From assembly GCF_014874095.1 (NCBI RefSeq), contig NZ_JADBEB010000001.1:9486001-9550000 (forward strand): a stretch of DNA of 64,000 nt. Direction: 5' to 3'. Made by a program: the position numbers and the translations under genes. Positions 1 through 64,000 of this stretch are shown here, piece after piece. A model generated the notes under the pieces. It had not been told where the DNA came from. It worked only from the letters and a program-made list of their open reading frames with translations, and did not search any database. The DNA is from Plantactinospora soyae (GTDB taxonomy: Bacteria > Actinomycetota > Actinomycetes > Mycobacteriales > Micromonosporaceae). Position 1 is the first letter of the stretch, and the number at the start of each line of letters is the position of its first letter.

Positions 1-1
1 G

Positions 2-1558
2 CTCGCCGGTGCCACCGCCTGGATCATCCATCGGGTACGACGCCGGGTGCTGGCGGTCACCGTCGCCGTGCTGGGTGGCCTGGTCGCCCTCGACCTGACC
101 GCGATCGTGGCCGGCCGGCACGCGGCGATCGCTGAGAACGTCGACTTCGACACGGCTCTCTGGTGGTTTCCGATGACCCTGCTGGCCCCGGATGGCGGTG
201 CAGGCAGCTTCGGCCCCGTCGGGCAGGGGTCCTGGGCGATCGAGACCGTCGTAATGATCGTCACGAACACGCTGCATCCACTCCTCACCGCCACTGCCTT
301 CGTCCTCTGCTACGGCGTCTCGGCAGCCCGCCCCCGGCTCGACCCCGCAACCGCCCCGGCACCCGCACCCGCACCCGCACCCGCATCAACAGGGACAACC
401 GCAGCGGCGGTGCCAGTCGACGGACCATCGGCGGTACGGCTCCAGCGCTTCGGGCTGGCGGTCGTGGCGATCGGGCTCGGGCTGTGGACGTACGGCCTGA
501 CGGTCCTCACACCGGGCCTGTCCGAGGTGGCCGCCGTCGACGAGGTACAGAGCTGGGAGCTGCACCTGTGGGCCCAGGAGTTGCGGCAGGCCGGTGTCGT
601 GCTCGCCGTACTCGGGCTGATCGTCGCGGCGGCCGGGCGTGGCCCGGTACTCCTGCCCGGACTGCTCGGGGGCGCGGTGCTGCTTCCGCTCGACTCGTTC
701 CTCGACGCCGCCGACCTCACCGGTCCTGGCACGGTGCCCGGCACCCTCGGCCTGGGCGTGGCGGTGCTGACGACCGGGTGGTGGCTCAGCGGCGTACTCG
801 GTGACCAGGGTGGACGCGCGACGCCCCGCGGCCGGAGCGAACCTGCCGTGCCGCCCGGGCCGGCCGGGGCGACGTACCGGCAGGTTCCGCTACCCGAGGT
901 GCGGCGGCGCCGGCTCGCCTGGGTGTCGGCGATGGCGGCCCTGTGCGCGCCCGCGCTGCTGGCCCGGGCGAGTGGGCCGGACGCGCTGACCCCGGCCGGG
1001 TACCCGACCGTCACCGCGATCACGGTCGGCATGCTCACCGCCCTGGCCATGGTGACCGCGCTCGCCGTACGCGGGGACCGGTTGCCGCTCGCGGTCGCCG
1101 TGCCGGCGGTCGGCACGCCCGTGTTGGCGCTGGTCGTCCTCGGCGGACTCACCGGCGGCCTCGCCTGGGAGATCGGCTACGCGGCGGCCCTCGGTACGGT
1201 GCTGGTGGCCGTCGTCCTCGCCGTCATGACGATGAGACGACGTCCCCGGGCCGTTCCGCGCTGGATCGCGGTCGGGATCGGCGCCGTCGTGCTCGGCCCG
1301 CCCCTGATGTACGCCGAGTTCATCCTGGCGTCGCCGGCCGGGGAGCCGTTGATGCGGGCCGCCGGGTACGGCCGGCCCGTCGACGGTCTGCCGTTCCTAC
1401 CCGGCGCGGTACTCCTCGCCGTCCCGCTCGCCGTGGTGCTCGCCACCCGGGTCGTACCGAGCTCCCCGTCCCGGGTCAGGCCGACATTCGTCCCGAGCCC
1501 CCGTGGCCACGACGAACGGATCTCCATCACCGGCAACCTCGGGCGGGCCGACGGGTAG
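2..1558 (+). CDS. Polytopic membrane protein, 5' end cut by window
   Basis: The reading frame is already open at the first base, so the true start lies upstream; a GTG at 47 is only the first visible start codon. At least 518 residues are visible. About ten hydrophobic segments alternate with short charged loops. An Ala-Pro repeat (about residues 102-112 from the GTG) and a Pro-rich linker near residues 265-285 separate two membrane halves. I recognise no catalytic motif or named family, so the function is unknown. It ends about 250 bp before the TIGR04222 gene and reads in the same direction, with a heptamer repeat array between them. I am confident it is coding because of continuous codon bias and membrane topology, and not confident about any role. 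Confidence 0.75.
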   Translation, partial: LAGATAWIIHRVRRRVLAVTVAVLGGLVALDLTAIVAGRHAAIAENVDFDTALWWFPMTLLAPDGGAGSFGPVGQGSWAIETVVMIVTNTLHPLLTATAFVLCYGVSAARPRLDPATAPAPAPAPAPASTGTTAAAVPVDGPSAVRLQRFGLAVVAIGLGLWTYGLTVLTPGLSEVAAVDEVQSWELHLWAQELRQAGVVLAVLGLIVAAAGRGPVLLPGLLGGAVLLPLDSFLDAADLTGPGTVPGTLGLGVAVLTTGWWLSGVLGDQGGRATPRGRSEPAVPPGPAGATYRQVPLPEVRRRRLAWVSAMAALCAPALLARASGPDALTPAGYPTVTAITVGMLTALAMVTALAVRGDRLPLAVAVPAVGTPVLALVVLGGLTGGLAWEIGYAAALGTVLVAVVLAVMTMRRRPRAVPRWIAVGIGAVVLGPPLMYAEFILASPAGEPLMRAAGYGRPVDGLPFLPGAVLLAVPLAVVLATRVVPSSPSRVRPTFVPSPRGHDERISITGNLGRADG

Positions 1559-1611
1559 CGGACCGGTGCCCGGCCGGTGCCGCCGAGCGCGATGCCATGA
1601 TCGGCCGGCAC

Positions 1612-1730
1612 CAATCGCCAATCGCCAATCGCCAGTCGCCAGTCGCCGGTCGCCAAACTCCGGGCACCGCGCTCCGGTCGCCGGTCGCCGGGCACCGGGC
1701 ACCGGGCACCGGTCGCCGTGCACACCGCAA
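1612..1730. repeat. Intergenic array of 17 degenerate 7-bp units
   Basis: Seventeen consecutive heptamers keep exact 7-bp register. Early units read CAATCGC or CAGTCGC and later ones CGGTCGC or CGGGCAC. First, fourth and last positions are nearly invariant while the others switch between a few variants. The array fills the gap between two same-strand genes. A second array with the same period and a related unit lies at 14963-15067. Function is unknown; replication slippage or a mobile heptamer family are both possible. Confidence 0.85.
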
Positions 1731-1814
1731 GTTTCGGTCAAGAAAGACGGATCGACGGTGGTCGACTGGCGCACCGGTCGCACAATCAGGGGACGTTCGA
1801 CGACGGGGAGGGTC

Positions 1815-2792
1815 ATGAAGCTCTATGCGGCAAGTACGACGTGGGGAGTCGGGGAGACCACGTTCCTGGCGTTCTATCTCGCCGTGGCGGTGGTGGTGGT
1901 CGTCGTCGGCTTCGTACAGCGCCGTCGGCTGCTCGCCGGCCCGGCCGCCGTACGCGTCTCGGACCTCAGCGCCGCGCAGGTCGCGTACCTCGGCGGCGGT
2001 CCCCGACTGGCCGTCGTCTCGGCGCTGGCCGCACTGCGGCAGGCGGGCGCGGTCGCGATCGGCCCCGCACCGGACCGCCATCTGGTGGTCGCCGGCGACC
2101 GGCCGGTCGACGCGAGCGCCCTGGCAACCGCCGTGTACCGAGCCGCCAACCAACGGCTCTCGGTCCGCGAACTGGCGTCCGACAGCGGGGTCTCCGCCGA
2201 GCTGACCCGGCTGCGTGCCGATCTCGAACGGGCCGGACTGCTGGTGAGCGACGAGGTCCGCCGGGGCATCCGCCGGTGGTCACGGGCGGTGCTCGTGGTG
2301 GTGCTGGTGGGCATGCTCTGGTTGTTCGCGGGGTTCGCGAACGGCGGATCGCTGCTCCCGGAGATGCTCATCGTGGCGCCGTTCGCCGTGGCCGGCACCG
2401 TGCTGCGGACACAACCGGACCGAACCCGGGCCGGCACCCGCGCGCTCGCCGACCTGCGCCAGGAGTACACCCACCTCTCCCCGGCCTACGAGCCGTCCTG
2501 GACCACCTACGGAGTGACCGGCGCCGCGATGGGAGTCGCGGTGTTCGGCCCTGAGGCGTTCTGGGCGGCGGATCCCGGTTTCGCCGCCGAGGCCGAGATC
2601 CAGCAGCGGCTGGGCGCCGCCTCCACCGGATCGGCCGGTTCGGGCGGCGGCGACGGCGGCAGTTCGAGTGGCGGGTACTGCGGCGGGCCGAGCGGCGACT
2701 CCGGCGGAAGTAGTGGTTGCGGCGGGGGTAGTAGCGGCGGCGGCAGTAGCTGCGGAGGTGGTGGCGGCTGCGGGGGTGGCGGCGGCGGGTGA
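1815..2792 (+). CDS. TIGR04222 domain membrane protein
   Basis: A 325-residue protein starting at ATG 1815, chosen because GGGAGGG lies just upstream; the longer frame would run through the heptamer array. One hydrophobic segment lies at residues 16-35. A cytoplasmic winged-helix-like stretch (about 45-155) with AQVAYLGGG follows, then two adjacent hydrophobic segments (about 160-195), a soluble part, and a C-terminal tail of some 65 residues made almost only of Gly, Ser and Cys. This order matches the actinobacterial TIGR04222 family, whose members end in a Gly/Cys-rich tail. The biochemical role of the family is not known to me; the Cys-rich tail suggests metal binding or crosslinking, which is inference. 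Confidence 0.8.
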   Translation: MKLYAASTTWGVGETTFLAFYLAVAVVVVVVGFVQRRRLLAGPAAVRVSDLSAAQVAYLGGGPRLAVVSALAALRQAGAVAIGPAPDRHLVVAGDRPVDASALATAVYRAANQRLSVRELASDSGVSAELTRLRADLERAGLLVSDEVRRGIRRWSRAVLVVVLVGMLWLFAGFANGGSLLPEMLIVAPFAVAGTVLRTQPDRTRAGTRALADLRQEYTHLSPAYEPSWTTYGVTGAAMGVAVFGPEAFWAADPGFAAEAEIQQRLGAASTGSAGSGGGDGGSSSGGYCGGPSGDSGGSSGCGGGSSGGGSSCGGGGGCGGGGGG

Positions 2793-2813
2793 GGTCCGAT
2801 CCGATCCGCTGAC

Positions 2814-2851
2814 GTCCCGGTCGCCGGGGCCGGGGGCCCGGCGACCGGGAC
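2814..2851. terminator. Strong hairpin between convergent genes
   Basis: A perfect 15-bp stem (GTCCCGGTCGCCGGG with its complement) closes an 8-base GC-rich loop. It lies between the stop at 2792 and the oppositely directed stop at 2920, so it can serve as terminator for both. No U-tract follows, as is usual in high-GC actinomycetes. Confidence 0.75.
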
Positions 2852-2919
2852 GGGCGGGCGAGGTCGTCACCCCGGTCGAAACCGATCGGGTACGTCCGCG
2901 AGCGGCGGCCCCCGAGCCG

Positions 2920-4953
2920 TCAGACCGTGAGGCAGCGCCAGAGGAAGCGCAGCATCAGCGCCCACTTGAACGCCAGCTGCGCGTTGTCGGCGGCGGCACC
3001 GTGTCCACCCTCGACGTTCTCGTAATACGAGACGTCGTAGCCGTACCCGCGCAGTCGGGCGGCCATCTTCCGGGCGTGGCCGGGATGTACCCGGTCGTCG
3101 CGGGTCGAGGTGACGAACAGGACCGGCGGGTACGACCGCCCGGGGTGGACGTTGTGGTACGGCGAGTACTCCCGTAGGAACGCCCAGTCGGCCTCGTCGT
3201 CCGGATCGCCGTACTCGGCCATCCAGGAGGCGCCGGCCAGCAGCAGGTGGTAGCGGCGCATGTCGAGCAGCGGCACCCGGGCGACCACCGCGCCGAACAG
3301 CTCCGGATAGCGGGTGAGCATCACGCCCATCAGCAGCCCGCCGTTGCTGCCGCCCTCGATGCCGAGCCGCGCCGGTGCCGTGATGCCGCGCTCGACCAGG
3401 TCGGTGGCGACGGCGGCGAAGTCCTCGTACGCCCGGGGCCGGTTCTCCCGCAGCGCGGCCCGGTGCCAGCGCGGGCCGTACTCGCCGCCGCCCCGGATGT
3501 TGGCCACCACGTAGCTGCCGCCCCGGGCCAGCCAACCCCGCCCGATGATGCCGCTGTAGCTCGGGGTCCAGGCCATCTCGAAGCCGCCGTACCCGGTCAG
3601 CAACGTCGGTCCGGCCGGCTTCCCCGGCGGGGCGACCACGAAGTACGGGACCCGGGTGCCGTCGGCGGAGCGGGCGAAGAACTGCCGGACGTCCATTCCG
3701 GTCGGGTCGAAGAACGCGGGGTCACGCTTCAGCGTCGGTGCCGCCGTACCGACGGTGCCGTAGTGCAGCGCGGTCGGCTGGAGGAAGCCCGTGCTGGCGA
3801 GCAGGTACTCGTCGCTGTGCTCCGGGTTGGTGTCGACGATGACGACGTGCCGATCCTCCTCCCCCGCCTCGGTGCTCTCCCGAAGCGGCGCCCGCCGCCA
3901 ACCGTCCTCGTCCGGCGTGAGCACCTCGGTCCGGCTCCGTACGTCCACCAGGCTGCTGAGGATCAGGTGGTTGCGGGTCCAGGCGTGCCGGGTCAGCGCC
4001 GTCTCGGGGCCGGGTTCGAAGACGACGGTCAGGTTCCGCTCGCCGGTCAGGAACCGGTCCAGCCGGGTGACCAGCAGGGCACCGGCCGGATAAGTCCGGT
4101 CGGCGACAGTCCAGTCGGAGCGGAGCGCGATGAGCAGCCACTCCCGGTGTACGTCCGTCTCGGCGTCCTCCGGCACGTCGATCCGGACCAGTTCGCCGTC
4201 GACGGTACGCAGGAACTCCTCGCGCCGGAAGAAGTCCAGCCGTCGGCCGAGGAAGTCGCGGACGAAGCCGGGGGTGGGATCGTGCACCGCGTACACCGCG
4301 ACGTCGTCGTCCCGGCCCTGGTAGACGACGGTAGCCTCGGACAGCGGTGTACCCCGGCGCCAGCGTTTGACGATCCGGGGATAGCCGGAGGCGGTCAGTG
4401 ATCCGGGGCCGAAGTCGGTACCCACGTAGATCTGGTCGGCGTCGATCCAGCCGACGTCGCTCTTGGCCTCGGGCAGGTAGAACCCGTCGGCGACGAACTC
4501 GCGGCGGGTCAGGTCGAACTCCCGGACCACGCTCGCGTCGGCGCCGCCCCGGGCCAGCCGGACCAGACAGCGCTCGTGCCCGGGGCGCTCGATGATCGCG
4601 CCCTGCCAGGTCCAGGGCTCGTGTTCGGCGGCGGCCAGCGCGTCCACGTCCAACAGCACCTGCCAGCGCGGAGCCGCCCGCCGGTACTCGTCGAGGGTGG
4701 CCCGCCGCCAGAGCCCCCGTGGATGGGCCTCGTCCTTCCAGAGGTTGTAGAGGTAGGTTCCGTCCCAATGCACAAACGGCACCCGGTCCGGGGAGTCCAG
4801 CACCTGACGCAGTGCGGCGCGCAACCCGGCGAACGAGGGGTCCTCGGTCAGCGCGGCGAGGGTTTCCGCGCTCCGGGCCCGTACCCAGGCCGTCGCGTCG
4901 GGGCCGGACAGCGCCTCAAGCCATCCAAAGTCATCGTCATAATCCGGGAACAC
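2920..4953 (-). CDS. Prolyl oligopeptidase family serine peptidase (S9A)
   Basis: A 677-residue cytoplasmic-type peptidase. The start is GTG 4953, preceded by AGGA at 8 bases; the frame stays open to a TTG at 4983. The N-terminal two thirds form the beta-propeller cap. The C-terminal alpha/beta hydrolase carries the nucleophile in GGSNGG (Ser about 536), the acid in TRDDRVHP (Asp about 618) and the base in EGGHG (His about 651). Length and motif order match S9A prolyl oligopeptidases, which cut short peptides after proline. It lacks a signal peptide. It is convergent with the TIGR04222 gene and divergent from copCD with about 90 bp between starts. I am sure of the family; the substrate is not visible. 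Confidence 0.93.
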   Translation of the reverse strand: MFPDYDDDFGWLEALSGPDATAWVRARSAETLAALTEDPSFAGLRAALRQVLDSPDRVPFVHWDGTYLYNLWKDEAHPRGLWRRATLDEYRRAAPRWQVLLDVDALAAAEHEPWTWQGAIIERPGHERCLVRLARGGADASVVREFDLTRREFVADGFYLPEAKSDVGWIDADQIYVGTDFGPGSLTASGYPRIVKRWRRGTPLSEATVVYQGRDDDVAVYAVHDPTPGFVRDFLGRRLDFFRREEFLRTVDGELVRIDVPEDAETDVHREWLLIALRSDWTVADRTYPAGALLVTRLDRFLTGERNLTVVFEPGPETALTRHAWTRNHLILSSLVDVRSRTEVLTPDEDGWRRAPLRESTEAGEEDRHVVIVDTNPEHSDEYLLASTGFLQPTALHYGTVGTAAPTLKRDPAFFDPTGMDVRQFFARSADGTRVPYFVVAPPGKPAGPTLLTGYGGFEMAWTPSYSGIIGRGWLARGGSYVVANIRGGGEYGPRWHRAALRENRPRAYEDFAAVATDLVERGITAPARLGIEGGSNGGLLMGVMLTRYPELFGAVVARVPLLDMRRYHLLLAGASWMAEYGDPDDEADWAFLREYSPYHNVHPGRSYPPVLFVTSTRDDRVHPGHARKMAARLRGYGYDVSYYENVEGGHGAAADNAQLAFKWALMLRFLWRCLTV

Positions 4954-5044
4954 GGGCAAGTTCCTACCACATCCGGAAAACAAAGTTACCGCTCAGTCAG
5001 ATGGCAGATTGAACCTTTCGACCTGACGAAACGATCTATTTGAG

Positions 5045-6985
5045 GTGGAACCTTCTCAGGTGGGGCGGCCCCGGGCCGGTGGACTGACGGTACTGCTCAC
5101 GGCCCTGGCCGTACTGCTCGGTGGTCTGGTGGTGGTGCTCGGGCCGGCGACCCCGGCGGTGGCGCACGCCGCGGTGGTCTCGACCGTGCCACAGCAGAAG
5201 GCCGTACTGGGCTTCTCCCCCACCGAAGTCACGGTGACCTTCAGCGAGCCGGTGGCCCTGGTGCCGGGCCGGGCGCAGGTGCTCGCCCCGGACGGCAAGC
5301 GGATCAACAGCGGCAGCGCCTCGGTCCGCGACACCGTCCTGAGGATCCCGATCCGGGTCGCCGATCGGCCGCTCGGCAGCTACCTGGTGAGCTACCGGGT
5401 GATCTCCGCCGACAGTCATCCGGTCGCCGGGAGCTTCACCTTCGCGGTCGGCGCCGAGTCGGCCAGCGTTCCGGAGCCGGTCGACGAGGGGGTCCGGGCC
5501 GACGTCCGGATCGCCGTACCGGTGACCAGGTATCTCGGCTACGCCGGGCTGGTCCTGCTGATCGGCCCGGCGCTGTTCCTGACCCTGCTCTGGCCCCGTC
5601 GGCTGTCCCGGCGCGGCCCGGTCCGACTGGTACGCGTCGGCCTGGGGCTGGTGGCGGCGAGCACCCTGGCCGGGCTCTGGGTCCAGGCCCCCTACACCAG
5701 CGGCGCCGGGCTGTTCGACGTCTCCGCCGCCGAACTGTGGCAGGTGCTCGGCTCGGACTTCGGGATGGCCCTCTCCGCCCGGCTGGGCATCCTGCTGCTG
5801 CTCGCCGTCCTACTCCCGCCACTACTGCAAGGAAGGGCCCCTTCTTATCGCATTCTGTATAGGAAGGGCCCCTTCTTAACCACCCTGCTGATACTGCTCG
5901 GGCTTGCTGGACTGGCGACTTGGCCACTCGCCGGGCACGCGGCGGCGTCGCCCGCGCCGGTGGCGAGCGGGATCGCGGGTGTCGTACACATCGCCGCCAT
6001 GTCGGTTTGGCTCGGTGGCCTGGTGACCCTGTTCGGCTTCCTGCTCCGGACCGGCCATCCCCGTACCCTGGCGGTGATCCTGCCGGTCTGGTCCCGGTGG
6101 GCGACCATCGCCGTACTCTGGCTCGTCGCCGGCGGGGTGGTCCAGGCGGTGATCGAAATCGGCGGCCTGGCGGCGCTGGTCGACACCGGTTACGGCCGGC
6201 TCGTCCTGGCCAAGGTGGCCCTGCTCGCGGTACTCCTCGGCATCGCCGCCCAGGCCCGCCGCCTGCTCCGCCGACCGCCGGCCGCACCCGCTCCCGCGTC
6301 CGCTCTCGTTCCCGCTTCCGCGTCCGCTCTCGTTCCCGCTTCCGCGTCCGCTCTCGTTCCCGCTTCCGCGTCCGGTCCCGCGTCCGGTCCCGCTCCCGCG
6401 TCCACTTCCGCTTCCGCGTCCACTTCCGCGTCCACTTCCGCGTCCGCGTCCGCGTCCACTTCCACTTCCGCTTCCGCTTCCGCTTCCGCTTCCGCTTCCG
6501 GGCCGGACGGTACGGTGGCGGCTCCGGCGCACGCCCGGTTGCGCCGGACGGTGGGCCTGGAGGTGGCGGTCGGGCTGCTGGTACTCGCCGTGAGCGCGGT
6601 GCTGGTGCAGACGACTCCGGGCCGCAACGCCGGGATCGAGGCCAGCGCGGCCGCCTCGGACACCTTCGCGCAGTCGCTCAACTCCCCGCTCTACACGCTG
6701 CAGTTCGACATCTATCCCGTACAGCTCGGCGAGAGCAACACCGTGCACGCGTACGTCTACACGCTGGACGGCAAGCCGCTGCCGGCGGTGGAGTGGAGCC
6801 TGACCACCGCGCTTCCCGTACAGGGTGTCGAGCCGACGAGCGTTCCGATGCTGGGCATCGAGCCCCATCACGCCGTCGGCGCGGTGAACTTCCCGATCCC
6901 CGGGGACTGGGAACTGTCGTTCACCGTACGCACCTCCGACATCGACCAGGCCACCGTGCGTACCGTCGTGAAGGTGCGCGGCTGA
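5045..6985 (+). CDS. CopC-CopD copper resistance protein with C-terminal YtkA-like domain
   Basis: A 646-residue fusion. A signal peptide/TM (13-40) ends in AVA just before His41, which would be the N-terminal copper ligand of the CopC domain (41-138); a second ligand set is seen in [11 protein letters not shown]. The CopD part follows with about eight membrane helices (160-410). A roughly 70-residue Ala-Ser-Pro tract (415-485) precedes a TM and a YtkA-like beta domain (about 545-646). CopC binds periplasmic copper and CopD is proposed to import it. Oddities: residues about 262-279 are encoded by a 52-bp interspersed repeat and sit between two CopD helices, and the Ser/Ala tract is a direct product of short DNA repeats. 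Start is GTG 5045, with a weak ribosome site; GTG 5060 is an alternative. Confidence 0.9.
5829..5880 (+). repeat. 52-bp GGGCCC double-palindrome repeat, copy 1, inside copCD
   Basis: The unit holds two near-palindromes, AAGGAAGGGCCCCTTCTT and GGAAGGGCCCCTTCTTAAC, separated by an AT-richer centre containing TTCTGTATA. The complement of 7031-7082 matches it at 49 of 52 positions by eye. This copy is read through in frame by the CopD part and adds [19 protein letters not shown]-like sequence between membrane helices. Local composition is clearly lower in GC than its surroundings, consistent with insertion. Confidence 0.95.
6283..6500 (+). repeat. Short tandem repeats coding an Ala/Ser/Pro linker in copCD
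   Basis: A 24-bp unit containing GTCCGCTCTCGTTCCCGCTTCC is repeated three times, followed by many 6- and 12-bp repeats built from TCCGCT, TCCGCG and TCCACT. All keep the reading frame and give a flexible linker between the CopD helices and the YtkA-like domain. Length is expected to vary between strains by slippage. Confidence 0.85.
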
Positions 6986-7030
6986 GGCAGCGCAAGGTGC
7001 GCGGCTGCGGTGCAGGTGCACGGCTGAGGT

Positions 7031-7082
7031 GTTAAGAAGGGGCCCTTTCTATACAGAAAACGATAAGAAGGGGCCCTTCCTT
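7031..7082 (-). repeat. 52-bp GGGCCC double-palindrome repeat, copy 2, between convergent genes
   Basis: Inverted relative to the copy at 5829-5880, with three differences. It lies between the copCD stop (6985) and the stop of the response regulator (7089). Each half can form an AAGAAGGGGCCC stem, so it could also terminate transcription from both sides. Confidence 0.95.
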
Positions 7083-7088
7083 ACACCG

Positions 7089-7745
7089 CTACGGTTCGAC
7101 GAGGCCGGCTCGGATCGCGTAGCGGGTCAGGTCGATCCGGTCCCGCATGCCCAGCTTCTGCAGGATGTTGGCGCGGTGCCGATCGACGGTCTTGACGCTG
7201 ATCACCAGCGCCTCGGCGATCTCCTTCGCGGAGTTTCCCTCGGCGATGAGTTTGATGATCTCCTCCTCCCGGGGCGTCAGGATGCTCTCCGGAAGGCGCT
7301 CGCCCTGCCGGGCCCGGTGCAGGTAGTCCCGGATCAGCGCGGTGATCGCGCCCGGGTAGAGGAACGGTTCGCCGCGCATCGCCGCCCGGCACGCCTCCAG
7401 CAGGTCCCGGTCGGCGACCGACTTGAGTACGTAACCGGACGCCCCGGCCCGGAGCGCCTCGAAGAAGTACTGCTCGTTGTCGTGCATCGAGAGCATCAGG
7501 ATCCGTACGGCGGGCGCCCGCCGGGCGATCTCGCGAGCCGCCTGGAGTCCGGTCATCCGCGGCATCGCGATGTCGAGGATCGCGAGGTCCAGCTCTGTCT
7601 TGCGCACCGCGTCCACCGCGTCGGCACCGTCGGCCGCCTCGGCGACGACCATCAGGTCGGGTTCGGCATCGAGAATCAGCCGGAGCCCCCTGCGGACCAG
7701 TGCGTGGTCGTCCGCCAGCAGGATCCGGGTCTTGGCTACCGACAC
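7089..7745 (-). CDS. NarL/FixJ-type response regulator
   Basis: A 218-residue regulator. Receiver domain (about 5-120): acidic pair at 12-13, phospho-acceptor Asp58 in LAILDIAMP, and the conserved Lys in YVLKSV. LuxR-type HTH at about 150-210, beginning LTPREEEIIKLIAEG. GTG 7745 is chosen as start because GAGGAG precedes it by 9 bases; a TTG at 7754 overlaps the kinase stop but has no spacing for a ribosome site. It is cotranscribed with the upstream kinase (genes abut), so it is its phosphorylation target. Target genes are not evident. Confidence 0.95.
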   Translation of the reverse strand: MSVAKTRILLADDHALVRRGLRLILDAEPDLMVVAEAADGADAVDAVRKTELDLAILDIAMPRMTGLQAAREIARRAPAVRILMLSMHDNEQYFFEALRAGASGYVLKSVADRDLLEACRAAMRGEPFLYPGAITALIRDYLHRARQGERLPESILTPREEEIIKLIAEGNSAKEIAEALVISVKTVDRHRANILQKLGMRDRIDLTRYAIRAGLVEP

Positions 7746-7750
7746 CGCCC

Positions 7751-8776
7751 TCAACTCCTCTCGGCCGTCATCGGCACGATCAGGCGTACCTCGGTACCCG
7801 TCCCGGGGACGGCGGCGATGCGCAGCCGTGCCCCGATGAGCAGTGCCCGTTCCCGCATTCCGCGGATGCCGGCCCCCTCCTGGCGTACCTCGCCCAGACC
7901 GTCGTCCGCGACCCGCAGCACCACGGCTCCGGCCTCGGCCAACAACGACAACTCGACCTTGGTGGCGGATGCGTGCCGGGCGACGTTCGTCAGGCTCTCC
8001 TGGGCGATCCTATAGATCACCAATTCCTTCTCCGCGCTGAGAACCGGCAGATCCGACTTCGATCTTCGCACCACAGGGACCCCGCTGACCTGTGAGAACT
8101 CGGTCGCCAGGGCGTTCAGGGCGCTGAGTAGGCCGAGATCTTCCAGCACGTCCGGGCGGAGCCGGCGGGCGACCCGGCCCACGTCGTCAAGGCTGGACCG
8201 CAGCGTCTCCTGTACGCCGTGCAGCTCCTCGCGGAGTTCCTCCGGCGCGCGGTCCACCGCCCGTTTCAGCCCGAGCAGCACCACCGTGAGGCTCTGCCCG
8301 ATCTCGTCGTGCAGCTCCCGGGCGATCCGCTGCCGCTCGCCCTCCTGCGCGGCGAGCGCGTGCGCACTACTCGCGCTGCGCTCCGCCTCCAGCCGGTCGA
8401 GCATCGCGTTGAAGGTCTCGATCAGGTTGGTCAGATCGCCGTTCCCGCTGTCGACCAGTCGATCGCCGGTACGCAGCAGGTCCACCCGCCGCATCAGCGT
8501 GGTGAGCGCCTCGAGCGGCGCCAGGCTGGCCCGGAGCAGCAACGCGTTCACCGCGAGGATCAGGGCCAGTCCGACGGTCAGCACCGGGATCTCGGCGAGC
8601 AGCACCGGTGACGAGACGGTGGCGGGAGACAGCGCGAGAACCAGCGTGCCGGCCGTGAAGACCAGGCCGTTCAGCACGAACAGCCGACGGAACAGCGCCC
8701 GGGTCGGCGACCGGGTTCCCGGGGGCCCGGCGGCGCCGTGCCGGGGGCCGGTTGCCTGGTCAGCGGTCTCGGTCAT
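7751..8776 (-). CDS. NarL-family sensor histidine kinase with HAMP
   Basis: About 341 residues from ATG 8776. Two membrane helices (about 30-50 and 60-82) bracket a very short extracellular loop, followed by a HAMP-like linker. The HisKA_3 dimerisation helix carries phospho-His156 in RIARELHDEIGQ, and the HATPase domain shows the N box QESLTNVARHA and a G box (DDGLGE, GAGIRGM). The tiny sensor loop suggests that it senses within the membrane. Its stop lies just before the start of the response regulator. Confidence 0.93.
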   Translation of the reverse strand: MTETADQATGPRHGAAGPPGTRSPTRALFRRLFVLNGLVFTAGTLVLALSPATVSSPVLLAEIPVLTVGLALILAVNALLLRASLAPLEALTTLMRRVDLLRTGDRLVDSGNGDLTNLIETFNAMLDRLEAERSASSAHALAAQEGERQRIARELHDEIGQSLTVVLLGLKRAVDRAPEELREELHGVQETLRSSLDDVGRVARRLRPDVLEDLGLLSALNALATEFSQVSGVPVVRRSKSDLPVLSAEKELVIYRIAQESLTNVARHASATKVELSLLAEAGAVVLRVADDGLGEVRQEGAGIRGMRERALLIGARLRIAAVPGTGTEVRLIVPMTAERS

Positions 8777-9063
8777 GCCGCCAGCCTCGCCCGAGAGCGG
8801 CCGTTTTGTCCATCCGGTCCAGCACCCACCGGCGCGGATCACCCATCCGCCCGGGCCGGAAATCTGCATGTTCCGCCTCCGGCCAGATGGGTGTCGCGCC
8901 CGATGGTTGCGAGCTGCGGATTCCCAGATTCTTGGTACCGGAACCGGCGGCCAACCCGAGACCGAGACCGGAACCAGCGACCGAATCCGAGCCCGATCCC
9001 CGACAACCGGGGCCGAGATCGGATCGGCGCTCCCCGCGCCGCCCCTACCCGAGCGAGGCCACA

Positions 9064-9336
9064 GTGGACATCACCAGGACCACCGTTCCCGGCGTCGGCG
9101 TCGTGCACCACTTCCTGACCCGGGGTGGGCAGCGGTTCGGCGTACTGGTGGACCATGCCGACCAGCGGTCACTCCTGCTCTACGGACCCGACGATCCGGA
9201 CGTACCGGCCCAGCGCATCGGGTTGGAGTGCGACGAGGCCGACCAGATCGCCGAGATCCTGCACAGCAGCCCGGTCGCCGACCGGCTCGCCAACCTTGAA
9301 CGCCGGCTGTCGGACCTGCTCGGCGGATCCGCATGA
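9064..9336 (+). CDS. Short KhtT/TrkA-like antiporter regulatory subunit
   Basis: A 90-residue protein starting at GTG 9064 (the frame is open further upstream but with no start signal). The opening VDITRTTVPGVGVVHHFLTR and the following RFGVLVDH...LLLYGPDDPD resemble the N-terminal domain of KhtT-type K+/H+ antiporter regulatory subunits. The TrkA-C ligand domain that normally follows in about 160-residue members is missing. A CBS protein and an SLC13 transporter follow on the same strand, so it may regulate that transporter. Family call moderate, role inferred. Confidence 0.65.
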   Translation: MDITRTTVPGVGVVHHFLTRGGQRFGVLVDHADQRSLLLYGPDDPDVPAQRIGLECDEADQIAEILHSSPVADRLANLERRLSDLLGGSA

Positions 9337-9435
9337 GCCCGGTACGCCAATCGAGGCGCGTCGGCGCGACCCACCCGTTGCCAGATCATCCGCACCTGCC
9401 GGCCGAGGCTGGCCCATGCCCTGGGGAATGGTGTC

Positions 9436-9894
9436 ATGCAAGCACGTCAGATCGCCGTGGCGGTGCCGACGGTGACCGTCCAGGATTCCGTCGCGCGGGC
9501 GGTCCGGCTGATGGCACTGAGCCGGTTGCCGGGCCTGATCGTGGTCGACGCGCGAGGACGGCCGAGGAACGTACTTCCCGGCACCCAGGTGCTGCAGATG
9601 GCGGTCCCCGGCAGCTACCGGGAGGATCCCGCCCTGGTCAGGGCCATCGACGAGGCGCATGCCGACATCTTCTGGCAGGAGCTGGGCAACCTCACCGTCG
9701 GCGACTGTCTGCTCCGGGAACCTGCCCGGGTGATCACCGTCGGCCTCGACGGCACCCTGCTGGAGGTGGCCGCCCTGATGTCCCGGCAGCGCAGCCCGCT
9801 GGTGGCGGTCGTCGACCAGGTCGGCGTACTCGTCGGAGCCATCACCCTGGACCGGCTGCTGACCAGGCTCGCCATCCTCGACCCGGACATCTGA
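9436..9894 (+). CDS. CBS-domain pair protein
   Basis: A 152-residue protein made of two CBS motifs (about 1-55 and 90-150) with the usual RLPGLIVVD and SPLVAVVD core strands. CBS pairs bind adenosyl ligands and gate attached or neighbouring transporters and enzymes. ATG 9436 has GGGGAATGG upstream. It is 70 bp before the SLC13-type permease, on the same strand, and probably senses nucleotide state for that carrier; this link is inferred from position only. Confidence 0.85.
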
Positions 9895-9964
9895 ACCCGG
9901 CCACGGTCATCGGCGAGCCGACGGTGCCGGCCAGCGTCGCCGGCGGGCCGACGGAGCCGGTCCG

Positions 9965-11251
9965 TTGAACGCTGTCGTCGCGCTCGCCATCTTCGTCGTG
10001 GCGTTCTTCTTCATCGCCACCGAAAAGGCGGACAAGGTCAAGGTGGTGCTGATCGCCGCCGCCGCGATGACCGTCCTCGGGTTCGCCCCCGGCGCCGACG
10101 TCTTCTTCTCCGAGCACGAGGGCATCGACTGGAAGGTCATCTTCCTGCTGCTCGGGATGATGATCATTGTTGGTGTCATCAAGCAGACGGGAGTCTTCGA
10201 CTTCCTCGCGATCTGGGCCGCCAAGAAGTCGTCCGGTCGGCCGTACCGGCTGATGGTGATGTTGATGGTGATCACCGCCATCGCGTCGCCGTTCCTCGAC
10301 AACGTCACCACGATCATGCTGGTCGCACCCGTCACCGTGGTGGTCTGCAACCGACTGCACATCCCGGCCCAGCCGTACCTCATCGCCGAGGTGCTGGCCT
10401 CCAACATCGGTGGAGCCGCGACGTTGATCGGCGACCCGCCCAACATCATTATCGGCAGCCGGGCCGGGCTGACCTTCGGGGACTTCCTCGTACACATGGC
10501 GCCGATCGTGGTCGTGATCTTCGCGGTCTTCGTGGTCTTCACCCGGGTGCTGTTCCGGAAATCGTTCCAGTACAACCCGGAGCACGTCGCCGCCGTGATG
10601 GCGTTGCAGGAGCGGCGGGCGATCACCGACGTACGCCTGCTGGTCCGCTGCCTGGTCGTACTCGGCCTGGTCGTGGTCGGCTTCGGGCTGCACTCCGTGC
10701 TGCACATCGACCCGTCGGTGGTGGCGATGGTCGGCGCCGGCACCATGCTGCTGGTGTCCAAACTCGACGTCTCCGACGTGCTGCACGAGGTCGAGTGGCC
10801 CACCCTGGTCTTCTTCATGGGCCTGTTCGTGATGGTCTCCGGCCTGGTGCACACCGGGGTGATCACCACGTTCGGCGAGTGGGTGATCGACCAGGTGGAC
10901 GGCGACTTCTTCGCCGCGGCGACCGCACTGCTCTTCGGGTCCGCGATCCTGGGCGCCTTCTTCGACAACATCCCGTACGTCGCCACGATGGCGCCGGTGG
11001 TCGAAGGGCTGGTGGCCGAGGCCCCGGATCCGGCAACCGGCCAGGCGTTGTGGTGGGCCTTCGCCCTCGGTGCGGACTTCGGCGGCAACGGCACCGCGGT
11101 CGCCGCCAGCGCCAACGTGGTGGCCATCGGCATCGCCGCCAGGACCGGGCACCGGATCTCGTTCTGGCAGTTCACCAAGTACGGGATCATCGTCACGATC
11201 CTGAGCACCGCGATCGCCTGGGTGTACGTCTGGCTGCGCTATTTCCTCTGA
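9965..11251 (+). CDS. SLC13/ArsB-NhaD superfamily ion transporter
   Basis: A 428-residue carrier with about eleven membrane helices. Two inverted halves each carry a conserved reentrant motif: SPFLDNVTTIMLVAP near residue 112 and GAFFDNIPYVATMAP near 340, and NIGGAATLIGDPPNIIIG lies between them. These motifs define the ion transporter superfamily that includes ArsB, NhaD and CitM. I cannot tell arsenite, sodium or anion transport from sequence. The start is TTG 9965 with GGAG 8 bases upstream. It forms a likely operon with the KhtT-like and CBS genes, and is 9 bp from a convergent regulator. Confidence 0.9.
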   Translation: MNAVVALAIFVVAFFFIATEKADKVKVVLIAAAAMTVLGFAPGADVFFSEHEGIDWKVIFLLLGMMIIVGVIKQTGVFDFLAIWAAKKSSGRPYRLMVMLMVITAIASPFLDNVTTIMLVAPVTVVVCNRLHIPAQPYLIAEVLASNIGGAATLIGDPPNIIIGSRAGLTFGDFLVHMAPIVVVIFAVFVVFTRVLFRKSFQYNPEHVAAVMALQERRAITDVRLLVRCLVVLGLVVVGFGLHSVLHIDPSVVAMVGAGTMLLVSKLDVSDVLHEVEWPTLVFFMGLFVMVSGLVHTGVITTFGEWVIDQVDGDFFAAATALLFGSAILGAFFDNIPYVATMAPVVEGLVAEAPDPATGQALWWAFALGADFGGNGTAVAASANVVAIGIAARTGHRISFWQFTKYGIIVTILSTAIAWVYVWLRYFL

Positions 11252-11260
11252 CCGTCGGGG

Positions 11261-11923
11261 CTAGTCCTCCGGATCGCCGAGCAGCCACCCGTTCTGCTCG
11301 GCGATCCGGACCGCCTCGGCCCGGGTCCGCGCCCCGGTCTTTCCGATCGCCGCGGACAGGTGGTTGCGTACGGTCCCCTCGGACAGGTGCAGTGCTCGGG
11401 CGAGCGCCCCGGCAGGCTCCCCGCTGCGGGCCGCCCGCAACACCTCGGTCTCCCGCTCGGTCAGCGGGCTGTGCCCACTGGCCAGGGTTTCGGCGGCCAG
11501 CGTCGGGTCGACCACCCGCAGGCCGGCGTGCACCCGCCGGACCGCGTCGGCCAGTTGCCGGGCCGGGGTGTCCTTCACCACGAAGCCACCCGCGCCGGCC
11601 TCCATCGCCCGGCGCAGATAGCCCGGACGTCCGAAGGTGGTGACCACCAACACCCGGCAGTCGGGCAGTTCCTCCCGCAGTGCGGCGGTGGCGGCAATCC
11701 CGTCCAGGCCCGGCATCTCCACGTCGAGCAGCGCGACGTCCGGTCGGGTCCGGCAGGCCGCCGCCAGCACCTCGTCGCCGCGGCCGACCTCGGCCACCAC
11801 CGTCAGGTCGGGTTCCAGGGAGAGCAGCGCGGCCAGCGCGCCCCGGACCAGGGCCTGGTCGTCGGCGAGCAACAGCCGGATCGGCGCGGTCACCGCATCC
11901 GTCCCGCCGGCCAGCTCTGTCAC
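11261..11923 (-). CDS. DesR/LiaR-like response regulator
   Basis: A 220-residue regulator. GTG 11923 is preceded by GGGAG at 7 bases; GTG 11893 is a second option. Receiver domain with DD at 21-22, phospho-acceptor Asp67 in VALLDVEMPG and Lys in GFVVKDT. LuxR HTH begins LTERETEVLRAARSGE; the recognition helix lies in SEGTVRNHLSAAIGKTGARTR. It is the last gene of a four-gene operon (ABC ATPase, permease, kinase, regulator), an arrangement typical of self-regulated exporters responding to membrane or antibiotic stress. Confidence 0.95.
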   Translation of the reverse strand: MTELAGGTDAVTAPIRLLLADDQALVRGALAALLSLEPDLTVVAEVGRGDEVLAAACRTRPDVALLDVEMPGLDGIAATAALREELPDCRVLVVTTFGRPGYLRRAMEAGAGGFVVKDTPARQLADAVRRVHAGLRVVDPTLAAETLASGHSPLTERETEVLRAARSGEPAGALARALHLSEGTVRNHLSAAIGKTGARTRAEAVRIAEQNGWLLGDPED

Positions 11924-11954
11924 GGCAGCTCTCCCGCCGGCCGGATCGGCACGG

Positions 11955-13085
11955 TCACGGCAGCGCTCCGGCGAAGCTGACCTGAAGCCGGAAGCCGCGT
12001 CCGCCCGGCCCACGGCCGACGACGACCCGGGCGTCCAGCTGTTCCGCCCGCTCCCGCAGTCCGAGCAGGCCGTGACCGGGGTGCGGCCCGTCCGCTCCGT
12101 CGACCAGCGGCCCCCGACCGTCGTCGAGCACCTCGATCTCGTCGGGTCGGACCCGGATGACGCAGCGCCGGGCCCCACTGTGTCGTACCACGTTGGTCAC
12201 CCCTTCCCGGACCGCCCAGCCGAACAGCTCGCTGCGGGCCGGTGGCAGTTCGACGTCCGAGGTTGGCAGCTCCGCCACGACGCCCGCCGCCCGCAGTGCC
12301 GTCCGGGCGCTGGCCAACTCGGTGGCGAGGGTGATCTCACGGTACGCCCCGACGGTGGACCGGACGTCGGCGAGCGCATCCCGGGCCAGCCGCTCCAGGT
12401 CCGCCACCTCGGCACCGGCCCGGCCCGGATCGATCTCGAGCAGTCGGCCGGCCAGCTCCGCCTTGACCGCGATGACGGTGAGCGAGTGTCCGAGGATGTC
12501 GTGCAGGTCCCGGGCGGTCCGGGCCCGTTCCTCGGCGACCGCCAACCGGTGGATCTCCTGCTGGGCGTCGAGCAGCTGGGTCTGCCGTTCGACCAGCCGG
12601 CCGAACGCGAACACCGCGACCGCGGCGAGCAGGACGGCGAACGCCACCCCGGACTCCGGCTCCCAGCCGGGAACGAACTGCGGTACGACCACCGGGATCA
12701 CGACCAGCACGGCGACCACCGCGAGGGCGGCGCGGGTCGGCAGGATCAGTACCGCGGAGGCCGAGACGTAGACCAGGGTGACCATCCAGTCCTCGCCGGC
12801 CGACGGGATGATGAGCGCCCCGATCGCGAACAGTCCGCCGAGCGCCGCCGCGGCCTGGCCGGGCGGAATCGAGCGACGTCGCCAGATCGCCGCCCGGAGT
12901 CGGACGAACAGGGCCAGGTAGCCGGCTCCGAAGGCCACGATCGCGACGAGGCCCAGGTCCCGGGCCAGGCCGGGCGGGTGCTTCCAGATCGTGCCCAACG
13001 GCTGCCCGAGGTAGACCAGCCACACCACGGCGGCCAGCCAGCCGAACCTGGAACCGAAGCCCACGCTTCGGCGCGGTTCCGTCAC
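11955..13085 (-). CDS. DesK-like sensor histidine kinase
   Basis: About 376 residues from GTG 13085; no clear ribosome site, and the frame extends upstream through Pro/Arg-rich codons. Five membrane helices (about 15-165) without a large extracellular domain, then HisKA_3 with His195 in RTARDLHDILGHSL, and a HATPase domain with REGVTNVVRHSGA and DDGRGP. Like DesK it probably senses bilayer state with its membrane domain. Gap to the downstream regulator is 31 bp, and the kinase lies about 110 bp after the ABC permease. Confidence 0.92.
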   Translation of the reverse strand: MTEPRRSVGFGSRFGWLAAVVWLVYLGQPLGTIWKHPPGLARDLGLVAIVAFGAGYLALFVRLRAAIWRRRSIPPGQAAAALGGLFAIGALIIPSAGEDWMVTLVYVSASAVLILPTRAALAVVAVLVVIPVVVPQFVPGWEPESGVAFAVLLAAVAVFAFGRLVERQTQLLDAQQEIHRLAVAEERARTARDLHDILGHSLTVIAVKAELAGRLLEIDPGRAGAEVADLERLARDALADVRSTVGAYREITLATELASARTALRAAGVVAELPTSDVELPPARSELFGWAVREGVTNVVRHSGARRCVIRVRPDEIEVLDDGRGPLVDGADGPHPGHGLLGLRERAEQLDARVVVGRGPGGRGFRLQVSFAGALP

Positions 13086-13196
13086 ACCGGCCACGCTAAC
13101 CGGCCGGGCCGGGCGGCCCGCCCCGATCCGCCCGGCCCGCGACCCGGTCGACCCGCCCGACCCGGTGGGCACACCCGCTCCCGACCCGCGTCCCCG

Positions 13197-13973
13197 TCAC
13201 ACTCGCTGGGTGTCGCGGCGGAACAGCCGGGCCGCACCGAAGCCGAAGGCGACGGTCCAGAGCACCACGTTGGCGACCGCGCCGGCGGTGGCGCCGGTGC
13301 CGGTGAGCGGACTGCGGGCGAGTTCACCCACCCCGTACACGGGGGTGAACCTGGCGATCTGCTGCATGACGTCCGGCAGCACCTCCAGCGGTACGAAGAG
13401 CCCGCCGAACATCGCCAGGATGGCCAGGATCGGGCCGAGGAACTGCATCACGTTCTCGGCCGGGGCGAGGTAGCCGACGAAGAGACCGAACGCGGCGAAG
13501 ACCAGCGACCCGAGCCAGGCCGCCAGCCCGGCGAGCAGCCAGACGTGGGCCGGCATGCTGACCCCGCACAGCGCGCCGACCACGAACTCGACCAGCACCG
13601 CCAGCAGCCCGAGCGTCATCGCGGTGAGCACCTTGGTGGCGACGTACGCGGACGGGCGCAGCGGGGTCAACCGGAGTTGTCGGCTCCAGCCCTGGGCCCG
13701 CTCGACCGCGACCATTCCGCCACCGCTGGTGGTGGCGACCATCGCGCCGTAGACGGCGAGGCTGATCATGATGTAGCCGGTCAGCGGGGCGCCGTTGTCC
13801 AGCGTCTGCCCCTGGTTCGGCAGGCCGAAGAGCAGGAAGAACACCGCCGGCATGACCAGGATGAAGAACAGGGTACGGCGGTTGCGCAGCACCCTGCGGA
13901 TCTCCAGCAGCAGGTTCGGCAGGTTGAACCCGCCCATCGCCGGACGTGAACGGGGCATCGCTGTCGTGCTCAT
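13197..13973 (-). CDS. ABC-2 type transporter permease
   Basis: A 258-residue permease with six membrane helices (about 36-56, 68-85, 112-135, 145-168, 175-195, 230-248). The first 35 residues are a cytoplasmic lead-in. The family pattern of DrrB-like exporters is visible in RTLFFILVMPAVFFLLFG. Its ATG overlaps the ATPase stop by 4 bp, showing translational coupling. It exports an unknown compound, drug or lipid, together with that ATPase. Confidence 0.92.
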   Translation of the reverse strand: MSTTAMPRSRPAMGGFNLPNLLLEIRRVLRNRRTLFFILVMPAVFFLLFGLPNQGQTLDNGAPLTGYIMISLAVYGAMVATTSGGGMVAVERAQGWSRQLRLTPLRPSAYVATKVLTAMTLGLLAVLVEFVVGALCGVSMPAHVWLLAGLAAWLGSLVFAAFGLFVGYLAPAENVMQFLGPILAILAMFGGLFVPLEVLPDVMQQIARFTPVYGVGELARSPLTGTGATAGAVANVVLWTVAFGFGAARLFRRDTQRV

Positions 13974-14890
13974 CGGGTGCTCCCCTGAAGTGCGTCGGTG
14001 GCCGTACCGGTGGTCAGGGCGAGGAAGGCGTCCTCAAGATTGCGGGAGGTGATCTCCAGGTCCCGTGCCGAGGTGTGGTTCAGCAGGTACCGGGCCACCT
14101 CGTCGGAGTCGCCCGCCTGCACCAGGATGGTGTCCCCGCGTACCTCGACCGATTCGACGCCGGGCAGCCCGGCCAGCCAGACCTGGTCCGCGCCGGGCAG
14201 GGTGGCCCGGACCAGCCGGCCGGCGGCCAGGTTCTTGACCTCCGCGGTGGTGCCGTCGGCGACGATCCGGCCCGACCGGATCAGCACGATCCGGTCGGCG
14301 TACGCGTCCGCCTCCTCCAGGTAGTGGGTGGCGAACAGCACGGTACGACCGGCCCGGGCGTCCCGGCGGATCGCCGTCCAGAAGTCGCGCCGCCCCTCGA
14401 CGTCCATTCCGGTCGTCGGCTCGTCCAGCACCATCAGGTCCGGATCGGGCAACAGGGCCAGCGCGAAGCGCAGCCGCTGCTGCTGTCCGCCGGAGCACTT
14501 ACCCACCCGTCGGCCGGCGATGTCGGTGATGCCGGCCCGGTCCAGCACCTCGGCGACCGGCCGGGCGTGCGGGTAGAGGTTGGCGGTCATCCGGACGGTT
14601 TCGGCGACGGTCATGTCCTTCAGCAGGCCACCGGTCTGCATGACGGCCGCAATCCGGCCGAGTGCGACCGCGTCCGTCGGCGTCTCGCCGTAGATCCGGA
14701 CGCTGCCGGTGTCGGGCCGGGCCAGCCCGAGCAGCATGTCGATCGTGGTGGTCTTGCCGGCGCCGTTCGGACCGAGGAAGGCCACCACCTCGCCGGGCTC
14801 GATACACAGGCTGAGTGCGTCGACGGCGGTCACCGCGCCGTAGGTCTTGGTGAGACCGGTCAGTTCGACCGCGGGAGTGGTTGTCGGCAT
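13970..14890 (-). CDS. ABC transporter ATP-binding protein (DrrA-like)
   Basis: A 306-residue ATPase from ATG 14890. Walker A GPNGAGKT at 40-47, Q-loop VMQTGG near 84, signature CSGGQQQRL at 132-140, Walker B LMVLDEPTTGMD at 152-163 and H-loop ATHYLEE. A C-terminal extension of about 90 residues (DUF4162-like) is typical for drug exporter ATPases. First gene of the exporter/two-component operon. A 12-bp palindrome at 14951-14962 lies 61 bp upstream and is the best operator candidate. The start has only a weak ribosome site. Confidence 0.95.
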   Translation of the reverse strand: MPTTTPAVELTGLTKTYGAVTAVDALSLCIEPGEVVAFLGPNGAGKTTTIDMLLGLARPDTGSVRIYGETPTDAVALGRIAAVMQTGGLLKDMTVAETVRMTANLYPHARPVAEVLDRAGITDIAGRRVGKCSGGQQQRLRFALALLPDPDLMVLDEPTTGMDVEGRRDFWTAIRRDARAGRTVLFATHYLEEADAYADRIVLIRSGRIVADGTTAEVKNLAAGRLVRATLPGADQVWLAGLPGVESVEVRGDTILVQAGDSDEVARYLLNHTSARDLEITSRNLEDAFLALTTGTATDALQGSTR

Positions 14891-14950
14891 ACCGGTAATG
14901 CTGCGGAACGCCGGCCCCATCCGGCCGGCCCGCCCGTCACGACCTGACCG

Positions 14951-14962
14951 TGACAATTGTCA
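14951..14962. promoter_or_regulatory. Perfect 12-bp palindrome upstream of the ABC/TCS operon
   Basis: TGACAATTGTCA is fully self-complementary and stands out as AT-rich. It lies 61 bp before the ATG of the ATPase gene and directly next to the heptamer array. A dimeric response regulator such as the operon's own product could bind there; this is inferred from symmetry and position. Confidence 0.5.
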
Positions 14963-15067
14963 GGCGACGGGTGACGGGCGACGGGCGACGGACGGCGGAC
15001 GACGGACGACGGACGGCGGACGGCGGACGGCGGACGACGGACGGCGGACGGCGGACGGCGGGACGGC
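14963..15067. repeat. Intergenic array of about fifteen 7-bp units
   Basis: Units GGCGACG, GGTGACG, GACGGCG and GACGACG follow one another in exact 7-bp register for about 105 bp between the starts of the ABC operon and the end of the metallo-hydrolase gene. The period and the variation style match the array at 1612-1730. No coding potential or promoter was recognised inside it. Confidence 0.85.
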
Positions 15068-15160
15068 AGCCGGCAGGACGATCACGCCCGGTCGGGCCGG
15101 AGAAGGTCCGACCGGGCGTGCCGACGCGCGCCACGGTTCCGGTGCGGCGGCGTCCCGGGG

Positions 15161-15790
15161 TCAGTGGCCTCGGGTCAGCCACTCGTCCAGGTGTGGTGCC
15201 TCGTCGGCGATGGTGGTGCTCGCGCCGTGCCCGGTGTGCACCGCCGTCTCGGCCGGCAGGCTCAGCAGGCGCTGCCGGATCGAGTCGACGATGGTGCCGA
15301 AGTCGCTGTACGAGCGGCCGGTGGCGCCCGGCCCACCCTGGAACAGGGTGTCACCGGTGAATACCGCGCCGAGTTCGGGAGCGTGGAACGAGCAGGCGCC
15401 GGGGCTGTGCCCGGGGGTGTGCAGTACCCGCAGCGCGGTGCCGGCCACCTCGATCGTCTGCCCGTCCCGCAGTTCCGCACCCGGCGGCACGTCCGGGTGC
15501 ACCATGTCCCAGAGCACCCGGTCGGCGGGGTGCAGCAGCACCTCCGCACCGGTCACGTCGGCCAGGGCCGGCGCCACCCGTACGTGGTCGTCGTGCGCGT
15601 GCGTCGCCAGGATGGCCAGCACCCGTCGGCCACCGATCGCCGAGACGATGGCGTCCACGTCGTGCGGGGCGTCGATGACCACGCACTCGTCGTCGTCGCC
15701 GACCACCCAGACGTTGTTCTCCACGTCGAAGGTCTGGCCGTCGAGCGAGAAGGTGCCGGAGGTGACCGTGTGGTCGATCCGGGCCGCCAT
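15161..15790 (-). CDS. Metallo-beta-lactamase-fold hydrolase of the mycothiol formaldehyde operon
   Basis: A 209-residue enzyme. Zinc motif HAHDDH at 64-69, further ligands in HTPGHSPG, FTGDTLF and the final GHG. ATG 15790 overlaps the stop of the formaldehyde dehydrogenase gene, so both are coupled. In mycobacteria the same pair is adjacent (Rv2259/Rv2260). By analogy with glutathione detoxification, it probably hydrolyses the S-formylmycothiol thioester made by the dehydrogenase, or an intermediate of that route; this is inference from context. Confidence 0.9.
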   Translation of the reverse strand: MAARIDHTVTSGTFSLDGQTFDVENNVWVVGDDDECVVIDAPHDVDAIVSAIGGRRVLAILATHAHDDHVRVAPALADVTGAEVLLHPADRVLWDMVHPDVPPGAELRDGQTIEVAGTALRVLHTPGHSPGACSFHAPELGAVFTGDTLFQGGPGATGRSYSDFGTIVDSIRQRLLSLPAETAVHTGHGASTTIADEAPHLDEWLTRGH

Positions 15791-16878
15791 CAGAAGATCA
15801 CCACCGACCGCAGCACGTCGCCGTGATGCATCTTGCCGAACGCGTCCTCCACCTGGTCGAGCCCAATCTCCTCGCTGACGAAGGCGTCCAGGTCCAGCCG
15901 GCCCTGGAGGTAGAGCGAGGTCAGCATCGGGAAGTCCCGGCTCGGCAGGCAGTCGCCGTACCAGCTCGACTTGAGGGCACCGCCCCGGCCGAAGACGTCC
16001 AGCAGCGGCAGGTCGGGCATCTTCATCTCCGGGGTGGGCACCCCGACCAGGACGACGGTGCCGGCGAGGTCGCGGGCGTAGAAGGCCTGCTGCCAGGTCT
16101 CCGGCCGGCCGACCGCCTCGATCACCACGTCCGCGCCATGGCCGCCGGTCAGCTCCCGGATCGCCTCGACCGGGTCGGTCTCCCGGGCGTTCACGGTGTG
16201 CGTCGCGCCGAAGCCCTTGGCCCACTCCAGTTTGCGGGGGTCGGTGTCGACCGCGATGATCGTCGTCGCCCCGGCCAGCGCCGCGCCGGCCACCGCGCCG
16301 TCACCGACGCCGCCGCAGCCGATGACCGCCACCGAGTCGCCCCGGGTGACCCCGCCGGTGTTCACCGCCGCGCCGAGCCCGGCCATCACACCGCAGCCCA
16401 GCAGACCGACGGCGGCCGGTCGGGCCGCCGGGTCCACCTTGGTGCACTGCCCGGCGTGTACGAGCGTCTTCTCCACGAACGCGCCGATGCCGAGCGCCGG
16501 GGAGAGTTCGGTGCCGTCGGTCAGCGTCATCTTCTGCGCCGCGTTGTGGGTGGCGAAGCAGTACCACGGCTTGCCGCGTCGACAGGCCCGACAGTTCCCG
16601 CAGACGGCCCGCCAGTTGAGTACCACGAAGTCGCCCGGCTCGACGTCGGTCACCCCGGCGCCGACCTGCTCCACGATTCCGGCGGCCTCGTGCCCGAGCA
16701 GGAACGGAAAGTCGTCGTTGATACCACCCTCGCGGTAGTGCAGGTCGGTGTGGCAGACGCCGCAGGCCTGCACCCGCACCACGGCCTCACCCGGGCCCGG
16801 GTCCGGTACGACGATGGTGGCCACCTCGACCGGTGCACCCTTGCCCCGGGCGATGACCCCGCGCACTTCCTGGCTCAC
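15790..16878 (-). CDS. mscR: S-(hydroxymethyl)mycothiol dehydrogenase
   Basis: A 362-residue zinc alcohol dehydrogenase. Catalytic zinc ligands: Cys39 in ACGVCHTD and His63 in LGHE. The structural zinc set is [15 protein letters not shown], and the NAD-binding glycines are in [10 protein letters not shown]. The sequence [28 protein letters not shown] is characteristic of mycothiol-dependent formaldehyde dehydrogenase (also nitrosomycothiol reductase). It oxidises the formaldehyde-mycothiol adduct with NAD+. The presence of mycothiol itself marks an actinomycete. Followed with a 4-base overlap by the hydrolase gene. Confidence 0.95.
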
Positions 16879-17640
16879 GCTGCCTCCTCAAGATCTCGAT
16901 CCCGATCGGTCGTAGCATGTCACGGCCATCCAGCCCGATGACCGGGCTCACCCGCTATGCGGAACGACGAAGTTTCCGGCGGCGGTGCGACGACCGGCGG
17001 CCGGTCGCGGCGGCGCAGCGGGCCGAGCGCACCAGGAAGTCTCGCAGGTCACCGGTTGGTTCGGACAGGCCGGTTGGCGCGCTGCGCGGAGGCTGCCCGG
17101 CCGCGACGTCTGACCAACTACGCACCAATCGCTGACCCGACCCCGCGCGCCGCCTCCGGCCCCGATGCGTGGTTCGAGGTCGAATGTCCGGATGGACGTG
17201 CGCCGGCACCGGTGCCGGTGCGTCGTTCGGGACCGGTGTCCGGATCTAGCGATGATCAACTCGGCCCGGGGGCCGGTTCGCGGAACACCCGGCGGGCGGC
17301 CGCGGTTATACCCTGCGACGACCACAGCAGCGCCGCCCCCGGGCAGGTCACGGGGATGGGTTGACTGTCCGGTCGGGGCCGGTCCGGTCCCCCGGATCCG
17401 GTTCCGACCATGATCAAGTGGTCGGGTGGCCGGCCCCCGGGAATCCCGGGCCACCGCCCACGGTTACATCCCCCGTACGCCTGGAGCACGCACAGTAGTG
17501 CTGTTTCGCTCGGGCGCGCAGCGCGAATTCTTCCGCTGTTGCTGTTTTTCCTTTCTGACGAGCCGTTGACGGTGCCGCGCACCCCCCGCGCGTCGCCCGA
17601 GATCACGGTCGTCTTACCCCCGGAATGGAAGGCAACCATC
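16879..17640. other. 762-bp region without a convincing gene; structured leader near its end
   Basis: This separates the divergent mscR and C39-like genes. Open frames exist (for example 16957-17364 plus) but have Arg/Pro-rich composition and no start signals. Near the 3' end are two neighbouring hairpins: CCGACCA with TGGTCGG at 17404-17425, and a larger one centred on CCCGGG-AAT-CCCGGG (about 17424-17453). They could belong to the peptidase leader. I compared it by eye with the ydaO c-di-AMP riboswitch pattern and did not find its conserved GACAGCTAACC-like core. Confidence 0.55.
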
Positions 17641-18333
17641 ATGACTACAGTCAAGCGGTGGCTACCGGCCATCACCGAAACCCCGATTCGTAAGACCGCG
17701 CTCGGTATCGCGGGACTCGCCGTCGTCGGCGGTGCGTTCGCCGGACCGGCGTTGAGCATGACGGCCCCGCAGGCGGCGATGACGCCGACCGCCGCGGCGG
17801 TCAGTGTCCGGGATGTCGACAAGGGTCAGCCGTCGAAGGTTCTGGACTACCAGTACAAGGCGCAGGAGAACGGCTACTACTGTGCGCCGGCCGCGACCCG
17901 GATCGCGCTGTCGACCCAGGGGCACACCCCGGCGCAGGACGACGTGGCCAAGCGGCTGGGTACGACCGAGGCCGGTACGAACTCGGCCGAGGACACCACC
18001 CGGGTGCTGAACAGCACCGGTGGTAAGGACTACCGGACCGTGGCGATCCCGGACGAGACCGCCAAGCCGGAGCAGATGGACCGGCTCCAGGTCGACGTGG
18101 TCCACGCGATCGACGCCAAGCGTGCGGTGGTGATGAACATCAGGGGCACGGCAGTGGACGAGGCCGGTACGGCGCACTCGTACGAGGGTGGGCACTACCT
18201 GACCGTCGTCGGGTACGACGACCACGGCCGCAAGGTCAAGATCGCCGACCCGGCCAACCCGAACCAGAGCGAGTACTGGATGAGCACCATCACGCTCGCC
18301 AACTGGGCCGCCGAACGTGGCTACTCCGCATAA
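17641..18333 (+). CDS. Secreted C39-like cysteine peptidase
   Basis: A 230-residue protein; ATG 17641 has GGAAGG 8 bases upstream. An N-terminal signal (basic start, hydrophobic 18-38, cleavage likely near ALSMTA) is followed by a papain-like fold of the peptidase C39_2 type: Cys81 in QENGYYCAPAATRIAL, His185 in EGGHYLTVVGYD and Asp203 in IADPANP. These are the residues expected for a cysteine protease triad. The family is common and duplicated in actinomycetes; the substrate is unknown. A strong terminator follows at 40 bp. Confidence 0.88.
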   Translation: MTTVKRWLPAITETPIRKTALGIAGLAVVGGAFAGPALSMTAPQAAMTPTAAAVSVRDVDKGQPSKVLDYQYKAQENGYYCAPAATRIALSTQGHTPAQDDVAKRLGTTEAGTNSAEDTTRVLNSTGGKDYRTVAIPDETAKPEQMDRLQVDVVHAIDAKRAVVMNIRGTAVDEAGTAHSYEGGHYLTVVGYDDHGRKVKIADPANPNQSEYWMSTITLANWAAERGYSA

Positions 18334-18372
18334 CCGGTAAGCACGACACGCCACCAGCAGGACACGACAACG

Positions 18373-18403
18373 AAGGGCCAGCCCCATCCAGGGGCTGGCC
18401 CTT
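18373..18403 (+). terminator. Rho-independent-type terminator after the C39-like gene
   Basis: A 12-bp perfect stem AGGGCCAGCCCC with GGGGCTGGCCCT and a 5-base loop, followed by TTTCG. It is the clearest intrinsic terminator of the window and stands between convergent genes. Confidence 0.9.
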
Positions 18404-18432
18404 TCGTCGTACCCGGAGATTTCCGGTGCTGG

Positions 18433-18933
18433 TCAGCGCGGGCCCGGCAGGACGTCCTCGGCGACCGGGGTCGGATCCCCTGCCAGCGTTGCGTCGAGAC
18501 GCGCGATCCCGTCCCTGATCATCTGGCCGTACGCGTCGTCGCCGAGCAGATGAAGGTTCTCCCGGGCAAGGGCGAGATGTTTCCGGGCCTGGTCCGGCCG
18601 GCCGAGCTTGCGGTAGTCGTCGGCGAGGTTGAGCTGGAGCGACGGGCGGAACGCCGCGACCGCCAAACTGGCGTGGTGCCGCTGTGCGCGCTCGTCGGTC
18701 AGGCTGTCCGCGGCTTCGAGTGCCCGCAGGTCCCAGCGGAGTTCGTCGGCGGGGTCGTCCTGAAGGTCGGCGAGATAGTGGGCCAGGCTGCACCGGTGGA
18801 GCGGGTCGCCGGCCGGGCCGATCTCCGCCCACAGCGCCGTGAGCCGATCCCGGGCCGCCCCGGTCCGGCCGGCCCTGCCCCACTCGACGGCCTCGACGAT
18901 GCTCGCCATGGTCCTGTCGACGTCCTGTTCCAT
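18433..18933 (-). CDS. TPR-like protein, possibly kinase-associated
   Basis: A 166-residue, soluble, all-helical protein from ATG 18933, chosen for GAGGGAG upstream. It contains two to three degenerate tetratricopeptide helices, best seen in SLQLNLADDYRKLGRPDQARKHL (about 96-118). No catalytic residues. It is divergent from the histidine kinase at 19070 with 136 bp between starts, so they may share regulation. Function unknown beyond a likely protein-binding scaffold. Confidence 0.8.
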   Translation of the reverse strand: MEQDVDRTMASIVEAVEWGRAGRTGAARDRLTALWAEIGPAGDPLHRCSLAHYLADLQDDPADELRWDLRALEAADSLTDERAQRHHASLAVAAFRPSLQLNLADDYRKLGRPDQARKHLALARENLHLLGDDAYGQMIRDGIARLDATLAGDPTPVAEDVLPGPR

Positions 18934-19069
18934 CCTGCACTCCCTCGGGGTTCGGCCTCTGCACCGACGATGCTCGGGTCTCGACACGGTCGAGGGTCAA
19001 GCGCGTTCCGGCCGGTGGCTACCACGTTCGTGGTACGTGGCCGGATGCGCTGCTCCGTACAGTTGCCGG

Positions 19070-20218
19070 ATGAGGCGGTGGGCGGTGGACACCGGGATCG
19101 TGGCGGTCGTCGGCGCGCTGACGGCGTACCGGATCGCGGTGGTCGCGGTGCAGCCGGGCGACCGGGCGCCGGACCTGTGGGCGTACGGCCTCGGGTTGGC
19201 GATGGCGGCGGCCCTGCTCGTCCGGCGACGGTGGCCGGCCGGGGTGCTCGCCGTGGTGGGTGGACTGTTCCTGCTCTACCACGTGTCCCGGTATCCCGGT
19301 GGCGCACCGGCGGTGCCGGTCTGGGTCGCGCTGTACTCGGTGGCGGTGGCCGCACGTCGTCGGCTCGGTCTGGGGGTGGCCGGCCTGTTCATCGTGCTGG
19401 ACCTCCAGGGCCGGATCATGGTGACCGGTGCCGGACCGCTGGACGCGACGCTGGACAGCTCGACGGTGGTGTTCGGCGCGGCGCTGCTGCTCGGCGAGAC
19501 GGTCCGGGGTCGGCGGCTCCGGCTGGCGCTGCTGGCCGCCGAGCGGGACAGTACCGCCGAACGTCGGGTGGTCGAGGAACGGATCCGGATCGCCCGGGAA
19601 CTGCACGACGTCACCGCGCACACCCTCGCCGTGGTTGGCGTGCAGGCCGGGGTGGCCGCCGAGGTGCTGGACGACGATCCGGGGCAGGCCAGGGCGGCGC
19701 TGGAGACGGTCCGGCAGGCGAGCCGGGAGGCGTTGGCGGAACTGCGGGCGGCGGTCGGCGTACTCCGGGACGGCACCCGCGCTCCCGGACCGGAACCGCC
19801 GGCACCCGGCCTCGACCGGCTGCCGGCGCTGGTCGCCGCGACCGGCGCGGTGATCCGGCACGACGGCGAGCCGCGCCCGCTGCCCCGGGTGGTGGAGGCC
19901 ACCGCCTACCGCATAGTGCAGGAGGCGGTGGCCAACGCGGTACGGCATGCCGACGCGCAGCGGATCGAGGTACGCCTGGGCTACCGCCCCGACGGGCTCT
20001 GCCTGATCGTCCGGGACGACGGCCGGGGCGCCGCCGATCCGCTGGGACACCACCGGAGCGGCGCCGATCCGCCGGGCGTCGGCCGAGACGACGTTGGCGA
20101 TCCGCCGGGCAACGGCCTGCGCGGCATGACGGAACGCGCCACCGGGCTGGGCGGCTGGCTGCTGGCCGGCCCGGCCGACGACGGCGGCTTCCAGGTCCGG
20201 GGGTGGCTGCCGGGATGA
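19070..20218 (+). CDS. DesK/NarL-type sensor histidine kinase
   Basis: A 382-residue kinase from ATG 19070. Four to five membrane helices (about 5-145), a coiled linker, HisKA_3 with phospho-His179 in IRIARELHDVTAHTLAVV, then HATPase with QEAVANAVRHADA and DDGRGA. An insert rich in Gly, Asp and Pro (about 325-350) separates the two ATP-lid motifs. The stop overlaps the start of the following response regulator in ATGA, so they form one transcription unit. Confidence 0.93.
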   Translation: MRRWAVDTGIVAVVGALTAYRIAVVAVQPGDRAPDLWAYGLGLAMAAALLVRRRWPAGVLAVVGGLFLLYHVSRYPGGAPAVPVWVALYSVAVAARRRLGLGVAGLFIVLDLQGRIMVTGAGPLDATLDSSTVVFGAALLLGETVRGRRLRLALLAAERDSTAERRVVEERIRIARELHDVTAHTLAVVGVQAGVAAEVLDDDPGQARAALETVRQASREALAELRAAVGVLRDGTRAPGPEPPAPGLDRLPALVAATGAVIRHDGEPRPLPRVVEATAYRIVQEAVANAVRHADAQRIEVRLGYRPDGLCLIVRDDGRGAADPLGHHRSGADPPGVGRDDVGDPPGNGLRGMTERATGLGGWLLAGPADDGGFQVRGWLPG

Positions 20219-20871
20219 GCGTCCGGGTACTGGTGGCGGACGACCAGACACTGGTCCGGGCCGGTTTCCGGGTACTGCTGGAGCGGGCACCGGACATCGA
20301 GGTCGTCGCCGAGGCCGCCGACGGGGACGAGGCGATCGCGCTGACCCGGGCGCACCGGCCGGACGTCGTACTGATGGACATCCGGATGCCCGGCACCGAC
20401 GGGCTGACCGCGACCCGGCGGATACTCGCCGACGACCGGCTGCCCGGCGTCCGGGTCGTCGTGCTCACCACGTTCGAACTGGACGAGTACGTCTACGCGG
20501 CCCTGCACGCCGGCGCGAGCGGCTTCCTGCTGAAGAACCTGGAGCCGGACGAGTTGCGCCGGGCGGTCCGGGTGGTGGCGGCCGGCGACGCGCTGCTGGC
20601 CCCGGAGGTGACCCGCCGGCTCATCGCGGCCTACGCCAGCGGCCCGGAGGTGCCGGGCCTGCACGCGCTCACCGCCAGGGAACGCGAGGTGGTGACCCTG
20701 GTCGCGGACGGGCTCTCGAACGCGGAGGTGGGCGCCCGGCTGGGGATGAGCACGGCCACCGCGAAGACCCACACCAACCGGGCGATGACCAAGCTCGGCG
20801 CGCGGGACCGGGCCCAGTTGGTGGTGTTCGCCTACCGTGGCGGGCTGGCCGGGATACGACGACCGCGGTAG
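20215..20871 (+). CDS. DesR-like response regulator
   Basis: A 218-residue partner of the preceding kinase. DD at 9-10, phospho-acceptor Asp55 in VVLMDIRMPG, Thr/Lys positions in VVLTTFE and GFLLKN. HTH begins LTAREREVVTLVADGLSNAEV, with the recognition helix in STATAKTHTNRAMTKLGARDR. ATG 20215 overlaps the kinase stop. The next gene on the strand is a small membrane protein 57 bp downstream that may be a target or simply cotranscribed. Confidence 0.95.
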   Translation: MSVRVLVADDQTLVRAGFRVLLERAPDIEVVAEAADGDEAIALTRAHRPDVVLMDIRMPGTDGLTATRRILADDRLPGVRVVVLTTFELDEYVYAALHAGASGFLLKNLEPDELRRAVRVVAAGDALLAPEVTRRLIAAYASGPEVPGLHALTAREREVVTLVADGLSNAEVGARLGMSTATAKTHTNRAMTKLGARDRAQLVVFAYRGGLAGIRRPR

Positions 20872-20928
20872 GCCGGCGTCCACCGGAGGCGGATCCGGCG
20901 GGCCCGCGCCGTACATAGCGTTCGGTCC

Positions 20929-21540
20929 ATGTTTCTTATCTTGGGTCCGGCGCTGAACCTGATCGCCGGCTTCTTCTGGGAGTCCGACCGGCAGGGAGTC
21001 ACCGCCGGTACGCTCGTCGCGCTCTCCTGCGCGTGCTGGCTCGTCGGCCTGATCGGCCTCTACGACCGGCTACGGAACATCGCGCCCCGCTACGTGGCGG
21101 TGGCGCTGCCGGCGACGGTCTTCGCGACCGTCGGCGGCGTGGCATTCGGCGTACAGAGCATCCATGAAGGACTCTTCGACGCCTCGCACGCCACGACCAT
21201 CGAACTGCTGAACGCCTATCCGTTCGCCGCCTGGACGCTCTACTGGATCGGCGGGCCGCTCTTCCCGCTCGTACTGTTCGCGCTGGGGCTGGCACTGGCC
21301 AGACTGCGGGTGGCGCCGCTGCCGGTCGGCGTACTGCTCTGCCTGGGCGCGATCGCGTTCCCGCTGAGCCGGATCACCCGTGAGGCGTCCATCGCACACG
21401 TGGCCGACCTGCTCCTGCTGCTGCCCTTCCTCTACCTCGCGCTGCGTACGCCACGCCGCGAGATCGACCCGGCCGTTCCCGGCCGGGAACCCACGGCGGT
21501 GGGGCCGGGCAGCGCGCCGCAGGGCGGCAGCCGGGAGTGA
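20929..21540 (+). CDS. Six-helix membrane protein of unknown function
   Basis: A 203-residue protein with six predicted helices (about 2-18, 25-45, 55-76, 96-122, 126-145, 155-170) and a polar C-terminal tail. I recognise no named motif. It starts 57 bp after the response regulator and probably is in the same operon. A hairpin follows the stop. Confidence 0.75.
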   Translation: MFLILGPALNLIAGFFWESDRQGVTAGTLVALSCACWLVGLIGLYDRLRNIAPRYVAVALPATVFATVGGVAFGVQSIHEGLFDASHATTIELLNAYPFAAWTLYWIGGPLFPLVLFALGLALARLRVAPLPVGVLLCLGAIAFPLSRITREASIAHVADLLLLLPFLYLALRTPRREIDPAVPGREPTAVGPGSAPQGGSRE

Positions 21541-21562
21541 ATGCTCCGACCGGGAGGGGTGC

Positions 21563-21608
21563 GGACCGGGGCCGGGCCGACCACGCCAGGTGGTCGTCCC
21601 GGCCCCGT
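21563..21608. terminator. Imperfect hairpin between convergent genes
   Basis: GACCGGGGCCGGGCCGACCA pairs, with two bulges, to the segment ending in GGCCCCGTC; the loop is about 7 bases. It lies between the membrane protein stop and the DUF899 stop. Confidence 0.6.
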
Positions 21609-21628
21609 CACCGGAGTACGGCCCCCGG

Positions 21629-22306
21629 TCAGGTCGCGGGACCGTACAACCGGGCGACGTCGGGCGAGTCGAGCCAACCGCTGTAGGCCGGTGACTGCGG
21701 CCAGCCTTCCGGGGAGTCCTGCCACTCCTCCTGTCGCCCGTAGGGCAGCACATCGACCAGGGCGAACGTGTACGTGAGCTGTTCGACCCCACGACCGGTC
21801 GTGTGCCAGGTGCGGTACACGGTCTCGCCGTCGCGCAGGAAGACGTTCAGCCCGAACTCGCCGCCGGGTGGTGTGTCGACGTCGGCTCCGAACGGGCTGT
21901 CGGCAGTGGAGTACCACGTCATCCTGTTGCCGACGCGCTCGGCGTAGGCGAGGGCCGCCTCGATCGGGCCCTGGGTGACGATCACGAATCGGGCGTCGTA
22001 GTTGTCGAGGAAGCCCAGCCGGATGAACGACGAGGTGAGACTGGTGCAGCCGCCGCACTGCCACTCGGCGTCCGGGTCCCACATGTGGTTATAGACGATC
22101 AACTGCGACCTGCCGTCGAAGATGTCGACGAGCCGGACCGGTCCCTCGGCTCCGACCAGGGTGTATTCGGGCATCCGCACCATCGGGAGCCGCCGTCGCT
22201 GGGCGGCGATCGCGTCGAGTTCCCGAGTGGCCGCCTTCTCGCGGGCGCGCAATTCGTCCAGCTCCTTGCGCCAGGTCGCGTGATCGACAACGGGTGGCAT
22301 AGCCAT
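21629..22306 (-). CDS. DUF899 family thioredoxin-like protein
   Basis: A 225-residue protein from ATG 22306, with GAAGGAG 9 bases upstream. The thioredoxin-fold core is recognisable in RLVDIFDGRSQLIVYNHMW followed by CGGCTSLTSSF (about 95-105), which carries the CxxC-like cysteine pair of the family. DUF899 proteins are peroxiredoxin-like and of unproven function. Monocistronic, convergent with the preceding gene and divergent from a GNAT gene. Confidence 0.9.
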   Translation of the reverse strand: MAMPPVVDHATWRKELDELRAREKAATRELDAIAAQRRRLPMVRMPEYTLVGAEGPVRLVDIFDGRSQLIVYNHMWDPDAEWQCGGCTSLTSSFIRLGFLDNYDARFVIVTQGPIEAALAYAERVGNRMTWYSTADSPFGADVDTPPGGEFGLNVFLRDGETVYRTWHTTGRGVEQLTYTFALVDVLPYGRQEEWQDSPEGWPQSPAYSGWLDSPDVARLYGPAT

Positions 22307-22466
22307 GATCAGCATCTCCTTCGTCATCTCGCCAGAGACTCATTGTGTTCAAAGATGCCCGAAGAATCCCGGTAGCGCACCCCTGAAGCCGGTCGCGGAA
22401 GATCGGCGTGTGCGGTGAGCAGTTAATCGTTTGGCACCTGCGGTCCGAGCCGTTACCTTGCCCGCC

Positions 22467-23042
22467 ATGCCCCTTCGTATCGAACAGGCGCGTGACTATG
22501 ACGCGGTAGGCGCCGTCCATCGAACCGCCTTCGGTGCCGATCACGGCGGCACGGTGGTCAAGCTGGTGAACGGCCTTCGACGTGAAGATCCCACCACACT
22601 TTCGCTGGTGTCCGATGAGGCAGACGGGGTCGTGGGGCACGTCATGTTCAGCCGGGCGCTGCTCGACGCGCCACGGCAACTGGTGGCGGTTCAGTCGCTG
22701 AGTCCGCTCGCGGTCGCGCCGCAGTGGCAACGCCGCGGTATAGGCTCCGCGCTTGTCCGCGCCGGTCTGAAGCAACTCGACGAGCGTGGCGTTCCACTGG
22801 TGTTCCTGGAGGGCGATCCGCGCTACTACGCCCGCCTGGGGTTCAGCGCTGCTGTCGAGCATGACTTCCGTAAGCCCTCGTTGCGCATCCCCGACCCGGC
22901 TTTCCAGGTCGTGAAGTTGTCGGCCTACGAACCCTGGATGACCGGGACCTTCGTGTACTCGAACATCTTCTGGGAGCATGACTGCGTCGGACTGCGCGAG
23001 TCGATGCCCGACGAGGTGGAAGCCTTGTCCGGCACCGAGTAG
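22467..23042 (+). CDS. GNAT N-acetyltransferase, YhbS-like
   Basis: A 191-residue enzyme from ATG 22467. The acetyl-CoA loop is seen in LAVAPQWQRRGIGSALVRAGL (about 86-106) and motif B in FLEGDPRYYARLGFSAA. This pattern matches the YhbS subgroup of GCN5 acetyltransferases. Substrate unknown. Its start is 160 bp from the DUF899 start, so they share a divergent promoter region. Confidence 0.9.
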   Translation: MPLRIEQARDYDAVGAVHRTAFGADHGGTVVKLVNGLRREDPTTLSLVSDEADGVVGHVMFSRALLDAPRQLVAVQSLSPLAVAPQWQRRGIGSALVRAGLKQLDERGVPLVFLEGDPRYYARLGFSAAVEHDFRKPSLRIPDPAFQVVKLSAYEPWMTGTFVYSNIFWEHDCVGLRESMPDEVEALSGTE

Positions 23043-23147
23043 GTCGAAGCCGGCGCGGCCGCGAGGGCCTGGCCGCCGAGGCGCTACACCGGCTGGGCAC
23101 CGCCGATCAGCGGCTACAGATGTGCGTACGCGATCAGATGCTGAAGA

Positions 23148-23867
23148 TCAGCGTGCCAGGCTGCGCTCCGCTCGTTGCCGGACGACGGGGTCCGGATCAT
23201 TCAATGCCGCGATGCAACGCTCATGGTGACCCGGCACTCCAAGCTGGCGAAGCAACTCGATGGAGATCTCACGGCGCCGAGGGCTCGTATCGGAGAGGCC
23301 ATGGCGCGCGAGTTCGTGCACCGCCCTGGCCAGCTGCGACGATCGGGTCGCCACAACCCGAAGAGTGGACATTGCCGCGCCCTGTACAGACGAGTTCGTA
23401 TCCGCCAAGCACTGGGTCAGAACCTGCAGAATCGAGTCGTCAATCACCCGGATAGCGCGCAGTCCAGTCAGTGCCGAGCAGCGGACGACGGCCCGGTCGT
23501 CGTCCGCGGCGGCGACAAGTGCCGATACGGCGCGGTCGGAATCGACACAGACGAGTGCTCTGACTGCCGCCTCGCGCACCGCGTAGCCCTCGTCCGTGAT
23601 GGAAATGGTCAACACTGGAACGGATAGCGACGAAGACAGGGCACCCAGACCGCGAACTGCCCTGATTCGCACCTTGGGGGCGGTGTCATCCGCTGCCCGT
23701 ACGAGCGCCGATGCGATCGCATCGTGCTCGACGTCGCGCGGCCGGAATCGGCGCGCCATTGTTCCCAGACCCGTGATCGCTGCACGCCGTTCTGCCTCGA
23801 CGCTCGACGTGGACCGTCGCAACAGATCCGCCACCTCATGGCCGAGGTCCCCGTCAGGTCCAACCAT
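23148..23867 (-). CDS. HEAT-repeat protein
   Basis: About 239 residues from ATG 23867; the ribosome site is poor and the true start is uncertain. Five to six HEAT repeats of about 31 residues run through residues 15-239, each with a pattern like AADDTAPKVRIRAVRGLGAL. The repeat fold usually mediates protein contacts. Codon use is less GC-biased than neighbours, as in the adjacent plus-strand gene at 23959, so both may have arrived together; this is an impression by eye. Role unknown. Confidence 0.82.
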   Translation of the reverse strand: MVGPDGDLGHEVADLLRRSTSSVEAERRAAITGLGTMARRFRPRDVEHDAIASALVRAADDTAPKVRIRAVRGLGALSSSLSVPVLTISITDEGYAVREAAVRALVCVDSDRAVSALVAAADDDRAVVRCSALTGLRAIRVIDDSILQVLTQCLADTNSSVQGAAMSTLRVVATRSSQLARAVHELARHGLSDTSPRRREISIELLRQLGVPGHHERCIAALNDPDPVVRQRAERSLAR

Positions 23868-23958
23868 TCCCCGATCATTCCAGCTGTGCAGGCTCCGCAG
23901 CCATCGTGATCTCGGCACCGTCACCCGTAACCCTGTGTGACTTGTGCATGATGTCCGT

Positions 23959-24486
23959 ATGACGAGAGCCCTGACCTCGGACTGGGTTCGGCTGTGGCGC
24001 TTGGCGGAACGCCTGGCGCCTGCGGCGGAAGGTGCCGCTGGCGTCTTCGAGCCCATCGGGTTGATACTGGCCGACCCGGCCGAGCCCTTCACTGCCTCCT
24101 CCGACGCCACGCCGGCCGGCAGCGTCATGTTCGCGGGCACTGGTGGCGACGGCGTTCACTTCTCCGCGCTGGGTACCGACGGCGCCGGTGCAGTGGTGAT
24201 GACGGTCCCCATGGCCTTCGACAGTCCCAACCACGTGCTCGGCAAGGACATCCCGGAGTTTCTCGCCCTGGGATGCCGCACCGGCTATTTTCACCTGGAG
24301 CGGCTCGCCTACGGGTGGGGGCGTCAAGACACCGTCGTACGGCTCGAATCCGGTCTTGAGGCTGACGACCCGGACGAGGCCGGACTGCTTCAGCACATCG
24401 TCGACGAATTCAACCTCCAGCCGTGGCCCGAGGTTGACAACCGGCTCCGCAGGCTGGCTGGCGAGCACGGAAACCTGCTGGGGTAG
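23959..24486 (+). CDS. Unrecognised soluble protein, possibly SMI1/SUKH-like
   Basis: A 175-residue acidic protein starting at ATG 23959 (GTG 23944 also possible). The stretch FAGTGGDGVHFSALGTDGAGAVVMTVPM followed by DIPEFLALGCRTGYF recalls SMI1/KNR4-type folds, but I cannot confirm it. It is divergent from the HEAT-repeat gene with 91 bp between starts. No membrane segment or catalytic motif. If it is SUKH-like it could be an immunity protein without a visible toxin. Confidence 0.7.
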   Translation: MTRALTSDWVRLWRLAERLAPAAEGAAGVFEPIGLILADPAEPFTASSDATPAGSVMFAGTGGDGVHFSALGTDGAGAVVMTVPMAFDSPNHVLGKDIPEFLALGCRTGYFHLERLAYGWGRQDTVVRLESGLEADDPDEAGLLQHIVDEFNLQPWPEVDNRLRRLAGEHGNLLG

Positions 24487-24628
24487 TCCGCCGCCTCACC
24501 ACACTGACATGGACCGTCCCGGCTCGTCGCTCTGCCCGGCTTGGACAGGCACGCTCATCGGTACGAGCGGAGGCTGGGGTCGCCCGGTCAGCGGCTGATG
24601 TGAGTGCGCTTGATCATGAAGATGTCGG

Positions 24629-25234
24629 TTACGGCGAGTTTGGCGGCTTGGCCTTCTGCGGGTAGATCGTCTCGTGGCGGGCCAGCATGGCGACGAATTC
24701 GCCGATCTTCCGCTCGCGGGTCTGCACCCGTTTGACGGCATTGACGCGGTGGATCAGAGCAAACCGGTTGGTTTTGGTGAGTACGTCGAACATGGCCTGG
24801 GCGGCAGGGTTGGCGGCGATGGCGGCGAGGAGGTCGGCCGGCACCTCGGCTTCCGACGGCGGGGCGTAGGCGGCCGCCCACCGCCCGTCCGCCTTCGCGG
24901 CTTCCACCACGGCGCGGCCTGAGGGCAGCATTCGCCCCTCCTCCTCCAGCCGGGCCACGTGGGAGACGTTGCGTTGTGACCAGGAACTGCGGGGGCTGCG
25001 AGGGGTGAACCGGATCCAGGAGGCCTCCTGATCCCGTTTACGGGCCTGCCCGTCGATCCAGCCGAAGCACAGGCCCTCGTCGACCGCCTGCTGCCAGGTC
25101 AGTGTGGTGACTGTGCCGCCCTTCTTGGTCAGGGCGACCCAGACGCCGGGCGACGTGGCATGGTTGGCCGACAACCACGCGCGCAGCGCGTCGGCGTCCG
25201 CGACGATCAACTCATCCAGCTCGGGGCTTGCCAT
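24629..25234 (-). CDS. YdeI/OmpD-associated family protein
   Basis: A 201-residue protein. The N-terminal VWVALTKKGG and VDEGLCFGWIDGQARKRD with the later RFTPRSPRSSWSQRNV are hallmarks of the YdeI/OmdA family. The C-terminal part is helical. Members are linked to peptide resistance in enterobacteria, but the biochemical activity is not known. Single gene. Confidence 0.9.
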   Translation of the reverse strand: MASPELDELIVADADALRAWLSANHATSPGVWVALTKKGGTVTTLTWQQAVDEGLCFGWIDGQARKRDQEASWIRFTPRSPRSSWSQRNVSHVARLEEEGRMLPSGRAVVEAAKADGRWAAAYAPPSEAEVPADLLAAIAANPAAQAMFDVLTKTNRFALIHRVNAVKRVQTRERKIGEFVAMLARHETIYPQKAKPPNSP

Positions 25235-25373
25235 GACGGCAGGCTAACCGCTCCGCCCGGGGCCGTAGCCGCCGCCTGTCGGCCCGCCCGACTCGCCGGG
25301 TGTGCGGGCCAGCGTGAAACGTTTGTCAGACGCCGAGCCGCCCATGTCCGGCCGGTTCCGGCACGATCTGGCC

Positions 25374-26162
25374 ATGGTCGATACCACCGCTCTCCTGGCC
25401 GCCTACGACGCGCAGATGCGCATGCCGACCGGCACCGTCCCGACCGGCATGACCTACGAGCACGACGGACCGATCCTCCGGATCGTCGGCGGGCACGTGG
25501 GACGAATCCGGGCGCCGCGCGACGTCGGCGTCACCGGCGCCGCACTCGACCGCCTGATCGCCCGCCAGCGGGACTACTTCCGGGCCCGTGGCCAGGGCGT
25601 CGAGTGGAAGCTTCGGGCCCACGACCTGCCTGCGGATCTTCCCGAGCGCCTGGTCGCGGCCGGTTTCGTGGCGCAGGAGCCGTCGACGGTGCTGCTCGGC
25701 CTCGCCGAGGAGGTGGCCGCCGAACCGGTCCTGCCGGACGGCGTCGTACTGCGGCGGGTCAGCGAAGCCGGGGACCTGCGCCGCATCGCCGACCAGCAGA
25801 GCGAGGTATTGGGAGTCGACTGCTCCTGGGTCGCGGCCGACCTCACCGCCCGGGTGTCGGCTGATCCCGGGCAGATCACCATCCTGGTCGCCGAGGCCGG
25901 TGACCGGCTCGCCTGCACCGCCTTCGTGGTCTACTACCCCGGCACCGACTTCGTCGCGCTGCTCGGCGGCGCGACGCTGCCGGACTGGCGGGGACGGGGT
26001 CTCTACCGCGCCATGCTCGCCTCCCGGGCCCGGGAGGCGGTCGCCCGCGGCTTCCGGCTGCTGCACGTCGACGCGTCCCCGGCCAGCGCGCCCATCCTGC
26101 GCCGGCACGGCTTCCACGAGATCACCACCTCGACGCACTACCAGTGGACCCCGCCGGAATAG
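25374..26162 (+). CDS. GNAT N-acetyltransferase with N-terminal helical domain
   Basis: A 262-residue protein from ATG 25374. The first half is helical with a second, degenerate GNAT-like half; the C-terminal half carries the acetyl-CoA pocket in ATLPDWRGRGLYRAMLASRAREA (about 202-224) and ends with the family motif ILRRHGFHEI. Such two-lobed GNATs are frequent in actinomycetes and modify unknown small molecules. Single gene, about 260 bp before the sigma operon. Confidence 0.88.
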   Translation: MVDTTALLAAYDAQMRMPTGTVPTGMTYEHDGPILRIVGGHVGRIRAPRDVGVTGAALDRLIARQRDYFRARGQGVEWKLRAHDLPADLPERLVAAGFVAQEPSTVLLGLAEEVAAEPVLPDGVVLRRVSEAGDLRRIADQQSEVLGVDCSWVAADLTARVSADPGQITILVAEAGDRLACTAFVVYYPGTDFVALLGGATLPDWRGRGLYRAMLASRAREAVARGFRLLHVDASPASAPILRRHGFHEITTSTHYQWTPPE

Positions 26163-26366
26163 TCGGATTCGAACCGCCGGTCGCGGCATGCTCGACACCT
26201 GCGAACCGGGCTGGCCGCCGCCGTCACCGGGGTGCGGCGCCGGACCGCGATCCCCTTCGGGGCAGAGCACGTCAGCGCAGGTCTCGGCGATATCGGGTAC
26301 GCGCTCATCGTCAGATGCGGAAGGCGAACGCCGCACCGCTCTGGTTGTCCGTCAGCACCCGCGACT

Positions 26367-26393
26367 CAACCCTTTGTGCCGCCACTCGCGTTT
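26367..26393 (+). promoter_or_regulatory. Candidate ECF-type promoter of the sigma operon
   Basis: CAACC, 17 bases, CGTTT. This AAC-type -35 and CGT-type -10 fit extracytoplasmic-function sigma promoters, which commonly are autoregulated. The -10 is about 32 bp before the GTG start. Confidence 0.45.
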
Positions 26394-26425
26394 CAACTGG
26401 TGACGGTACCGACAACGGAGGTGTG

Positions 26426-26965
26426 GTGGACCGCTATGAGGGGTTCCGTGAGTTCGTGGGGAGCCGATCGAGCGCGCTGTCCCGCACCGCCTACCTGCTG
26501 ACCGGAGACTTCCACCTGGCCCAGGATCTGCTCCAGGCGGCGCTGGCCAAGACCGCCGCACACTGGCCACGGGTCCGCGACGGCAACCCGGACGCGTACG
26601 TCCGGCGGGTGCTGTACCACGAGCACGTCTCGGGGTGGCGGCGCCGACGGGTGCGGGAGACCCTCGCCGCCGCGCCCCCACAGCGGCTGGGTCCGGACCC
26701 GACGCCGGACACCACGCTCCGGCTGACCGTGCTGCGGGCACTCGCGCGGCTGCCGGCCCGGCAGCGCGCCGTGATCGTGCTGCGGTTCTACGAGGACCTG
26801 ACCGAGGCGCAGATCGCCGACGTACTGGAGGTCACGGTGGGGACGGTCAAACGGACGAAGCACGACGCGCTCAACCGGCTGCGGGCCGACGCACCCGAGA
26901 TGTTGACCGACGCGCCCGAGTTCGCCGGCAGGCCCGGCCCGGTCCCGAGGGGATTGGCGAAGTGA
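26426..26965 (+). CDS. SigE-family RNA polymerase sigma factor (ECF)
   Basis: A 179-residue sigma factor. Region 2 runs about 8-75 (SALSRTAYLLTGDFHLAQDLLQ, with HEHVSGWRRRRVRE at its end). Region 4 runs about 100-160, with LARLPARQRAVIVLRFYEDLTEAQIADVLEVTVGTVKR. This matches the actinobacterial SigE family. The start is GTG 26426 (GGAG 5 bases upstream); the GTG just before it is also in frame. Its stop overlaps the start of the next gene in GTGA, so the downstream protein is probably its regulator. Confidence 0.93.
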   Translation: MDRYEGFREFVGSRSSALSRTAYLLTGDFHLAQDLLQAALAKTAAHWPRVRDGNPDAYVRRVLYHEHVSGWRRRRVRETLAAAPPQRLGPDPTPDTTLRLTVLRALARLPARQRAVIVLRFYEDLTEAQIADVLEVTVGTVKRTKHDALNRLRADAPEMLTDAPEFAGRPGPVPRGLAK

Positions 26966-28410
26966 CGGAACGGCTCCGGCAGGCCCTCGCCGAGGCGGGC
27001 AACGACGCCCCGGCGTTCGACCTCTACGAACAGGCGCTGGCCGGTGGCGAGCGAATCCGGCGGCGACGACGGGCCCGGGCCGCCGCCGCGGTGGCCGTCC
27101 TGCTGCTGTTCGCCGTCGCCCTGCCCGGCGCGCTCGCCCGGACCGGCTCCGGTACGGACGGCTTCTCGACGGCCGGCAACGGCGACAGCCCGTCGTTGCC
27201 GGATCAGATCAGCACGACCTGGCCCTGGACGGCGACCGTCGGGCAGGCACCCGCGGGTCCGGCCGCGCTGCTGGTCAACCAGACTCTCCGGGTACCGTCC
27301 TCGATCTCCTTGCCGGAGGAGACGATCGCGGCGGTCGGCGCCACCGGAAACACGTACCGGACTCTCGACTTCGACGGTCGGGTACGGCTCGGCGGCGACG
27401 GGATGCTGTCGCCCGACGGCACCCGGTTCGCCGAGTGGTCGAACCTGCACGATCTGGTGACCGGGCACTCGTCCGAACTGCCCGGCACCGACGCCTCGAC
27501 CCGGTTCATGCCGCTGGCCTGGTCACCCGACGGCGACACCCTCGCGGTGATCCGGGAGACCGGGCGCCGGGCGGACGGCCGGCTGGACGTCGAGGCCGCC
27601 GCGATCGGACTGCTCGAACTCTCCACCGGCGACTACCGACGTCTGCTCGACCTCGCCACGACCCGGGACGGCAACTATCCCGGCGTGCCCGGCCACATGG
27701 CGGCGTTCAGCCCGGACGGATCGCGGTTGGCCCTCCAGGTCGCCGACCGCGTCACGGTACTGGGCCGGGACGGCGTCACCGTGGGCGATTTCGTCCTCGA
27801 CCACGCCAGTCAACTGGCCGGCAAGGGCGCCTTCACTCCGGACGGCACGGCGATCGCGGTGGTCACCAGGGCGGCCTGCTGCGCCGACGGTCCGCCATCG
27901 GGCCGGTTCCAGAGTCGGTGGCACCTGCGGCTGCTCGACCCGCTGTCCGGGACGGAACGTCCGGGGTCCCGACTGCCGGAGGTGACCGGGGTGACCGCCC
28001 TGCGGCTGCTCGGGTGGTGGCCCTCGGGCGAGGCGGTCGTGGCCGCCTACCACCCGTCCGCCCAGTTGTCCTCCGAGTGGAATCCGGACCGGGCCGACCC
28101 GGCCAACGACCCGTGGGGCTTTCCGAACTACTACGGATCGCTGCGCCGGGTCGAGGTACGGGCCCTGACGGACGGCGGCGGGTCCAGGGAACTGCTGGGT
28201 CTGCCCGACGGGGTGTACTCGATCGACTTCGCCGACGACGTGCTCGCCCGGGGCGTCGTCCGGCCCGGGGCGGATGCTCCGGTCCGGCCGGTCCGGACCG
28301 GTTGGCTCGTCCTGGCCGCCGGCTTCGTCGCGCTGCTGGTCGCCGGCGCCGTATCGGGTCGTCTGCTGCGGCGGCGTTTCCGCCGACGACGCCGGTCCGG
28401 GCGTGGCTGA
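26962..28410 (+). CDS. Membrane-anchored PD40/WD40-like protein, putative sigma partner
   Basis: A 482-residue protein coupled to the sigma gene. A short cytoplasmic N-terminus (1-35) with Arg cluster, one TM (about 37-55), an extracellular propeller of PD40-like units (for example LAWSPDGDTLAVI, AAFSPDGSRLALQ, AFTPDGTAIAVVT) and a second TM near the C-terminus (about 448-470) followed by an Arg-rich tail. The position and topology suggest an anti-sigma or sensor role, but the N-terminus lacks a zinc anti-sigma motif. Confidence 0.85.
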   Translation: MTERLRQALAEAGNDAPAFDLYEQALAGGERIRRRRRARAAAAVAVLLLFAVALPGALARTGSGTDGFSTAGNGDSPSLPDQISTTWPWTATVGQAPAGPAALLVNQTLRVPSSISLPEETIAAVGATGNTYRTLDFDGRVRLGGDGMLSPDGTRFAEWSNLHDLVTGHSSELPGTDASTRFMPLAWSPDGDTLAVIRETGRRADGRLDVEAAAIGLLELSTGDYRRLLDLATTRDGNYPGVPGHMAAFSPDGSRLALQVADRVTVLGRDGVTVGDFVLDHASQLAGKGAFTPDGTAIAVVTRAACCADGPPSGRFQSRWHLRLLDPLSGTERPGSRLPEVTGVTALRLLGWWPSGEAVVAAYHPSAQLSSEWNPDRADPANDPWGFPNYYGSLRRVEVRALTDGGGSRELLGLPDGVYSIDFADDVLARGVVRPGADAPVRPVRTGWLVLAAGFVALLVAGAVSGRLLRRRFRRRRRSGRG

Positions 28411-28692
28411 CCCGTGGGGGGCAGGATCGGACATCCGGGCGGTACGCATCGCGGCGCCGGGTAGCCGGCCGTCACCTTCGGGGGGCGCGATCCGCCGGTC
28501 GGCCCCCGGCACAGCGTACTGTCTGAGGTAGCCCCCGCTGCCGCTTCCACTCGGCGGGACGGGACTTCGAAGATCACCACCCGACGATCGGCTCCATGGC
28601 GGGCCGTTGGCTGCGACCGGCAGCCGTCCGGACACACTCCGGACATGATCGACGGCAGCCCAACCGAGGCCATGCGCGAGGAGAGAACAGCA

Positions 28693-28866
28693 ATGGAAAT
28701 CGACAAACTTAAGATCGTAGAGTGGCTGCACGGCCGGGGTCAGCACGCCCGAGCCGACTGGGTCGCCAAGACACTGCCGGACCGGGTCGACACCGTCCGC
28801 AACTCGGGCCTGCTCGCGACCCTCGGCCTCGATCCCGCCGACCTGGCCGACCAGCCAGCCAAGTAG
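28693..28866 (+). CDS. Small conserved-looking protein of 57 residues
   Basis: Starts at ATG 28693, chosen because GAGGAGAG lies 6-9 bases upstream. The sequence MEIDKLKIVEWLHGRGQHAR continues as a compact helical protein with basic centre and acidic ends and no membrane segment or cysteine. I do not recognise a family. The good ribosome site and balanced composition support coding. A membrane protein follows after 12 bp on the same strand. Confidence 0.75.
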   Translation: MEIDKLKIVEWLHGRGQHARADWVAKTLPDRVDTVRNSGLLATLGLDPADLADQPAK

Positions 28867-28878
28867 GAGCGCGCCCCG

Positions 28879-29193
28879 GTGGTCGCGGTGACTCCCGGGT
28901 ACGTGGCAGCGTCAGAGGCGGTCGCCGGATCTGGTGTTCGTCGCGCGCTCGCCCTGACCTCGCAGAAGCTGGCCACCGACCTGACCTGGGCCGGCGCGTT
29001 CCAGACCCTGCTCCTGCTGATGGCGGTCTGCTGGGTCATGGTGGCCGGCGTGGTGGCCGCGGCGGCCGGAGCCGAATCCGTGATCAACCACCCCACCGGA
29101 AACACCACCCCCGGGCTCGTCTGCGTCGTACTCGGCGGGCCCGCGCTGTTCCTGGGTGGTCGCCCACCCGAACCACCATCGCCCGCCTCCTAA
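28879..29193 (+). CDS. Small membrane protein, two helices
   Basis: A 104-residue product from GTG 28879. The hydrophobic segments are about 43-64 and 80-95, with a Pro-rich tail. It follows the 57-residue gene with a 12-bp gap and ends 4 bp inside the convergent DUF5994 gene. No family recognised. Coding status is supported by codon bias and spacing, not by homology. Confidence 0.55.
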   Translation: MVAVTPGYVAASEAVAGSGVRRALALTSQKLATDLTWAGAFQTLLLLMAVCWVMVAGVVAAAAGAESVINHPTGNTTPGLVCVVLGGPALFLGGRPPEPPSPAS

Positions 29194-29717
29194 GAGGCCT
29201 TCTCCAGAACATTTCCCTCGTCGTCCCGGACGGCGTTCAGGTGGCGGCCCGCTCCGGTCGACGCCGGCACCGGTGTCGGCGTCGCGAGCAGGATGTCCCG
29301 GGCCCGCTTGAGATTGGCCGGGTCGGCCGCGGTGCGCATCGCCCTATCCGCCACCGCCTTCGTGGTCTCGGGTGGCACGACAAGCAGATCGATCTGGTCA
29401 CCACGCTCCGTGGTGGCGATCAACATGGCGGTGTCCAGCGAGGTGAACCAACCCACCCGGACCACGTCCGAGCCGACCGCGATCCGCCGGAACTGATCGT
29501 CCCAGACGCCACTGTTGGCTATGACGTTCCGGATCCGCCCGTAGCGCTCGGACAGGGCCATAACGAGCCCCGGCAGTTCATCTGCCGGATCCCACGAACG
29601 TGGCCACCACCCGCCGTCCAGGACCGCCCCGCTGGCCCGCACGGGAGCGAGCCGCAACCGTGGGATGGATGGTGCGCTCGGAGGAACGACGGTGCTGCGT
29701 CGAGTGGCGGTGACCAT
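29190..29717 (-). CDS. DUF5994 family protein
   Basis: About 175 residues from ATG 29717. The conserved core LRLAPVRASGAVLDGGWWPRSWD with the later DDQFRRIAVGSDVVRVGWF and IDLLVVPPET is typical of DUF5994, a soluble actinobacterial family of unknown role, present in many copies per genome. No membrane segment. Overlaps the convergent small membrane gene by 4 bp. Confidence 0.88.
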   Translation of the reverse strand: MVTATRRSTVVPPSAPSIPRLRLAPVRASGAVLDGGWWPRSWDPADELPGLVMALSERYGRIRNVIANSGVWDDQFRRIAVGSDVVRVGWFTSLDTAMLIATTERGDQIDLLVVPPETTKAVADRAMRTAADPANLKRARDILLATPTPVPASTGAGRHLNAVRDDEGNVLEKAS

Positions 29718-30068
29718 GGTCAACCATCCTGTTGTCTTGAGGGCGGATGCCGGTGGCACACGGGCGTCCTGGTACGGAACCGGAGGGATCCGTACGCCGG
29801 CCTGGGGTTCGGTCTGACGATCCTGAGTGGCCAGCCATAGTGATCACGGCGACGTGACGTGACGTGGCGGGCGGCGGGACAACAGCCGAGCGGCGTGTCC
29901 CGGGTGGGAAGTAATCGTCGAGATGGATGACCGGGTGCCTGATCGCGGGATTCGATCGGTCATCGTGACCTCGTCAGATGGGAGATGCCCGCAAGTGGCG
30001 GACTGCCAGCCACCGGGGTCCCAAGCGACACATCGAGCGTACACCTGCCCAGGCGACGGGCGGCGCCG
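29718..30068. other. 351-bp region without a gene
   Basis: Between the DUF5994 start and the stop of a metallo-hydrolase, both leftward. It contains a triplicated CGTGA element (about 29850-29866) and an imperfect stem, GATGACCG with CGGTCATC at 29926-29964, that could end transcription of the hydrolase gene. I found no credible open frame. Confidence 0.6.
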
Positions 30069-30791
30069 TCAGCTCGACACCAACTGCCGGGCCTGGTCCA
30101 GGGTGGCCGGCTCGCCGTGGCTGTCGACGTACCACTCGTAGTCGTCGCTGAGCAGGCCGCGCACCATGGCCAGGTCCAGGCCGTCGTCGGGGGCGCGCAG
30201 GTGGGCCGGCGGCGGGTAGAAACAGTCGCCCAGCAACGCGACCCCCGAGTCCGGCACGAGCACGACCGTCGAGTCCGGCGCGTGCGCACCGCCGACATGC
30301 CGCAGCCGTACGCCGGTCGGCAGCGTCAACTCGTCGGTGAAGGTACGCCCCGGCGGCAGCACCACGAAGTCGTCCCAGCCCTCCATGGCCAGGGCGCGGG
30401 CCCGGAAGCTCGGTCCGAGTCGCGGATTCGCCCGCACCTGGTCGCGCAGGTAACGGTGGCTCCACGGCCGGGCCGCCTCCTGTCGGAGAATCTCCTGACC
30501 GCTGACATGGCCGATGATCTCCACGTCCGGCCAGGCGCAGGCGCCCCAGACGTGGTCCCAGTGGTGGTGGGTGTAGGCCAGCCACCGCACCGGGGGCAGA
30601 CCGGCGGCCCGGATCGCCGACTGGATCTCCCGGGCGTGCGCCGGACTCTGTCCCGCGTCGACGAGCACGCTGCCGCGATCGTCGGCGACGACGGCGACAC
30701 TGCCCCGAATGTTCTCGGGGTCCGGGTCACCGGGCGCGAGCCAGACCCGTCCGGCGAGCCGTCGCAGGCTGAGGGGATCGATGGCGGGCAA
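30069..30791 (-). CDS. Metallo-beta-lactamase-fold hydrolase
   Basis: About 240 residues. Zinc site HHHWDH at about 75-80, an acidic ligand in ALLGDCFYPP and His in VGGAHAPDSTVV. It resembles glyoxalase II-like and subclass B hydrolases without a signal peptide. The start is uncertain: TTG 30791 sits right behind GGAGG, an ATG at 30836 has no ribosome site, and no ATG or GTG follows for many codons. Divergent from a PLP-dependent dehydratase, 109 bp away. Substrate unknown. Confidence 0.85.
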   Translation of the reverse strand: MPAIDPLSLRRLAGRVWLAPGDPDPENIRGSVAVVADDRGSVLVDAGQSPAHAREIQSAIRAAGLPPVRWLAYTHHHWDHVWGACAWPDVEIIGHVSGQEILRQEAARPWSHRYLRDQVRANPRLGPSFRARALAMEGWDDFVVLPPGRTFTDELTLPTGVRLRHVGGAHAPDSTVVLVPDSGVALLGDCFYPPPAHLRAPDDGLDLAMVRGLLSDDYEWYVDSHGEPATLDQARQLVSS

Positions 30792-30900
30792 CCTCCGGCT
30801 CGGGGTCCGGCACGGACCGGGTGCTCTGGCACACATTAACCGAGCGGCCGGTGGCACCCGGGCTACCGTACGGCGTGCCAACTTTAGGGGGCGGAGAGAG

Positions 30901-31842
30901 TTGATCACCCGTACCGACGTCGAGCGCGCGGCGACCCGGATCACCGGACACGTTCGGACGACTCCGGTCGCCCGGGTCGAACCCGGTATCGCCGCCCCGG
31001 CCGGCGAACTCTGGCTGAAGCTGGAGTTTCTCCAGCACTCGGGATCGTTCAAGCCACGTGGCATGTTCAACCGGATCCTCGCCGCCCGCGAGACCGGTGA
31101 ACTACCGGCCGAGGGAGTGATCGCGGCATCGGGCGGTAACGCCGCCGTCGCGGTCGCCTACGCCGCGAAGACCCTCCGGTTGCCGGCCGAGGTGTACGTG
31201 CCGACCACCGCCCCCGCGGTCAAGATCGCCAAGCTGCGCCAGCTCGGCGCCACCGTGGTCCAGCACGGCAGCGAGTACGCCGAGGCGTACGAGGCGGCGA
31301 CCAAACGGGCTGCCGAGACCGGGGCGCTGTTCTGCCACGCGTACGACCAGCCCGAGATCTGCGCTGGTCAGGGCACCCTGGCCCTGGAACTGCTCGACCA
31401 GATCGGTGAGCTGGACACCGTACTCGTCGCCGTCGGCGGAGGCGGGCTGATGGCGGGGGTGGCCGCCGCCCTCGACGGGATCACCCGGATCGTCAGCGTC
31501 GAGCCGGAGACCGCTCCGGCCCTGCACGCCGCCCTGGCCGCCGGCCGGCCGGTCGACGTCGAGGTGTCCGGGATCGCCGCCGACTCGCTCGGCGCCCGTC
31601 GGGTCGGGACCATCGCCTACGACGTGGCGGTCCGGACCGGCGTGCAGAGTCTGCTGGTCGACGACGAGCAGATCGTGCACGCGCGGCGGCTGCTCTGGGA
31701 CCGCTACCGGGTGGCCGTCGAGCACGGCACCGCCACCGCCGCCGCCGCGCTCACTTCCGGCGCCTACCGGCCGGCCAGCGGCGAACGCGTCGCCATCCTG
31801 CTCTGCGGCGCCAACACCGACCCCGCCGACCTGGTCGGCTGA
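30901..31842 (+). CDS. PLP-dependent threonine/serine dehydratase-like enzyme
   Basis: A 313-residue fold type II enzyme. The PLP lysine is Lys51 in SGSFKPRG, the Asn/Gly loop is SGGNAAVAVAY, and the phosphate-binding glycine loop is VAVGGGGLMAG (about 176-186). The length fits short serine/threonine dehydratases without an ACT domain. Deaminates a hydroxy amino acid to a keto acid. Start TTG 30901 after GGAGAG. Its last 79 bp overlap the end of the convergent DUF72 gene. Confidence 0.9.
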   Translation: MITRTDVERAATRITGHVRTTPVARVEPGIAAPAGELWLKLEFLQHSGSFKPRGMFNRILAARETGELPAEGVIAASGGNAAVAVAYAAKTLRLPAEVYVPTTAPAVKIAKLRQLGATVVQHGSEYAEAYEAATKRAAETGALFCHAYDQPEICAGQGTLALELLDQIGELDTVLVAVGGGGLMAGVAAALDGITRIVSVEPETAPALHAALAAGRPVDVEVSGIAADSLGARRVGTIAYDVAVRTGVQSLLVDDEQIVHARRLLWDRYRVAVEHGTATAAAALTSGAYRPASGERVAILLCGANTDPADLVG

Positions 31843-32744
31843 ATCCTCGTACCCCGGGCGGACGGGCCCACCTCCGGACCCAGCAGGTCGATCAGCCGGG
31901 CCGCGTCGCGCTGTGCCTGGCCGGCGCAGCAGTTGTTCAGCAGGACGTGCAGTTCCCCGGTCTCCCGGGCGAAGTCGCGGAGCCGGTCCGCCCAGTCGGC
32001 CAGTTCGTCCGCCCGGTACGCGTACCGGAACTTCTCCTGCTTGTCCCCGCTCTCCCAGGCGCCGCTGTGGCCGTGGAAGCGCATCATCGCCGGCTCGGCG
32101 GTGGCCAGCAGGACCGGCGGGATCGACGAGGCGTACCCCTGGGGCATGTCGACGCCGACGATCGAGATGTCGTGCCGGGCGAGGAAGCCGAACGTGTCCG
32201 TGGCGTTGTCGCCGTCGTACCACGAGCCGTTGCGCACCTCGACCGCGATTCGCCAGGGCCGGCAGCGCTCGGCGGCGTCGAGGATCCGCCGCTTCGCCGC
32301 CTCGCCGTAGCCCATCCAGGGCGGGAACTGGAACAGCAGCGCGCCAAGTTTGCCGGCGGCGGCGATCGGCTCGACGATCTCCCGGAACCTCTCCCACAAC
32401 CGCTCGTACGTCCCCGGCGGCAGGTCTCCCCGGCGTACCCGGCCGTCCTCGCGACCGGCCGGCCGGAGGTCCTTCGGCAGCGCCGACAACGCCGTCGGGT
32501 GGCTGGTGAACAGGCTGAACGCCTTGACGTTGAACGTGAAGTCGGGTGGCGTACGGTCCACCCACGCCGCCGTCGTCTCCACCGCCGGCAGTGCGTAGTA
32601 GGTGGTGTCCACTTCGACCAGCCCGAACCGCTCGGCGTAGTACGCCAGCCGGCCGGCCGGGGTGTTGACGGCCCGGGGATACCAGCCCGAAGCGAGCAGC
32701 GACCGGTCCGCCCACGAGGACGTGCCCACCTTTATCTCGCCCAT
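31764..32744 (-). CDS. DUF72 TIM-barrel protein
   Basis: A 326-residue protein from ATG 32744. Family motifs are IKVGTSSWADRS at the start, VEVDTTYYALPA, FNVKAFSLFTSHP, LLFQFPPW, VEVRNGSW and RFHGHSG. DUF72 proteins have a TIM-barrel fold; a role in nucleic acid or iron-sulphur context is suspected but unproven. The last 26 codons overlap the end of the dehydratase gene and are Arg/Ser/Pro-rich, so the tail looks like a read-on extension after the real domain end. Confidence 0.9.
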   Translation of the reverse strand: MGEIKVGTSSWADRSLLASGWYPRAVNTPAGRLAYYAERFGLVEVDTTYYALPAVETTAAWVDRTPPDFTFNVKAFSLFTSHPTALSALPKDLRPAGREDGRVRRGDLPPGTYERLWERFREIVEPIAAAGKLGALLFQFPPWMGYGEAAKRRILDAAERCRPWRIAVEVRNGSWYDGDNATDTFGFLARHDISIVGVDMPQGYASSIPPVLLATAEPAMMRFHGHSGAWESGDKQEKFRYAYRADELADWADRLRDFARETGELHVLLNNCCAGQAQRDAARLIDLLGPEVGPSARGTRIQPTRSAGSVLAPQSRMATRSPLAGR

Positions 32745-32824
32745 GCCACAGTTTGTCCCCACCGACCACACAGGCCGAAACCTCCGGCGGCGACCCGTGC
32801 ACCGTCCGAGATCCGGGGGCCGGA

Positions 32825-33802
32825 TCAGCCGGGTGGGTCGGACCGGCCTTCGTGCCCGGGTACGGCGTCGGCGTCCCGCAGTCGCCGGGCCCGGTCGAAG
32901 TCGGAGCGGAGCAGCACGGCCTGGTCCGGATCGACGGCCGAGAAGAGCGTGCCCTCGTGCTGCACCGCCGCCGTCCCCCAGGCGACGGCGGTACGCAGTG
33001 CCGCCGCTCCCCTGCCGCCGCCGTGCAGGAATCCGGCCAGAGCGGCGTCGCCGGCTCCCACCGCGCTGACCATCCGGGCGACGGTCGCCTCGGCGTGCAG
33101 CGCCTCATCCGCGTCGACCAGCAGGGCACCGTCGGGGCCGAGGCTGGCCAGTACCGCCTCGGCGCCGAGTCCCCGGACCTCCCGCGCCGCGTCGACGACG
33201 TCGCCGAGCGTCCGCAGTGGTCGCCCGACCAGGTGGGCGAGTTCGTGTGCGTTCGGCTTGACCAGGTCCGGGCGGCCGGCGAGGCTCGCCCACAGCGGTT
33301 CGCCGGAGGTGTCGACCGCGACCCGGACGCCCCGGTCCCGGGCCGCCCGCGCCAGCCGGGCGTACACCTCGACGGGTACGCCGTCCGGCAGGCTGCCGCA
33401 GCAGGCCAGCCAGGCGACGTCGGCGAGGTTGTCCAGGACGGTCCGGACCAGTGCCTCGGTCTCGTCGGCCCGGAGTACCGGTCCGGGTTCGTTGACCTTG
33501 GTGACGGTGCCGTCCGGCTCGACCAGGCTGATGTTGCTGCGGATCTCGCCCTGGATGGCGACCTGCCGCACTGGCAGCTCCGCGCGGCCGAGCATCTCGG
33601 ACAGTTGGCCGCCGACCTGGCCACCGACCGGGAGCACCGCGGTGGCCGGCACCCCGTGCCGGTGCAGCGCCAGCGCGACGTTCACGCCCTTGCCGCTCGG
33701 CTCGCTCCAGCCCCGACGGCTCCGGATCACCGCGCCTCGGGGCAGCGCGTCGACGAACACCGTCCGGTCGACGCTGGGGTTGAGGGTCAGGGTGAGGATC
33801 AC
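32825..33802 (-). CDS. PfkB-family hexose-phosphate kinase (1-phosphofructokinase or tagatose-6-phosphate kinase)
   Basis: A 325-residue sugar kinase. Start motif LTLNPSVDRTVFV, the substrate loop GGKGVNVA variant SGKGVNVALAL (36-46), and the ATP/anion-hole motif VGAGDAALAG with catalytic Asp252. This is the FruK/LacC subgroup. ATG 33802 overlaps the DeoR stop by 4 bp. Together with the FGGY kinase and class II aldolase it can make a ketose bisphosphate that the aldolase splits. No PTS gene is seen nearby, so tagatose- or sulfosugar-type substrates are as possible as fructose-1-phosphate. Confidence 0.9.
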   Translation of the reverse strand: MILTLTLNPSVDRTVFVDALPRGAVIRSRRGWSEPSGKGVNVALALHRHGVPATAVLPVGGQVGGQLSEMLGRAELPVRQVAIQGEIRSNISLVEPDGTVTKVNEPGPVLRADETEALVRTVLDNLADVAWLACCGSLPDGVPVEVYARLARAARDRGVRVAVDTSGEPLWASLAGRPDLVKPNAHELAHLVGRPLRTLGDVVDAAREVRGLGAEAVLASLGPDGALLVDADEALHAEATVARMVSAVGAGDAALAGFLHGGGRGAAALRTAVAWGTAAVQHEGTLFSAVDPDQAVLLRSDFDRARRLRDADAVPGHEGRSDPPG

Positions 33803-34638
33803 GCGTACTCCACCGTCAGACCGGCGTCGGCCAGTTCCCGGCGCCGCGCGTCGGGTAGTCCGCTGTCGGTGATGAACAGGTCGATGTCGCGCGGATCCGC
33901 GTGCCGGTTGCCCCGGACCAGCCCGACCTTGCTGTGGTCGGCGAGCAGGATCCGCCGCTTCGCCGACGGGACCATCTGCCGCTTCACCGCCGCTTCGGCG
34001 GGGTCCGGGGTGGTCAGGCCGCGCTCCAGACAGATGCCGTCGGTGCCGAGGAACGCGACGTCGACGTTGATCTCGGCGAGGCCCCGGACCGCCCAGTCGT
34101 CGACCTGGGCCAGGGTCGGCCCCCGGAGCCGGCCGCCCAGCGTGACGACGGTCAGCCGGGGCCGGCCGACCAGGGCCAGGGCGATCGGCAGCGCGTTGGT
34201 GTAGACGGTCAGCTCCGGATGCCCGGGGAACATCGCCGCGAGCAGGGCGGTGGTCGACCCGGCGTCGATCAGCACCGAGCCGTACGCCGGCAGGTGGGCC
34301 AGGGCCGCGCGGGCGATCCGCTCCTTCTCGGCCCGAAATCCGGTACGGACCGGCACCGCCGGCTCGTACGAGAGGCTCTCCACCGGGACCGCGCCGCCGT
34401 GTACCCGTCGCAGCAGACCGTTGCGTTCCAGCCGGATCAGGTCCTTACGAACCGTCTCACCGGTGACGCCGAGCGCGCCGGCCAGCTCGGCGGCGTCGAC
34501 CCGTCCCCGGCTGCGTACCGCCTGGAGGATGTGCTGCCTGCGCTCGTCGGCGTACGGCGGCCGGCTGTTCGTACCGGCTGGAGTGTCGAGTGGGCGCTCG
34601 GCGGGGCGCTCGTGGGTGCCGGGAGGATCAGCCGCCAT
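33799..34638 (-). CDS. DeoR/GlpR-family sugar-phosphate repressor
   Basis: A 279-residue regulator. N-terminal winged helix (about 30-85): ERRQHILQAVRSRGRVDAAELA and the signature VTGETVRKDLIRLERNGLLRRVHGG. The C-terminal DeoRC domain (about 105-265) shows IDAGSTTALLA, the sugar-phosphate site, and LGTDGI and DHSKVG. Start ATG 34638 lies inside the end of the FGGY kinase gene (11-bp overlap), so the genes are coupled. It most likely binds the inverted repeat at 36049-36064. Confidence 0.93.
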   Translation of the reverse strand: MAADPPGTHERPAERPLDTPAGTNSRPPYADERRQHILQAVRSRGRVDAAELAGALGVTGETVRKDLIRLERNGLLRRVHGGAVPVESLSYEPAVPVRTGFRAEKERIARAALAHLPAYGSVLIDAGSTTALLAAMFPGHPELTVYTNALPIALALVGRPRLTVVTLGGRLRGPTLAQVDDWAVRGLAEINVDVAFLGTDGICLERGLTTPDPAEAAVKRQMVPSAKRRILLADHSKVGLVRGNRHADPRDIDLFITDSGLPDARRRELADAGLTVEYA

Positions 34639-36010
34639 CTGGTCGTCCGGTTCGGGCGGGGTCGGGGAAGTCGTCGGCGGTGGCGTACACCTCGGCGGCC
34701 AGCCCGGCCAGCAGCGCGGCACCCCGGGCACCGGCCTCGGCGACCGGGGAACGGCGTACCGGTCCGAGCCGGCGGGCCTTGACCTCCATCAGCGCCGTAC
34801 TGCGCGCCCAGCCGCCGACCGCCACCAGGTCGTGGTGAACGCCGCTGTACGACGTCATCGCGTCGTGGATCACGCCGATCTCCTCGGTCACCGACTCCAG
34901 CGCCGCCCGCCAGATCTCCGCCGGCCCGGCGCTCGTGACCGGAGCACCGGTTAGCGGTCGCGCCGGTACGCCGATCGAACGGCCCTCGTCCTCGATCGTC
35001 ACGCCGTGCCGGGACGGGTCGACCCGGCTCGCGAGCGCGTCGAGTTCCGGCAGGTCGGCCCGGTCGAGACCGAGCCCGGCCAGCACCCGTTGCAGGGTCA
35101 GTCCTCCGGTGGTCGCGCCGAGCAGGCACCAGCGCCCGGCCAGGGCGTGCCAGCCGACGGTGACTCCGGCGTCGACGAGTCCGGCGACGGTCTCCGGCGG
35201 CAGGCCCGGGGCGACCGAGCGGACCAGCGCCTCGGCCGTACCGCAGGAGTCCAGTTCGTCGCCCGGACGCAGCGCACCGGCGCCGATGGCGGCGACCTGG
35301 TGGTCGTGGCCGCAGACGGTGAGCGTCGCGCCGGTCAGCCGGGACAGGCCGGCCCGGTCGGCGACCGTACCCAGCGGGGTGCCGGCCGTCACCAGCTCGG
35401 GCATCAGCGACGCGCTCGCGCCCGACCAGTCGAGGGCCTCCGGCCACCAGTCCCGCCCGTCGAGCCGCAGCCAGCCGGTACGCGAGGCGAGCGACTGTTC
35501 GCAGGCTTCGTCACCGCCCAGTCCCCGCACGACCCACTCGGCGACGTTGAGCCGGCGTACGGCGCGCCGGCTCTCCGGATGGTGGCCACGCAGCCAGCGG
35601 TGCTTGGTGAGCGCCCACTGGTGCCGCAGCGGCAGCCCGGTGGTCCGGGCGAAGGTGTCCGGGCCGATCCGGGCGTGCAGGTCGGCCAGTTCGTCCTCGT
35701 CGCGGGTGTCGTGCCAGGCGATCATCGGCCCCAGCGGGTGCCCGGCGGAATCCAGCAGCACCCCGGACTCGCCCATGCTCGCCACGCCCACCGCGGCGAC
35801 CCGGCCGGGCGGGGCGTCGGCGAGGGCGGTGGCCAGGGCGCCCCGGGCGGCGGCCAGCAGGGCGTCCGGGTCGAGTTCCGCGCCGGTCGCGGTGGTCGTC
35901 CAGGGCGTACCGGCGGCGGCCTGCGAGACCGGGTCGCCCAACTCGGTGAAGACGACGGCCTTGCTCCCCGTCGTGCCGACGTCGAGGCCCACCAGCAGTT
36001 GACCGCCCAT
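34628..36010 (-). CDS. FGGY-family carbohydrate kinase
   Basis: A 460-residue kinase from ATG 36010, with GAGGAGG 6 bases upstream. Phosphate-1 loop VGLDVGTTGSKAVVF at 7-21, substrate Asp in IAWHDTRDE, second ATPase loop in SCGTAEALV and adenosine loop VAVGGWARSTAL. It phosphorylates an unknown sugar or polyol. First gene of the leftward operon with DeoR and PfkB. A good promoter and operator lie in the 97 bp before it. Confidence 0.93.
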   Translation of the reverse strand: MGGQLLVGLDVGTTGSKAVVFTELGDPVSQAAAGTPWTTTATGAELDPDALLAAARGALATALADAPPGRVAAVGVASMGESGVLLDSAGHPLGPMIAWHDTRDEDELADLHARIGPDTFARTTGLPLRHQWALTKHRWLRGHHPESRRAVRRLNVAEWVVRGLGGDEACEQSLASRTGWLRLDGRDWWPEALDWSGASASLMPELVTAGTPLGTVADRAGLSRLTGATLTVCGHDHQVAAIGAGALRPGDELDSCGTAEALVRSVAPGLPPETVAGLVDAGVTVGWHALAGRWCLLGATTGGLTLQRVLAGLGLDRADLPELDALASRVDPSRHGVTIEDEGRSIGVPARPLTGAPVTSAGPAEIWRAALESVTEEIGVIHDAMTSYSGVHHDLVAVGGWARSTALMEVKARRLGPVRRSPVAEAGARGAALLAGLAAEVYATADDFPDPARTGRPDGG

Positions 36011-36048
36011 CCGCGACCTCCTCGTGCTGCGGTGCCGCCAACTTGTGT

Positions 36049-36064
36049 AACGATGTGGATCGTT
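36049..36064. promoter_or_regulatory. Inverted-repeat operator of the sugar operon
   Basis: AACGAT-GTGG-ATCGTT is a perfect 6+4+6 inverted repeat between two divergent sugar genes. It overlaps the predicted -10 of the kinase operon, as expected for a repressor site. The DeoR protein encoded in the operon is the obvious ligand. Confidence 0.7.
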
Positions 36065-36087
36065 GCTTTCTGGTGGGAAACTGTCAA
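36059..36087 (-). promoter_or_regulatory. Leftward sigma-70-type promoter of the FGGY operon
   Basis: On the minus strand TTGACA (36087-36082) is followed after exactly 17 bases by AACGAT (36064-36059). The -35 is a perfect consensus. Predicted start point near 36052, leaving about 40 bases to the ATG at 36010 with its GAGGAGG site. Confidence 0.65.
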
Positions 36088-36107
36088 GACCGAACGGAGC
36101 ACCCCGG

Positions 36108-36938
36108 ATGCCCCTGCGCACCACCGGACAACTGGTCGGCCAGGCTCAGGCGAACGGCACCGCGATCGCGGCCTTCAACGTGATCACCCTGGAGCACGCC
36201 GAGGCGATCGTCGCCGGAGCGGAGCAGGCCGGCCGACCGGTGATCCTTCAGATCAGCGAGAACGCGGTACGTTTCCACCACGGTCGGCTCGCCCCGATCG
36301 CCGCCGCCACCACCGCCGTGGCCGAACTCGCGGCGGTGCCGGTGGCCGTACACCTCGACCATGTCGAGAGTCGCGACCTGCTGCACGCCGTCCGGGGCAC
36401 CGGGATCAGCTCGGCGATGTTCGACGCCTCCACACTCGACTACGCCGGAAACGTCGCCGCCACCGCCGCCGCGACGAACTGGGCCCACGAGCACGGGCTG
36501 TGGCTGGAGGCGGAACTGGGCGAGGTCGGCGGCAAGGACGGCGCGCACGCCCCGGGGGTACGCACCGATCCGGTCGAGGCGGCCGAGTTCGTCGCCGCCA
36601 CCGGGGTCGACGCCCTGGCGGTCGCGGTGGGCAGTTCGCACGCGATGACCGACCGTACCGCCACGCTCGATTTCGACCTGATCGCCCGGCTCCGGGAGGC
36701 GCTGGCCGTACCCCTGGTGCTGCACGGCTCGTCCGGCGTTCCCGACGACGCCCTGGCCCGGGCCGTACGGGCCGGAATCGTGAAGATCAACGTCGGCACC
36801 ATCCTGAACGTGGCCTTCACCGACGCGATCCGCGCCCAACTCGACGCCGGACCCGTCGTCGACCCGCGCAGGTACCTGGCCCCGGCCCGCGAGGCGGTCG
36901 CCCGGACCGTCGCCCACCTCGTCACGACCATCGCCTGA
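36108..36938 (+). CDS. Class II fructose/tagatose-bisphosphate aldolase
   Basis: A 276-residue zinc aldolase; ATG 36108 has GGAG 9 bases before. Catalytic Asp and zinc His lie in VHLDHVES (about 81-88), further zinc ligands in the ELGEVGG region, HGSSG (about 206-210) and INVGT. Short length and sequence put it near KbaY/GatY-type tagatose-bisphosphate aldolases. It cleaves a ketose 1,6-bisphosphate to two triose phosphates. Divergent from and presumably coregulated with the kinase operon. Confidence 0.93.
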   Translation: MPLRTTGQLVGQAQANGTAIAAFNVITLEHAEAIVAGAEQAGRPVILQISENAVRFHHGRLAPIAAATTAVAELAAVPVAVHLDHVESRDLLHAVRGTGISSAMFDASTLDYAGNVAATAAATNWAHEHGLWLEAELGEVGGKDGAHAPGVRTDPVEAAEFVAATGVDALAVAVGSSHAMTDRTATLDFDLIARLREALAVPLVLHGSSGVPDDALARAVRAGIVKINVGTILNVAFTDAIRAQLDAGPVVDPRRYLAPAREAVARTVAHLVTTIA

Positions 36939-37157
36939 CCCGGCCGCGCCGGCGGGAGGAGGGTCCGGACGGTCGTCGACGACCTCGGCGGCCGGCACGT
37001 GGTGACGCCCCGCCAACTCCACGTCGCGGCGCCGTTGAGCTGGTCGCGGGCGTCGGAACTGCCGTCACCGGGTCCCGGCGTGACATGCTCGCGGCTGGAG
37101 AATCCCGGTCGGCCTCCGCCGGCCCCGTCCGCACGAGGAAGGCCGTCAGACGTACCC

Positions 37158-38666
37158 ATGAGTCGCGCTCATCTCCACAGCCACCCACCGCGCTCCGGTC
37201 GGTCGTCGAGTCCGGCGGCGCGTCGGCTGACCCTGGCCCTGCTGATTCCGGCGGCGATCCTCACCATCGTGTCGATGGCGCTGCTCTGGCCCCGGGACTC
37301 ACCCACACCGGAGGCGGTCGACGGGCCGACCCGGGCGTTCGGGCAGGTCGTCGCGGTCGAGTCCGTTCCCTGCCCCGAACTGCCCGAGGGCGAGGAACTA
37401 CCGCCCGGTGCACCGACCGAGTGCGGCACGGTCACGGTCGCGCTGACCGAGGGTGTCGGCGCCGGTCAGCAGATCACCACCGACGTACCGTCCGGGCCGG
37501 GTGCCGTACGCGTGGCCACCGGCGACGAGGTGGTGCTGCTGTACCTGGAGGGGAGCCCGGAGCGGCCGTACTCGATCCTCGATCATCAGCGGTCCCACCA
37601 GCTGTGGCTGCTCGGCGCGGCGTTCGCGCTCGCGGTCGTCGCCTTCGGCCGGTGGCGGGGCCTGACCGCGCTCGCCGGGCTCGGTGCCACCTTCGCGGTG
37701 CTGCTGATGTTCATCGTCCCGGCGATCCTCGACGGGCGTTCGCCGCTGCTGGTCGCCATCGTCGGCGCTGCGGCGATCATGCTCACCGTGCTGTACCTGA
37801 CGCACGGGTTCAGCATGACCACCACGGTCGCGGTGGCCGGCACGCTGGTCAGCCTGAGCATCACCGCGGCCCTGTCCGCGATCGCCACCGCCGCCACCCA
37901 CCTGTCCGGCATCGCCGACGAGACCTCCAACTACCTCGCCATCACCCAGGGCGAGGTCAACATGCAGGGCCTGCTGCTGGCCGGCATCGTCATCGGCTCC
38001 CTCGGGGTGCTCGACGACGTCACCGTCACCCAGTCGGCCACCGTCACCGAGCTGGCCCAGGCGAATCCCGGGTACGGGTTCCGGCGGCTCTACGGTGCCG
38101 CCACCCGGATCGGCCGCGCCCACATCGCCTCGGTCATCAACACCATCGTGCTGGCGTACGCCGGAGCCTCGCTGCCGCTGATGCTGCTCTTCGCCAGCGG
38201 CAGCACCCCGGTCAGCGAACTGCTCACCAGTCAGCTCATCGCCCAGGAACTCGTCCGCAGCGCGGTCGGCACCATCGGCCTGATCGCCGCCGTGCCGATC
38301 ACCACCGCACTGGCCGCGCTGCTCGCCGCCCGGCACCACGCCGCGCTGGCGGAGTCGGCGGACCCGCGCCACACCGGCCCGGCGGGCCCCGGCGACGACG
38401 TACGGGTCGCCAGGGGGGCGGAGCCGGTCGAGGCGCCATCCGCCGTCGCCCCGTCCGGCGTCGCCCCGGTCGCTAGCGCCGCAGCCGGCGGGGCCACAGC
38501 CGGCGGGGCCCCGGTCGCGGTTGCGCCCGCCCCGGCTGTGGCCAATCCGGCCGTGTCCGAGCCACCTCTGTCCGAGCCACCTGTGTCCGAGCCACCGGAC
38601 GGCGGACCGCCGGAGGAGGATCCCTGGATGGCCTTCGTCGACCAGCATCCCAACAGCCGGCCGTAG
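37158..38666 (+). CDS. YibE/F family membrane protein
   Basis: A 502-residue protein from ATG 37158. One TM (about 25-45), an extracytoplasmic beta domain (55-145), then seven to eight helices with the family core DETSNYLAITQGEVNMQGLLLAGIVIGSLGVLDDVTVTQ. The C-terminal 110 residues form an Ala/Pro/Val-rich disordered tail with a repeated SEPP motif. YibE/F proteins are uncharacterised permease-like proteins. Ends 8 bp from the convergent DUF6000 gene. Confidence 0.92.
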   Translation: MSRAHLHSHPPRSGRSSSPAARRLTLALLIPAAILTIVSMALLWPRDSPTPEAVDGPTRAFGQVVAVESVPCPELPEGEELPPGAPTECGTVTVALTEGVGAGQQITTDVPSGPGAVRVATGDEVVLLYLEGSPERPYSILDHQRSHQLWLLGAAFALAVVAFGRWRGLTALAGLGATFAVLLMFIVPAILDGRSPLLVAIVGAAAIMLTVLYLTHGFSMTTTVAVAGTLVSLSITAALSAIATAATHLSGIADETSNYLAITQGEVNMQGLLLAGIVIGSLGVLDDVTVTQSATVTELAQANPGYGFRRLYGAATRIGRAHIASVINTIVLAYAGASLPLMLLFASGSTPVSELLTSQLIAQELVRSAVGTIGLIAAVPITTALAALLAARHHAALAESADPRHTGPAGPGDDVRVARGAEPVEAPSAVAPSGVAPVASAAAGGATAGGAPVAVAPAPAVANPAVSEPPLSEPPVSEPPDGGPPEEDPWMAFVDQHPNSRP

Positions 38667-38674
38667 TACGCCGC

Positions 38675-39304
38675 TCAGTCCGTAGTCATGATCCACTCGG
38701 CGATGTCGCAGAGCAACGCCATCCGGTCCGCCCGGGACACGGGATCCTGCCGGGCGAACGCGGATCGGCTCCACAGGCCGTCCGGGCCGAGGAACCGGGC
38801 CGCCTCGGTCGTACCCAGTTGGTAGTCGAGGTGTAGCAGTCCGCCCATCGCATCCGGCTGGTTGTAGTGGCGATCGGTCTGCGGCAGGTAGCGGTCCAGG
38901 TACGCGGCGAGGATCGTGGCGTCCTCCGGCTGCCCGAACCGGCTCAACGCAAAACAGTAGCCCTGACCGGCGTACACGAGTTCGCTCGCGAGCAGCAGCC
39001 CGCCGAGCATGGCCCGGAACCGGGTACGGCGATCAAAGCCGATCAGCCAGGCCGCCGTGAGCCGGGTCCGCCAGTCGACCATCCTCCCGGGCTGGAGCAT
39101 GAACTCCAGTTCGGCGTCGCTGACCTGGCGGGCGTCGTCGCGCATCGAGCGGAGGAAGGGTCCACGCCGCTCGTCGGGCAACGCGGTGAAGTTCCCGTGC
39201 AGCAGCTCCAGATAGCGGCCGTACCCGTCGGCAGGCTCGGCTCGCCCGGTGACGTAGCGACGGGTCGTCGTTTCCGGGTCGGGGCTCGGCGTAGGCGGCT
39301 CCAC
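38675..39304 (-). CDS. DUF6000 family protein
   Basis: A 209-residue soluble protein with GTG start at 39304. The family core is RTRLTAAWLIGFDRRTRFR followed by LLLASELVYAGQGYCFALSRFG and LDRYLPQTDRHYNQPDAMGGLLHLD. All-alpha in appearance. The family is found as single orphan genes in actinomycetes, often in polymorphic-toxin or immunity neighbourhoods, but no toxin is visible here. Function unknown. Confidence 0.88.
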   Translation of the reverse strand: MEPPTPSPDPETTTRRYVTGRAEPADGYGRYLELLHGNFTALPDERRGPFLRSMRDDARQVSDAELEFMLQPGRMVDWRTRLTAAWLIGFDRRTRFRAMLGGLLLASELVYAGQGYCFALSRFGQPEDATILAAYLDRYLPQTDRHYNQPDAMGGLLHLDYQLGTTEAARFLGPDGLWSRSAFARQDPVSRADRMALLCDIAEWIMTTD

Positions 39305-39337
39305 CGACCCATCATGTCGGGCGGCCCCGACCTGCCG

Positions 39338-40285
39338 TCACCCCGCCGGCCGGCGTTTTCCGTTCGCCTCCGTTACGGCGTTGGCGTCCGTCGCGGCGTT
39401 GGCGTCCGTGGCGGCGCGGACGAACTCGCGTACCCGGGTGGTGGTGTTGGTCTCCAACCAGACGAGTCCCCGTTCGATCGGCGGCGCGTCGTGGATCGGC
39501 ACGTACGCGACGTCCGGGCGGGGGTAGTAGCGCCGGCTGTGCTCGCCCACCGGCAGGATGCCCCTGCCCAGCGCGACGAGGGAGAGCAGTTCGGAGAACG
39601 TGTTCCCGATCGGGCCCTTCGGCACGGGCCGGCCCGACGGGGTCTGCTCGGGCGTGCGATCCCGCTTGAACGCCGCGGACGTGACCGCCGGGTACTGGAC
39701 GACGGGATGGTCGGCGAGGACCTCGAGGGAGACCGACTCCTCCCCGGCCAGCGGGTGCGCGGCGGCCACCGCCAGCATGCGCGCCTCGGTCAGCAGAGTC
39801 GGCCCGCAGGCCATGCCGTCGAACGGGCGTGAGGCGAAGAGGATGTCGATCGAGCCGTCGAGCAGGCTAGACCGGGTGTTGGAGAGCTGGGCCTCGTGCA
39901 CCTGGACCTCGCAGTCCGGGTGGCGGTCGTTGAACAGGTTGACGGCCTTGAGCAGCGTCGGCCCGGTCCACTCGCCCAGGAACGCCACCCGCAGTTGCCC
40001 GCTGACGCCGCGCCCGGCCTCGACGGCCCGCCGCACGGCCTCGTCCATCCCGGCCACCAGCGGTGTCAGGTCGGCGGCCAGCTGGAGCCCGATCGGGGTG
40101 AGCCGGACCACGCGGCTGGTGCGCTCGAACAGCGGCGCACCGATCCGGCGTTCCAGCTTCTTGATCACATGACTGATCCGCCCGGTCGTGACCCGCAGAC
40201 GCTCGGCGGTACGACCGAAGTGCAGCTCCTCGGCGAGCGCCAGGAAGGTTTCGATCTCGTGCCGTTCCAGCATCCGCCCGCCCAT
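39338..40285 (-). CDS. LysR-family transcription regulator
   Basis: A 315-residue regulator. HTH (about 8-65): LALAEELHFGRTAERLRVTTGRISHVIKKLERRIG; effector domain from about 95, with LRVAFLGEWTG. The C-terminus has a small Ala-Thr-Asp-Asn repeat. ATG 40285 lies inside a LysR-type inverted repeat; the second ATG, at 40273, may be the true start, otherwise the message is nearly leaderless. Likely autoregulated. The divergent partner (DUF1801) begins at 40463. Confidence 0.93.
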   Translation of the reverse strand: MGGRMLERHEIETFLALAEELHFGRTAERLRVTTGRISHVIKKLERRIGAPLFERTSRVVRLTPIGLQLAADLTPLVAGMDEAVRRAVEAGRGVSGQLRVAFLGEWTGPTLLKAVNLFNDRHPDCEVQVHEAQLSNTRSSLLDGSIDILFASRPFDGMACGPTLLTEARMLAVAAAHPLAGEESVSLEVLADHPVVQYPAVTSAAFKRDRTPEQTPSGRPVPKGPIGNTFSELLSLVALGRGILPVGEHSRRYYPRPDVAYVPIHDAPPIERGLVWLETNTTTRVREFVRAATDANAATDANAVTEANGKRRPAG

Positions 40286-40306
40286 CGTTGAATCTGGCTC
40301 AACGAT
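40284..40306. promoter_or_regulatory. LysR-box operator at the lysR start
   Basis: ATCGTTGA and TCAACGAT form a perfect 8-bp inverted repeat separated by 7 bases, and contain a T-N11-A LysR box. The site runs from the ATG to a leftward -10-like TACGAT (40310-40305), which suggests autorepression. Confidence 0.65.
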
Positions 40307-40462
40307 CGTAGCTCGATCATGACTTGGTGACCGCCGCCGTCCGTTGGATCGTGGAGAGCGTCACCCGGTCCGGCCACGGACAACGCCGAGCGGGCCGGGA
40401 CGGGGCGGGACGGCGCCAACCGGCCGCCCGGCGCCCACGATCAGCATGACAAGGGGAGTTCC

Positions 40463-40825
40463 ATGAGCACCACGAACGTCACCGACTACCTCGCCGGTCT
40501 CGCCGACCCGCTGCGGGAGATCGGCGAGAAGCTCCGATCCGTCGTCGACGAGACCCTGCCCGAGGCCACCGGCGCGATGTGGCACGGCCATCCGGTCTGG
40601 GGCCTCGGCGAGAAGCCGGGAAGCAACCCAGTCTGCCTGGTGAAGGCGTACCCGTCGTACGTCACATTCGGGTTGTGGCGCGGGCAGGAAATCGTCGACC
40701 CGTCCGGACGACTCGTCGCGGGCGCCCGGCAGATGGCGTCGGTACGACTGCACGCCGTCGAGGAGATCGACCCGACCCTGTTCGCCGACTGGCTGCGCCA
40801 GGCCAACAAGCTGGAAACGAGGTGA
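40463..40825 (+). CDS. DUF1801 domain protein
   Basis: A 120-residue protein with GGGGAG 5-6 bases before ATG 40463. The DUF1801 core is seen in YLAGLADPLREIGEKLRSVVDETLPEATGAMWHGHPVWGL and VTFGLWRG. The YdhG-like fold is related to SCP2/frataxin-like small domains, function unclear. Its stop overlaps or abuts the next gene (VOC), so the two are an operon, probably under the divergent LysR regulator. Confidence 0.9.
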   Translation: MSTTNVTDYLAGLADPLREIGEKLRSVVDETLPEATGAMWHGHPVWGLGEKPGSNPVCLVKAYPSYVTFGLWRGQEIVDPSGRLVAGARQMASVRLHAVEEIDPTLFADWLRQANKLETR

Positions 40826-40830
40826 CCCGG

Positions 40831-41244
40831 ATGCGAGTGAAGGCCTTCGACCACCTGGTACTCAACGTCGAGGACGTCGAGCGGGCGTTGGAGTTCTACT
40901 GCGGACCACTCGGCCTGGAGCCGGTACGCGTCGCGCAGTGGCGCGCGGGACAGGCCCCGTTCCCGTCGGTACGGATCAGTCCGGAGACCATCATCGACCT
41001 GGTCCACGGCCCCCGGGGCGAGTCGAACGTCGATCACATCTGCCTGGTCGTCGAACCGCTGGACTGGGCGGAGGTGATCGAGTCGGGCGTCTTCGACGTA
41101 CTCGAAGGGCCGGTGGGCCGGTACGGTGCCCGGGGCGCCGCGACCTCGATCTACGTACGGGACCCGGACGGCAACACGGTCGAACTCCGCTGGTACCCGC
41201 AGGACCTGGACGGGCTCGTACCGACCGAAGGGGTCGCGGAGTGA
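40831..41244 (+). CDS. VOC-family (glyoxalase-like) protein
   Basis: A 137-residue protein with two beta-alpha-beta-beta-beta units: FDHLVLNVEDVERALEFYCGPLGLEPVR and VDHICLVVEPLDWAEVIE. Metal ligand candidates are His in FDHL, Glu in the mid strand, His in VDHI and Glu in NTVELRWYP. Could be a glyoxalase, fosfomycin/bleomycin-type binding protein or dioxygenase; no telling motif. ATG 40831 has GAGG 8 bases upstream; GTG 40822 overlaps the DUF1801 stop and is an alternative. Confidence 0.88.
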   Translation: MRVKAFDHLVLNVEDVERALEFYCGPLGLEPVRVAQWRAGQAPFPSVRISPETIIDLVHGPRGESNVDHICLVVEPLDWAEVIESGVFDVLEGPVGRYGARGAATSIYVRDPDGNTVELRWYPQDLDGLVPTEGVAE

Positions 41245-41300
41245 GGCGGCCGAACCGTCCCAGCGCGCCCGGCTTCCGACGACTGAGCGCCGAACGACAG

Positions 41301-41316
41301 TTCGAGTAGACTCGAA
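41301..41316. promoter_or_regulatory. ArsR autoregulatory operator
   Basis: TTCGAGTAGACTCGAA is a 7+2+7 perfect inverted repeat that ends 2 bases before the ATG of the arsR-type gene. The centre TAGACT can be the -10, which would make the message leaderless. The same TTCGAG/CTCGAA halves recur in the larger palindrome before the MFS gene. Confidence 0.75.
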
Positions 41317-41318
41317 TT

Positions 41319-41669
41319 ATGGACGCGCCACAGCCCACCCGCGAGCAGTTGAGCCTGCCCAACGTCCTTGAGGCGCTGGCCAACCCGCTGCGACTGCGGG
41401 CGGTGGCCCGCCTGGCCTGCGCGCCGGGCGGACTGAGCTGTGGTGAACTGCTGCCGGACGTCTCCAAGTCGACCGCCAGTCACCACTGGCGGATCCTGCG
41501 CGAGAGCGGCCTCATCGAGCAGCGCCGCGACGGCCGCTACGTACGTCCGATTCTGCGGCGCCCGGACCTCGATGCCCGTTTTCCGGGACTCCTGGACGCG
41601 GTCCTGGCGAATGTCGGCGAGATCCCGGCCGTTCCGGAGGAATGCACCACCCCGTCCGTCCCCGCCTGA
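41319..41669 (+). CDS. ArsR-family HTH repressor
   Basis: A 116-residue winged-helix protein: EALANPLRLRAVARLACAPGGLSCGEL and the recognition helix VSKSTASHHWRILRESGLIEQRRDGRYVRPILRR. No obvious metal-binding Cys pair of the ArsR/CadC kind, so the ligand is probably organic. Its own start is covered by an operator, and the next gene, an MFS exporter, has a related palindrome over its promoter. This is a classical repressor-efflux pair. Confidence 0.93.
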   Translation: MDAPQPTREQLSLPNVLEALANPLRLRAVARLACAPGGLSCGELLPDVSKSTASHHWRILRESGLIEQRRDGRYVRPILRRPDLDARFPGLLDAVLANVGEIPAVPEECTTPSVPA

Positions 41670-41725
41670 TCGGCACCGTACCGACGTTTTCCCAGGCCAG
41701 AGCGCTGGGCTGGCAGTGCGCCAAC

Positions 41726-41754
41726 TTGCAACGGTTCGAGAGTACTAGTACTCT
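41726..41754 (+). promoter_or_regulatory. Promoter of the MFS exporter gene
   Basis: TTGCAA (41726-41731), 17 bases, TACTCT (41749-41754). The spacer and -10 lie within the 32-bp palindrome, so repressor binding would block RNA polymerase. Predicted start point near 41761. Confidence 0.65.
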
Positions 41755-41762
41755 CGAACCGT
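41731..41762. promoter_or_regulatory. 32-bp perfect palindrome, operator of the MFS gene
   Basis: The left half ACGGTTCGAGAGTACT is followed directly by its exact complement, giving a gapless 32-bp palindrome centred on CTAG. It includes TTCGAG and CTCGAA, the halves of the ArsR site at 41301-41316. It sits 108 bp before the exporter GTG and over its predicted promoter. Confidence 0.85.
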
Positions 41763-41869
41763 TCTTGCTCGGCCACCACGCTGGCCCGCGCCCGCACCGG
41801 GCGACACCCGGCCTGCCGCTACCACTGCCGGTGGCCCCGCATTCCTCCCGGTCCTCGCAGGAGACTTCC

Positions 41870-43327
41870 GTGCTGTCATCCGACCAGCCCACCCGTGCCT
41901 CGTCACGGCCGATCCTCGTAGTGCTGGTTCTCGGTGTGCTGGCGTACGCGCTGGTCCAAGGCCTGATCGCCCCGGTACTGCCGGAAATTCAGCGCGATCT
42001 CCACACCACCCAGAGCCTGGTCACCTGGGTACTCACCGCGTACCTGCTCTCGGCATCGATCTTCACGCCCATCCTCGGCCGCCTGGGCGACCGGATCGGC
42101 AAGGACCGCGTGATGCTGATCTCGTTGAGCGCGCTGGCGGTCGGCTCGCTGATCTCGGCGGTCGCCCCCAACATCACCGTCATGCTGATCGGCCGGGTCA
42201 TCCAGGGTGCGGGCGGCGGCGTCGTACCACTCGCCTTCGGCATCATCCGCGACGAACTCCCCCGGGAACGCGTCGCCGGATCCGTCGGCATCGTCGCCGC
42301 GCTGCTCGCGGTCGGCGGTGGCATCGGCATCACGCTGGCCGGGCCGATCACCGGCACCCTGGGCTATCGCGCGCTGTTCTGGCTACCGGGAATCGTCGTC
42401 GTGCTGGCCGCCGTCGCATCGCACTTCGTCATTCCGCCGTCGCCGACCCGCCACCCCGGCCGGATCAGCTGGACCGCGTCCATCCTGCTGGCGGCCTGGT
42501 TGGTCGCCCTGCTCGTGCCACTGACCCAGGCCTCGTCGTGGGGCTGGGGATCGGCCCGGGTGATCGGCCTCATCCTCGCCGCCGTAGTCCTGGCCGCCGC
42601 CTGGATCGCCGTCGAGACGCGTTCCACGAGCCCACTCATCGACATGCGCATGATGCGCCTGCCGGCGGTCTGGACGACCAACCTCGTCGCCCTGCTCTTC
42701 GGCGTCGGCATGTACGCCCTGATGGGATTCCTTCCCGCCTTCGTGGAGACACCCGCCTCGGCCGGCTACGGCTTCGGCGCCAGCATCACCCAGGCCGGGC
42801 TGATCCTGCTGCCGATGACCGCCGCGATGTTCCTCTCCGGAATGCTCGCGCCACGGCTGTCACACCGGTTCGGACCCAAGCGGATACTCGTCGCCGGCAC
42901 CGTGATCAGCATCGGTGCGTTCGCGATCCTGACCCTCGCCCACGACCAGCGGTGGGAGGTCCTGCTCGCGATGGCCATCATCGGTCTCGGCTTCGGCGCG
43001 GCGTTCGCGACCATGTCCAACCTGATCGTGGCGGCCGTGCCCGCCCACCAGACCGGCGTCGCCAACGGCATGAACGCCAACATCCGTACCATCGGCGGCT
43101 CGCTCGGTGCCGCGCTGATGACCAGCATCGTCGGTGCACACACCCTGCCCGGCGGGCTACCCGCGGAGAGCGGATACACCTGGGGATTCGCGGCCCTCGG
43201 CGTCGCCAGCATCGGTGCCGCACTGGCCGCGCTCCTGGTACCCCACCACGGCCGGGCGGCCACCACACCACCCGAGATCACTCTCGGCGCCCCGGACTTC
43301 CGGCCGGCCGCCGCGACCGCCGGGTAG
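41870..43327 (+). CDS. MFS drug-efflux transporter (DHA2-like)
   Basis: A 485-residue, about 14-helix carrier. GTG 41870 has AGGAG 6 bases upstream. Motif A GRLGDRIGKDRVML lies after helix 2 (about 65-78), and motif C-like glycine-rich GGGIGITLAGPITGTLGYRALFW around 150, typical of drug:proton antiporters. It likely exports a toxic compound that is also the ArsR ligand. A large hairpin follows the stop. Confidence 0.93.
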   Translation: MLSSDQPTRASSRPILVVLVLGVLAYALVQGLIAPVLPEIQRDLHTTQSLVTWVLTAYLLSASIFTPILGRLGDRIGKDRVMLISLSALAVGSLISAVAPNITVMLIGRVIQGAGGGVVPLAFGIIRDELPRERVAGSVGIVAALLAVGGGIGITLAGPITGTLGYRALFWLPGIVVVLAAVASHFVIPPSPTRHPGRISWTASILLAAWLVALLVPLTQASSWGWGSARVIGLILAAVVLAAAWIAVETRSTSPLIDMRMMRLPAVWTTNLVALLFGVGMYALMGFLPAFVETPASAGYGFGASITQAGLILLPMTAAMFLSGMLAPRLSHRFGPKRILVAGTVISIGAFAILTLAHDQRWEVLLAMAIIGLGFGAAFATMSNLIVAAVPAHQTGVANGMNANIRTIGGSLGAALMTSIVGAHTLPGGLPAESGYTWGFAALGVASIGAALAALLVPHHGRAATTPPEITLGAPDFRPAAATAG

Positions 43328-43361
43328 CCCGTTCGAACGACAGCACCCACCACCCATTACG

Positions 43362-43403
43362 ACGCGTGCGGTCACCGGCTCGACGGCCGGTGACCGCACG
43401 CGT
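43362..43403 (+). terminator. Large hairpin after the MFS gene
   Basis: A 17-bp perfect stem ACGCGTGCGGTCACCGG with an 8-base loop. Outside it CCACCCAT and ATGGGTGG, then GTTCG and CGAAC, pair as well, so the whole structure spans about 43331-43420. It ends 100 bp before the next gene. Confidence 0.85.
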
Positions 43404-43538
43404 TCGCATGGGTGGTCGAACCCGTGCCGGTACCCGCTTTTCCGGCGCCTCGAAAGTGAACGTCGGAACCCCAGCCGGGGCAGCAGTCGTTGACGGGGTG
43501 GCCGTACAGTGTCGACACCATTCACCGAGGAGGATGCT

Positions 43539-45914
43539 GTGTCTGAGCCGCCACCGGCGCCGGGCTTCCCGACGGCTTCCGCATCCGACGCGACGGGCGA
43601 CGACGGCGACGCCATCCCGCGCCTGCTCGTCATGCCGTCCGCCGACGGAACGCCGCTGCCGAGCATTGCCTGGCCGGGGCCGGAGGGCCAGCCCGGCTGG
43701 GCGATTCCGGTCACGGTCCCACCCGGCACCCGTGGCTACGCGCTGTTCATTCCGTTGGTGCCGGCCACCACGTCCATGACGCAGCTGGACGTGGCCGCCC
43801 AGCCCGCTCCGGCACCCGCCGCGAACACGCCGGCAGCCGTGGCGGCCACGAATACCCAGGTGTCCGTCGCGGACGCCCCGGCCCCCGCGCCGAGCGCGAG
43901 CGCACCCGACGCGGACGCGAAAGCATCCGGCGCGGACGCGAAAGCATCCGGCGCGGACGCGAAAGCATCCGGCGCGGACGCGAAAGCATCCGGCGCGGAC
44001 GCCAAGGCGCCGGTCGCGACGTCCGGTCCGGATACGCAGGCGCCCCCGGTGTCCGATCCAGCCGCGGTGTCCGGCGGGGAGACACCACCCGCCGCCGCGT
44101 CGTCGTCGACCGAGGTGCGGTCGCCCGGCACCCCGCCGGCGCCGGTCCCCTCCCCCCGGACGCCGGAAACCACCGCCACGCCAGCGGGAAGCACTGCCAC
44201 GCCACCGGGAAGCACTGCCACGCCACCGGCCGCTGGCACCACGCCGCCGGCACCGCGACCTGGCACCGCTCCCCCGCCGAGACCACAGTCCGGCGCCGCA
44301 CCCCCGCCGGCTCCACAACCCGGCACCGCATCACAACCGACCTGGTCGGGAGCGCCGGTCCAGGTGCCGGGGCCGCCGTACCGCGCGTTCCCGCACACGC
44401 CGCCCCCGCCGTCGTTCCTCGATACCCGCTGGCCGGGACCGGCGCCCGCACAGGGTAGGGCCGTACCGGCCGCGGTCCTCATCGGGGGACTGGGACTGGC
44501 ATTCTTCGTCCCGCTCAGCCGTACCGGCATTGGTTGGCTGCTCGGTTGGCTCACCCTGACCGTCGCAGTGGTCGTCGCGGTGCGGCGACCCGCCGCCGAG
44601 CTACCTCGCGCCGAGCGGTGGACCCGGGCCGGATGGGCGGCGGCGGCTCTGGCACTGCTCTCGGTTCTCGCGTTCCGCAACGCCTGGTGGCTGGTGACGT
44701 TCTGCGTCTTCGGAGCGCTCGGCTGCGCGGCGCTGGCGATCGTCGGTGGCCGGTTCGTACGCTCGATCCTGTTCAGTCTGGTCGCGGCGCCGTTCGCGGC
44801 GTTCCGTGGCCTGCCGTGGGTACGCCGGCACATGCAGGCCTCCGACAACTCCGGGATGACCCGACGGGTCACGGGGTCGGTGGCGGCCACCGTGGTCGTA
44901 CTGATCGTCTTCGGCGCGCTCCTCTCGTCCGCCGACGTCGCCTTCTCGGCGGTCCTCGGCGCGCTCGTACCGGAGATCAATGCCAGTACGGTGTTCCGGC
45001 TGCTCTTCCTCCTCGCCATGGGTGGACTGATCACGGTCGCGGCGGTGTACACGCTCTCCGCGCCTCCGGATCTGTCCACTATCGACAGACCGAGCCGACG
45101 CAGTCTGAGCATCGTCGAATGGGCCCCGCCCATCGCCGGCCTGACCCTGCTGTTCATCGGCTTCGTCGCGGTGCAGTTCACCGTTCTCTTCGGCGGCCAG
45201 CGGCACGTCCTGCGCACCACGGGGCTCAGCTACGCCGAGTACGCCCGCAGCGGCTTCTGGCAGCTGCTCGCCGTCACGCTGCTGACCGTGGCGGTGCTGG
45301 CCGGCGTCACCCGCTGGGCGCGGCGTGACCGACCGGCCGAGCGGGTCCTCCTGCGGATACTGCTCGGCCTGCTCAGCGCGCTCAGCGTCGTCATCGTGAT
45401 CTCGGCGCTCTCCCGGATGTACACCTACCAGCAGGTCTACAGCTTCACCGGCGAACGCATCTTCGTCATGGCACTCGAACTGCTGCTCGGGGTCGTCTTC
45501 GTGATGATCCTGGCGGCCGGGATCCGGTGGCAGGGAGCCTGGATCCCGCGCCTGACCGTGGGGCTCGCCGTGGCGATGTTGCTGGGTCTGGCCGTACTCA
45601 ACCCCGAGGACTACGCGGCCCAGCGCAACATCAGCCGGTACGAGAGCACGGGCAAGATCGACGCCTGGTACCTGCGGGCGCTCTCCGCCGACGCGACGCC
45701 GGCCCTGAGCGAGCTGCCCGATCCGGTACGTCGCTGCACCCTGAGCTGGATCGCCGACGAGCTGGCCGACTCGGATCCGTGGTACGCCTGGAACCTGGGT
45801 CGGGTACGGGCACGCGAGGCGCTCGACCGGATCGGCCCGGACGCCATCGGTGGGCCACGCGACTGCCGCGCCGCCGACGAGTTCGACCTACCGAAGACCC
45901 GCCAGCCCCGCTGA
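43539..45914 (+). CDS. DUF4173/DUF4153-type membrane protein with long disordered N-terminus
   Basis: A 791-residue protein. GTG 43539 follows GAGGAGG by 6 bases; an upstream GTG at 43509 is weaker. The first 310 residues are Pro/Ala-rich and contain four perfect KASGADA-type heptapeptide repeats. The following 400 residues hold about ten helices and the DUF4173 region (LSYAEYARSGFWQLLAVTLLTVAVL; later NPEDYAAQRNISRYESTGKIDAWYLRALSADATPAL). A C-terminal cytoplasmic or extracellular tail follows. Function of DUF4173 proteins is unknown. Confidence 0.9.
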   Translation: MSEPPPAPGFPTASASDATGDDGDAIPRLLVMPSADGTPLPSIAWPGPEGQPGWAIPVTVPPGTRGYALFIPLVPATTSMTQLDVAAQPAPAPAANTPAAVAATNTQVSVADAPAPAPSASAPDADAKASGADAKASGADAKASGADAKASGADAKAPVATSGPDTQAPPVSDPAAVSGGETPPAAASSSTEVRSPGTPPAPVPSPRTPETTATPAGSTATPPGSTATPPAAGTTPPAPRPGTAPPPRPQSGAAPPPAPQPGTASQPTWSGAPVQVPGPPYRAFPHTPPPPSFLDTRWPGPAPAQGRAVPAAVLIGGLGLAFFVPLSRTGIGWLLGWLTLTVAVVVAVRRPAAELPRAERWTRAGWAAAALALLSVLAFRNAWWLVTFCVFGALGCAALAIVGGRFVRSILFSLVAAPFAAFRGLPWVRRHMQASDNSGMTRRVTGSVAATVVVLIVFGALLSSADVAFSAVLGALVPEINASTVFRLLFLLAMGGLITVAAVYTLSAPPDLSTIDRPSRRSLSIVEWAPPIAGLTLLFIGFVAVQFTVLFGGQRHVLRTTGLSYAEYARSGFWQLLAVTLLTVAVLAGVTRWARRDRPAERVLLRILLGLLSALSVVIVISALSRMYTYQQVYSFTGERIFVMALELLLGVVFVMILAAGIRWQGAWIPRLTVGLAVAMLLGLAVLNPEDYAAQRNISRYESTGKIDAWYLRALSADATPALSELPDPVRRCTLSWIADELADSDPWYAWNLGRVRAREALDRIGPDAIGGPRDCRAADEFDLPKTRQPR
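43911..44002 (+). repeat. 21-bp tandem repeat coding KASGADA units
   Basis: Four identical copies of GCGGACGCGAAAGCATCCGG plus one base (43911-43994) and a partial fifth. The units are identical even at synonymous positions, so the expansion is recent. It lies in the disordered N-terminus of the DUF4173 protein. Confidence 0.95.
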
Positions 45915-45938
45915 CGCCGTACCTCCCGTGCCGGACGC

Positions 45939-45992
45939 AGGCGCCGGGGATGCTCGACCGATCCGTTCCGGTCGACCACCCTCGGCGCCTGT
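45939..45992 (+). terminator. Hairpin after the DUF4173 gene
   Basis: CAGGCGCC pairs with GGCGCCTG and GTCGACC-like inner segments (GCTCGACC with GGTCGACC) continue the stem. It stands 25 bp after the stop codon. Confidence 0.7.
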
Positions 45993-46029
45993 TCCGTCGC
46001 GCCGGGCTCGGGAACCAGCACCGACCCGG

Positions 46030-46078
46030 ACCGGCGCGACGATCCAGTGAGGTCGGCACCGGCGCGACGATCCGGTGA
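46030..46078. repeat. Two 21-bp direct repeats in an intergenic region
   Basis: ACCGGCGCGACGATCCAGTG plus A at 46030-46050 recurs at 46058-46078 with one change, 28 bp apart. The gap between the convergent DUF4173 and DUF4386 genes holds only this and the hairpin. Confidence 0.75.
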
Positions 46079-46171
46079 CGTCGTCGCCGAGGGCGGATGA
46101 TCCGGGCGGGAAGCTTCCGCAGTCGGCGCTGCCGCCCCCGGGACCACGGGCGGAATCGGAGCAGGAGGAGG

Positions 46172-46888
46172 TCACGCGCGCGACTGCGCCGGAAGCGGGG
46201 AGACCGTCGTATCACGCGGCGTTCCGGGGAGCGCCCGCACGCGGATGCCACGGACGAGAAGGTAGCCGATCATCCAGAACTCACCCACGGAGGCGGGAAC
46301 GGTGAGGACGTCGGCGACCACCCCCGCCCCGGGAGCGAGATAACCGACGAGCGGGCTGAGTACGTAGCCGACGCCGCCGCCGACGAGAAGCCAGCCGAGG
46401 ATCCGGGGCATCCATCCCGACCGGAGTACGCACCAGCCCATCGGGATGAGCCAGAGCCCGAAGAAGAGCGCGCCCACCGTCCACAGGTTGCCGCTGATGA
46501 GGTACATGAGCTGCACGGTGGCCGCCGCGTCGCCGACGGGGGTGAGCGCGACCTCGATCGCCGTCGCGAGGAGAGCCGCGCTGCCGAGGATCGCGACCGC
46601 ATTGGCCATGCCGAAGACGGCGATGCTGCCGGCGGCGACGGAGTCGACCGTACGGAACAGTCGGTAGAACCAGACGGCGGTGAGTGCCTGGGTGAGCACG
46701 AGGAGCAGTTCGAGGGCGACCCCGACCCGGGCGAGTGACTCGTGTTCGACCAGTCCGGCAAGGGTCGCGTTGGCATCGTCGGTCACGAAGAACTGTGGAC
46801 GGATGAGCAGGAAACCGAGTCCGCCGGCGATGGCGACGCCGAGATAGAGCAGCCCGGTCACGCGGGCGGTGCGGATCAGCGGGTGCAT
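46172..46888 (-). CDS. DUF4386 membrane protein
   Basis: A 238-residue protein from ATG 46888, with GAAGGAG 7 bases upstream. Six helices; the opening RTARVTGLLYLGVAIAGGLGF and the central LMYLISGNLWTVGALFFGLWLIPMGWCVLRSGWMPRILGWLL are typical of DUF4386. Function unknown. Divergent from a TetR gene; both are controlled by two palindromic sites between them. Confidence 0.9.
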   Translation of the reverse strand: MHPLIRTARVTGLLYLGVAIAGGLGFLLIRPQFFVTDDANATLAGLVEHESLARVGVALELLLVLTQALTAVWFYRLFRTVDSVAAGSIAVFGMANAVAILGSAALLATAIEVALTPVGDAAATVQLMYLISGNLWTVGALFFGLWLIPMGWCVLRSGWMPRILGWLLVGGGVGYVLSPLVGYLAPGAGVVADVLTVPASVGEFWMIGYLLVRGIRVRALPGTPRDTTVSPLPAQSRA

Positions 46889-46956
46889 GGGTGGGCTCCT
46901 TCGCCTTCGTACGTCGATGTCCTGGACTGTTCGAGGTCGGCTCACCGGAATCACGT

Positions 46957-46991
46957 ACCTTACGACGTAAGGTAACCATACAATGTAAGGT
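46957..46991. promoter_or_regulatory. Two tandem 17-bp TetR operators
   Basis: ACCTTACGACGTAAGGT (46957-46973) is a perfect 7+3+7 inverted repeat. ACCATACAATGTAAGGT (46975-46991) has the same form with one mismatch. Their centres are 18 bp apart. The second contains TACAAT (46979-46984), an excellent rightward -10 for the tetR gene. Confidence 0.85.
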
Positions 46992-47012
46992 GATCACAAG
47001 GACGGGAGGCGA

Positions 47013-47702
47013 ATGAGAACGAAGAACCCTCGGACACCGCTGAGCCGGGAACGTGCCCTGGCGGCGGCGGTCACCCTCGCGGACGCCGAAGGAATCCAGG
47101 CGCTGACGATGCGTCGGCTCGCCGCCGAACTCGGCGTCGAGGCGATGTCGCTCTACTACCACCTACCCGGCAAGGAGGGGCTGCTCGACGGCATCGTGGA
47201 TACCGTCATCGACGAGATCGACGCCGCTGTCCGCCGCGCCGAGGCGACCGGTGTCGACACCGAATGGCGTACGGGACTGCGACAGCGGTTCCTCGCGGCG
47301 CGGGAGGTCATGCTGCGGCACTCCTGGGCGCCCGCACTGCTCGGCTCACGCCCGACCATCCCCGCCAGCGTGTACGCGTACTACGACGGGATCGTCGCCA
47401 CGCTGATCGGTGGCGGATTCTCCTACCGCCTTGCCCATCGGGCGATACACGCGTTCGGCAGCCTGGCCCTGGGGTTCGCTCAGGAGATCTTCCGACCCGC
47501 GTCGGCGGGCGGGCAGACGGACGTCGAGATGGCGGAGGCGGACCTGGTCGCGATGGCCGAGGCCCTGCCCTCCCTGACCGCGATGGTCACGGCCGAGGCC
47601 CATGACGCGGCCGACCCCACGCTCGGCTGGTGCGACAGCCAGGTTGAGTTCGAGTTCACCCTCGACCTGCTCCTCGACGGGCTCGAACGCGCCCGCGACT
47701 GA
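47013..47702 (+). CDS. TetR-family repressor (TetR_C-type ligand domain)
   Basis: A 229-residue regulator; ATG 47013 with GGGAGG 3-4 bases upstream. HTH: AAAVTLADAEGIQALTMRRLAAELGVEAMSLYYHLPGKEGLLDGI (about 18-60). The ligand domain contains the RTGLRQRFLAAREVMLRHSWAPALL pattern of TetR_C_1 proteins. It presumably represses itself and the divergent DUF4386 gene through 46957-46991. Ligand unknown. Confidence 0.93.
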   Translation: MRTKNPRTPLSRERALAAAVTLADAEGIQALTMRRLAAELGVEAMSLYYHLPGKEGLLDGIVDTVIDEIDAAVRRAEATGVDTEWRTGLRQRFLAAREVMLRHSWAPALLGSRPTIPASVYAYYDGIVATLIGGGFSYRLAHRAIHAFGSLALGFAQEIFRPASAGGQTDVEMAEADLVAMAEALPSLTAMVTAEAHDAADPTLGWCDSQVEFEFTLDLLLDGLERARD

Positions 47703-47971
47703 ACCGGTGTCCCCCGGCCGTACCCGGGCCAACCGGCCGGACCATAAGTTTCCATTATTTCCGGCTCAAGAGAACCGCATTTCTGCGACGTGAGTTTGAT
47801 TCACCGACGGCCCGGTCCATACGGTGTGCGTGCGGTGTGCGGTACGGCCCACGCGACGCCCTTCGTCCGGGGCGCCGGGCCGGCCAGCCACCGGAAGACG
47901 TACGTCCGTGACGCAAGCAGAAACCCGCCGCTTCGAGGCCGCAGCGCGGGAGTATCAGGAGGTTCGTACAC

Positions 47972-49399
47972 ATGCGACTGCCAGACCCCGGTCGTGCCTC
48001 CGCAGATCCTGGCCCACGCCGTCGGGCCTTCGCCGTGTTCGCCGCCCTCGTGGTGTTCGGCGGCCTGGTCGGGGTCACACAGGTCTCCAATGCGGAGGCC
48101 CAGCAGGCCGCCCCGACGTGCCGGCCCACCCCGCCCCCGGCATCCACCGGCACCCCCGACGGTGACGCCGCGACGCCGGGCGGAACGACGCCGTCCGCGT
48201 CCGCGGAGGAGTGCGAGGAGCAGGACGGTCGCGAGGAGGCGACGGGGACCCCCACCCCGCAGGCGACCGCCTCCAGCGCTGGCCTGGCCACGCTCGGCGA
48301 CAACTGCGACAAGAGCGAGCTTTCGCCGCACACCGGCTTCCAGGAGGGCAACCGGTGCGTGTCGACCGCCTTCGGTGAGGTGGGCGCCGCAGAGCAGAAC
48401 CCGACGCTGCTGATCGCGCAGGCGCCGCAGCGGGTCCGAGCGGGAGAGCCGTTCCGGATCGTCGTGAGCACCCGCAACCTCGTCCGGGACCGGTTCCTGC
48501 CCGCCGGGCAGGGTGGCTACTACCGGGAGACGTCCCTGCTCAACGACGAGGGCCTGGTACGCGGCCACTTCCACACCGCGTGCCGGATGCTCACCAACAC
48601 CCGGGAGGCGGCCGAACCGGCTCCGGTCCCGGCGTTCTTCGTTGCGACGGAGGACGGCAGCGGCGGTGACGAGCCCGATTCGGTGATCGTCCAGGTGCCG
48701 GGCCTGCCCGAAGGTCTCGCGCAGTGCTCGGCGTGGGCCGGTGACGGTTCACACCGGATCCCGATGATGCAGCGCGCCAATCAGATCCCCGCGCTCGACT
48801 CCGTCCGGATCCAGGTCCAGCCCGCCGCCGAGCAGCCACCGGCCGACGAGCCCGACGGCGAGGAGCCACCGGCCGACAACCCGGGCGACAACGAACCGCC
48901 CGCCGACAACCCCGGTAACGAGGAACCGCCCGCCAACCAGCCCGGCGGCAACGAACCCCCGGCCAACCAGCCCGGTGGCAACCAGCCCCCGGCCAACCAG
49001 CCTGGCGGCAACCAGCCCCCGGCCAACCAGCCCGGTGGCAACCAGCCCCCCGCCAACCAGCCCGAAGACGACTCCCCCGGGCAGGAGCCGGACCAGGCCG
49101 AGCAGCCGGGCAACGAGCAGGCATCCGGCGGGCAGAAGCCGACTCCGGCGAAGACCGGGAACGGAACGGCCCGTCCGGCACCCGCGGCCAGCGAGCCGAC
49201 GCCCGACCGGTCGGCGGCGAACGAATCGACCGTCGCCGCAGGCCCGCCGGCCCGTGACACCGCCGCCGGAGGTTCGGGCGGTGGGTTGGCGCTCACCGGC
49301 GCGAACACGATGGCCGTCATCGGTGTCGGCGTGGCGTTGTTCATCGCCGGAATGGCGCTCATCTACCTGACCCGTCGGCGCCGGGCGGTACGGCGCTGA
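47972..49399 (+). CDS. Cell-wall-anchored protein with LAxTG sorting signal
   Basis: A 475-residue surface protein; CAGGAGG precedes ATG 47972 by 8 bases. Signal peptide about 1-44 (ends SNAEAQQA). A folded domain (about 105-280) with paired cysteines (CDKSEL, GNRCVS, TACRML, AQCSAW) carries RFRIVVSTRNLVRD and HFHTACRML. A Pro/Asn/Gly-rich stalk (285-385) includes a 10-residue tandem repeat. The C-terminus is LALTGAN, a hydrophobic helix and RRRR, that is, a class E-like sortase signal. No catalytic role recognised; the folded domain is of unknown family. Confidence 0.88.
   Translation: MRLPDPGRASADPGPRRRAFAVFAALVVFGGLVGVTQVSNAEAQQAAPTCRPTPPPASTGTPDGDAATPGGTTPSASAEECEEQDGREEATGTPTPQATASSAGLATLGDNCDKSELSPHTGFQEGNRCVSTAFGEVGAAEQNPTLLIAQAPQRVRAGEPFRIVVSTRNLVRDRFLPAGQGGYYRETSLLNDEGLVRGHFHTACRMLTNTREAAEPAPVPAFFVATEDGSGGDEPDSVIVQVPGLPEGLAQCSAWAGDGSHRIPMMQRANQIPALDSVRIQVQPAAEQPPADEPDGEEPPADNPGDNEPPADNPGNEEPPANQPGGNEPPANQPGGNQPPANQPGGNQPPANQPGGNQPPANQPEDDSPGQEPDQAEQPGNEQASGGQKPTPAKTGNGTARPAPAASEPTPDRSAANESTVAAGPPARDTAAGGSGGGLALTGANTMAVIGVGVALFIAGMALIYLTRRRRAVRR
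48932..49060 (+). repeat. 30-bp tandem repeat coding a PPANQPGGNQ stalk
   Basis: Units start at 48932, 48962, 48992, 49022 and 49052 (partial) and differ only at a few third positions. They extend the stalk of the sortase substrate, preceded by diverged DNPG-type units from about 48838. Confidence 0.9.
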
Positions 49400-49422
49400 C
49401 CCTTCACCGCGCAAGCGGTACG

Positions 49423-49491
49423 GCGGGTGCGGCCCTCCTCTGCTGGGCCACGGAGTTGATCCGTGGCTCCCGGATGGGGGGCCGCACCCGC
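49423..49491. terminator. Two-tier hairpin between convergent genes
   Basis: An outer perfect 13-bp stem GCGGGTGCGGCCC (49423-49435 with 49479-49491) encloses an inner stem CCACGGA with TCCGTGG (49448-49466). It lies between the sortase substrate and the leftward membrane gene and can end both transcripts. Confidence 0.8.
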
Positions 49492-49557
49492 TGCTGTAGG
49501 GATGGCATCGGAATGGGATGCTCGGCAGCCGGGCGGCCGGAACCGGAAGCCCCTCGG

Positions 49558-50268
49558 TTACCCGACATTCCTTGACTGGACACCTGGTGTCAGGCGGGTC
49601 AGGGCGACGCCGTAGGCGACGATCCACCCGACCCAGATCAGCCAGCCGACGAGCCCGAGCAGACCGACCGGTCCGGGGTCGCCGATGACCAGCGGGCTCA
49701 GCACGGCCGAGCCGAGTTGGAGAACGGCGGCCAGCAGGCCGATCCCACTGAGCCAGGGGCGGATCAGGCCGGCACGCCGACCGCTGACGGAGAGCCCCGT
49801 CATGGCCAGTGCCAGGAAGGTGCCGTTGAAGACGAACAGCGCGTTGTGCAGTGCCCAGAGTCCCGCGATCGCGCTGCTGTCCGGCGCGGTCGTAGAGGCG
49901 AGCGCGAGCCGGGTGGCCAGGACGCCGGTGAAGGTGATGTTCTGCAGGATCACCCCGGCGAATCCGACGAGGGACCAGGCCGTGCCCTGCTCTCGGTCGG
50001 ATCGCCAGAGCACGGATACCGCGCCGGCGCCGAAGATGGTGGCCAGTACCCAGGCGATCGGTGCGAGTGCTGACGCGAGGCCGACGGTGTCCTTCCGGGT
50101 GCTGAAGAACTGGACGACGTCGCTGGTCTCCGCACCGAGATGGGGCAGGCCGGCCGGTACCAGCAGAGCGTTGACGGAGACGATCAGGATGGCGAAGCCG
50201 AGTCCGGCGAGGCCGGCGATCCGGGAGAACGTCCAGGTACTCCACTCGACGCCGGAGTTACGAAGCAT
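49558..50268 (-). CDS. Six- to seven-helix membrane protein regulated with a TetR gene
   Basis: A 236-residue polytopic protein; helices near 20-40, 65-85, 95-115, 130-155, 165-190 and 200-225. It resembles the DUF4386-type protein at 46172 in size and topology but without its motifs. The ATG at 50268 overlaps an AT-rich palindrome and lies 7 bases after a leftward TATATT, so the message is probably leaderless. Function unknown. Confidence 0.8.
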   Translation of the reverse strand: MLRNSGVEWSTWTFSRIAGLAGLGFAILIVSVNALLVPAGLPHLGAETSDVVQFFSTRKDTVGLASALAPIAWVLATIFGAGAVSVLWRSDREQGTAWSLVGFAGVILQNITFTGVLATRLALASTTAPDSSAIAGLWALHNALFVFNGTFLALAMTGLSVSGRRAGLIRPWLSGIGLLAAVLQLGSAVLSPLVIGDPGPVGLLGLVGWLIWVGWIVAYGVALTRLTPGVQSRNVG

Positions 50269-50304
50269 ATATTCAATATAATGTGTGGAAAGTCAAAGGG
50301 GCAA
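50268..50304. promoter_or_regulatory. Divergent promoters with TATATTCAATATA operator
   Basis: TATATT-C-AATATA (50268-50280) is a perfect 13-bp palindrome in otherwise GC-rich DNA. Leftward: TTGCCC (50304-50299), 18 bases, TATATT (50280-50275), start point at the ATG itself. Rightward: a perfect TATAAT at 50277-50282 for the tetR gene. The palindrome covers both -10 boxes, the ideal place for the TetR repressor. Confidence 0.75.
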
Positions 50305-50307
50305 GCC

Positions 50308-50967
50308 ATGAGTGCCGAGACAGGCAGGCGCAGGTACGACTCGCTGCGCCGCGCCGCCCAGGCGGCAGAGACCCGGGGCGAGATCGCCAGCGCCGCCCGT
50401 CGGCTGTTCGTCGCCCAGGGCTGGGCGGCCACGACGGTACGAGACGTGGCGCGCGAGGCCGGGGTCTCGGTGCCGACCGTCTACGCGACGTACGGAAACA
50501 AGACCGGGCTGACCCGGGCCCTGGCCGAAGCGGCCGACCTCGCCGCCGATCCATCGCGGACGCTGGCCGATCTGGAGGGTGCCGAGAACGATTCCGAAGG
50601 ACAGCTCGCGGCGATGGCCGCCTACGACCGACGCCTCTTCGAGCGCGCCGGCGACGTCATCACCCTCGTACGCGAGGCGGGCCGTACCGAACCGGCGCTC
50701 GCCGCCATCTACCGCGAAGGCCGCCAGCGGGCCGACGAGACCAGGATCGGGGTGTTCTCGGCCTGGCCAGCCGGCCTGCTCCGGGAGGGACTGGACATCG
50801 CGAAGGCCGTCGACATCTACGCGGCGATCTGCAACATCGACGTCTACACCACGCTCACCGACGAACGCGGCTGGCAACCCGAGCACGTCGAACGCTGGTG
50901 GACCGAGGCGCTGATCCGTGAACTGCTGAACCGAGGTGGCCCGACTACCGTTCCGGCGTCGCAGTAG
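50308..50967 (+). CDS. TetR-family repressor
   Basis: A 219-residue regulator from ATG 50308 (AGGGG upstream). HTH: RGEIASAARRLFVAQGWAATTVRDVAREAGVSVPTVYATYGNKTGLTRAL (about 23-72). The C-terminal domain is divergent. It most likely represses itself and the divergent membrane gene. Its last 23 bp overlap the end of the convergent HerA-type ATPase gene. Confidence 0.93.
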   Translation: MSAETGRRRYDSLRRAAQAAETRGEIASAARRLFVAQGWAATTVRDVAREAGVSVPTVYATYGNKTGLTRALAEAADLAADPSRTLADLEGAENDSEGQLAAMAAYDRRLFERAGDVITLVREAGRTEPALAAIYREGRQRADETRIGVFSAWPAGLLREGLDIAKAVDIYAAICNIDVYTTLTDERGWQPEHVERWWTEALIRELLNRGGPTTVPASQ

Positions 50968-53900
50968 CCGCGCGGTGGACGACTTCCTCGGTCGTCAGCG
51001 GGCTCCGTGGATGGTGGCTCAGGCACATCGGCGCCTGCATCTTGACGAACCGGGCGCCTTCGACCCCGGCGTAGAACTGCCCGGTCCGCATCTTGCCGAC
51101 ATCGGAGATATCGGCGCCCTTCGCCCTGGCCACGTCCCGGGCCGCCTCGATCTGGACCGGCGCGGTCAGCAGGCCGAAGAGTTGGCTGGCGGCGTTGCCG
51201 GGGATCTGGTTGTGCAGCGCCTTCGGCGCCTGGGTGGCGAAGACCAGGCCCAGCCCGTACTTGCGGGCCTGCGAGGTCAGAGCCAGAGTGCTCTCCGTGC
51301 AGGCGGTGACGGCGCCGGACGGGGCCAGGGTCTGGGCCTCGTCCATCACGAAGAGTCCACCGAGTGGCCGGTCGCCGGCCGGATGACGCTTGATCCAGGT
51401 GAACAGGGCGAGTTGCAACTGGTTGACGAAGCTCTGCCGTTGGTGGCCTTCGGACAACCCGACGAAACTGATCACCGACACCCGGGCTCGCCGGCCCGGC
51501 TCCGGGGTGAGCAGTACACCGGGATCGACGGGCGTACCGGCGCCGCCGAACAGCGGATCGTTGATCAGCGCCGCCTTGAGCAGCTGCGCCATGCCGGCCG
51601 CCAGCTTCGGGGCGCCGTCGAGCTGGCTCACCCCCTCCGGCAGGTCATTCAGCACTTCGGCGAACTCGCGCAGGTCGTGGGCGCCGGTCCGGGCGTAGCT
51701 GATCAGCGCCTCGCGCAGCACGGCCCGACCGAGCCGCGCCTTGTCCGTACCGCCGTCCACCCGGGCGTGCGGGGCGAGCGTGGCAACGGCGGCGTTCACC
51801 GCTGCGGTGAACCCGTCCGGGTCGTCGAGTACGTCGGCGAACCTGGGCAGCGGCTGGAAGGTCAGCGGCCGGCCACCCTGCCGTCCTGGCGTCCAGATCA
51901 CCACGTCCGTCTCGGACAGGTACGTCGCTGCCAGGTCGGCGTCGTCCGGCCCCCACCCGTTCGGCGGTGCCGGCCACGCCTCGCCGAGCCGGGCCAGGTC
52001 GTTGTTCGGGTCGAGGACGATGGCGGAGACGCCGCGCAGGGCGCATTCCTCGACCAGCCGGCGGATCAGGACGGTCTTGCCGGAGCCGGAGCCGGCGAAA
52101 ATGACCGTGTGGCGGCGCAGCGATTCGAGATCGATCCGTACCGGATCGGGTCGCCCGGCGACCGTTCCGAGCACCACACGCTCAGGGTCGATCCCGGCGA
52201 CCGGCTCGGCACCGCGGGTCGGGGCCCGGTCGTCGGCTCGACGCGACTCGACGAGGCCCACCGGTTCGGACGTCGGCTCAGCGGGCCCGGCCGCGGATCC
52301 ATCGGACCGTGGCGTTGCCGGGACCGATGCCCGCCCGACCGCCCGGACGGGCGGAGACACCGGCGGCTCGGCCTCTGGTCGCGATGCCTGCTCCGCCATC
52401 GGCTGCGGTTCCGGTAGCGGCTGCGGTCCGGGATCCAGCGGCGCGACCGGTGGTTGCGGTGGCACCGTGGCTTCAGGCTGCCAGCCGCCCAACGCTTCCC
52501 GCAGGCAGGCGATGTCCGACGCCGGCCGCCGGTCGGCGAACCACGGCCGCAGAGTCTCCAACCCATAGTTCCGGATGAGCTGCTCAAGGGCGGTCAACCG
52601 GCTGATGTCCGCGGCGGGGAAGAGGATCGTCCGGCCGCCGGCCCGCGCGAAGGCGTCCAGCAGTTCGCGGGTACGGGCACCGGCCGACCACTGTGTGCTG
52701 CGCAGCAGGAAGAGCCTGCGCTTGGCGATTCCCTCGGTCAGCCCGGCGGTGGTGATGGCGTTGCGGATCCGGTTGAGCGCGGCGATGTGGTGCGGGGCGG
52801 AGATCGCTCGGAACGACCAGTGCTCCTCGTCCTCACTCTCCTCGTCGAGGCTGTGTCGCAACCGGGCGTGCAGGGCCGGTTTCCCGCCGGCAGGAAGTGG
52901 ATCGAGGCTGAACGCGTCGGCGGAACCACCCTGTGCGGCTATCCACGCGGTCAGGCCGGCCTGGAGCAGCACCGGAACCCTCGCGTCCTCGGACTGCTGG
53001 CGTACGGCCGGCTCGGGATCGGCTCCGGCGATCAACTCCGCGTACCGGATGTCGATCTTGCCGAACTCGTCCAGCTGACTCCTGGGTTGCGGCGTCCGGA
53101 CCGCCGGGGCTTCTTCGCCAACGGTGTTCACCTGGTCGTCGGCCGAGTGCAGCAGGTGCGTGAGCTCCCGTACCTCGCCGGCCGCCAGACAGGCCCGGAC
53201 GTGGGTGTCGATCCGGCGCAGCAGCTCACGCGGGGTGAACCCGACGACCTCGTCGAACGCGGAGGGGTGGATGGGCCACGTCGGATACGCGGGCCGGAAG
53301 CCGAGCTCGTCGAAGACCATCGCGAAGCGCTTCTCGACCAGCTCCCGCCCCACCTCGGTGGAGGGGATCTCCTTGAGCCAGACGGCTTCCCGGAACCGGT
53401 CCTGGACCGTGTCGGTGGCCTGCTCCTTAACGTTCTGCCAGGTCTGCGGCAGGCAGGAGACGACCGAGAGCGATCGCCGGGTGGTCTCGCGCAACGACAT
53501 CAGGCCACTGGCGATCTGCTCCAGCAGCAACGACGTCTGCCAGTCGGTCTCCCCCCTGACGTCGCGATTGGTCGACTTCACGGACTGGGCGACCATCAGA
53601 TCGATCTGGTCGACCGCGATCACCGTCGGGCCGACCATGGCCAGCAACCGGGACGTGTCCCGGACCACCTCCTGGGGCGCCCGCTTGTTGCGCCGTACGC
53701 CCCAGCCTGCCCGCATGCCGGGCTCCTCCTCGTCGCTGGAACAGAGGAAGTCGTAGCCGATGTCCTGCAGGGCGGAGGATTCGGCCGCGTAGAGGACCAG
53801 CGCCCGGGCGGTGTCCTGGCATTCGGTGCCGATCTGCCGGTTCGTCTTACGAATCAGGTCGACGAAGGCGTCGAGCGCGGACCGGCTGAGCTCGGTGTCC

Positions 53901-54337
53901 CCGATGACCGCCCGGCGTACCGCCCGCTGGGCGCCGACCAGGTCGGCCAGGCGGCGCAGGAACGTACGCAGTTGTGTCGTCCCGTCCGGCATCGGCCTGG
54001 CGAAGTCCGCCAGCATCGACATCGCGGTGCTGCGCCAGAACGCGCTGGCCTCCAGCAGGCTGACCAGGAAGAAGAAGCCGCCGCCCAGTTGCACCTCATG
54101 GCGTACCACGCCGAGCAGGTGCGTCTTGCCGGTGCCACGCTGACCGAGGATGGCGACGCCCACCGGGCTGGAGTCGGCGCTGCGGTCCGCCTCCGCGACA
54201 CTGTCCAGCACCGTCCTGGCGATGTCGCGATGGAGGCCCTCGACGTGGAACGGCGTCGGTTTCCACACGTCGTCCGGGGTCGGAGCCCAGTTGAACCGCA
54301 GCGCGGCCAGGGCCCGCCGCTCCTCCTCGGCCATCAT
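50945..54337 (-). CDS. Dual P-loop protein: Orc/Cdc6-like AAA+ fused to HerA/FtsK-like ATPase
   Basis: A 1130-residue cytoplasmic protein. Module 1 (about 1-400): Walker A GQRGTGKT at 65-72, Walker B TVIAVDQI at 238-245, and a winged helix-like stretch after 355, as in Orc1/Cdc6-type AAA+ proteins. A middle segment (450-615) of unknown fold is followed by a Pro-rich linker (620-715). Module 2 (720-1110): GSGSGKT at 749-755, DPNND (776-780) and LFVMDEAQ at 995-1002, then SQARKYGLGLVFATQAP, typical of HerA/FtsK translocases (DUF87). Coupled to the upstream winged-helix gene by an ATGA overlap. HerA ATPases are frequent in anti-phage systems; no nuclease is fused or adjacent. Confidence 0.88.
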   Translation of the reverse strand: MMAEEERRALAALRFNWAPTPDDVWKPTPFHVEGLHRDIARTVLDSVAEADRSADSSPVGVAILGQRGTGKTHLLGVVRHEVQLGGGFFFLVSLLEASAFWRSTAMSMLADFARPMPDGTTQLRTFLRRLADLVGAQRAVRRAVIGDTELSRSALDAFVDLIRKTNRQIGTECQDTARALVLYAAESSALQDIGYDFLCSSDEEEPGMRAGWGVRRNKRAPQEVVRDTSRLLAMVGPTVIAVDQIDLMVAQSVKSTNRDVRGETDWQTSLLLEQIASGLMSLRETTRRSLSVVSCLPQTWQNVKEQATDTVQDRFREAVWLKEIPSTEVGRELVEKRFAMVFDELGFRPAYPTWPIHPSAFDEVVGFTPRELLRRIDTHVRACLAAGEVRELTHLLHSADDQVNTVGEEAPAVRTPQPRSQLDEFGKIDIRYAELIAGADPEPAVRQQSEDARVPVLLQAGLTAWIAAQGGSADAFSLDPLPAGGKPALHARLRHSLDEESEDEEHWSFRAISAPHHIAALNRIRNAITTAGLTEGIAKRRLFLLRSTQWSAGARTRELLDAFARAGGRTILFPAADISRLTALEQLIRNYGLETLRPWFADRRPASDIACLREALGGWQPEATVPPQPPVAPLDPGPQPLPEPQPMAEQASRPEAEPPVSPPVRAVGRASVPATPRSDGSAAGPAEPTSEPVGLVESRRADDRAPTRGAEPVAGIDPERVVLGTVAGRPDPVRIDLESLRRHTVIFAGSGSGKTVLIRRLVEECALRGVSAIVLDPNNDLARLGEAWPAPPNGWGPDDADLAATYLSETDVVIWTPGRQGGRPLTFQPLPRFADVLDDPDGFTAAVNAAVATLAPHARVDGGTDKARLGRAVLREALISYARTGAHDLREFAEVLNDLPEGVSQLDGAPKLAAGMAQLLKAALINDPLFGGAGTPVDPGVLLTPEPGRRARVSVISFVGLSEGHQRQSFVNQLQLALFTWIKRHPAGDRPLGGLFVMDEAQTLAPSGAVTACTESTLALTSQARKYGLGLVFATQAPKALHNQIPGNAASQLFGLLTAPVQIEAARDVARAKGADISDVGKMRTGQFYAGVEGARFVKMQAPMCLSHHPRSPLTTEEVVHRAATATPER

Positions 54338-55011
54338 GACGAGATGGCGAGAAGGTGCTTGTCCTGGTTGCCGATGCTCACTGCGGCGGCGCGCTCCTCC
54401 GGTCTGAGTACCTTCTGGTTCGACTCGGGAACCAGGTGGACGTCCCGTTCCCGGTTGAGCCGGATCAGGGCGGCGTCAACCTCCGTACGGGACAGGTCGT
54501 CGAGCGCGGAGCGCAGGTCGGAGAGCATGACGTAGTCACCCGGCTTGGCGGCCAGCTCCTGGTACGCCCGCCGTACCAGGATGGCCGGGTCGGCCTCCTG
54601 GCCCGCCGGTGGGTCGGTGACCGTCGACGGCGCGGCGGCGAGCGCCGAGATGACGTCGCCACCGTTGATCTGCAACCGGAACAGGTCGTCGGCCCGTACG
54701 CCCGAATGGTCGATCAGCCGACGCAGGAAGTCCAGTGCGACGTAGAGCGTGCCACCGGCGCTGCCCGCACTCTTCGGTGTCTCCGCCCCCAACTCCTCGG
54801 CTGCCCGGCGCCATCCGTCGTCGGTCAGGGCCAGGGTGATCGGTTTCTCGGTGACGTCGATCAGTTCGAGGGACACCAGTTTGCGGCGATGCTCGGCCTT
54901 CAGGCCAATTCCGGCAATATTGGTGAAGTAGGTCTGCGGCAGTGGGGTTGCCTTGATCATTAGCGTGACGAGAATGCACCGCTCAACGAGCGAAAGTTCC
55001 TTTTCCGGCAT
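54334..55011 (-). CDS. Double winged-helix protein, partner of the HerA-type ATPase
   Basis: A 225-residue protein from ATG 55011, with GAGGAG 7 bases upstream. The N-terminal winged helix (about 1-75) reads LSLVERCILVTLMIKATPLP...HRRKLVSLELIDV. A C-terminal one (about 150-225) reads MLSDLRSALDDLSRTEVDAALIRLNRERDVHLVPESNQKVLRPEERAAAVSIGNQDKHLLAI, a motif I associate with accessory proteins of defence-type ATPases. Stop overlaps the ATPase start (ATGA). It could be a DNA-binding sensor or adaptor for the ATPase. Confidence 0.8.
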   Translation of the reverse strand: MPEKELSLVERCILVTLMIKATPLPQTYFTNIAGIGLKAEHRRKLVSLELIDVTEKPITLALTDDGWRRAAEELGAETPKSAGSAGGTLYVALDFLRRLIDHSGVRADDLFRLQINGGDVISALAAAPSTVTDPPAGQEADPAILVRRAYQELAAKPGDYVMLSDLRSALDDLSRTEVDAALIRLNRERDVHLVPESNQKVLRPEERAAAVSIGNQDKHLLAISS

Positions 55012-55389
55012 GCGGATGCTCCTCTGTGGCACGAGCTTTCACCACGTCCACGGTGATGATCAAAGGCTCGGGGTGGCCGGTGATCCAGGTCTGGCAACGG
55101 GGTGGCCCCGCGCACGGGCCGATTCTGCCGAGGCCGCCCGACAAGCGCAAGGTCAAGTATCCGGCTGCAGATAACCGACAGCGTCGACTGAGTGGATCTT
55201 CAGTAGTGCAGCGTGGACGGTGTGACTGAAACACCTGTTCGGGGCGGTGGCGAGTGATCATGTATCCGACCGTTGCCAAATAACGAAGGCAAGAGGCAGC
55301 ATGACTAGTCGACGAGAGGCCGGTCGGCATTGTCGACGCGCTGACCCTCTCGTTTCGCCCTTTCGCCGGACCAACCACGGAGGTGACCG
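55012..55389. other. 378-bp divergent control region of the conflict locus
   Basis: It separates the leftward winged-helix/HerA operon from the rightward Trypco1/STAND operon. It is less GC-rich than the rest. A 67-codon open frame (55026-55229, GTG start) is possible but unsupported. The part near 55250-55300 is AT-richer and a likely promoter area. No palindrome as clear as in the other regulators was found. Confidence 0.55.
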
Positions 55390-55719
55390 GTGCAGTCTGA
55401 GGTGGTCCGCTACCAGGTCGACGACAAGACGGTCGCGCTGATCGAGGTCCAACCGCTCGCCGGCTTTCAGCCCGCCGGAGTCGGCGATGTCGCCGGCTGG
55501 GTGCGGGAATCCGCCGCGCCGGCGGTCGCCGCCGCGCGAGAGTTGTTGGAGCAGGTGAAGGCCGTCTCCCCGGATGCCGTCGAGGTGAAGTTCGGAATCA
55601 AGGCGACCGGAACGGCGAATTGGGTGGTCGCCAAGGCGGCGACCGAGGGCAACTTCGAAGTCACTCTCCACTGGCATCCGAACGGATCCTCGGAGCGCGA
55701 CACCGGGTCGCGGCATTGA
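55390..55719 (+). CDS. Trypco1 (trypsin-co-occurring domain 1) protein
   Basis: A 109-residue protein; GTG 55390 has GGAGG 6 bases upstream. It matches the CU044_2847/Trypco1 family: VVRYQVDDKTVALIEVQPLAGFQP, a helix with VRESAAPAVAAARELLEQVK, and DAVEVKFGIKATGTANWVVAKAATEGNFEVTLHWHP. The family is named for its co-occurrence with trypsin-like domains in bacterial conflict systems. It ends 15 bp before the trypsin-STAND gene and is clearly in the same operon. Its biochemical role is unknown; it may be a regulator or substrate of the protease. Confidence 0.88.
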   Translation: MQSEVVRYQVDDKTVALIEVQPLAGFQPAGVGDVAGWVRESAAPAVAAARELLEQVKAVSPDAVEVKFGIKATGTANWVVAKAATEGNFEVTLHWHPNGSSERDTGSRH

Positions 55720-55734
55720 CGGACGGAGTGGCCG

Positions 55735-58700
55735 GTGACAGCCGTCCCTGACGACAGCCCGTGGGCCGTCGCCCTCCACAGGGGAGGGAGCCAGGACGCG
55801 CCGGTCGGTACCGGCATCGTCATCGACACGAACCTCGTCCTCACCTGTCACCACGTGGCCTGCACTCCCGACGGGAACCTGCACGAGGATCTGTGGGTCG
55901 CCTTCCCGCTCGCATCGAAGGTCAACTACTTCGATCGGCGCAGGGTTCGGCAATGCCTGCACGACGGTAAGCGGGCGGCCCACGTCGACCTGGTCGTACT
56001 CGAACTCGTCGAGCCGGTGCCGGCCTCCGTCGCTCCGGCGAGGCTCCGCTGCCTGCAACCCAGGCCGCTGCTCGGCCGTCCCTTCTGGGCGTACGGGTTC
56101 CCGGCCGGAATCATCGGCGGAACCCCCGTCACCGGCACCTTCACCGAGATCGGTGGCTGGGGACACGTCATGATCAATAGCGGCACCGGCGGTACGTTGA
56201 GCAAGGGGTTCAGCGGCGGCGCCGTCTGGTCGCCGGAATACCAGGCGGTGATCGGGGTCGTCGTCTCCGCCGATGCCCAGGGCAAGGGTCAGGCCGTGAC
56301 GCTGCACTACGCCGACGAACAGCTCCCGGAGATGAAGCTGGGGACACTGTCCGCATGGCGGGCCGAGGACGCCGACGACACCGCCCTGTCCGCCTGGGGT
56401 TGGGCCCTCAGCGCCGACGGTGAGGCCGGTCGCCACTGGCTGCCCCGGGCCCGTGGCGTCGCGGTCGACACCGAAGGCGGCGCCCGGTTCCGTGGCCGGA
56501 CCGCGGCCCTGCGGCGGATCGTCGACTGGATCGACGGGCCGGCGACGGTCGCCCGGCCACTGGTCGTCACCGGATCGCCCGGGGTGGGGAAGTCCGCCGC
56601 CCTCGGCCGGATCGTCACCACCGCGGACCGGCAGATCCGCGCGACCCTACCTGGCAGCGACGTCGCCGTCCGGGCCTCGATCGGCTCGGTCTCGTGCGCG
56701 GTACACGCGAAGGGCAAGACCGCCATCGAGGTGGCGACGGAGATCGCCCGCGCGGTCGCCGTCGACCTGCCCGGCACACCGGCCGACCTGATGCCGGCGG
56801 TACGCGAACGGCTGAGCCGCCGGCCCACCCGGTTCGCCCTGATCATCGACGCGCTCGACGAGACGGCGGACCCGGGGCAGGCCAGGGTGGTCGTCAACGA
56901 CATCCTGCTGCCACTGGCCCGCGAGTGCGGCCAGTACGGGGTCCGGGTGGTGGTCGGCACCCGTCGCTCGGACGACCGGGGCGATCTGATCGCCTGCCTC
57001 GGTGACGACGCCGAGCTGATCGACCTGGACACGCCGGAGTACTTCGCCGAACCCGATCTCGCCAACTACGCACAGGCGACCCTGCAACTGCTCGGTGCCG
57101 AGCGGCCCGCCAACCCGTACGCCGACGCCAGCACGGCCGCACCACTCGCCCGCCGGATAGCCGCCCTGGCGAAGGGGAACTTCCTCGTCGCCGGCCTCGT
57201 CGCGCGGGCACACGCGTTGCGGGACACCGGACCCGTCGACCCGGCATCCGTGTCGTTCACCGCCACCGTCGCACACGCGCTGGACGCCTACCTCTCCGGC
57301 CTGCCGACGGCGGGCTCGACCCCTGCCAGGCTGGCGCTCACCGCCCTGGCGTACGCCGAGACACCGGGACTGCCGCTGTCCCTGTGGCAGACCGCGGTAG
57401 CGGCCCTCGGCGGTACGGTCACCGAGGCGGAACTTGGCGGCTTCGCCCGTACCTCGGCGGCCAACTTCCTGGTCGAGACGGGTGGCGGCGCGCAGCCCGC
57501 GTACCGGTTGTTCCACCAGGCTCTCAACGACGCGTTGCTCGCGGACCGCGACGTCCGGGCGTCCCGCCGCGACGACCAGCGCCGGCTCGTCTCCGCCTGG
57601 GCCGGCCCGGCCGGTGCCAACGGTTGGGCGGACGCCCCCGACTACCTGCTGCGGTCGCTGCCACAGCACGCCGTCCGGGCCGGGCTCGTCGAACGGCTGC
57701 TCGCCGACGAGGACTACCTGCTGCACGCGCACCTGGACCGGTTGCTCACGGTCGTCGACGCGGAGCAGGCGCCGATGGCGCCGCTGCCGGATGCCCGAGC
57801 GAGGCTGCTCCAGCGCACCCCGCTGGCGGTGGCGGCGGAACCGGCCGAGCGAGCCGCACTCTTCTCGGTCGTCGATCGCCTCGACCACCTCGGCAGCGGA
57901 ATCGTGGCCGGCGCGGCACCGTACCGTGCCCGATGGGCGCATACTCCGCCCCGGCAGGAACGCAGCGTGCTGGACGGGCACTCACAGGCCGTCTACGACG
58001 TCGCCGCTGTCGAGATCGACAATCGACGGTTGCTCGCCTCCGTCGGCGACGACGGCACCGTCCGACTCTGGGATCCGCTGACCAATCAGGCCGAGCAGGT
58101 CTTCACCTGCCACGACGACACGATCCGCGGAGTGTGCGCCATCCGGACCGGTGGCGGCGAGGTGCTGATCGCCACCGCCAGCCACGACGGCACGATCGGC
58201 CTGTGGGATCCGCGAACCGGCCACCGCCGGCACGAACTACGTGGGCACGGCGACTGGGTACGGAACGTCTGCGCCGTTCCCCTTCCCGGTGGTGACCTGC
58301 TCGCGTCGGCCGGAGACGACCGGACGGTGCGGGTGTGGGATCCGGTCACCGGAGCTGCCCGGTACGAGTTGACCGGGCACGCCGGCTGGGTGACGGCGGT
58401 GACGTACGTGCCGGCCGGTGACCGCCATCTCCTGGCGTCCACCGGATACGACGGCACGATCCGGATCTGGGAGCCGACCGCCGGAAGTGTGCCGACGCTG
58501 GTTCTCGCCGGCCACACCGGATGGGTCACCACCCTGTACGCGGTCCACGCGCCCGGCGGCACCCTGCTCGCCTCGGCGGGCTACGACGGCACGGTGCGGC
58601 TGTGGAATCCACTGACCGGTCAGCCTGTTCAGGTCCTCGACACCGGCGGGCCGGTGACCGATCTCTGCACGGTCGACACGGACGAGGGTTGCCTGCTGGT

Positions 58701-59793
58701 GTCCACCGGTGAGGACGGCCTCATCCGGTTGTGGGAGGTGCCGACCTGGAAACAGCGACCGAGCCTGCGCGGACATGCGAGCTGGATCCGGGCGGTGTGC
58801 GAGCTACGGACGGCGAAGGACCGGATGCTGGCTACCGCCGGGGACGACGGCACGGTCCGGTTGTGGGATCCGGCCGGCGGCCAGCCGGACACGGTCGCCG
58901 ACCAGGACAGGCTCGGATCGGTGCGCGCGATCTGCCGGATCCCGGGCGAGCGGCCGGTACTTGCCGCCTCGGGCGACGTCGACGGCCAGGTGCGACTCTG
59001 GGACGCCCACACCGGCGAGCGGCTGCTGGAGTTCGCCACGCCGGGGGGCGCCGTCAACGCGATGTGCGCGGTCGCGGACGACGAGGAACCCCTGGTCCTC
59101 ACGGCCCAGGATGACAACGTGGTCGGATCGTGGGACGCCCGGGACGGTTCGCTGGTACGGGAGATGAGCGATCACCACGATCGGGTCACGGCGGTCTGCC
59201 CGATCGTCGTGAACGGTGAGACGTTGATCGCCTCTGCCGGCGACGACCAGACCATCCGGCTGTGGCACCCGCACACCGGCGGCGTACGCGCGGTTCTGCT
59301 CGGGCACGTCACCCGTACCTGGGTCACCGCGCTGGCCACGGTCAGTTGGCCGGGTTTCGAGACGCTCGCCTCGGCGGACGAGAGTGGCACCGTGATGCTG
59401 TGGGGTGGTGGTGATACCCCGCTCTGGGCCCAGCAGGGCCACCAGGATGCCGTGACCGCGCTCTGCGGTGTCACGGTCGCCGGCCGCCCGGCGCTGCTGT
59501 CGGCCAGCGCCGACCACACGATCCGGATGTGGGACGCCGAGCAGGGCCAGCCGGTCCGATGGTTCACCGGGCACTCTGCCGCGGTGACCGGGCTGAGCCT
59601 GGTACGGGTCGGCGGTCGGGACCTGTTCGCGTCGACGAGCCGGGACCGTACGGTGCGGATCTGGGATCCGATGAGCGGTCGACTGGTGCTCACGATCCCC
59701 GTCTACCATCCGGCGCTGGCGTGCTGCGTAGTCGGCGACACTCTGGTGGTGGGTCTGGACCAGGGCTTGCTGGCGCTCGCGATCACCGATTGA
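55735..59793 (+). CDS. Trypsin-STAND NTPase-WD40 protein (NLR-like)
   Basis: A 1352-residue protein; GTG 55735 with GGAG nearby. Domain 1 (about 1-200): S1 protease with His40 in VLTCHHVA, Asp85 in VDLVVLEL and Ser160 in GFSGGAVW, so the triad is complete; no signal peptide, so it acts inside the cell. Domain 2 (about 245-720): STAND NTPase with Walker A GSPGVGKS at 280-287 and Walker B FALIIDALDE at 367-376, then helical regions. Domain 3 (about 738-1352): thirteen clear WD40 repeats and a degenerate last one, enough for two seven-blade propellers. By analogy with NLR-type and Avs proteins, ligand binding by the propellers would release the protease. Confidence 0.93.
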   Translation: MTAVPDDSPWAVALHRGGSQDAPVGTGIVIDTNLVLTCHHVACTPDGNLHEDLWVAFPLASKVNYFDRRRVRQCLHDGKRAAHVDLVVLELVEPVPASVAPARLRCLQPRPLLGRPFWAYGFPAGIIGGTPVTGTFTEIGGWGHVMINSGTGGTLSKGFSGGAVWSPEYQAVIGVVVSADAQGKGQAVTLHYADEQLPEMKLGTLSAWRAEDADDTALSAWGWALSADGEAGRHWLPRARGVAVDTEGGARFRGRTAALRRIVDWIDGPATVARPLVVTGSPGVGKSAALGRIVTTADRQIRATLPGSDVAVRASIGSVSCAVHAKGKTAIEVATEIARAVAVDLPGTPADLMPAVRERLSRRPTRFALIIDALDETADPGQARVVVNDILLPLARECGQYGVRVVVGTRRSDDRGDLIACLGDDAELIDLDTPEYFAEPDLANYAQATLQLLGAERPANPYADASTAAPLARRIAALAKGNFLVAGLVARAHALRDTGPVDPASVSFTATVAHALDAYLSGLPTAGSTPARLALTALAYAETPGLPLSLWQTAVAALGGTVTEAELGGFARTSAANFLVETGGGAQPAYRLFHQALNDALLADRDVRASRRDDQRRLVSAWAGPAGANGWADAPDYLLRSLPQHAVRAGLVERLLADEDYLLHAHLDRLLTVVDAEQAPMAPLPDARARLLQRTPLAVAAEPAERAALFSVVDRLDHLGSGIVAGAAPYRARWAHTPPRQERSVLDGHSQAVYDVAAVEIDNRRLLASVGDDGTVRLWDPLTNQAEQVFTCHDDTIRGVCAIRTGGGEVLIATASHDGTIGLWDPRTGHRRHELRGHGDWVRNVCAVPLPGGDLLASAGDDRTVRVWDPVTGAARYELTGHAGWVTAVTYVPAGDRHLLASTGYDGTIRIWEPTAGSVPTLVLAGHTGWVTTLYAVHAPGGTLLASAGYDGTVRLWNPLTGQPVQVLDTGGPVTDLCTVDTDEGCLLVSTGEDGLIRLWEVPTWKQRPSLRGHASWIRAVCELRTAKDRMLATAGDDGTVRLWDPAGGQPDTVADQDRLGSVRAICRIPGERPVLAASGDVDGQVRLWDAHTGERLLEFATPGGAVNAMCAVADDEEPLVLTAQDDNVVGSWDARDGSLVREMSDHHDRVTAVCPIVVNGETLIASAGDDQTIRLWHPHTGGVRAVLLGHVTRTWVTALATVSWPGFETLASADESGTVMLWGGGDTPLWAQQGHQDAVTALCGVTVAGRPALLSASADHTIRMWDAEQGQPVRWFTGHSAAVTGLSLVRVGGRDLFASTSRDRTVRIWDPMSGRLVLTIPVYHPALACCVVGDTLVVGLDQGLLALAITD

Positions 59794-59814
59794 CCCGGAT
59801 CAGGACAGCTGGCG

Positions 59815-59844
59815 CCGGCCCGGGACTGTTCGGTCCCGGGCCGG
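59815..59844. terminator. Bidirectional hairpin between convergent genes
   Basis: A perfect 12-bp stem CCGGCCCGGGAC with a 6-base TGTTCG loop, 21 bp after the STAND stop and 17 bp before the stop of the phosphoesterase. Confidence 0.85.
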
Positions 59845-59861
59845 TCGTCGCGTGCCGTCCG

Positions 59862-62800
59862 TTACTTGATCAACTTCCACGGGCCGTTGGCGCCGCCCGG
59901 CGTCTGGTTCCGGGTGTACCACCTGGCCTCGTACACGTGGCCCTGGTACGTCGCTCGGTCGCCGGCGTCGTACACAGTGGTGGGTGTCCAGGCGGCCGGG
60001 CTACCGTCCGGCGGCGGCGGGGCGATCTCCGCCCACGGGCCGTTCGGATCGCCCGGTGCCTGGTTGCGGGTGTACCAGCGGGCGCGGAACCTCTTGCCGT
60101 CGTCCATCACGATGTCGCCGGCGTTGAAGATCCGGGACGCCGTCCAGATCGGAACTCCGTCCTCGGTCATGGCCAGTTCCTGCCACGGGCCGTTCGGATC
60201 ACCCGGCTTCTGGTTCTTCGCGTACCAGGAGGCCTGGTAGATCCGGCCCTGATAGCCGACCCTGTCGCCGTCCCGGTACGCCGTCGAGGCGCTCCAGGCC
60301 GGCGGCAGCTTCACCGTCACGGTGCCGGTGCCCTGCGCCGGGTCCAGGTACTCGCTGCCGGAGAACGACGCGGTGAGCGCGTGGTCGCCGGGTGCGAGTC
60401 CCACCGGCAGGGTGAACGTCGCGGTGTCGCCAGAGAGCGTGGTCGAGCCGCGCATCGTGCCGCCCTCGCGCAGTTCCACGGTGCCCGACACCGGCGCGGT
60501 GCCGGCCCCGACCTTGACCGTCACCTTCGCCGCCGTACCCCAGTCGGTCGCGGCCGAGGTGACGGTCACCGTCGGCGCCCCCTTCGCGGTACGGAACACG
60601 GCCGGCGCGGCCACGGCGACGCCGTCGTCGGCGCTGCGTGCCGAGACGATCCAGGCGTACGACGTACCCGGCCGCAGGCCGGACCAGTTCACCGTGGCGG
60701 TGCCGTCGGCGGTCACCTCGTCCGTCCCGATCACGCCGGACGGCACGTACGCGGCCAGCGAGTCGGTGGAGAACGAGGTCTTCCGGGTGGTGATGTCGAC
60801 CGGCAGGGTCAGGTTGTCCTCCGCGCCGTTGTACCGGGGCGTGGTCTGGCTGCCGTCGGCCCGGATGTCGTACTCGGTCGCCCCGAAGTTCTCCAGCAGC
60901 GGCGAGTACGTGTCGATGTGCATCTCGGCGCGGTCCACGTCGAACTGCATCAGGCGCAGGAAGCTCGCCCCGAACTGCAACCGGTCGGTGGACTTGTGAT
61001 CCGGTTTGCCGTCCCGGTCGAGGTCGATGTTCCCGGCCGCGTCGACCAGATCGGGCCAGAGTTCGTCGGCGCGCACCGTGTAGAACTGGTAGTCCGCCAG
61101 CAGTTCGACCACGTCGTGGGTCACGGTCACGCCGACCTTCGTCTTCAGGTTGGTGCCGACGCCGTGCTCGTGCCCGGCGAGGACCAGGAAGACGTTCGGG
61201 TTGTTCTCGACGACCAGCTTGTACAGGGGCGAGCCGTCGGGTGCGGAGAAGGCCGCGCCCCGACCATCGGGGTTGGTCGACGGCTTCAGGTAGTCGTGGG
61301 AGAGCAGGATCCCGTTGCGGTCCTTGTACCGCTTGAAGACCGAGTCGGCCCAGCGGGCCTCGTCCGGCGTGACCCCGTACGACAGGCCGACCGCGACGAA
61401 CTCCAGTCCGCCGGCGGAGAAGAGCACGTAGTTGTTCTGGTTGTCCTTGCCGGGCGTGACACTGCCGTCGGCGTTGGTCACCTCGTCCCAGGCGTGGTAC
61501 TCGGCGCCCGCCGGCCATGCTCCGGCCACCCGGTAGTACCGGTCGGCGCCGAAGGTCCGGCTGAACCGGGAGTCCGGGCCGGTCTCGGCACCGAGCTGGT
61601 TGTCGTGGTTGCCGGCGATGACCTGGTTCACCACGCCCTTGTCGTCGAGGATCCGCTGGTAGCTCGAGGCGCGTTCGAACTCCCGCTCGACCTGCTCGTT
61701 CAGGCCGGGCCGCTGCAACGAGCCGTCCGGGTTCTTCGCGAGCGGGTCGTAGTAGTCGTTCTCGATGACGTCACCGGTGTGCGCGGTGTACGCGATCTTG
61801 CGACCTCCCGCGTTGTCGGCGATCCACTGGGTCTGCTCGCGGTACGCCGCGGTGAAGATCGCCTGCTCCTCCACCGTCTGGATGTCCGAGGGCTCCGCCC
61901 GGCCGTCGAAGTCGTCGTACGTGCCGCCGGCCGCGCCCTCGCTCAGGTACTGGGTGTCAGTGAAGTGCGCGAGCGCGAAGTCGTACGAGGCCGGGTCCTC
62001 GAACCGGTCCTTGTCGTTCTGCGCCGACGAGTCGCGCGGGGACAGGTCGTCGGCGAACGGGTCCTCGCCGGTGACCAGTACGTGAACGGTGCCGCCGCCG
62101 CGATGTTCCGGGGTCAGCGGTGCGGTGAGCACGGTGCTCTGTCCGGCCTGGCCACGGGAACTGGTCAACATGACCCACTTCTTGGCCGCCGGATCCCAGA
62201 CCCGCAGTGCCACCACCCGCTTCGGGTCGGCGCTGCCCTCCCAACGCAGGATCGGCGTCTCGGTGGTGGCGCCGAGCTTCACGTCGTACCGCTGGAAGAC
62301 CACGTCCCGGCTGGACGGGGTGTCGATGGTCCGGCCGTCGAGCGGGCGCAGCGAGCCGACGTCGACGCCCTTGTCGTGCGCGACGTCGAGCGTGGTCGGC
62401 ACGGCGGACGCCTCGCCCTGGTAGCCCGCGGTCGGGATCACCACGTCCGCCTTGGTGAAGGTGGCTGTCAGCGGTAACCCGTCCGCGCTGGGGATCGTGG
62501 CCGAGAGCGTGGCCGAGGGCGAGTGCCCGCCGGTGACGGCCGCGCCCAGCCCGGTCGGGACGTCCGGGATGCTCGCACTGGTGAACCGCACCTCGCGGGT
62601 GGCCGTGTTGCCGAGCGTGTCGGTCGCCGTCACCGCGATGGTGTGGCTGCCGGCGGGCAGGCCGTGGCCGATCTGGTCGCCCTGGGCGACCGCCTTGCCG
62701 TCCAGGGTGATGGCGGGTGTCCCGGCCACCCCGGTGGCGTCGGAGACCTTGATGTCCAGCGCGACGGTCGCGGTCAGCCGCTGGCCCGGCGCCGGAACGC

Positions 62801-64000
62801 TGCTCTCGACCACCGGCGCGCTGTTGTCGACGGTGAAGTGCCGGGTCGAGGTCTTGTCGCCGACGGTCGCCTTGATCGTGTGCGGGCCGTCCGCGATCGC
62901 CGTCGTGTCGACGTCGGCCCGCTTGCCCAGCGCCCGGAGCGCGGAGCCGTCCTCGGCGGTGACGTCGAACAGGACGGTCTTGTCCAGGGCGGCGTTGTGG
63001 CTGCTGCCGCAGGTACCGTCGCCGACGTGGACGGTGACCGGCGAACCCACCGGGTAGCTGGTCGAGCCGATGGTGACGGTGCTACCCGCGATCATCCTGG
63101 TCAGCTGAGTCGCCTTGCCGGCGACCGGGGCGAGCTGGAAGTCGCGCAGGGTGAAGTCGTCGTAGTTGTCGCAGCCACCCGGCTTGTCGCCGCCGTGGTC
63201 GCTGCCGGCGACGAACTCCAGGACGTTGACGCCGGGGACGAGCCACTCGTTCGGGAAGGCGACGTCGGCGGTCTCCTTCTCCCAGACGCCGAGGTCCAGC
63301 GGAATGCCGTTGACCAGTACCTTGTTGTCGAAGCCGTTGTCGGCGCCGTTGCCACCGACGAAGACCTTCAGATGTGCGTCACCGCCGCTGCCCAGGGTGT
63401 CGATGGTACGGGTGGTCGGCGCACCGTCGATGGTGAAGTGGAACTCGGCCTCGGAGTTTGCGCCGCACGTCCCGTCGCCGAGCGCGAGCGACGCGTCGGT
63501 GGTCTCCGCCTTCGTCACCGTCCCGCCGGCGGTGGTGACCAGGTACGTGGTGCCGGGAGTGACGGTCCCCGGTGTGCTCAGCGCCAGGCTCACCGCGCTG
63601 CGGGTGAGCCGGAAGTCGTCGTGGTTCGGGCAGGTCGCGCCGTTGGCGGTGCCGTTGTAGTCGCCGGTCTTGACCTCGACGACGTTGTCCCCGGGCCGGA
63701 GGAACCGGGTCGGGAAATTGAGGCTGACGTTCTCCGCCGCGCTCACGGCGTAGTCGCCGCCGAACTCGACCCGGTTCCCGTTAACCAGTACGTAGTTGTG
63801 GTACTTCGCCTCGACCGAGTTGCCCGCCTCGACGGTCAGGCCGAGGGTCGCGGTTCCGGCGGCGAGCGTCTCCGCGTTCTGGGCGGGCCGGTCGTCGATG
63901 GCCAGCGACTCGACGCTCTCCTCGCTGCCGTTCGGCAGCGCGGCGATCACCGGTCGGGTACCCCGGACGAGCGCGCCGTCGGCCGGAGTCAGCTTCGCCG
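59862..64000 (-). CDS. Secreted metallophosphoesterase with carbohydrate-binding modules, 5' end cut
   Basis: At least 1378 residues; the frame is open to the window end, so signal peptide and start are missing. N-terminal half: two jelly-roll-like CBM units (each with DGTCG and a DDFTL/DDFRL pattern), and Ig-like modules (VDNSAPVVESSVPAPGQRL). The phosphoesterase domain has FTDTQYL, HTGDVIENDYYD, GNHDN and LAGHEHG, the metal ligands of calcineurin-type enzymes. Fibronectin III- and Big3-like domains follow, then three C-terminal WY-rich CBM5/12 chitin-binding modules ending in ARWYTRNQTPG-type motifs. It probably works on polysaccharide-bound phosphate or phosphorylated glycans. Confidence 0.92.
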   Translation of the reverse strand, partial: AKLTPADGALVRGTRPVIAALPNGSEESVESLAIDDRPAQNAETLAAGTATLGLTVEAGNSVEAKYHNYVLVNGNRVEFGGDYAVSAAENVSLNFPTRFLRPGDNVVEVKTGDYNGTANGATCPNHDDFRLTRSAVSLALSTPGTVTPGTTYLVTTAGGTVTKAETTDASLALGDGTCGANSEAEFHFTIDGAPTTRTIDTLGSGGDAHLKVFVGGNGADNGFDNKVLVNGIPLDLGVWEKETADVAFPNEWLVPGVNVLEFVAGSDHGGDKPGGCDNYDDFTLRDFQLAPVAGKATQLTRMIAGSTVTIGSTSYPVGSPVTVHVGDGTCGSSHNAALDKTVLFDVTAEDGSALRALGKRADVDTTAIADGPHTIKATVGDKTSTRHFTVDNSAPVVESSVPAPGQRLTATVALDIKVSDATGVAGTPAITLDGKAVAQGDQIGHGLPAGSHTIAVTATDTLGNTATREVRFTSASIPDVPTGLGAAVTGGHSPSATLSATIPSADGLPLTATFTKADVVIPTAGYQGEASAVPTTLDVAHDKGVDVGSLRPLDGRTIDTPSSRDVVFQRYDVKLGATTETPILRWEGSADPKRVVALRVWDPAAKKWVMLTSSRGQAGQSTVLTAPLTPEHRGGGTVHVLVTGEDPFADDLSPRDSSAQNDKDRFEDPASYDFALAHFTDTQYLSEGAAGGTYDDFDGRAEPSDIQTVEEQAIFTAAYREQTQWIADNAGGRKIAYTAHTGDVIENDYYDPLAKNPDGSLQRPGLNEQVEREFERASSYQRILDDKGVVNQVIAGNHDNQLGAETGPDSRFSRTFGADRYYRVAGAWPAGAEYHAWDEVTNADGSVTPGKDNQNNYVLFSAGGLEFVAVGLSYGVTPDEARWADSVFKRYKDRNGILLSHDYLKPSTNPDGRGAAFSAPDGSPLYKLVVENNPNVFLVLAGHEHGVGTNLKTKVGVTVTHDVVELLADYQFYTVRADELWPDLVDAAGNIDLDRDGKPDHKSTDRLQFGASFLRLMQFDVDRAEMHIDTYSPLLENFGATEYDIRADGSQTTPRYNGAEDNLTLPVDITTRKTSFSTDSLAAYVPSGVIGTDEVTADGTATVNWSGLRPGTSYAWIVSARSADDGVAVAAPAVFRTAKGAPTVTVTSAATDWGTAAKVTVKVGAGTAPVSGTVELREGGTMRGSTTLSGDTATFTLPVGLAPGDHALTASFSGSEYLDPAQGTGTVTVKLPPAWSASTAYRDGDRVGYQGRIYQASWYAKNQKPGDPNGPWQELAMTEDGVPIWTASRIFNAGDIVMDDGKRFRARWYTRNQAPGDPNGPWAEIAPPPPDGSPAAWTPTTVYDAGDRATYQGHVYEARWYTRNQTPGGANGPWKLIK

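What the first reader, a model, noticed from the sequence alone, without database searches (positions are those of the whole stretch)
50945..59793. Divergent conflict locus: winged-helix/dual-ATPase operon facing a Trypco1/trypsin-STAND-WD40 operon
Four genes in two head-to-head operons combine a HerA/FtsK-like translocase fused to an AAA+ module with an NLR-like protease. Trypsin-STAND with Trypco1 is a known conflict-system pairing; I do not know a described system that joins it to this AAA+-HerA/wHTH pair. A shared 378-bp control region suggests joint deployment, for example DNA sensing by one arm and protease-triggered cell death by the other. The combination is inferred, each part is seen in the sequence.
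Basis: partly seen in the sequence, partly recalled or inferred. Interest (0 to 1): 0.72.

Follow-up and report, generated by a model that had tools for sequence, protein, structure and literature searches.

The report
HerA defence cassette with protease effector
A four-gene cassette in soil bacteria joins a predicted DNA-pumping defence motor to a protease that resembles animal and plant immune receptors, which seems to have taken the place of the DNA-cutting enzyme that often partners this motor.

Summary
The four genes are as described and form one conserved head-to-head cassette. The core (tandem winged-helix protein plus AAA+–HerA ATPase) occurs in 43 loci I held. By my profiles its partner is a same-strand DUF559 nuclease in 18, the head-to-head trypsin–STAND–WD40 protein in 12, a PADLOC candidate pair (PDC-M02) in 1, and none of these in 12; two of those 12 face a PDC-M55/Abi_2-type operon. 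Nuclease and STAND partners were never seen together.

In 200 family genomes 30 of 45 STAND homologues face this core. With four named loci, the 34 linked STANDs form one clade (SH-aLRT 97), 34 of 34 head-to-head. Flanks differ among the 12 cassettes compared, one pair excepted.

Among 46 scorable loci Trypco1 is missing in 9 of 9 with a dead protease and 1 of 37 with an intact one, but only about four independent coincidences.

HerA with AAA+, winged helices and a nuclease is a published predicted class ('HerA/FtsK capture systems'). I found no account of a protease–NLR arm in the nuclease's place. Defence and mechanism are inferred.

The parts
50945..54337 (-). AAA+-HerA ATPase (P0001, 1130 aa), constant core gene
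   Evidence: both Walker motif sets invariant in the 12 sequences aligned
53138..54337 (-). N-terminal AAA-type P-loop domain (aa 1-400)
   Evidence: AAA_16 hit in 11 of 11 members, best 1.1e-7; ORC-CDC6-like in 6 of 11, best 0.022
52478..53080 (-). middle domain (aa 420-620), no recognised family
   Evidence: the P0001 model is too poor to use (pLDDT 51.5)
50978..52183 (-). HerA/FtsK-type ATPase domain (aa 719-1120)
   Evidence: PF01935 1.7e-11, PADLOC mad8 8e-20; PDB HerA matches
54334..55032 (-). tandem winged-helix protein (P0002, 232 aa), constant core gene, overlaps the HerA gene by 4 nt
   Evidence: predicted fold; found beside HerA in 11 of 11 loci that were fetched by P0001 similarity (L002-L012)
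55033..55389 (.). shared divergent control region, 357 bp
   Evidence: conserved blocks across 7 loci, e.g. GCCGATTCTGCCGA at 55118-55131; no sigma-70-type promoter match
55390..55719 (+). Trypco1 protein (P0003, 109 aa)
   Evidence: PF19493 1e-17
55735..59793 (+). trypsin-STAND-WD40 protein (P0004, 1352 aa)
55735..56379 (+). trypsin-like protease domain, about aa 1-215, His40/Asp85/Ser160 intact
56485..57534 (+). STAND NTPase domain, about aa 251-600, GSPGVGKS and LIIDALDE
57970..59790 (+). WD40 repeats, about aa 746-1352, probably two propellers
   Evidence: PF00400 1e-74; blade count by eye

Best explanation
The locus is one four-gene anti-invader system of the HerA/FtsK 'capture' type in which a protease-NLR arm stands in place of the nuclease. 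Shown from sequence: a core (tandem winged-helix protein plus AAA+-HerA ATPase) that elsewhere is often partnered by a DUF559 nuclease; one clade in which the partner is instead a trypsin-STAND-WD40 protein, usually with Trypco1, always head-to-head. Inferred: the winged-helix protein and the AAA+ domain place the HerA ring on foreign DNA (phage, plasmid or conjugating DNA); engagement or stalling of the motor is read by the STAND-WD40 protein, which oligomerises on ATP; this brings trypsin domains together and they cut a target. Trypco1 is tied to that protease step as substrate, inhibitor or cofactor, since it goes missing when the protease dies. The outcome is probably growth arrest or death of the infected cell. 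That STAND replaced a nuclease, rather than the reverse, is inferred from the tree, in which STAND-linked HerA rows nest among nuclease-linked ones (midpoint root).
For: Partner classes: of 43 HerA-bearing loci 18 DUF559, 12 STAND, 1 PDC-M02, 12 none of these; STAND and DUF559 never together. DUF559 partners lie on the same strand, ending within 17 bp of the winged-helix match in 17 of 18, and keep a D/E/D set (catalytic by recalled family knowledge) in 18 of 18. STAND-linked HerAs form one clade, SH-aLRT 99, nested with DUF559-linked rows; the one member without a STAND (L069) ends at a contig edge, and the same genome has, on another contig, a STAND with Trypco1 facing a partial winged-helix gene. 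34 linked STANDs one clade, SH-aLRT 97, 34 of 34 head-to-head, none with DUF559 in the stretch fetched. HerA, winged-helix and STAND identities co-vary (Mantel r 0.97-0.98, 12 loci), while flanks are not shared except L003/L007 and one gene between L002 and L004. Other partners of the same core match PADLOC defence candidates: PDC-M02A/B in L008, PDC-M55A/B/C in L055, with the homologous operon in L057 and no shared flanks; L065 lies beside Wadjet JetC/JetD. Trypco1 missing in 9 of 9 dead-protease loci and 1 of 37 intact.
Against: The link arose once, so 34 loci are not 34 independent tests, and the covariation may partly reflect host phylogeny. A smaller STAND tree (18 rows, with bootstrap) did not recover the linked rows as one clade: 2 changes, one origin in only 16% of bootstrap trees; the larger tree has no bootstrap. 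Divergent genes need not act together. 7 of 34 linked loci have no working protease. One Trypco1-less locus (L105, not HerA-linked) has an intact triad, and L097 keeps Trypco1 with a broken trypsin frame; independent contrasts are 4 for, 0 against, 1 neutral (sign test p 0.125). Of the 43 core loci, 12 have none of the three main partners. The AAA+ and middle domains could not be assigned to Orc/Cdc6 or an inactive nuclease. The 10 neighbouring window ORFs scanned with Pfam are not defence genes. No phage or plasmid challenge exists.
Confidence: 0.58

Rival explanations
1. Two independent defence modules share one mobile neighbourhood: a solo HerA-winged-helix system and a Trypco1-protease-STAND system that happen to move together.
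For: Each half exists without the other: DUF559-linked or partnerless cores, and STAND genes with no HerA core in the stretch fetched in 15 of 45 places, 10 of them with Trypco1, one (L109) on a contig too short to judge; also L013 and L014. The link arose once.
Against: Not seen broken in 34 loci, while flanks mostly differ among the 12 cassettes compared; the DUF559 partner is absent where STAND is present; a common control region with conserved blocks in 7 loci.
Confidence: 0.17
2. The winged-helix protein is a transcription factor for the divergent protease operon, and the HerA ATPase gates it; the pair regulates rather than senses invaders.
For: Head-to-head layout in 34 of 34, conserved blocks in the intergenic region, MarR-like fold matches.
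Against: The same winged-helix protein accompanies HerA in 18 loci where the recognised partner lies on its own strand. Autoregulation could coexist with the main model.
Confidence: 0.12
3. The core is a DNA-segregation or conjugation-related motor and the locus serves element maintenance, not defence.
For: HerA/FtsK and TraD-type similarity; the cassette is found in differing contexts.
Against: No integrase, relaxase or partition gene among the 10 proteins next to cassettes scanned or the 10 window neighbours scanned; partners are nucleases, PADLOC candidates and an NLR-like protease.
Confidence: 0.08

Closest known systems
HerA/FtsK capture systems coupled to Orc/CDC6 AAA+ (Rakesh, Aravind, Krishnan 2024, PMC10853773; abstract, passages, sections 22 and 26 read)
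   Same: HerA ATPase with an AAA+ ATPase and winged-helix protein as a mobile predicted anti-invader neighbourhood; 18 relatives of this core carry a DUF559 (PD-(D/E)XK-type, recalled) nuclease partner.
   Different: The window locus has no recognised nuclease; it has a divergent Trypco1 plus trypsin-STAND-WD40 operon. 'Trypsin' and 'DUF559' occur 0 times in that paper's main text; its supplements were not read. The Orc/CDC6 and inactive-nuclease features could not be confirmed here.
Trypco1-trypsin pairing in conflict systems (PMC7159879, 2020; passages read)
   Same: Trypco1 gene directly next to an N-terminal trypsin domain.
   Different: In the passages seen the pair belongs to MoxR-vWA (VMAP) systems; here it sits on a STAND-WD40 protein facing a HerA core.
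Recurrent nuclease-protease pairs (Tuck et al. 2025, PMC12799240; passages read)
   Same: A trypsin-like protease as a module acquired by unrelated defence systems, fused to the N-terminus of a core enzyme, with a partner gene upstream.
   Different: There the partner is an MBL-fold pro-nuclease; here it is Trypco1, and HerA occurs 0 times in that paper's main text.
HerA-DUF4297 and HerA-Sir2 systems (search listing only)
   Same: HerA ATPase with an effector partner.
   Different: No AAA+ fusion, no winged-helix partner, different effectors (comparison recalled).
MADS (PADLOC mad8)
   Same: P0001 HerA domain matches the mad8 model, 8e-20.
   Different: P0002 and P0003 matched no PADLOC model and P0004 only mad8 among MADS models, at 0.0047.
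CARD-NLR / LypABC (PMC13236601; passages read)
   Same: Trypsin-like protease with an NLR-like STAND ATPase.
   Different: Separate proteins with TPR-like repeats there; one trypsin-STAND-WD40 polypeptide plus HerA core here.

Membership tests
HerA/FtsK capture system (Orc/CDC6-coupled) | HerA/FtsK ATPase | tested here: met
   PF01935 1.7e-11, PDB HerA matches
HerA/FtsK capture system (Orc/CDC6-coupled) | Orc/CDC6-family AAA+ ATPase | tested here: inconclusive
   AAA_16 in 11 of 11 (best 1.1e-7), ORC-CDC6-like in 6 of 11 with best 0.022
HerA/FtsK capture system (Orc/CDC6-coupled) | winged-helix protein | tested here: met
   predicted fold and profile
HerA/FtsK capture system (Orc/CDC6-coupled) | inactive REase between AAA+ and winged helix | tested here: inconclusive
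   middle domain matches no family; model unusable
HerA/FtsK capture system (Orc/CDC6-coupled) | active REase | tested here: not met
   none recognised in the four proteins nor by the DUF559 profile in the 34 STAND-linked stretches; a DUF559 gene is present in 18 relatives
Trypco1-trypsin pair | Trypco1 gene next to a trypsin domain | tested here: met
   triad intact
MBL nuclease-trypsin pair | MBL-fold nuclease gene upstream of the protease | tested here: not met
   the upstream gene matches Trypco1 only
MADS | eight-gene mad1-8 set (recalled) | tested here: not met
   PADLOC scan of the four proteins: only mad8
Anti-phage defence system | protects against phage | not testable with these tools
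   needs a bench assay

The most novel reading that the evidence does not exclude
The STAND-WD40 protein, not its protease, is the conserved reason for the link: an NLR-like receptor that reads or guards a HerA DNA pump, with the trypsin/Trypco1 pair as a removable output. In two branches of the linked clade (L009; and the six loci L058, L108, L110-L113, all of one genus by the tool's code) the protease is dead or gone and Trypco1 lost, yet STAND motifs, head-to-head layout and HerA core persist.
Probability: 0.3. Interest if true: 0.8.

Novelty: new variant of a known kind. Interest (0 to 1): 0.62.

Why it matters
It shows, in one family of bacteria, a conserved DNA-motor core paired with a nuclease in some branches and with a protease-NLR arm in another, so the same trigger can be tested with two different outputs. 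It also gives Trypco1, a domain whose role I found stated nowhere in the passages read, a direct test: its loss tracks loss of protease catalysis. If the STAND arm reads the HerA motor, it would be an NLR-like receptor coupled to DNA translocation.

Tried and rejected
P0001 structure: model of pLDDT 51.5, not used for any fold claim. P0002 against the PDB: MarR-like winged helices, none with E at or under 0.001. P0001 relatives in phages: no match; in viral contigs: no pattern match. Phylum-wide profile search for P0002: 2 of 198 genomes including the window's own, but at most 14 candidates per genome were scored, so this is a lower bound. Promoter and terminator scans of the control region: none found, few expected by chance. 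WD40 hypervariability as a sensor signature: not supported by a crude test, mean WD40 identity among 7 loci (0.784) is like the other parts of P0004 (0.763-0.822, short linker 0.925). MADS and MBL nuclease-protease membership rejected (see table). 'Two unrelated neighbours' rejected as the leading view.

Rows dropped before counts: L113 and L115 (no trypsin domain) and L097 (trypsin reading frame broken, Trypco1 kept) from the 46-row table; L064 (HerA cut by a contig end) and the second HerA piece of L057 from the tree. Of the 36 regions fetched by P0002 similarity, 5 (L059, L066-L068, L070; partial winged-helix matches) hold no HerA match and were not counted among the 43. The dead/intact protease calls were made by eye from the residues printed. 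L079, L080 and L083 lie on contigs of the same length as those of L006, L003 and L002; each was counted once. The DUF559 profile was built from three sequences, so distant nucleases can be missed.

Full report
WHAT IS THERE. The window is positions 9,486,001-9,550,000 of a 9.7-Mb single-contig genome. Its genus is most likely Plantactinospora: a genome in the same genus (G255) has a contig of the same length, 315,811 bp, as the P. mayteni contig of locus L006. Four genes lie in two head-to-head operons. The minus-strand operon encodes P0002, a 232-aa protein with two predicted winged helices, overlapping by 4 nt P0001, a 1130-aa protein with an AAA-type P-loop domain and a C-terminal HerA/FtsK ATPase domain. 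The plus-strand operon encodes Trypco1 (P0003, PF19493 1e-17) and P0004, a trypsin-STAND-WD40 protein (trypsin and STAND by motif). Both sets of Walker motifs of P0001 are invariant in the 12 sequences aligned.

IS IT A UNIT? A first search by P0001 gave 8 loci. Seven carry the STAND protein head-to-head; L009 lacks Trypco1, and L008 lacks the STAND arm. In 12 STAND cassettes (window, L002-L007, L009, L035, L036, L045, L058) the span is 8.2-8.9 kb. Flanks of up to 5 kb share both sides only between L003 and L007, and one gene of about 1 kb between L002 and L004; the other matches are of 240 bp or less (blastn 1e-10). HerA, winged-helix and STAND identities co-vary (r 0.97-0.98), which may partly be host phylogeny.

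SAMPLING BOTH WAYS. From the winged-helix side, 26 of 41 family genomes (about one per genus) have a P0002 match. I fetched 36 regions; 31 hold a HerA relative. With the window and L002-L012 that makes 43 loci: 12 with STAND, 18 with a DUF559 nuclease, 1 (L008) with PADLOC's PDC-M02A/B pair, 12 with none of these. Of these 12, L049 and L069 end at a contig edge on the partner side and L064 on the HerA side. L055 and L057 face a four-gene operon, homologous between them (52-74% identity, no shared flanks); in L055 three of its proteins match PADLOC's PDC-M55A/B/C and the fourth Pfam's Abi_2. L061 has an upstream 772-aa protein without Pfam or PADLOC match, and L065 lies about 2 kb from Wadjet JetC/JetD. 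For L048, L052, L053, L062 and L063 I recognised no partner in the upstream stretch printed (by eye, no family search). STAND and DUF559 were never seen together. DUF559 genes lie upstream on the same strand, 17 of 18 ending within 17 bp of the winged-helix match, with a D/E/D set kept in 18 of 18. From the STAND side, 41 of 200 family genomes (the window's own included) have 45 homologues at E<=1e-100; 30 of 45 face a HerA-winged-helix core and 15 do not within the stretch held, one of these (L109) on a contig too short to tell. At most 5 candidates per genome were scored, so counts are lower bounds.

HISTORY. In the HerA tree (42 rows) STAND-linked rows form one clade (SH-aLRT 99) together with L069, nested among DUF559-linked rows; all labels need 8 changes against a shuffled mean of 20.5. 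Four rows (L011, L012, L052, L062) have long branches and uncertain places. The L069 genome (G005) has, on another contig that also ends there, a STAND with Trypco1 facing a partial winged-helix gene; the pieces on the two contigs overlap in part, so they may be one gene or two copies. A first STAND tree (18 rows) needed 2 changes for the linked label, with one origin in 16% of bootstrap trees. In the larger STAND tree (49 rows: the 45 places plus L004, L005, L007, L009) the 34 linked rows form one clade (SH-aLRT 97, no bootstrap) with a single change of state, and 34 of 34 are head-to-head. So the pairing most likely arose once and was not seen broken. That is strong evidence for a maintained unit but not 34 independent gains.

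TRYPCO1 AND THE PROTEASE. Trypco1 is absent from 9 of 9 loci whose triad is broken (L009, L058, L099, L102, L107, L108, L110, L111, L112) and from 1 of 37 loci with an intact triad (L105, not HerA-linked); Fisher p 9e-9 without correction for descent. On the tree Trypco1 presence needs at least 5 changes and the triad at least 4; independent pairs run 4 together, 0 against, 1 neutral, sign test p 0.125. L113 and L115 lack both trypsin domain and Trypco1; L097 keeps Trypco1 with a broken trypsin reading frame; these three were set aside. STAND Walker A and B patterns are present in 49 of 49, so the STAND part outlives the protease.

MECHANISM. Shown: architecture, linkage, exclusivity of partners, intact motifs, correlated loss. 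Inferred from recalled family knowledge: HerA-type ATPases translocate DNA; winged helices bind DNA; STAND proteins are ATP-driven oligomeric switches; WD40 propellers bind partners. I take the core to engage foreign DNA and the STAND arm to read that event and fire the protease. That the target is the cell's own proteins, and that the result is arrest or death, is a guess by analogy.

PRIOR ART. PMC10853773 (abstract, passages, sections 22 and 26 read) predicts HerA/FtsK capture systems joining HerA, an Orc/CDC6 AAA+, winged helices and nucleases; PMC12839542 (passages) says the same combination recurs. 'Trypsin' and 'DUF559' are absent from the main text of PMC10853773. Trypco1 was named in PMC7159879 (passages). 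[quoted passage not shown] Ten paper searches were made; the two that asked for HerA with trypsin listed no account of a HerA core with a trypsin-STAND arm. Supplements were not read and most subscription journals are not held.

VERDICT. A real, conserved four-gene cassette found in many contexts; a new variant of a predicted class in which a protease-NLR arm stands where relatives have a nuclease. Defence is likely but untested.

Noticed in passing
L055:10940-15494 and L057:3770-8312: A PDC-M55A/B/C-like operon plus an Abi_2 protein faces the HerA-winged-helix core head-to-head in two genera with no shared flanks: a second divergent partner.
   Followed up: partly
L061:10523-12838 (-): A 772-aa protein of no Pfam or PADLOC family lies directly upstream of the winged-helix gene.
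   Followed up: partly
L009:13159-13875 (+): A 238-aa gene with apparent transmembrane stretches (by eye) starts about 27 bp after the HerA gene in a cassette whose protease is dead; no Pfam hit.
   Followed up: partly
L100:5602-6000 and L103:3525-4664: Trypco1 lies next to its trypsin-STAND gene but on the opposite strand in these two loci without a HerA core.
   Followed up: no
L105 (G363): The one locus with an intact triad but no Trypco1; the same genome has a second STAND with Trypco1 (L106).
   Followed up: no
G000:C1:5116810-5117103 and 8350157-8350444: Two further Trypco1 genes in the window's own genome.
   Followed up: no
window 50140-50967 (+): A TetR-family ORF overlaps the 3' end of the HerA gene by 23 nt on the other strand.
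   Followed up: no
window 59862-63950 (-): Large protein with a calcineurin-like phosphoesterase domain and three CBM5/12 modules next to the cassette; no similar ORF at the 8 loci compared.
   Followed up: no
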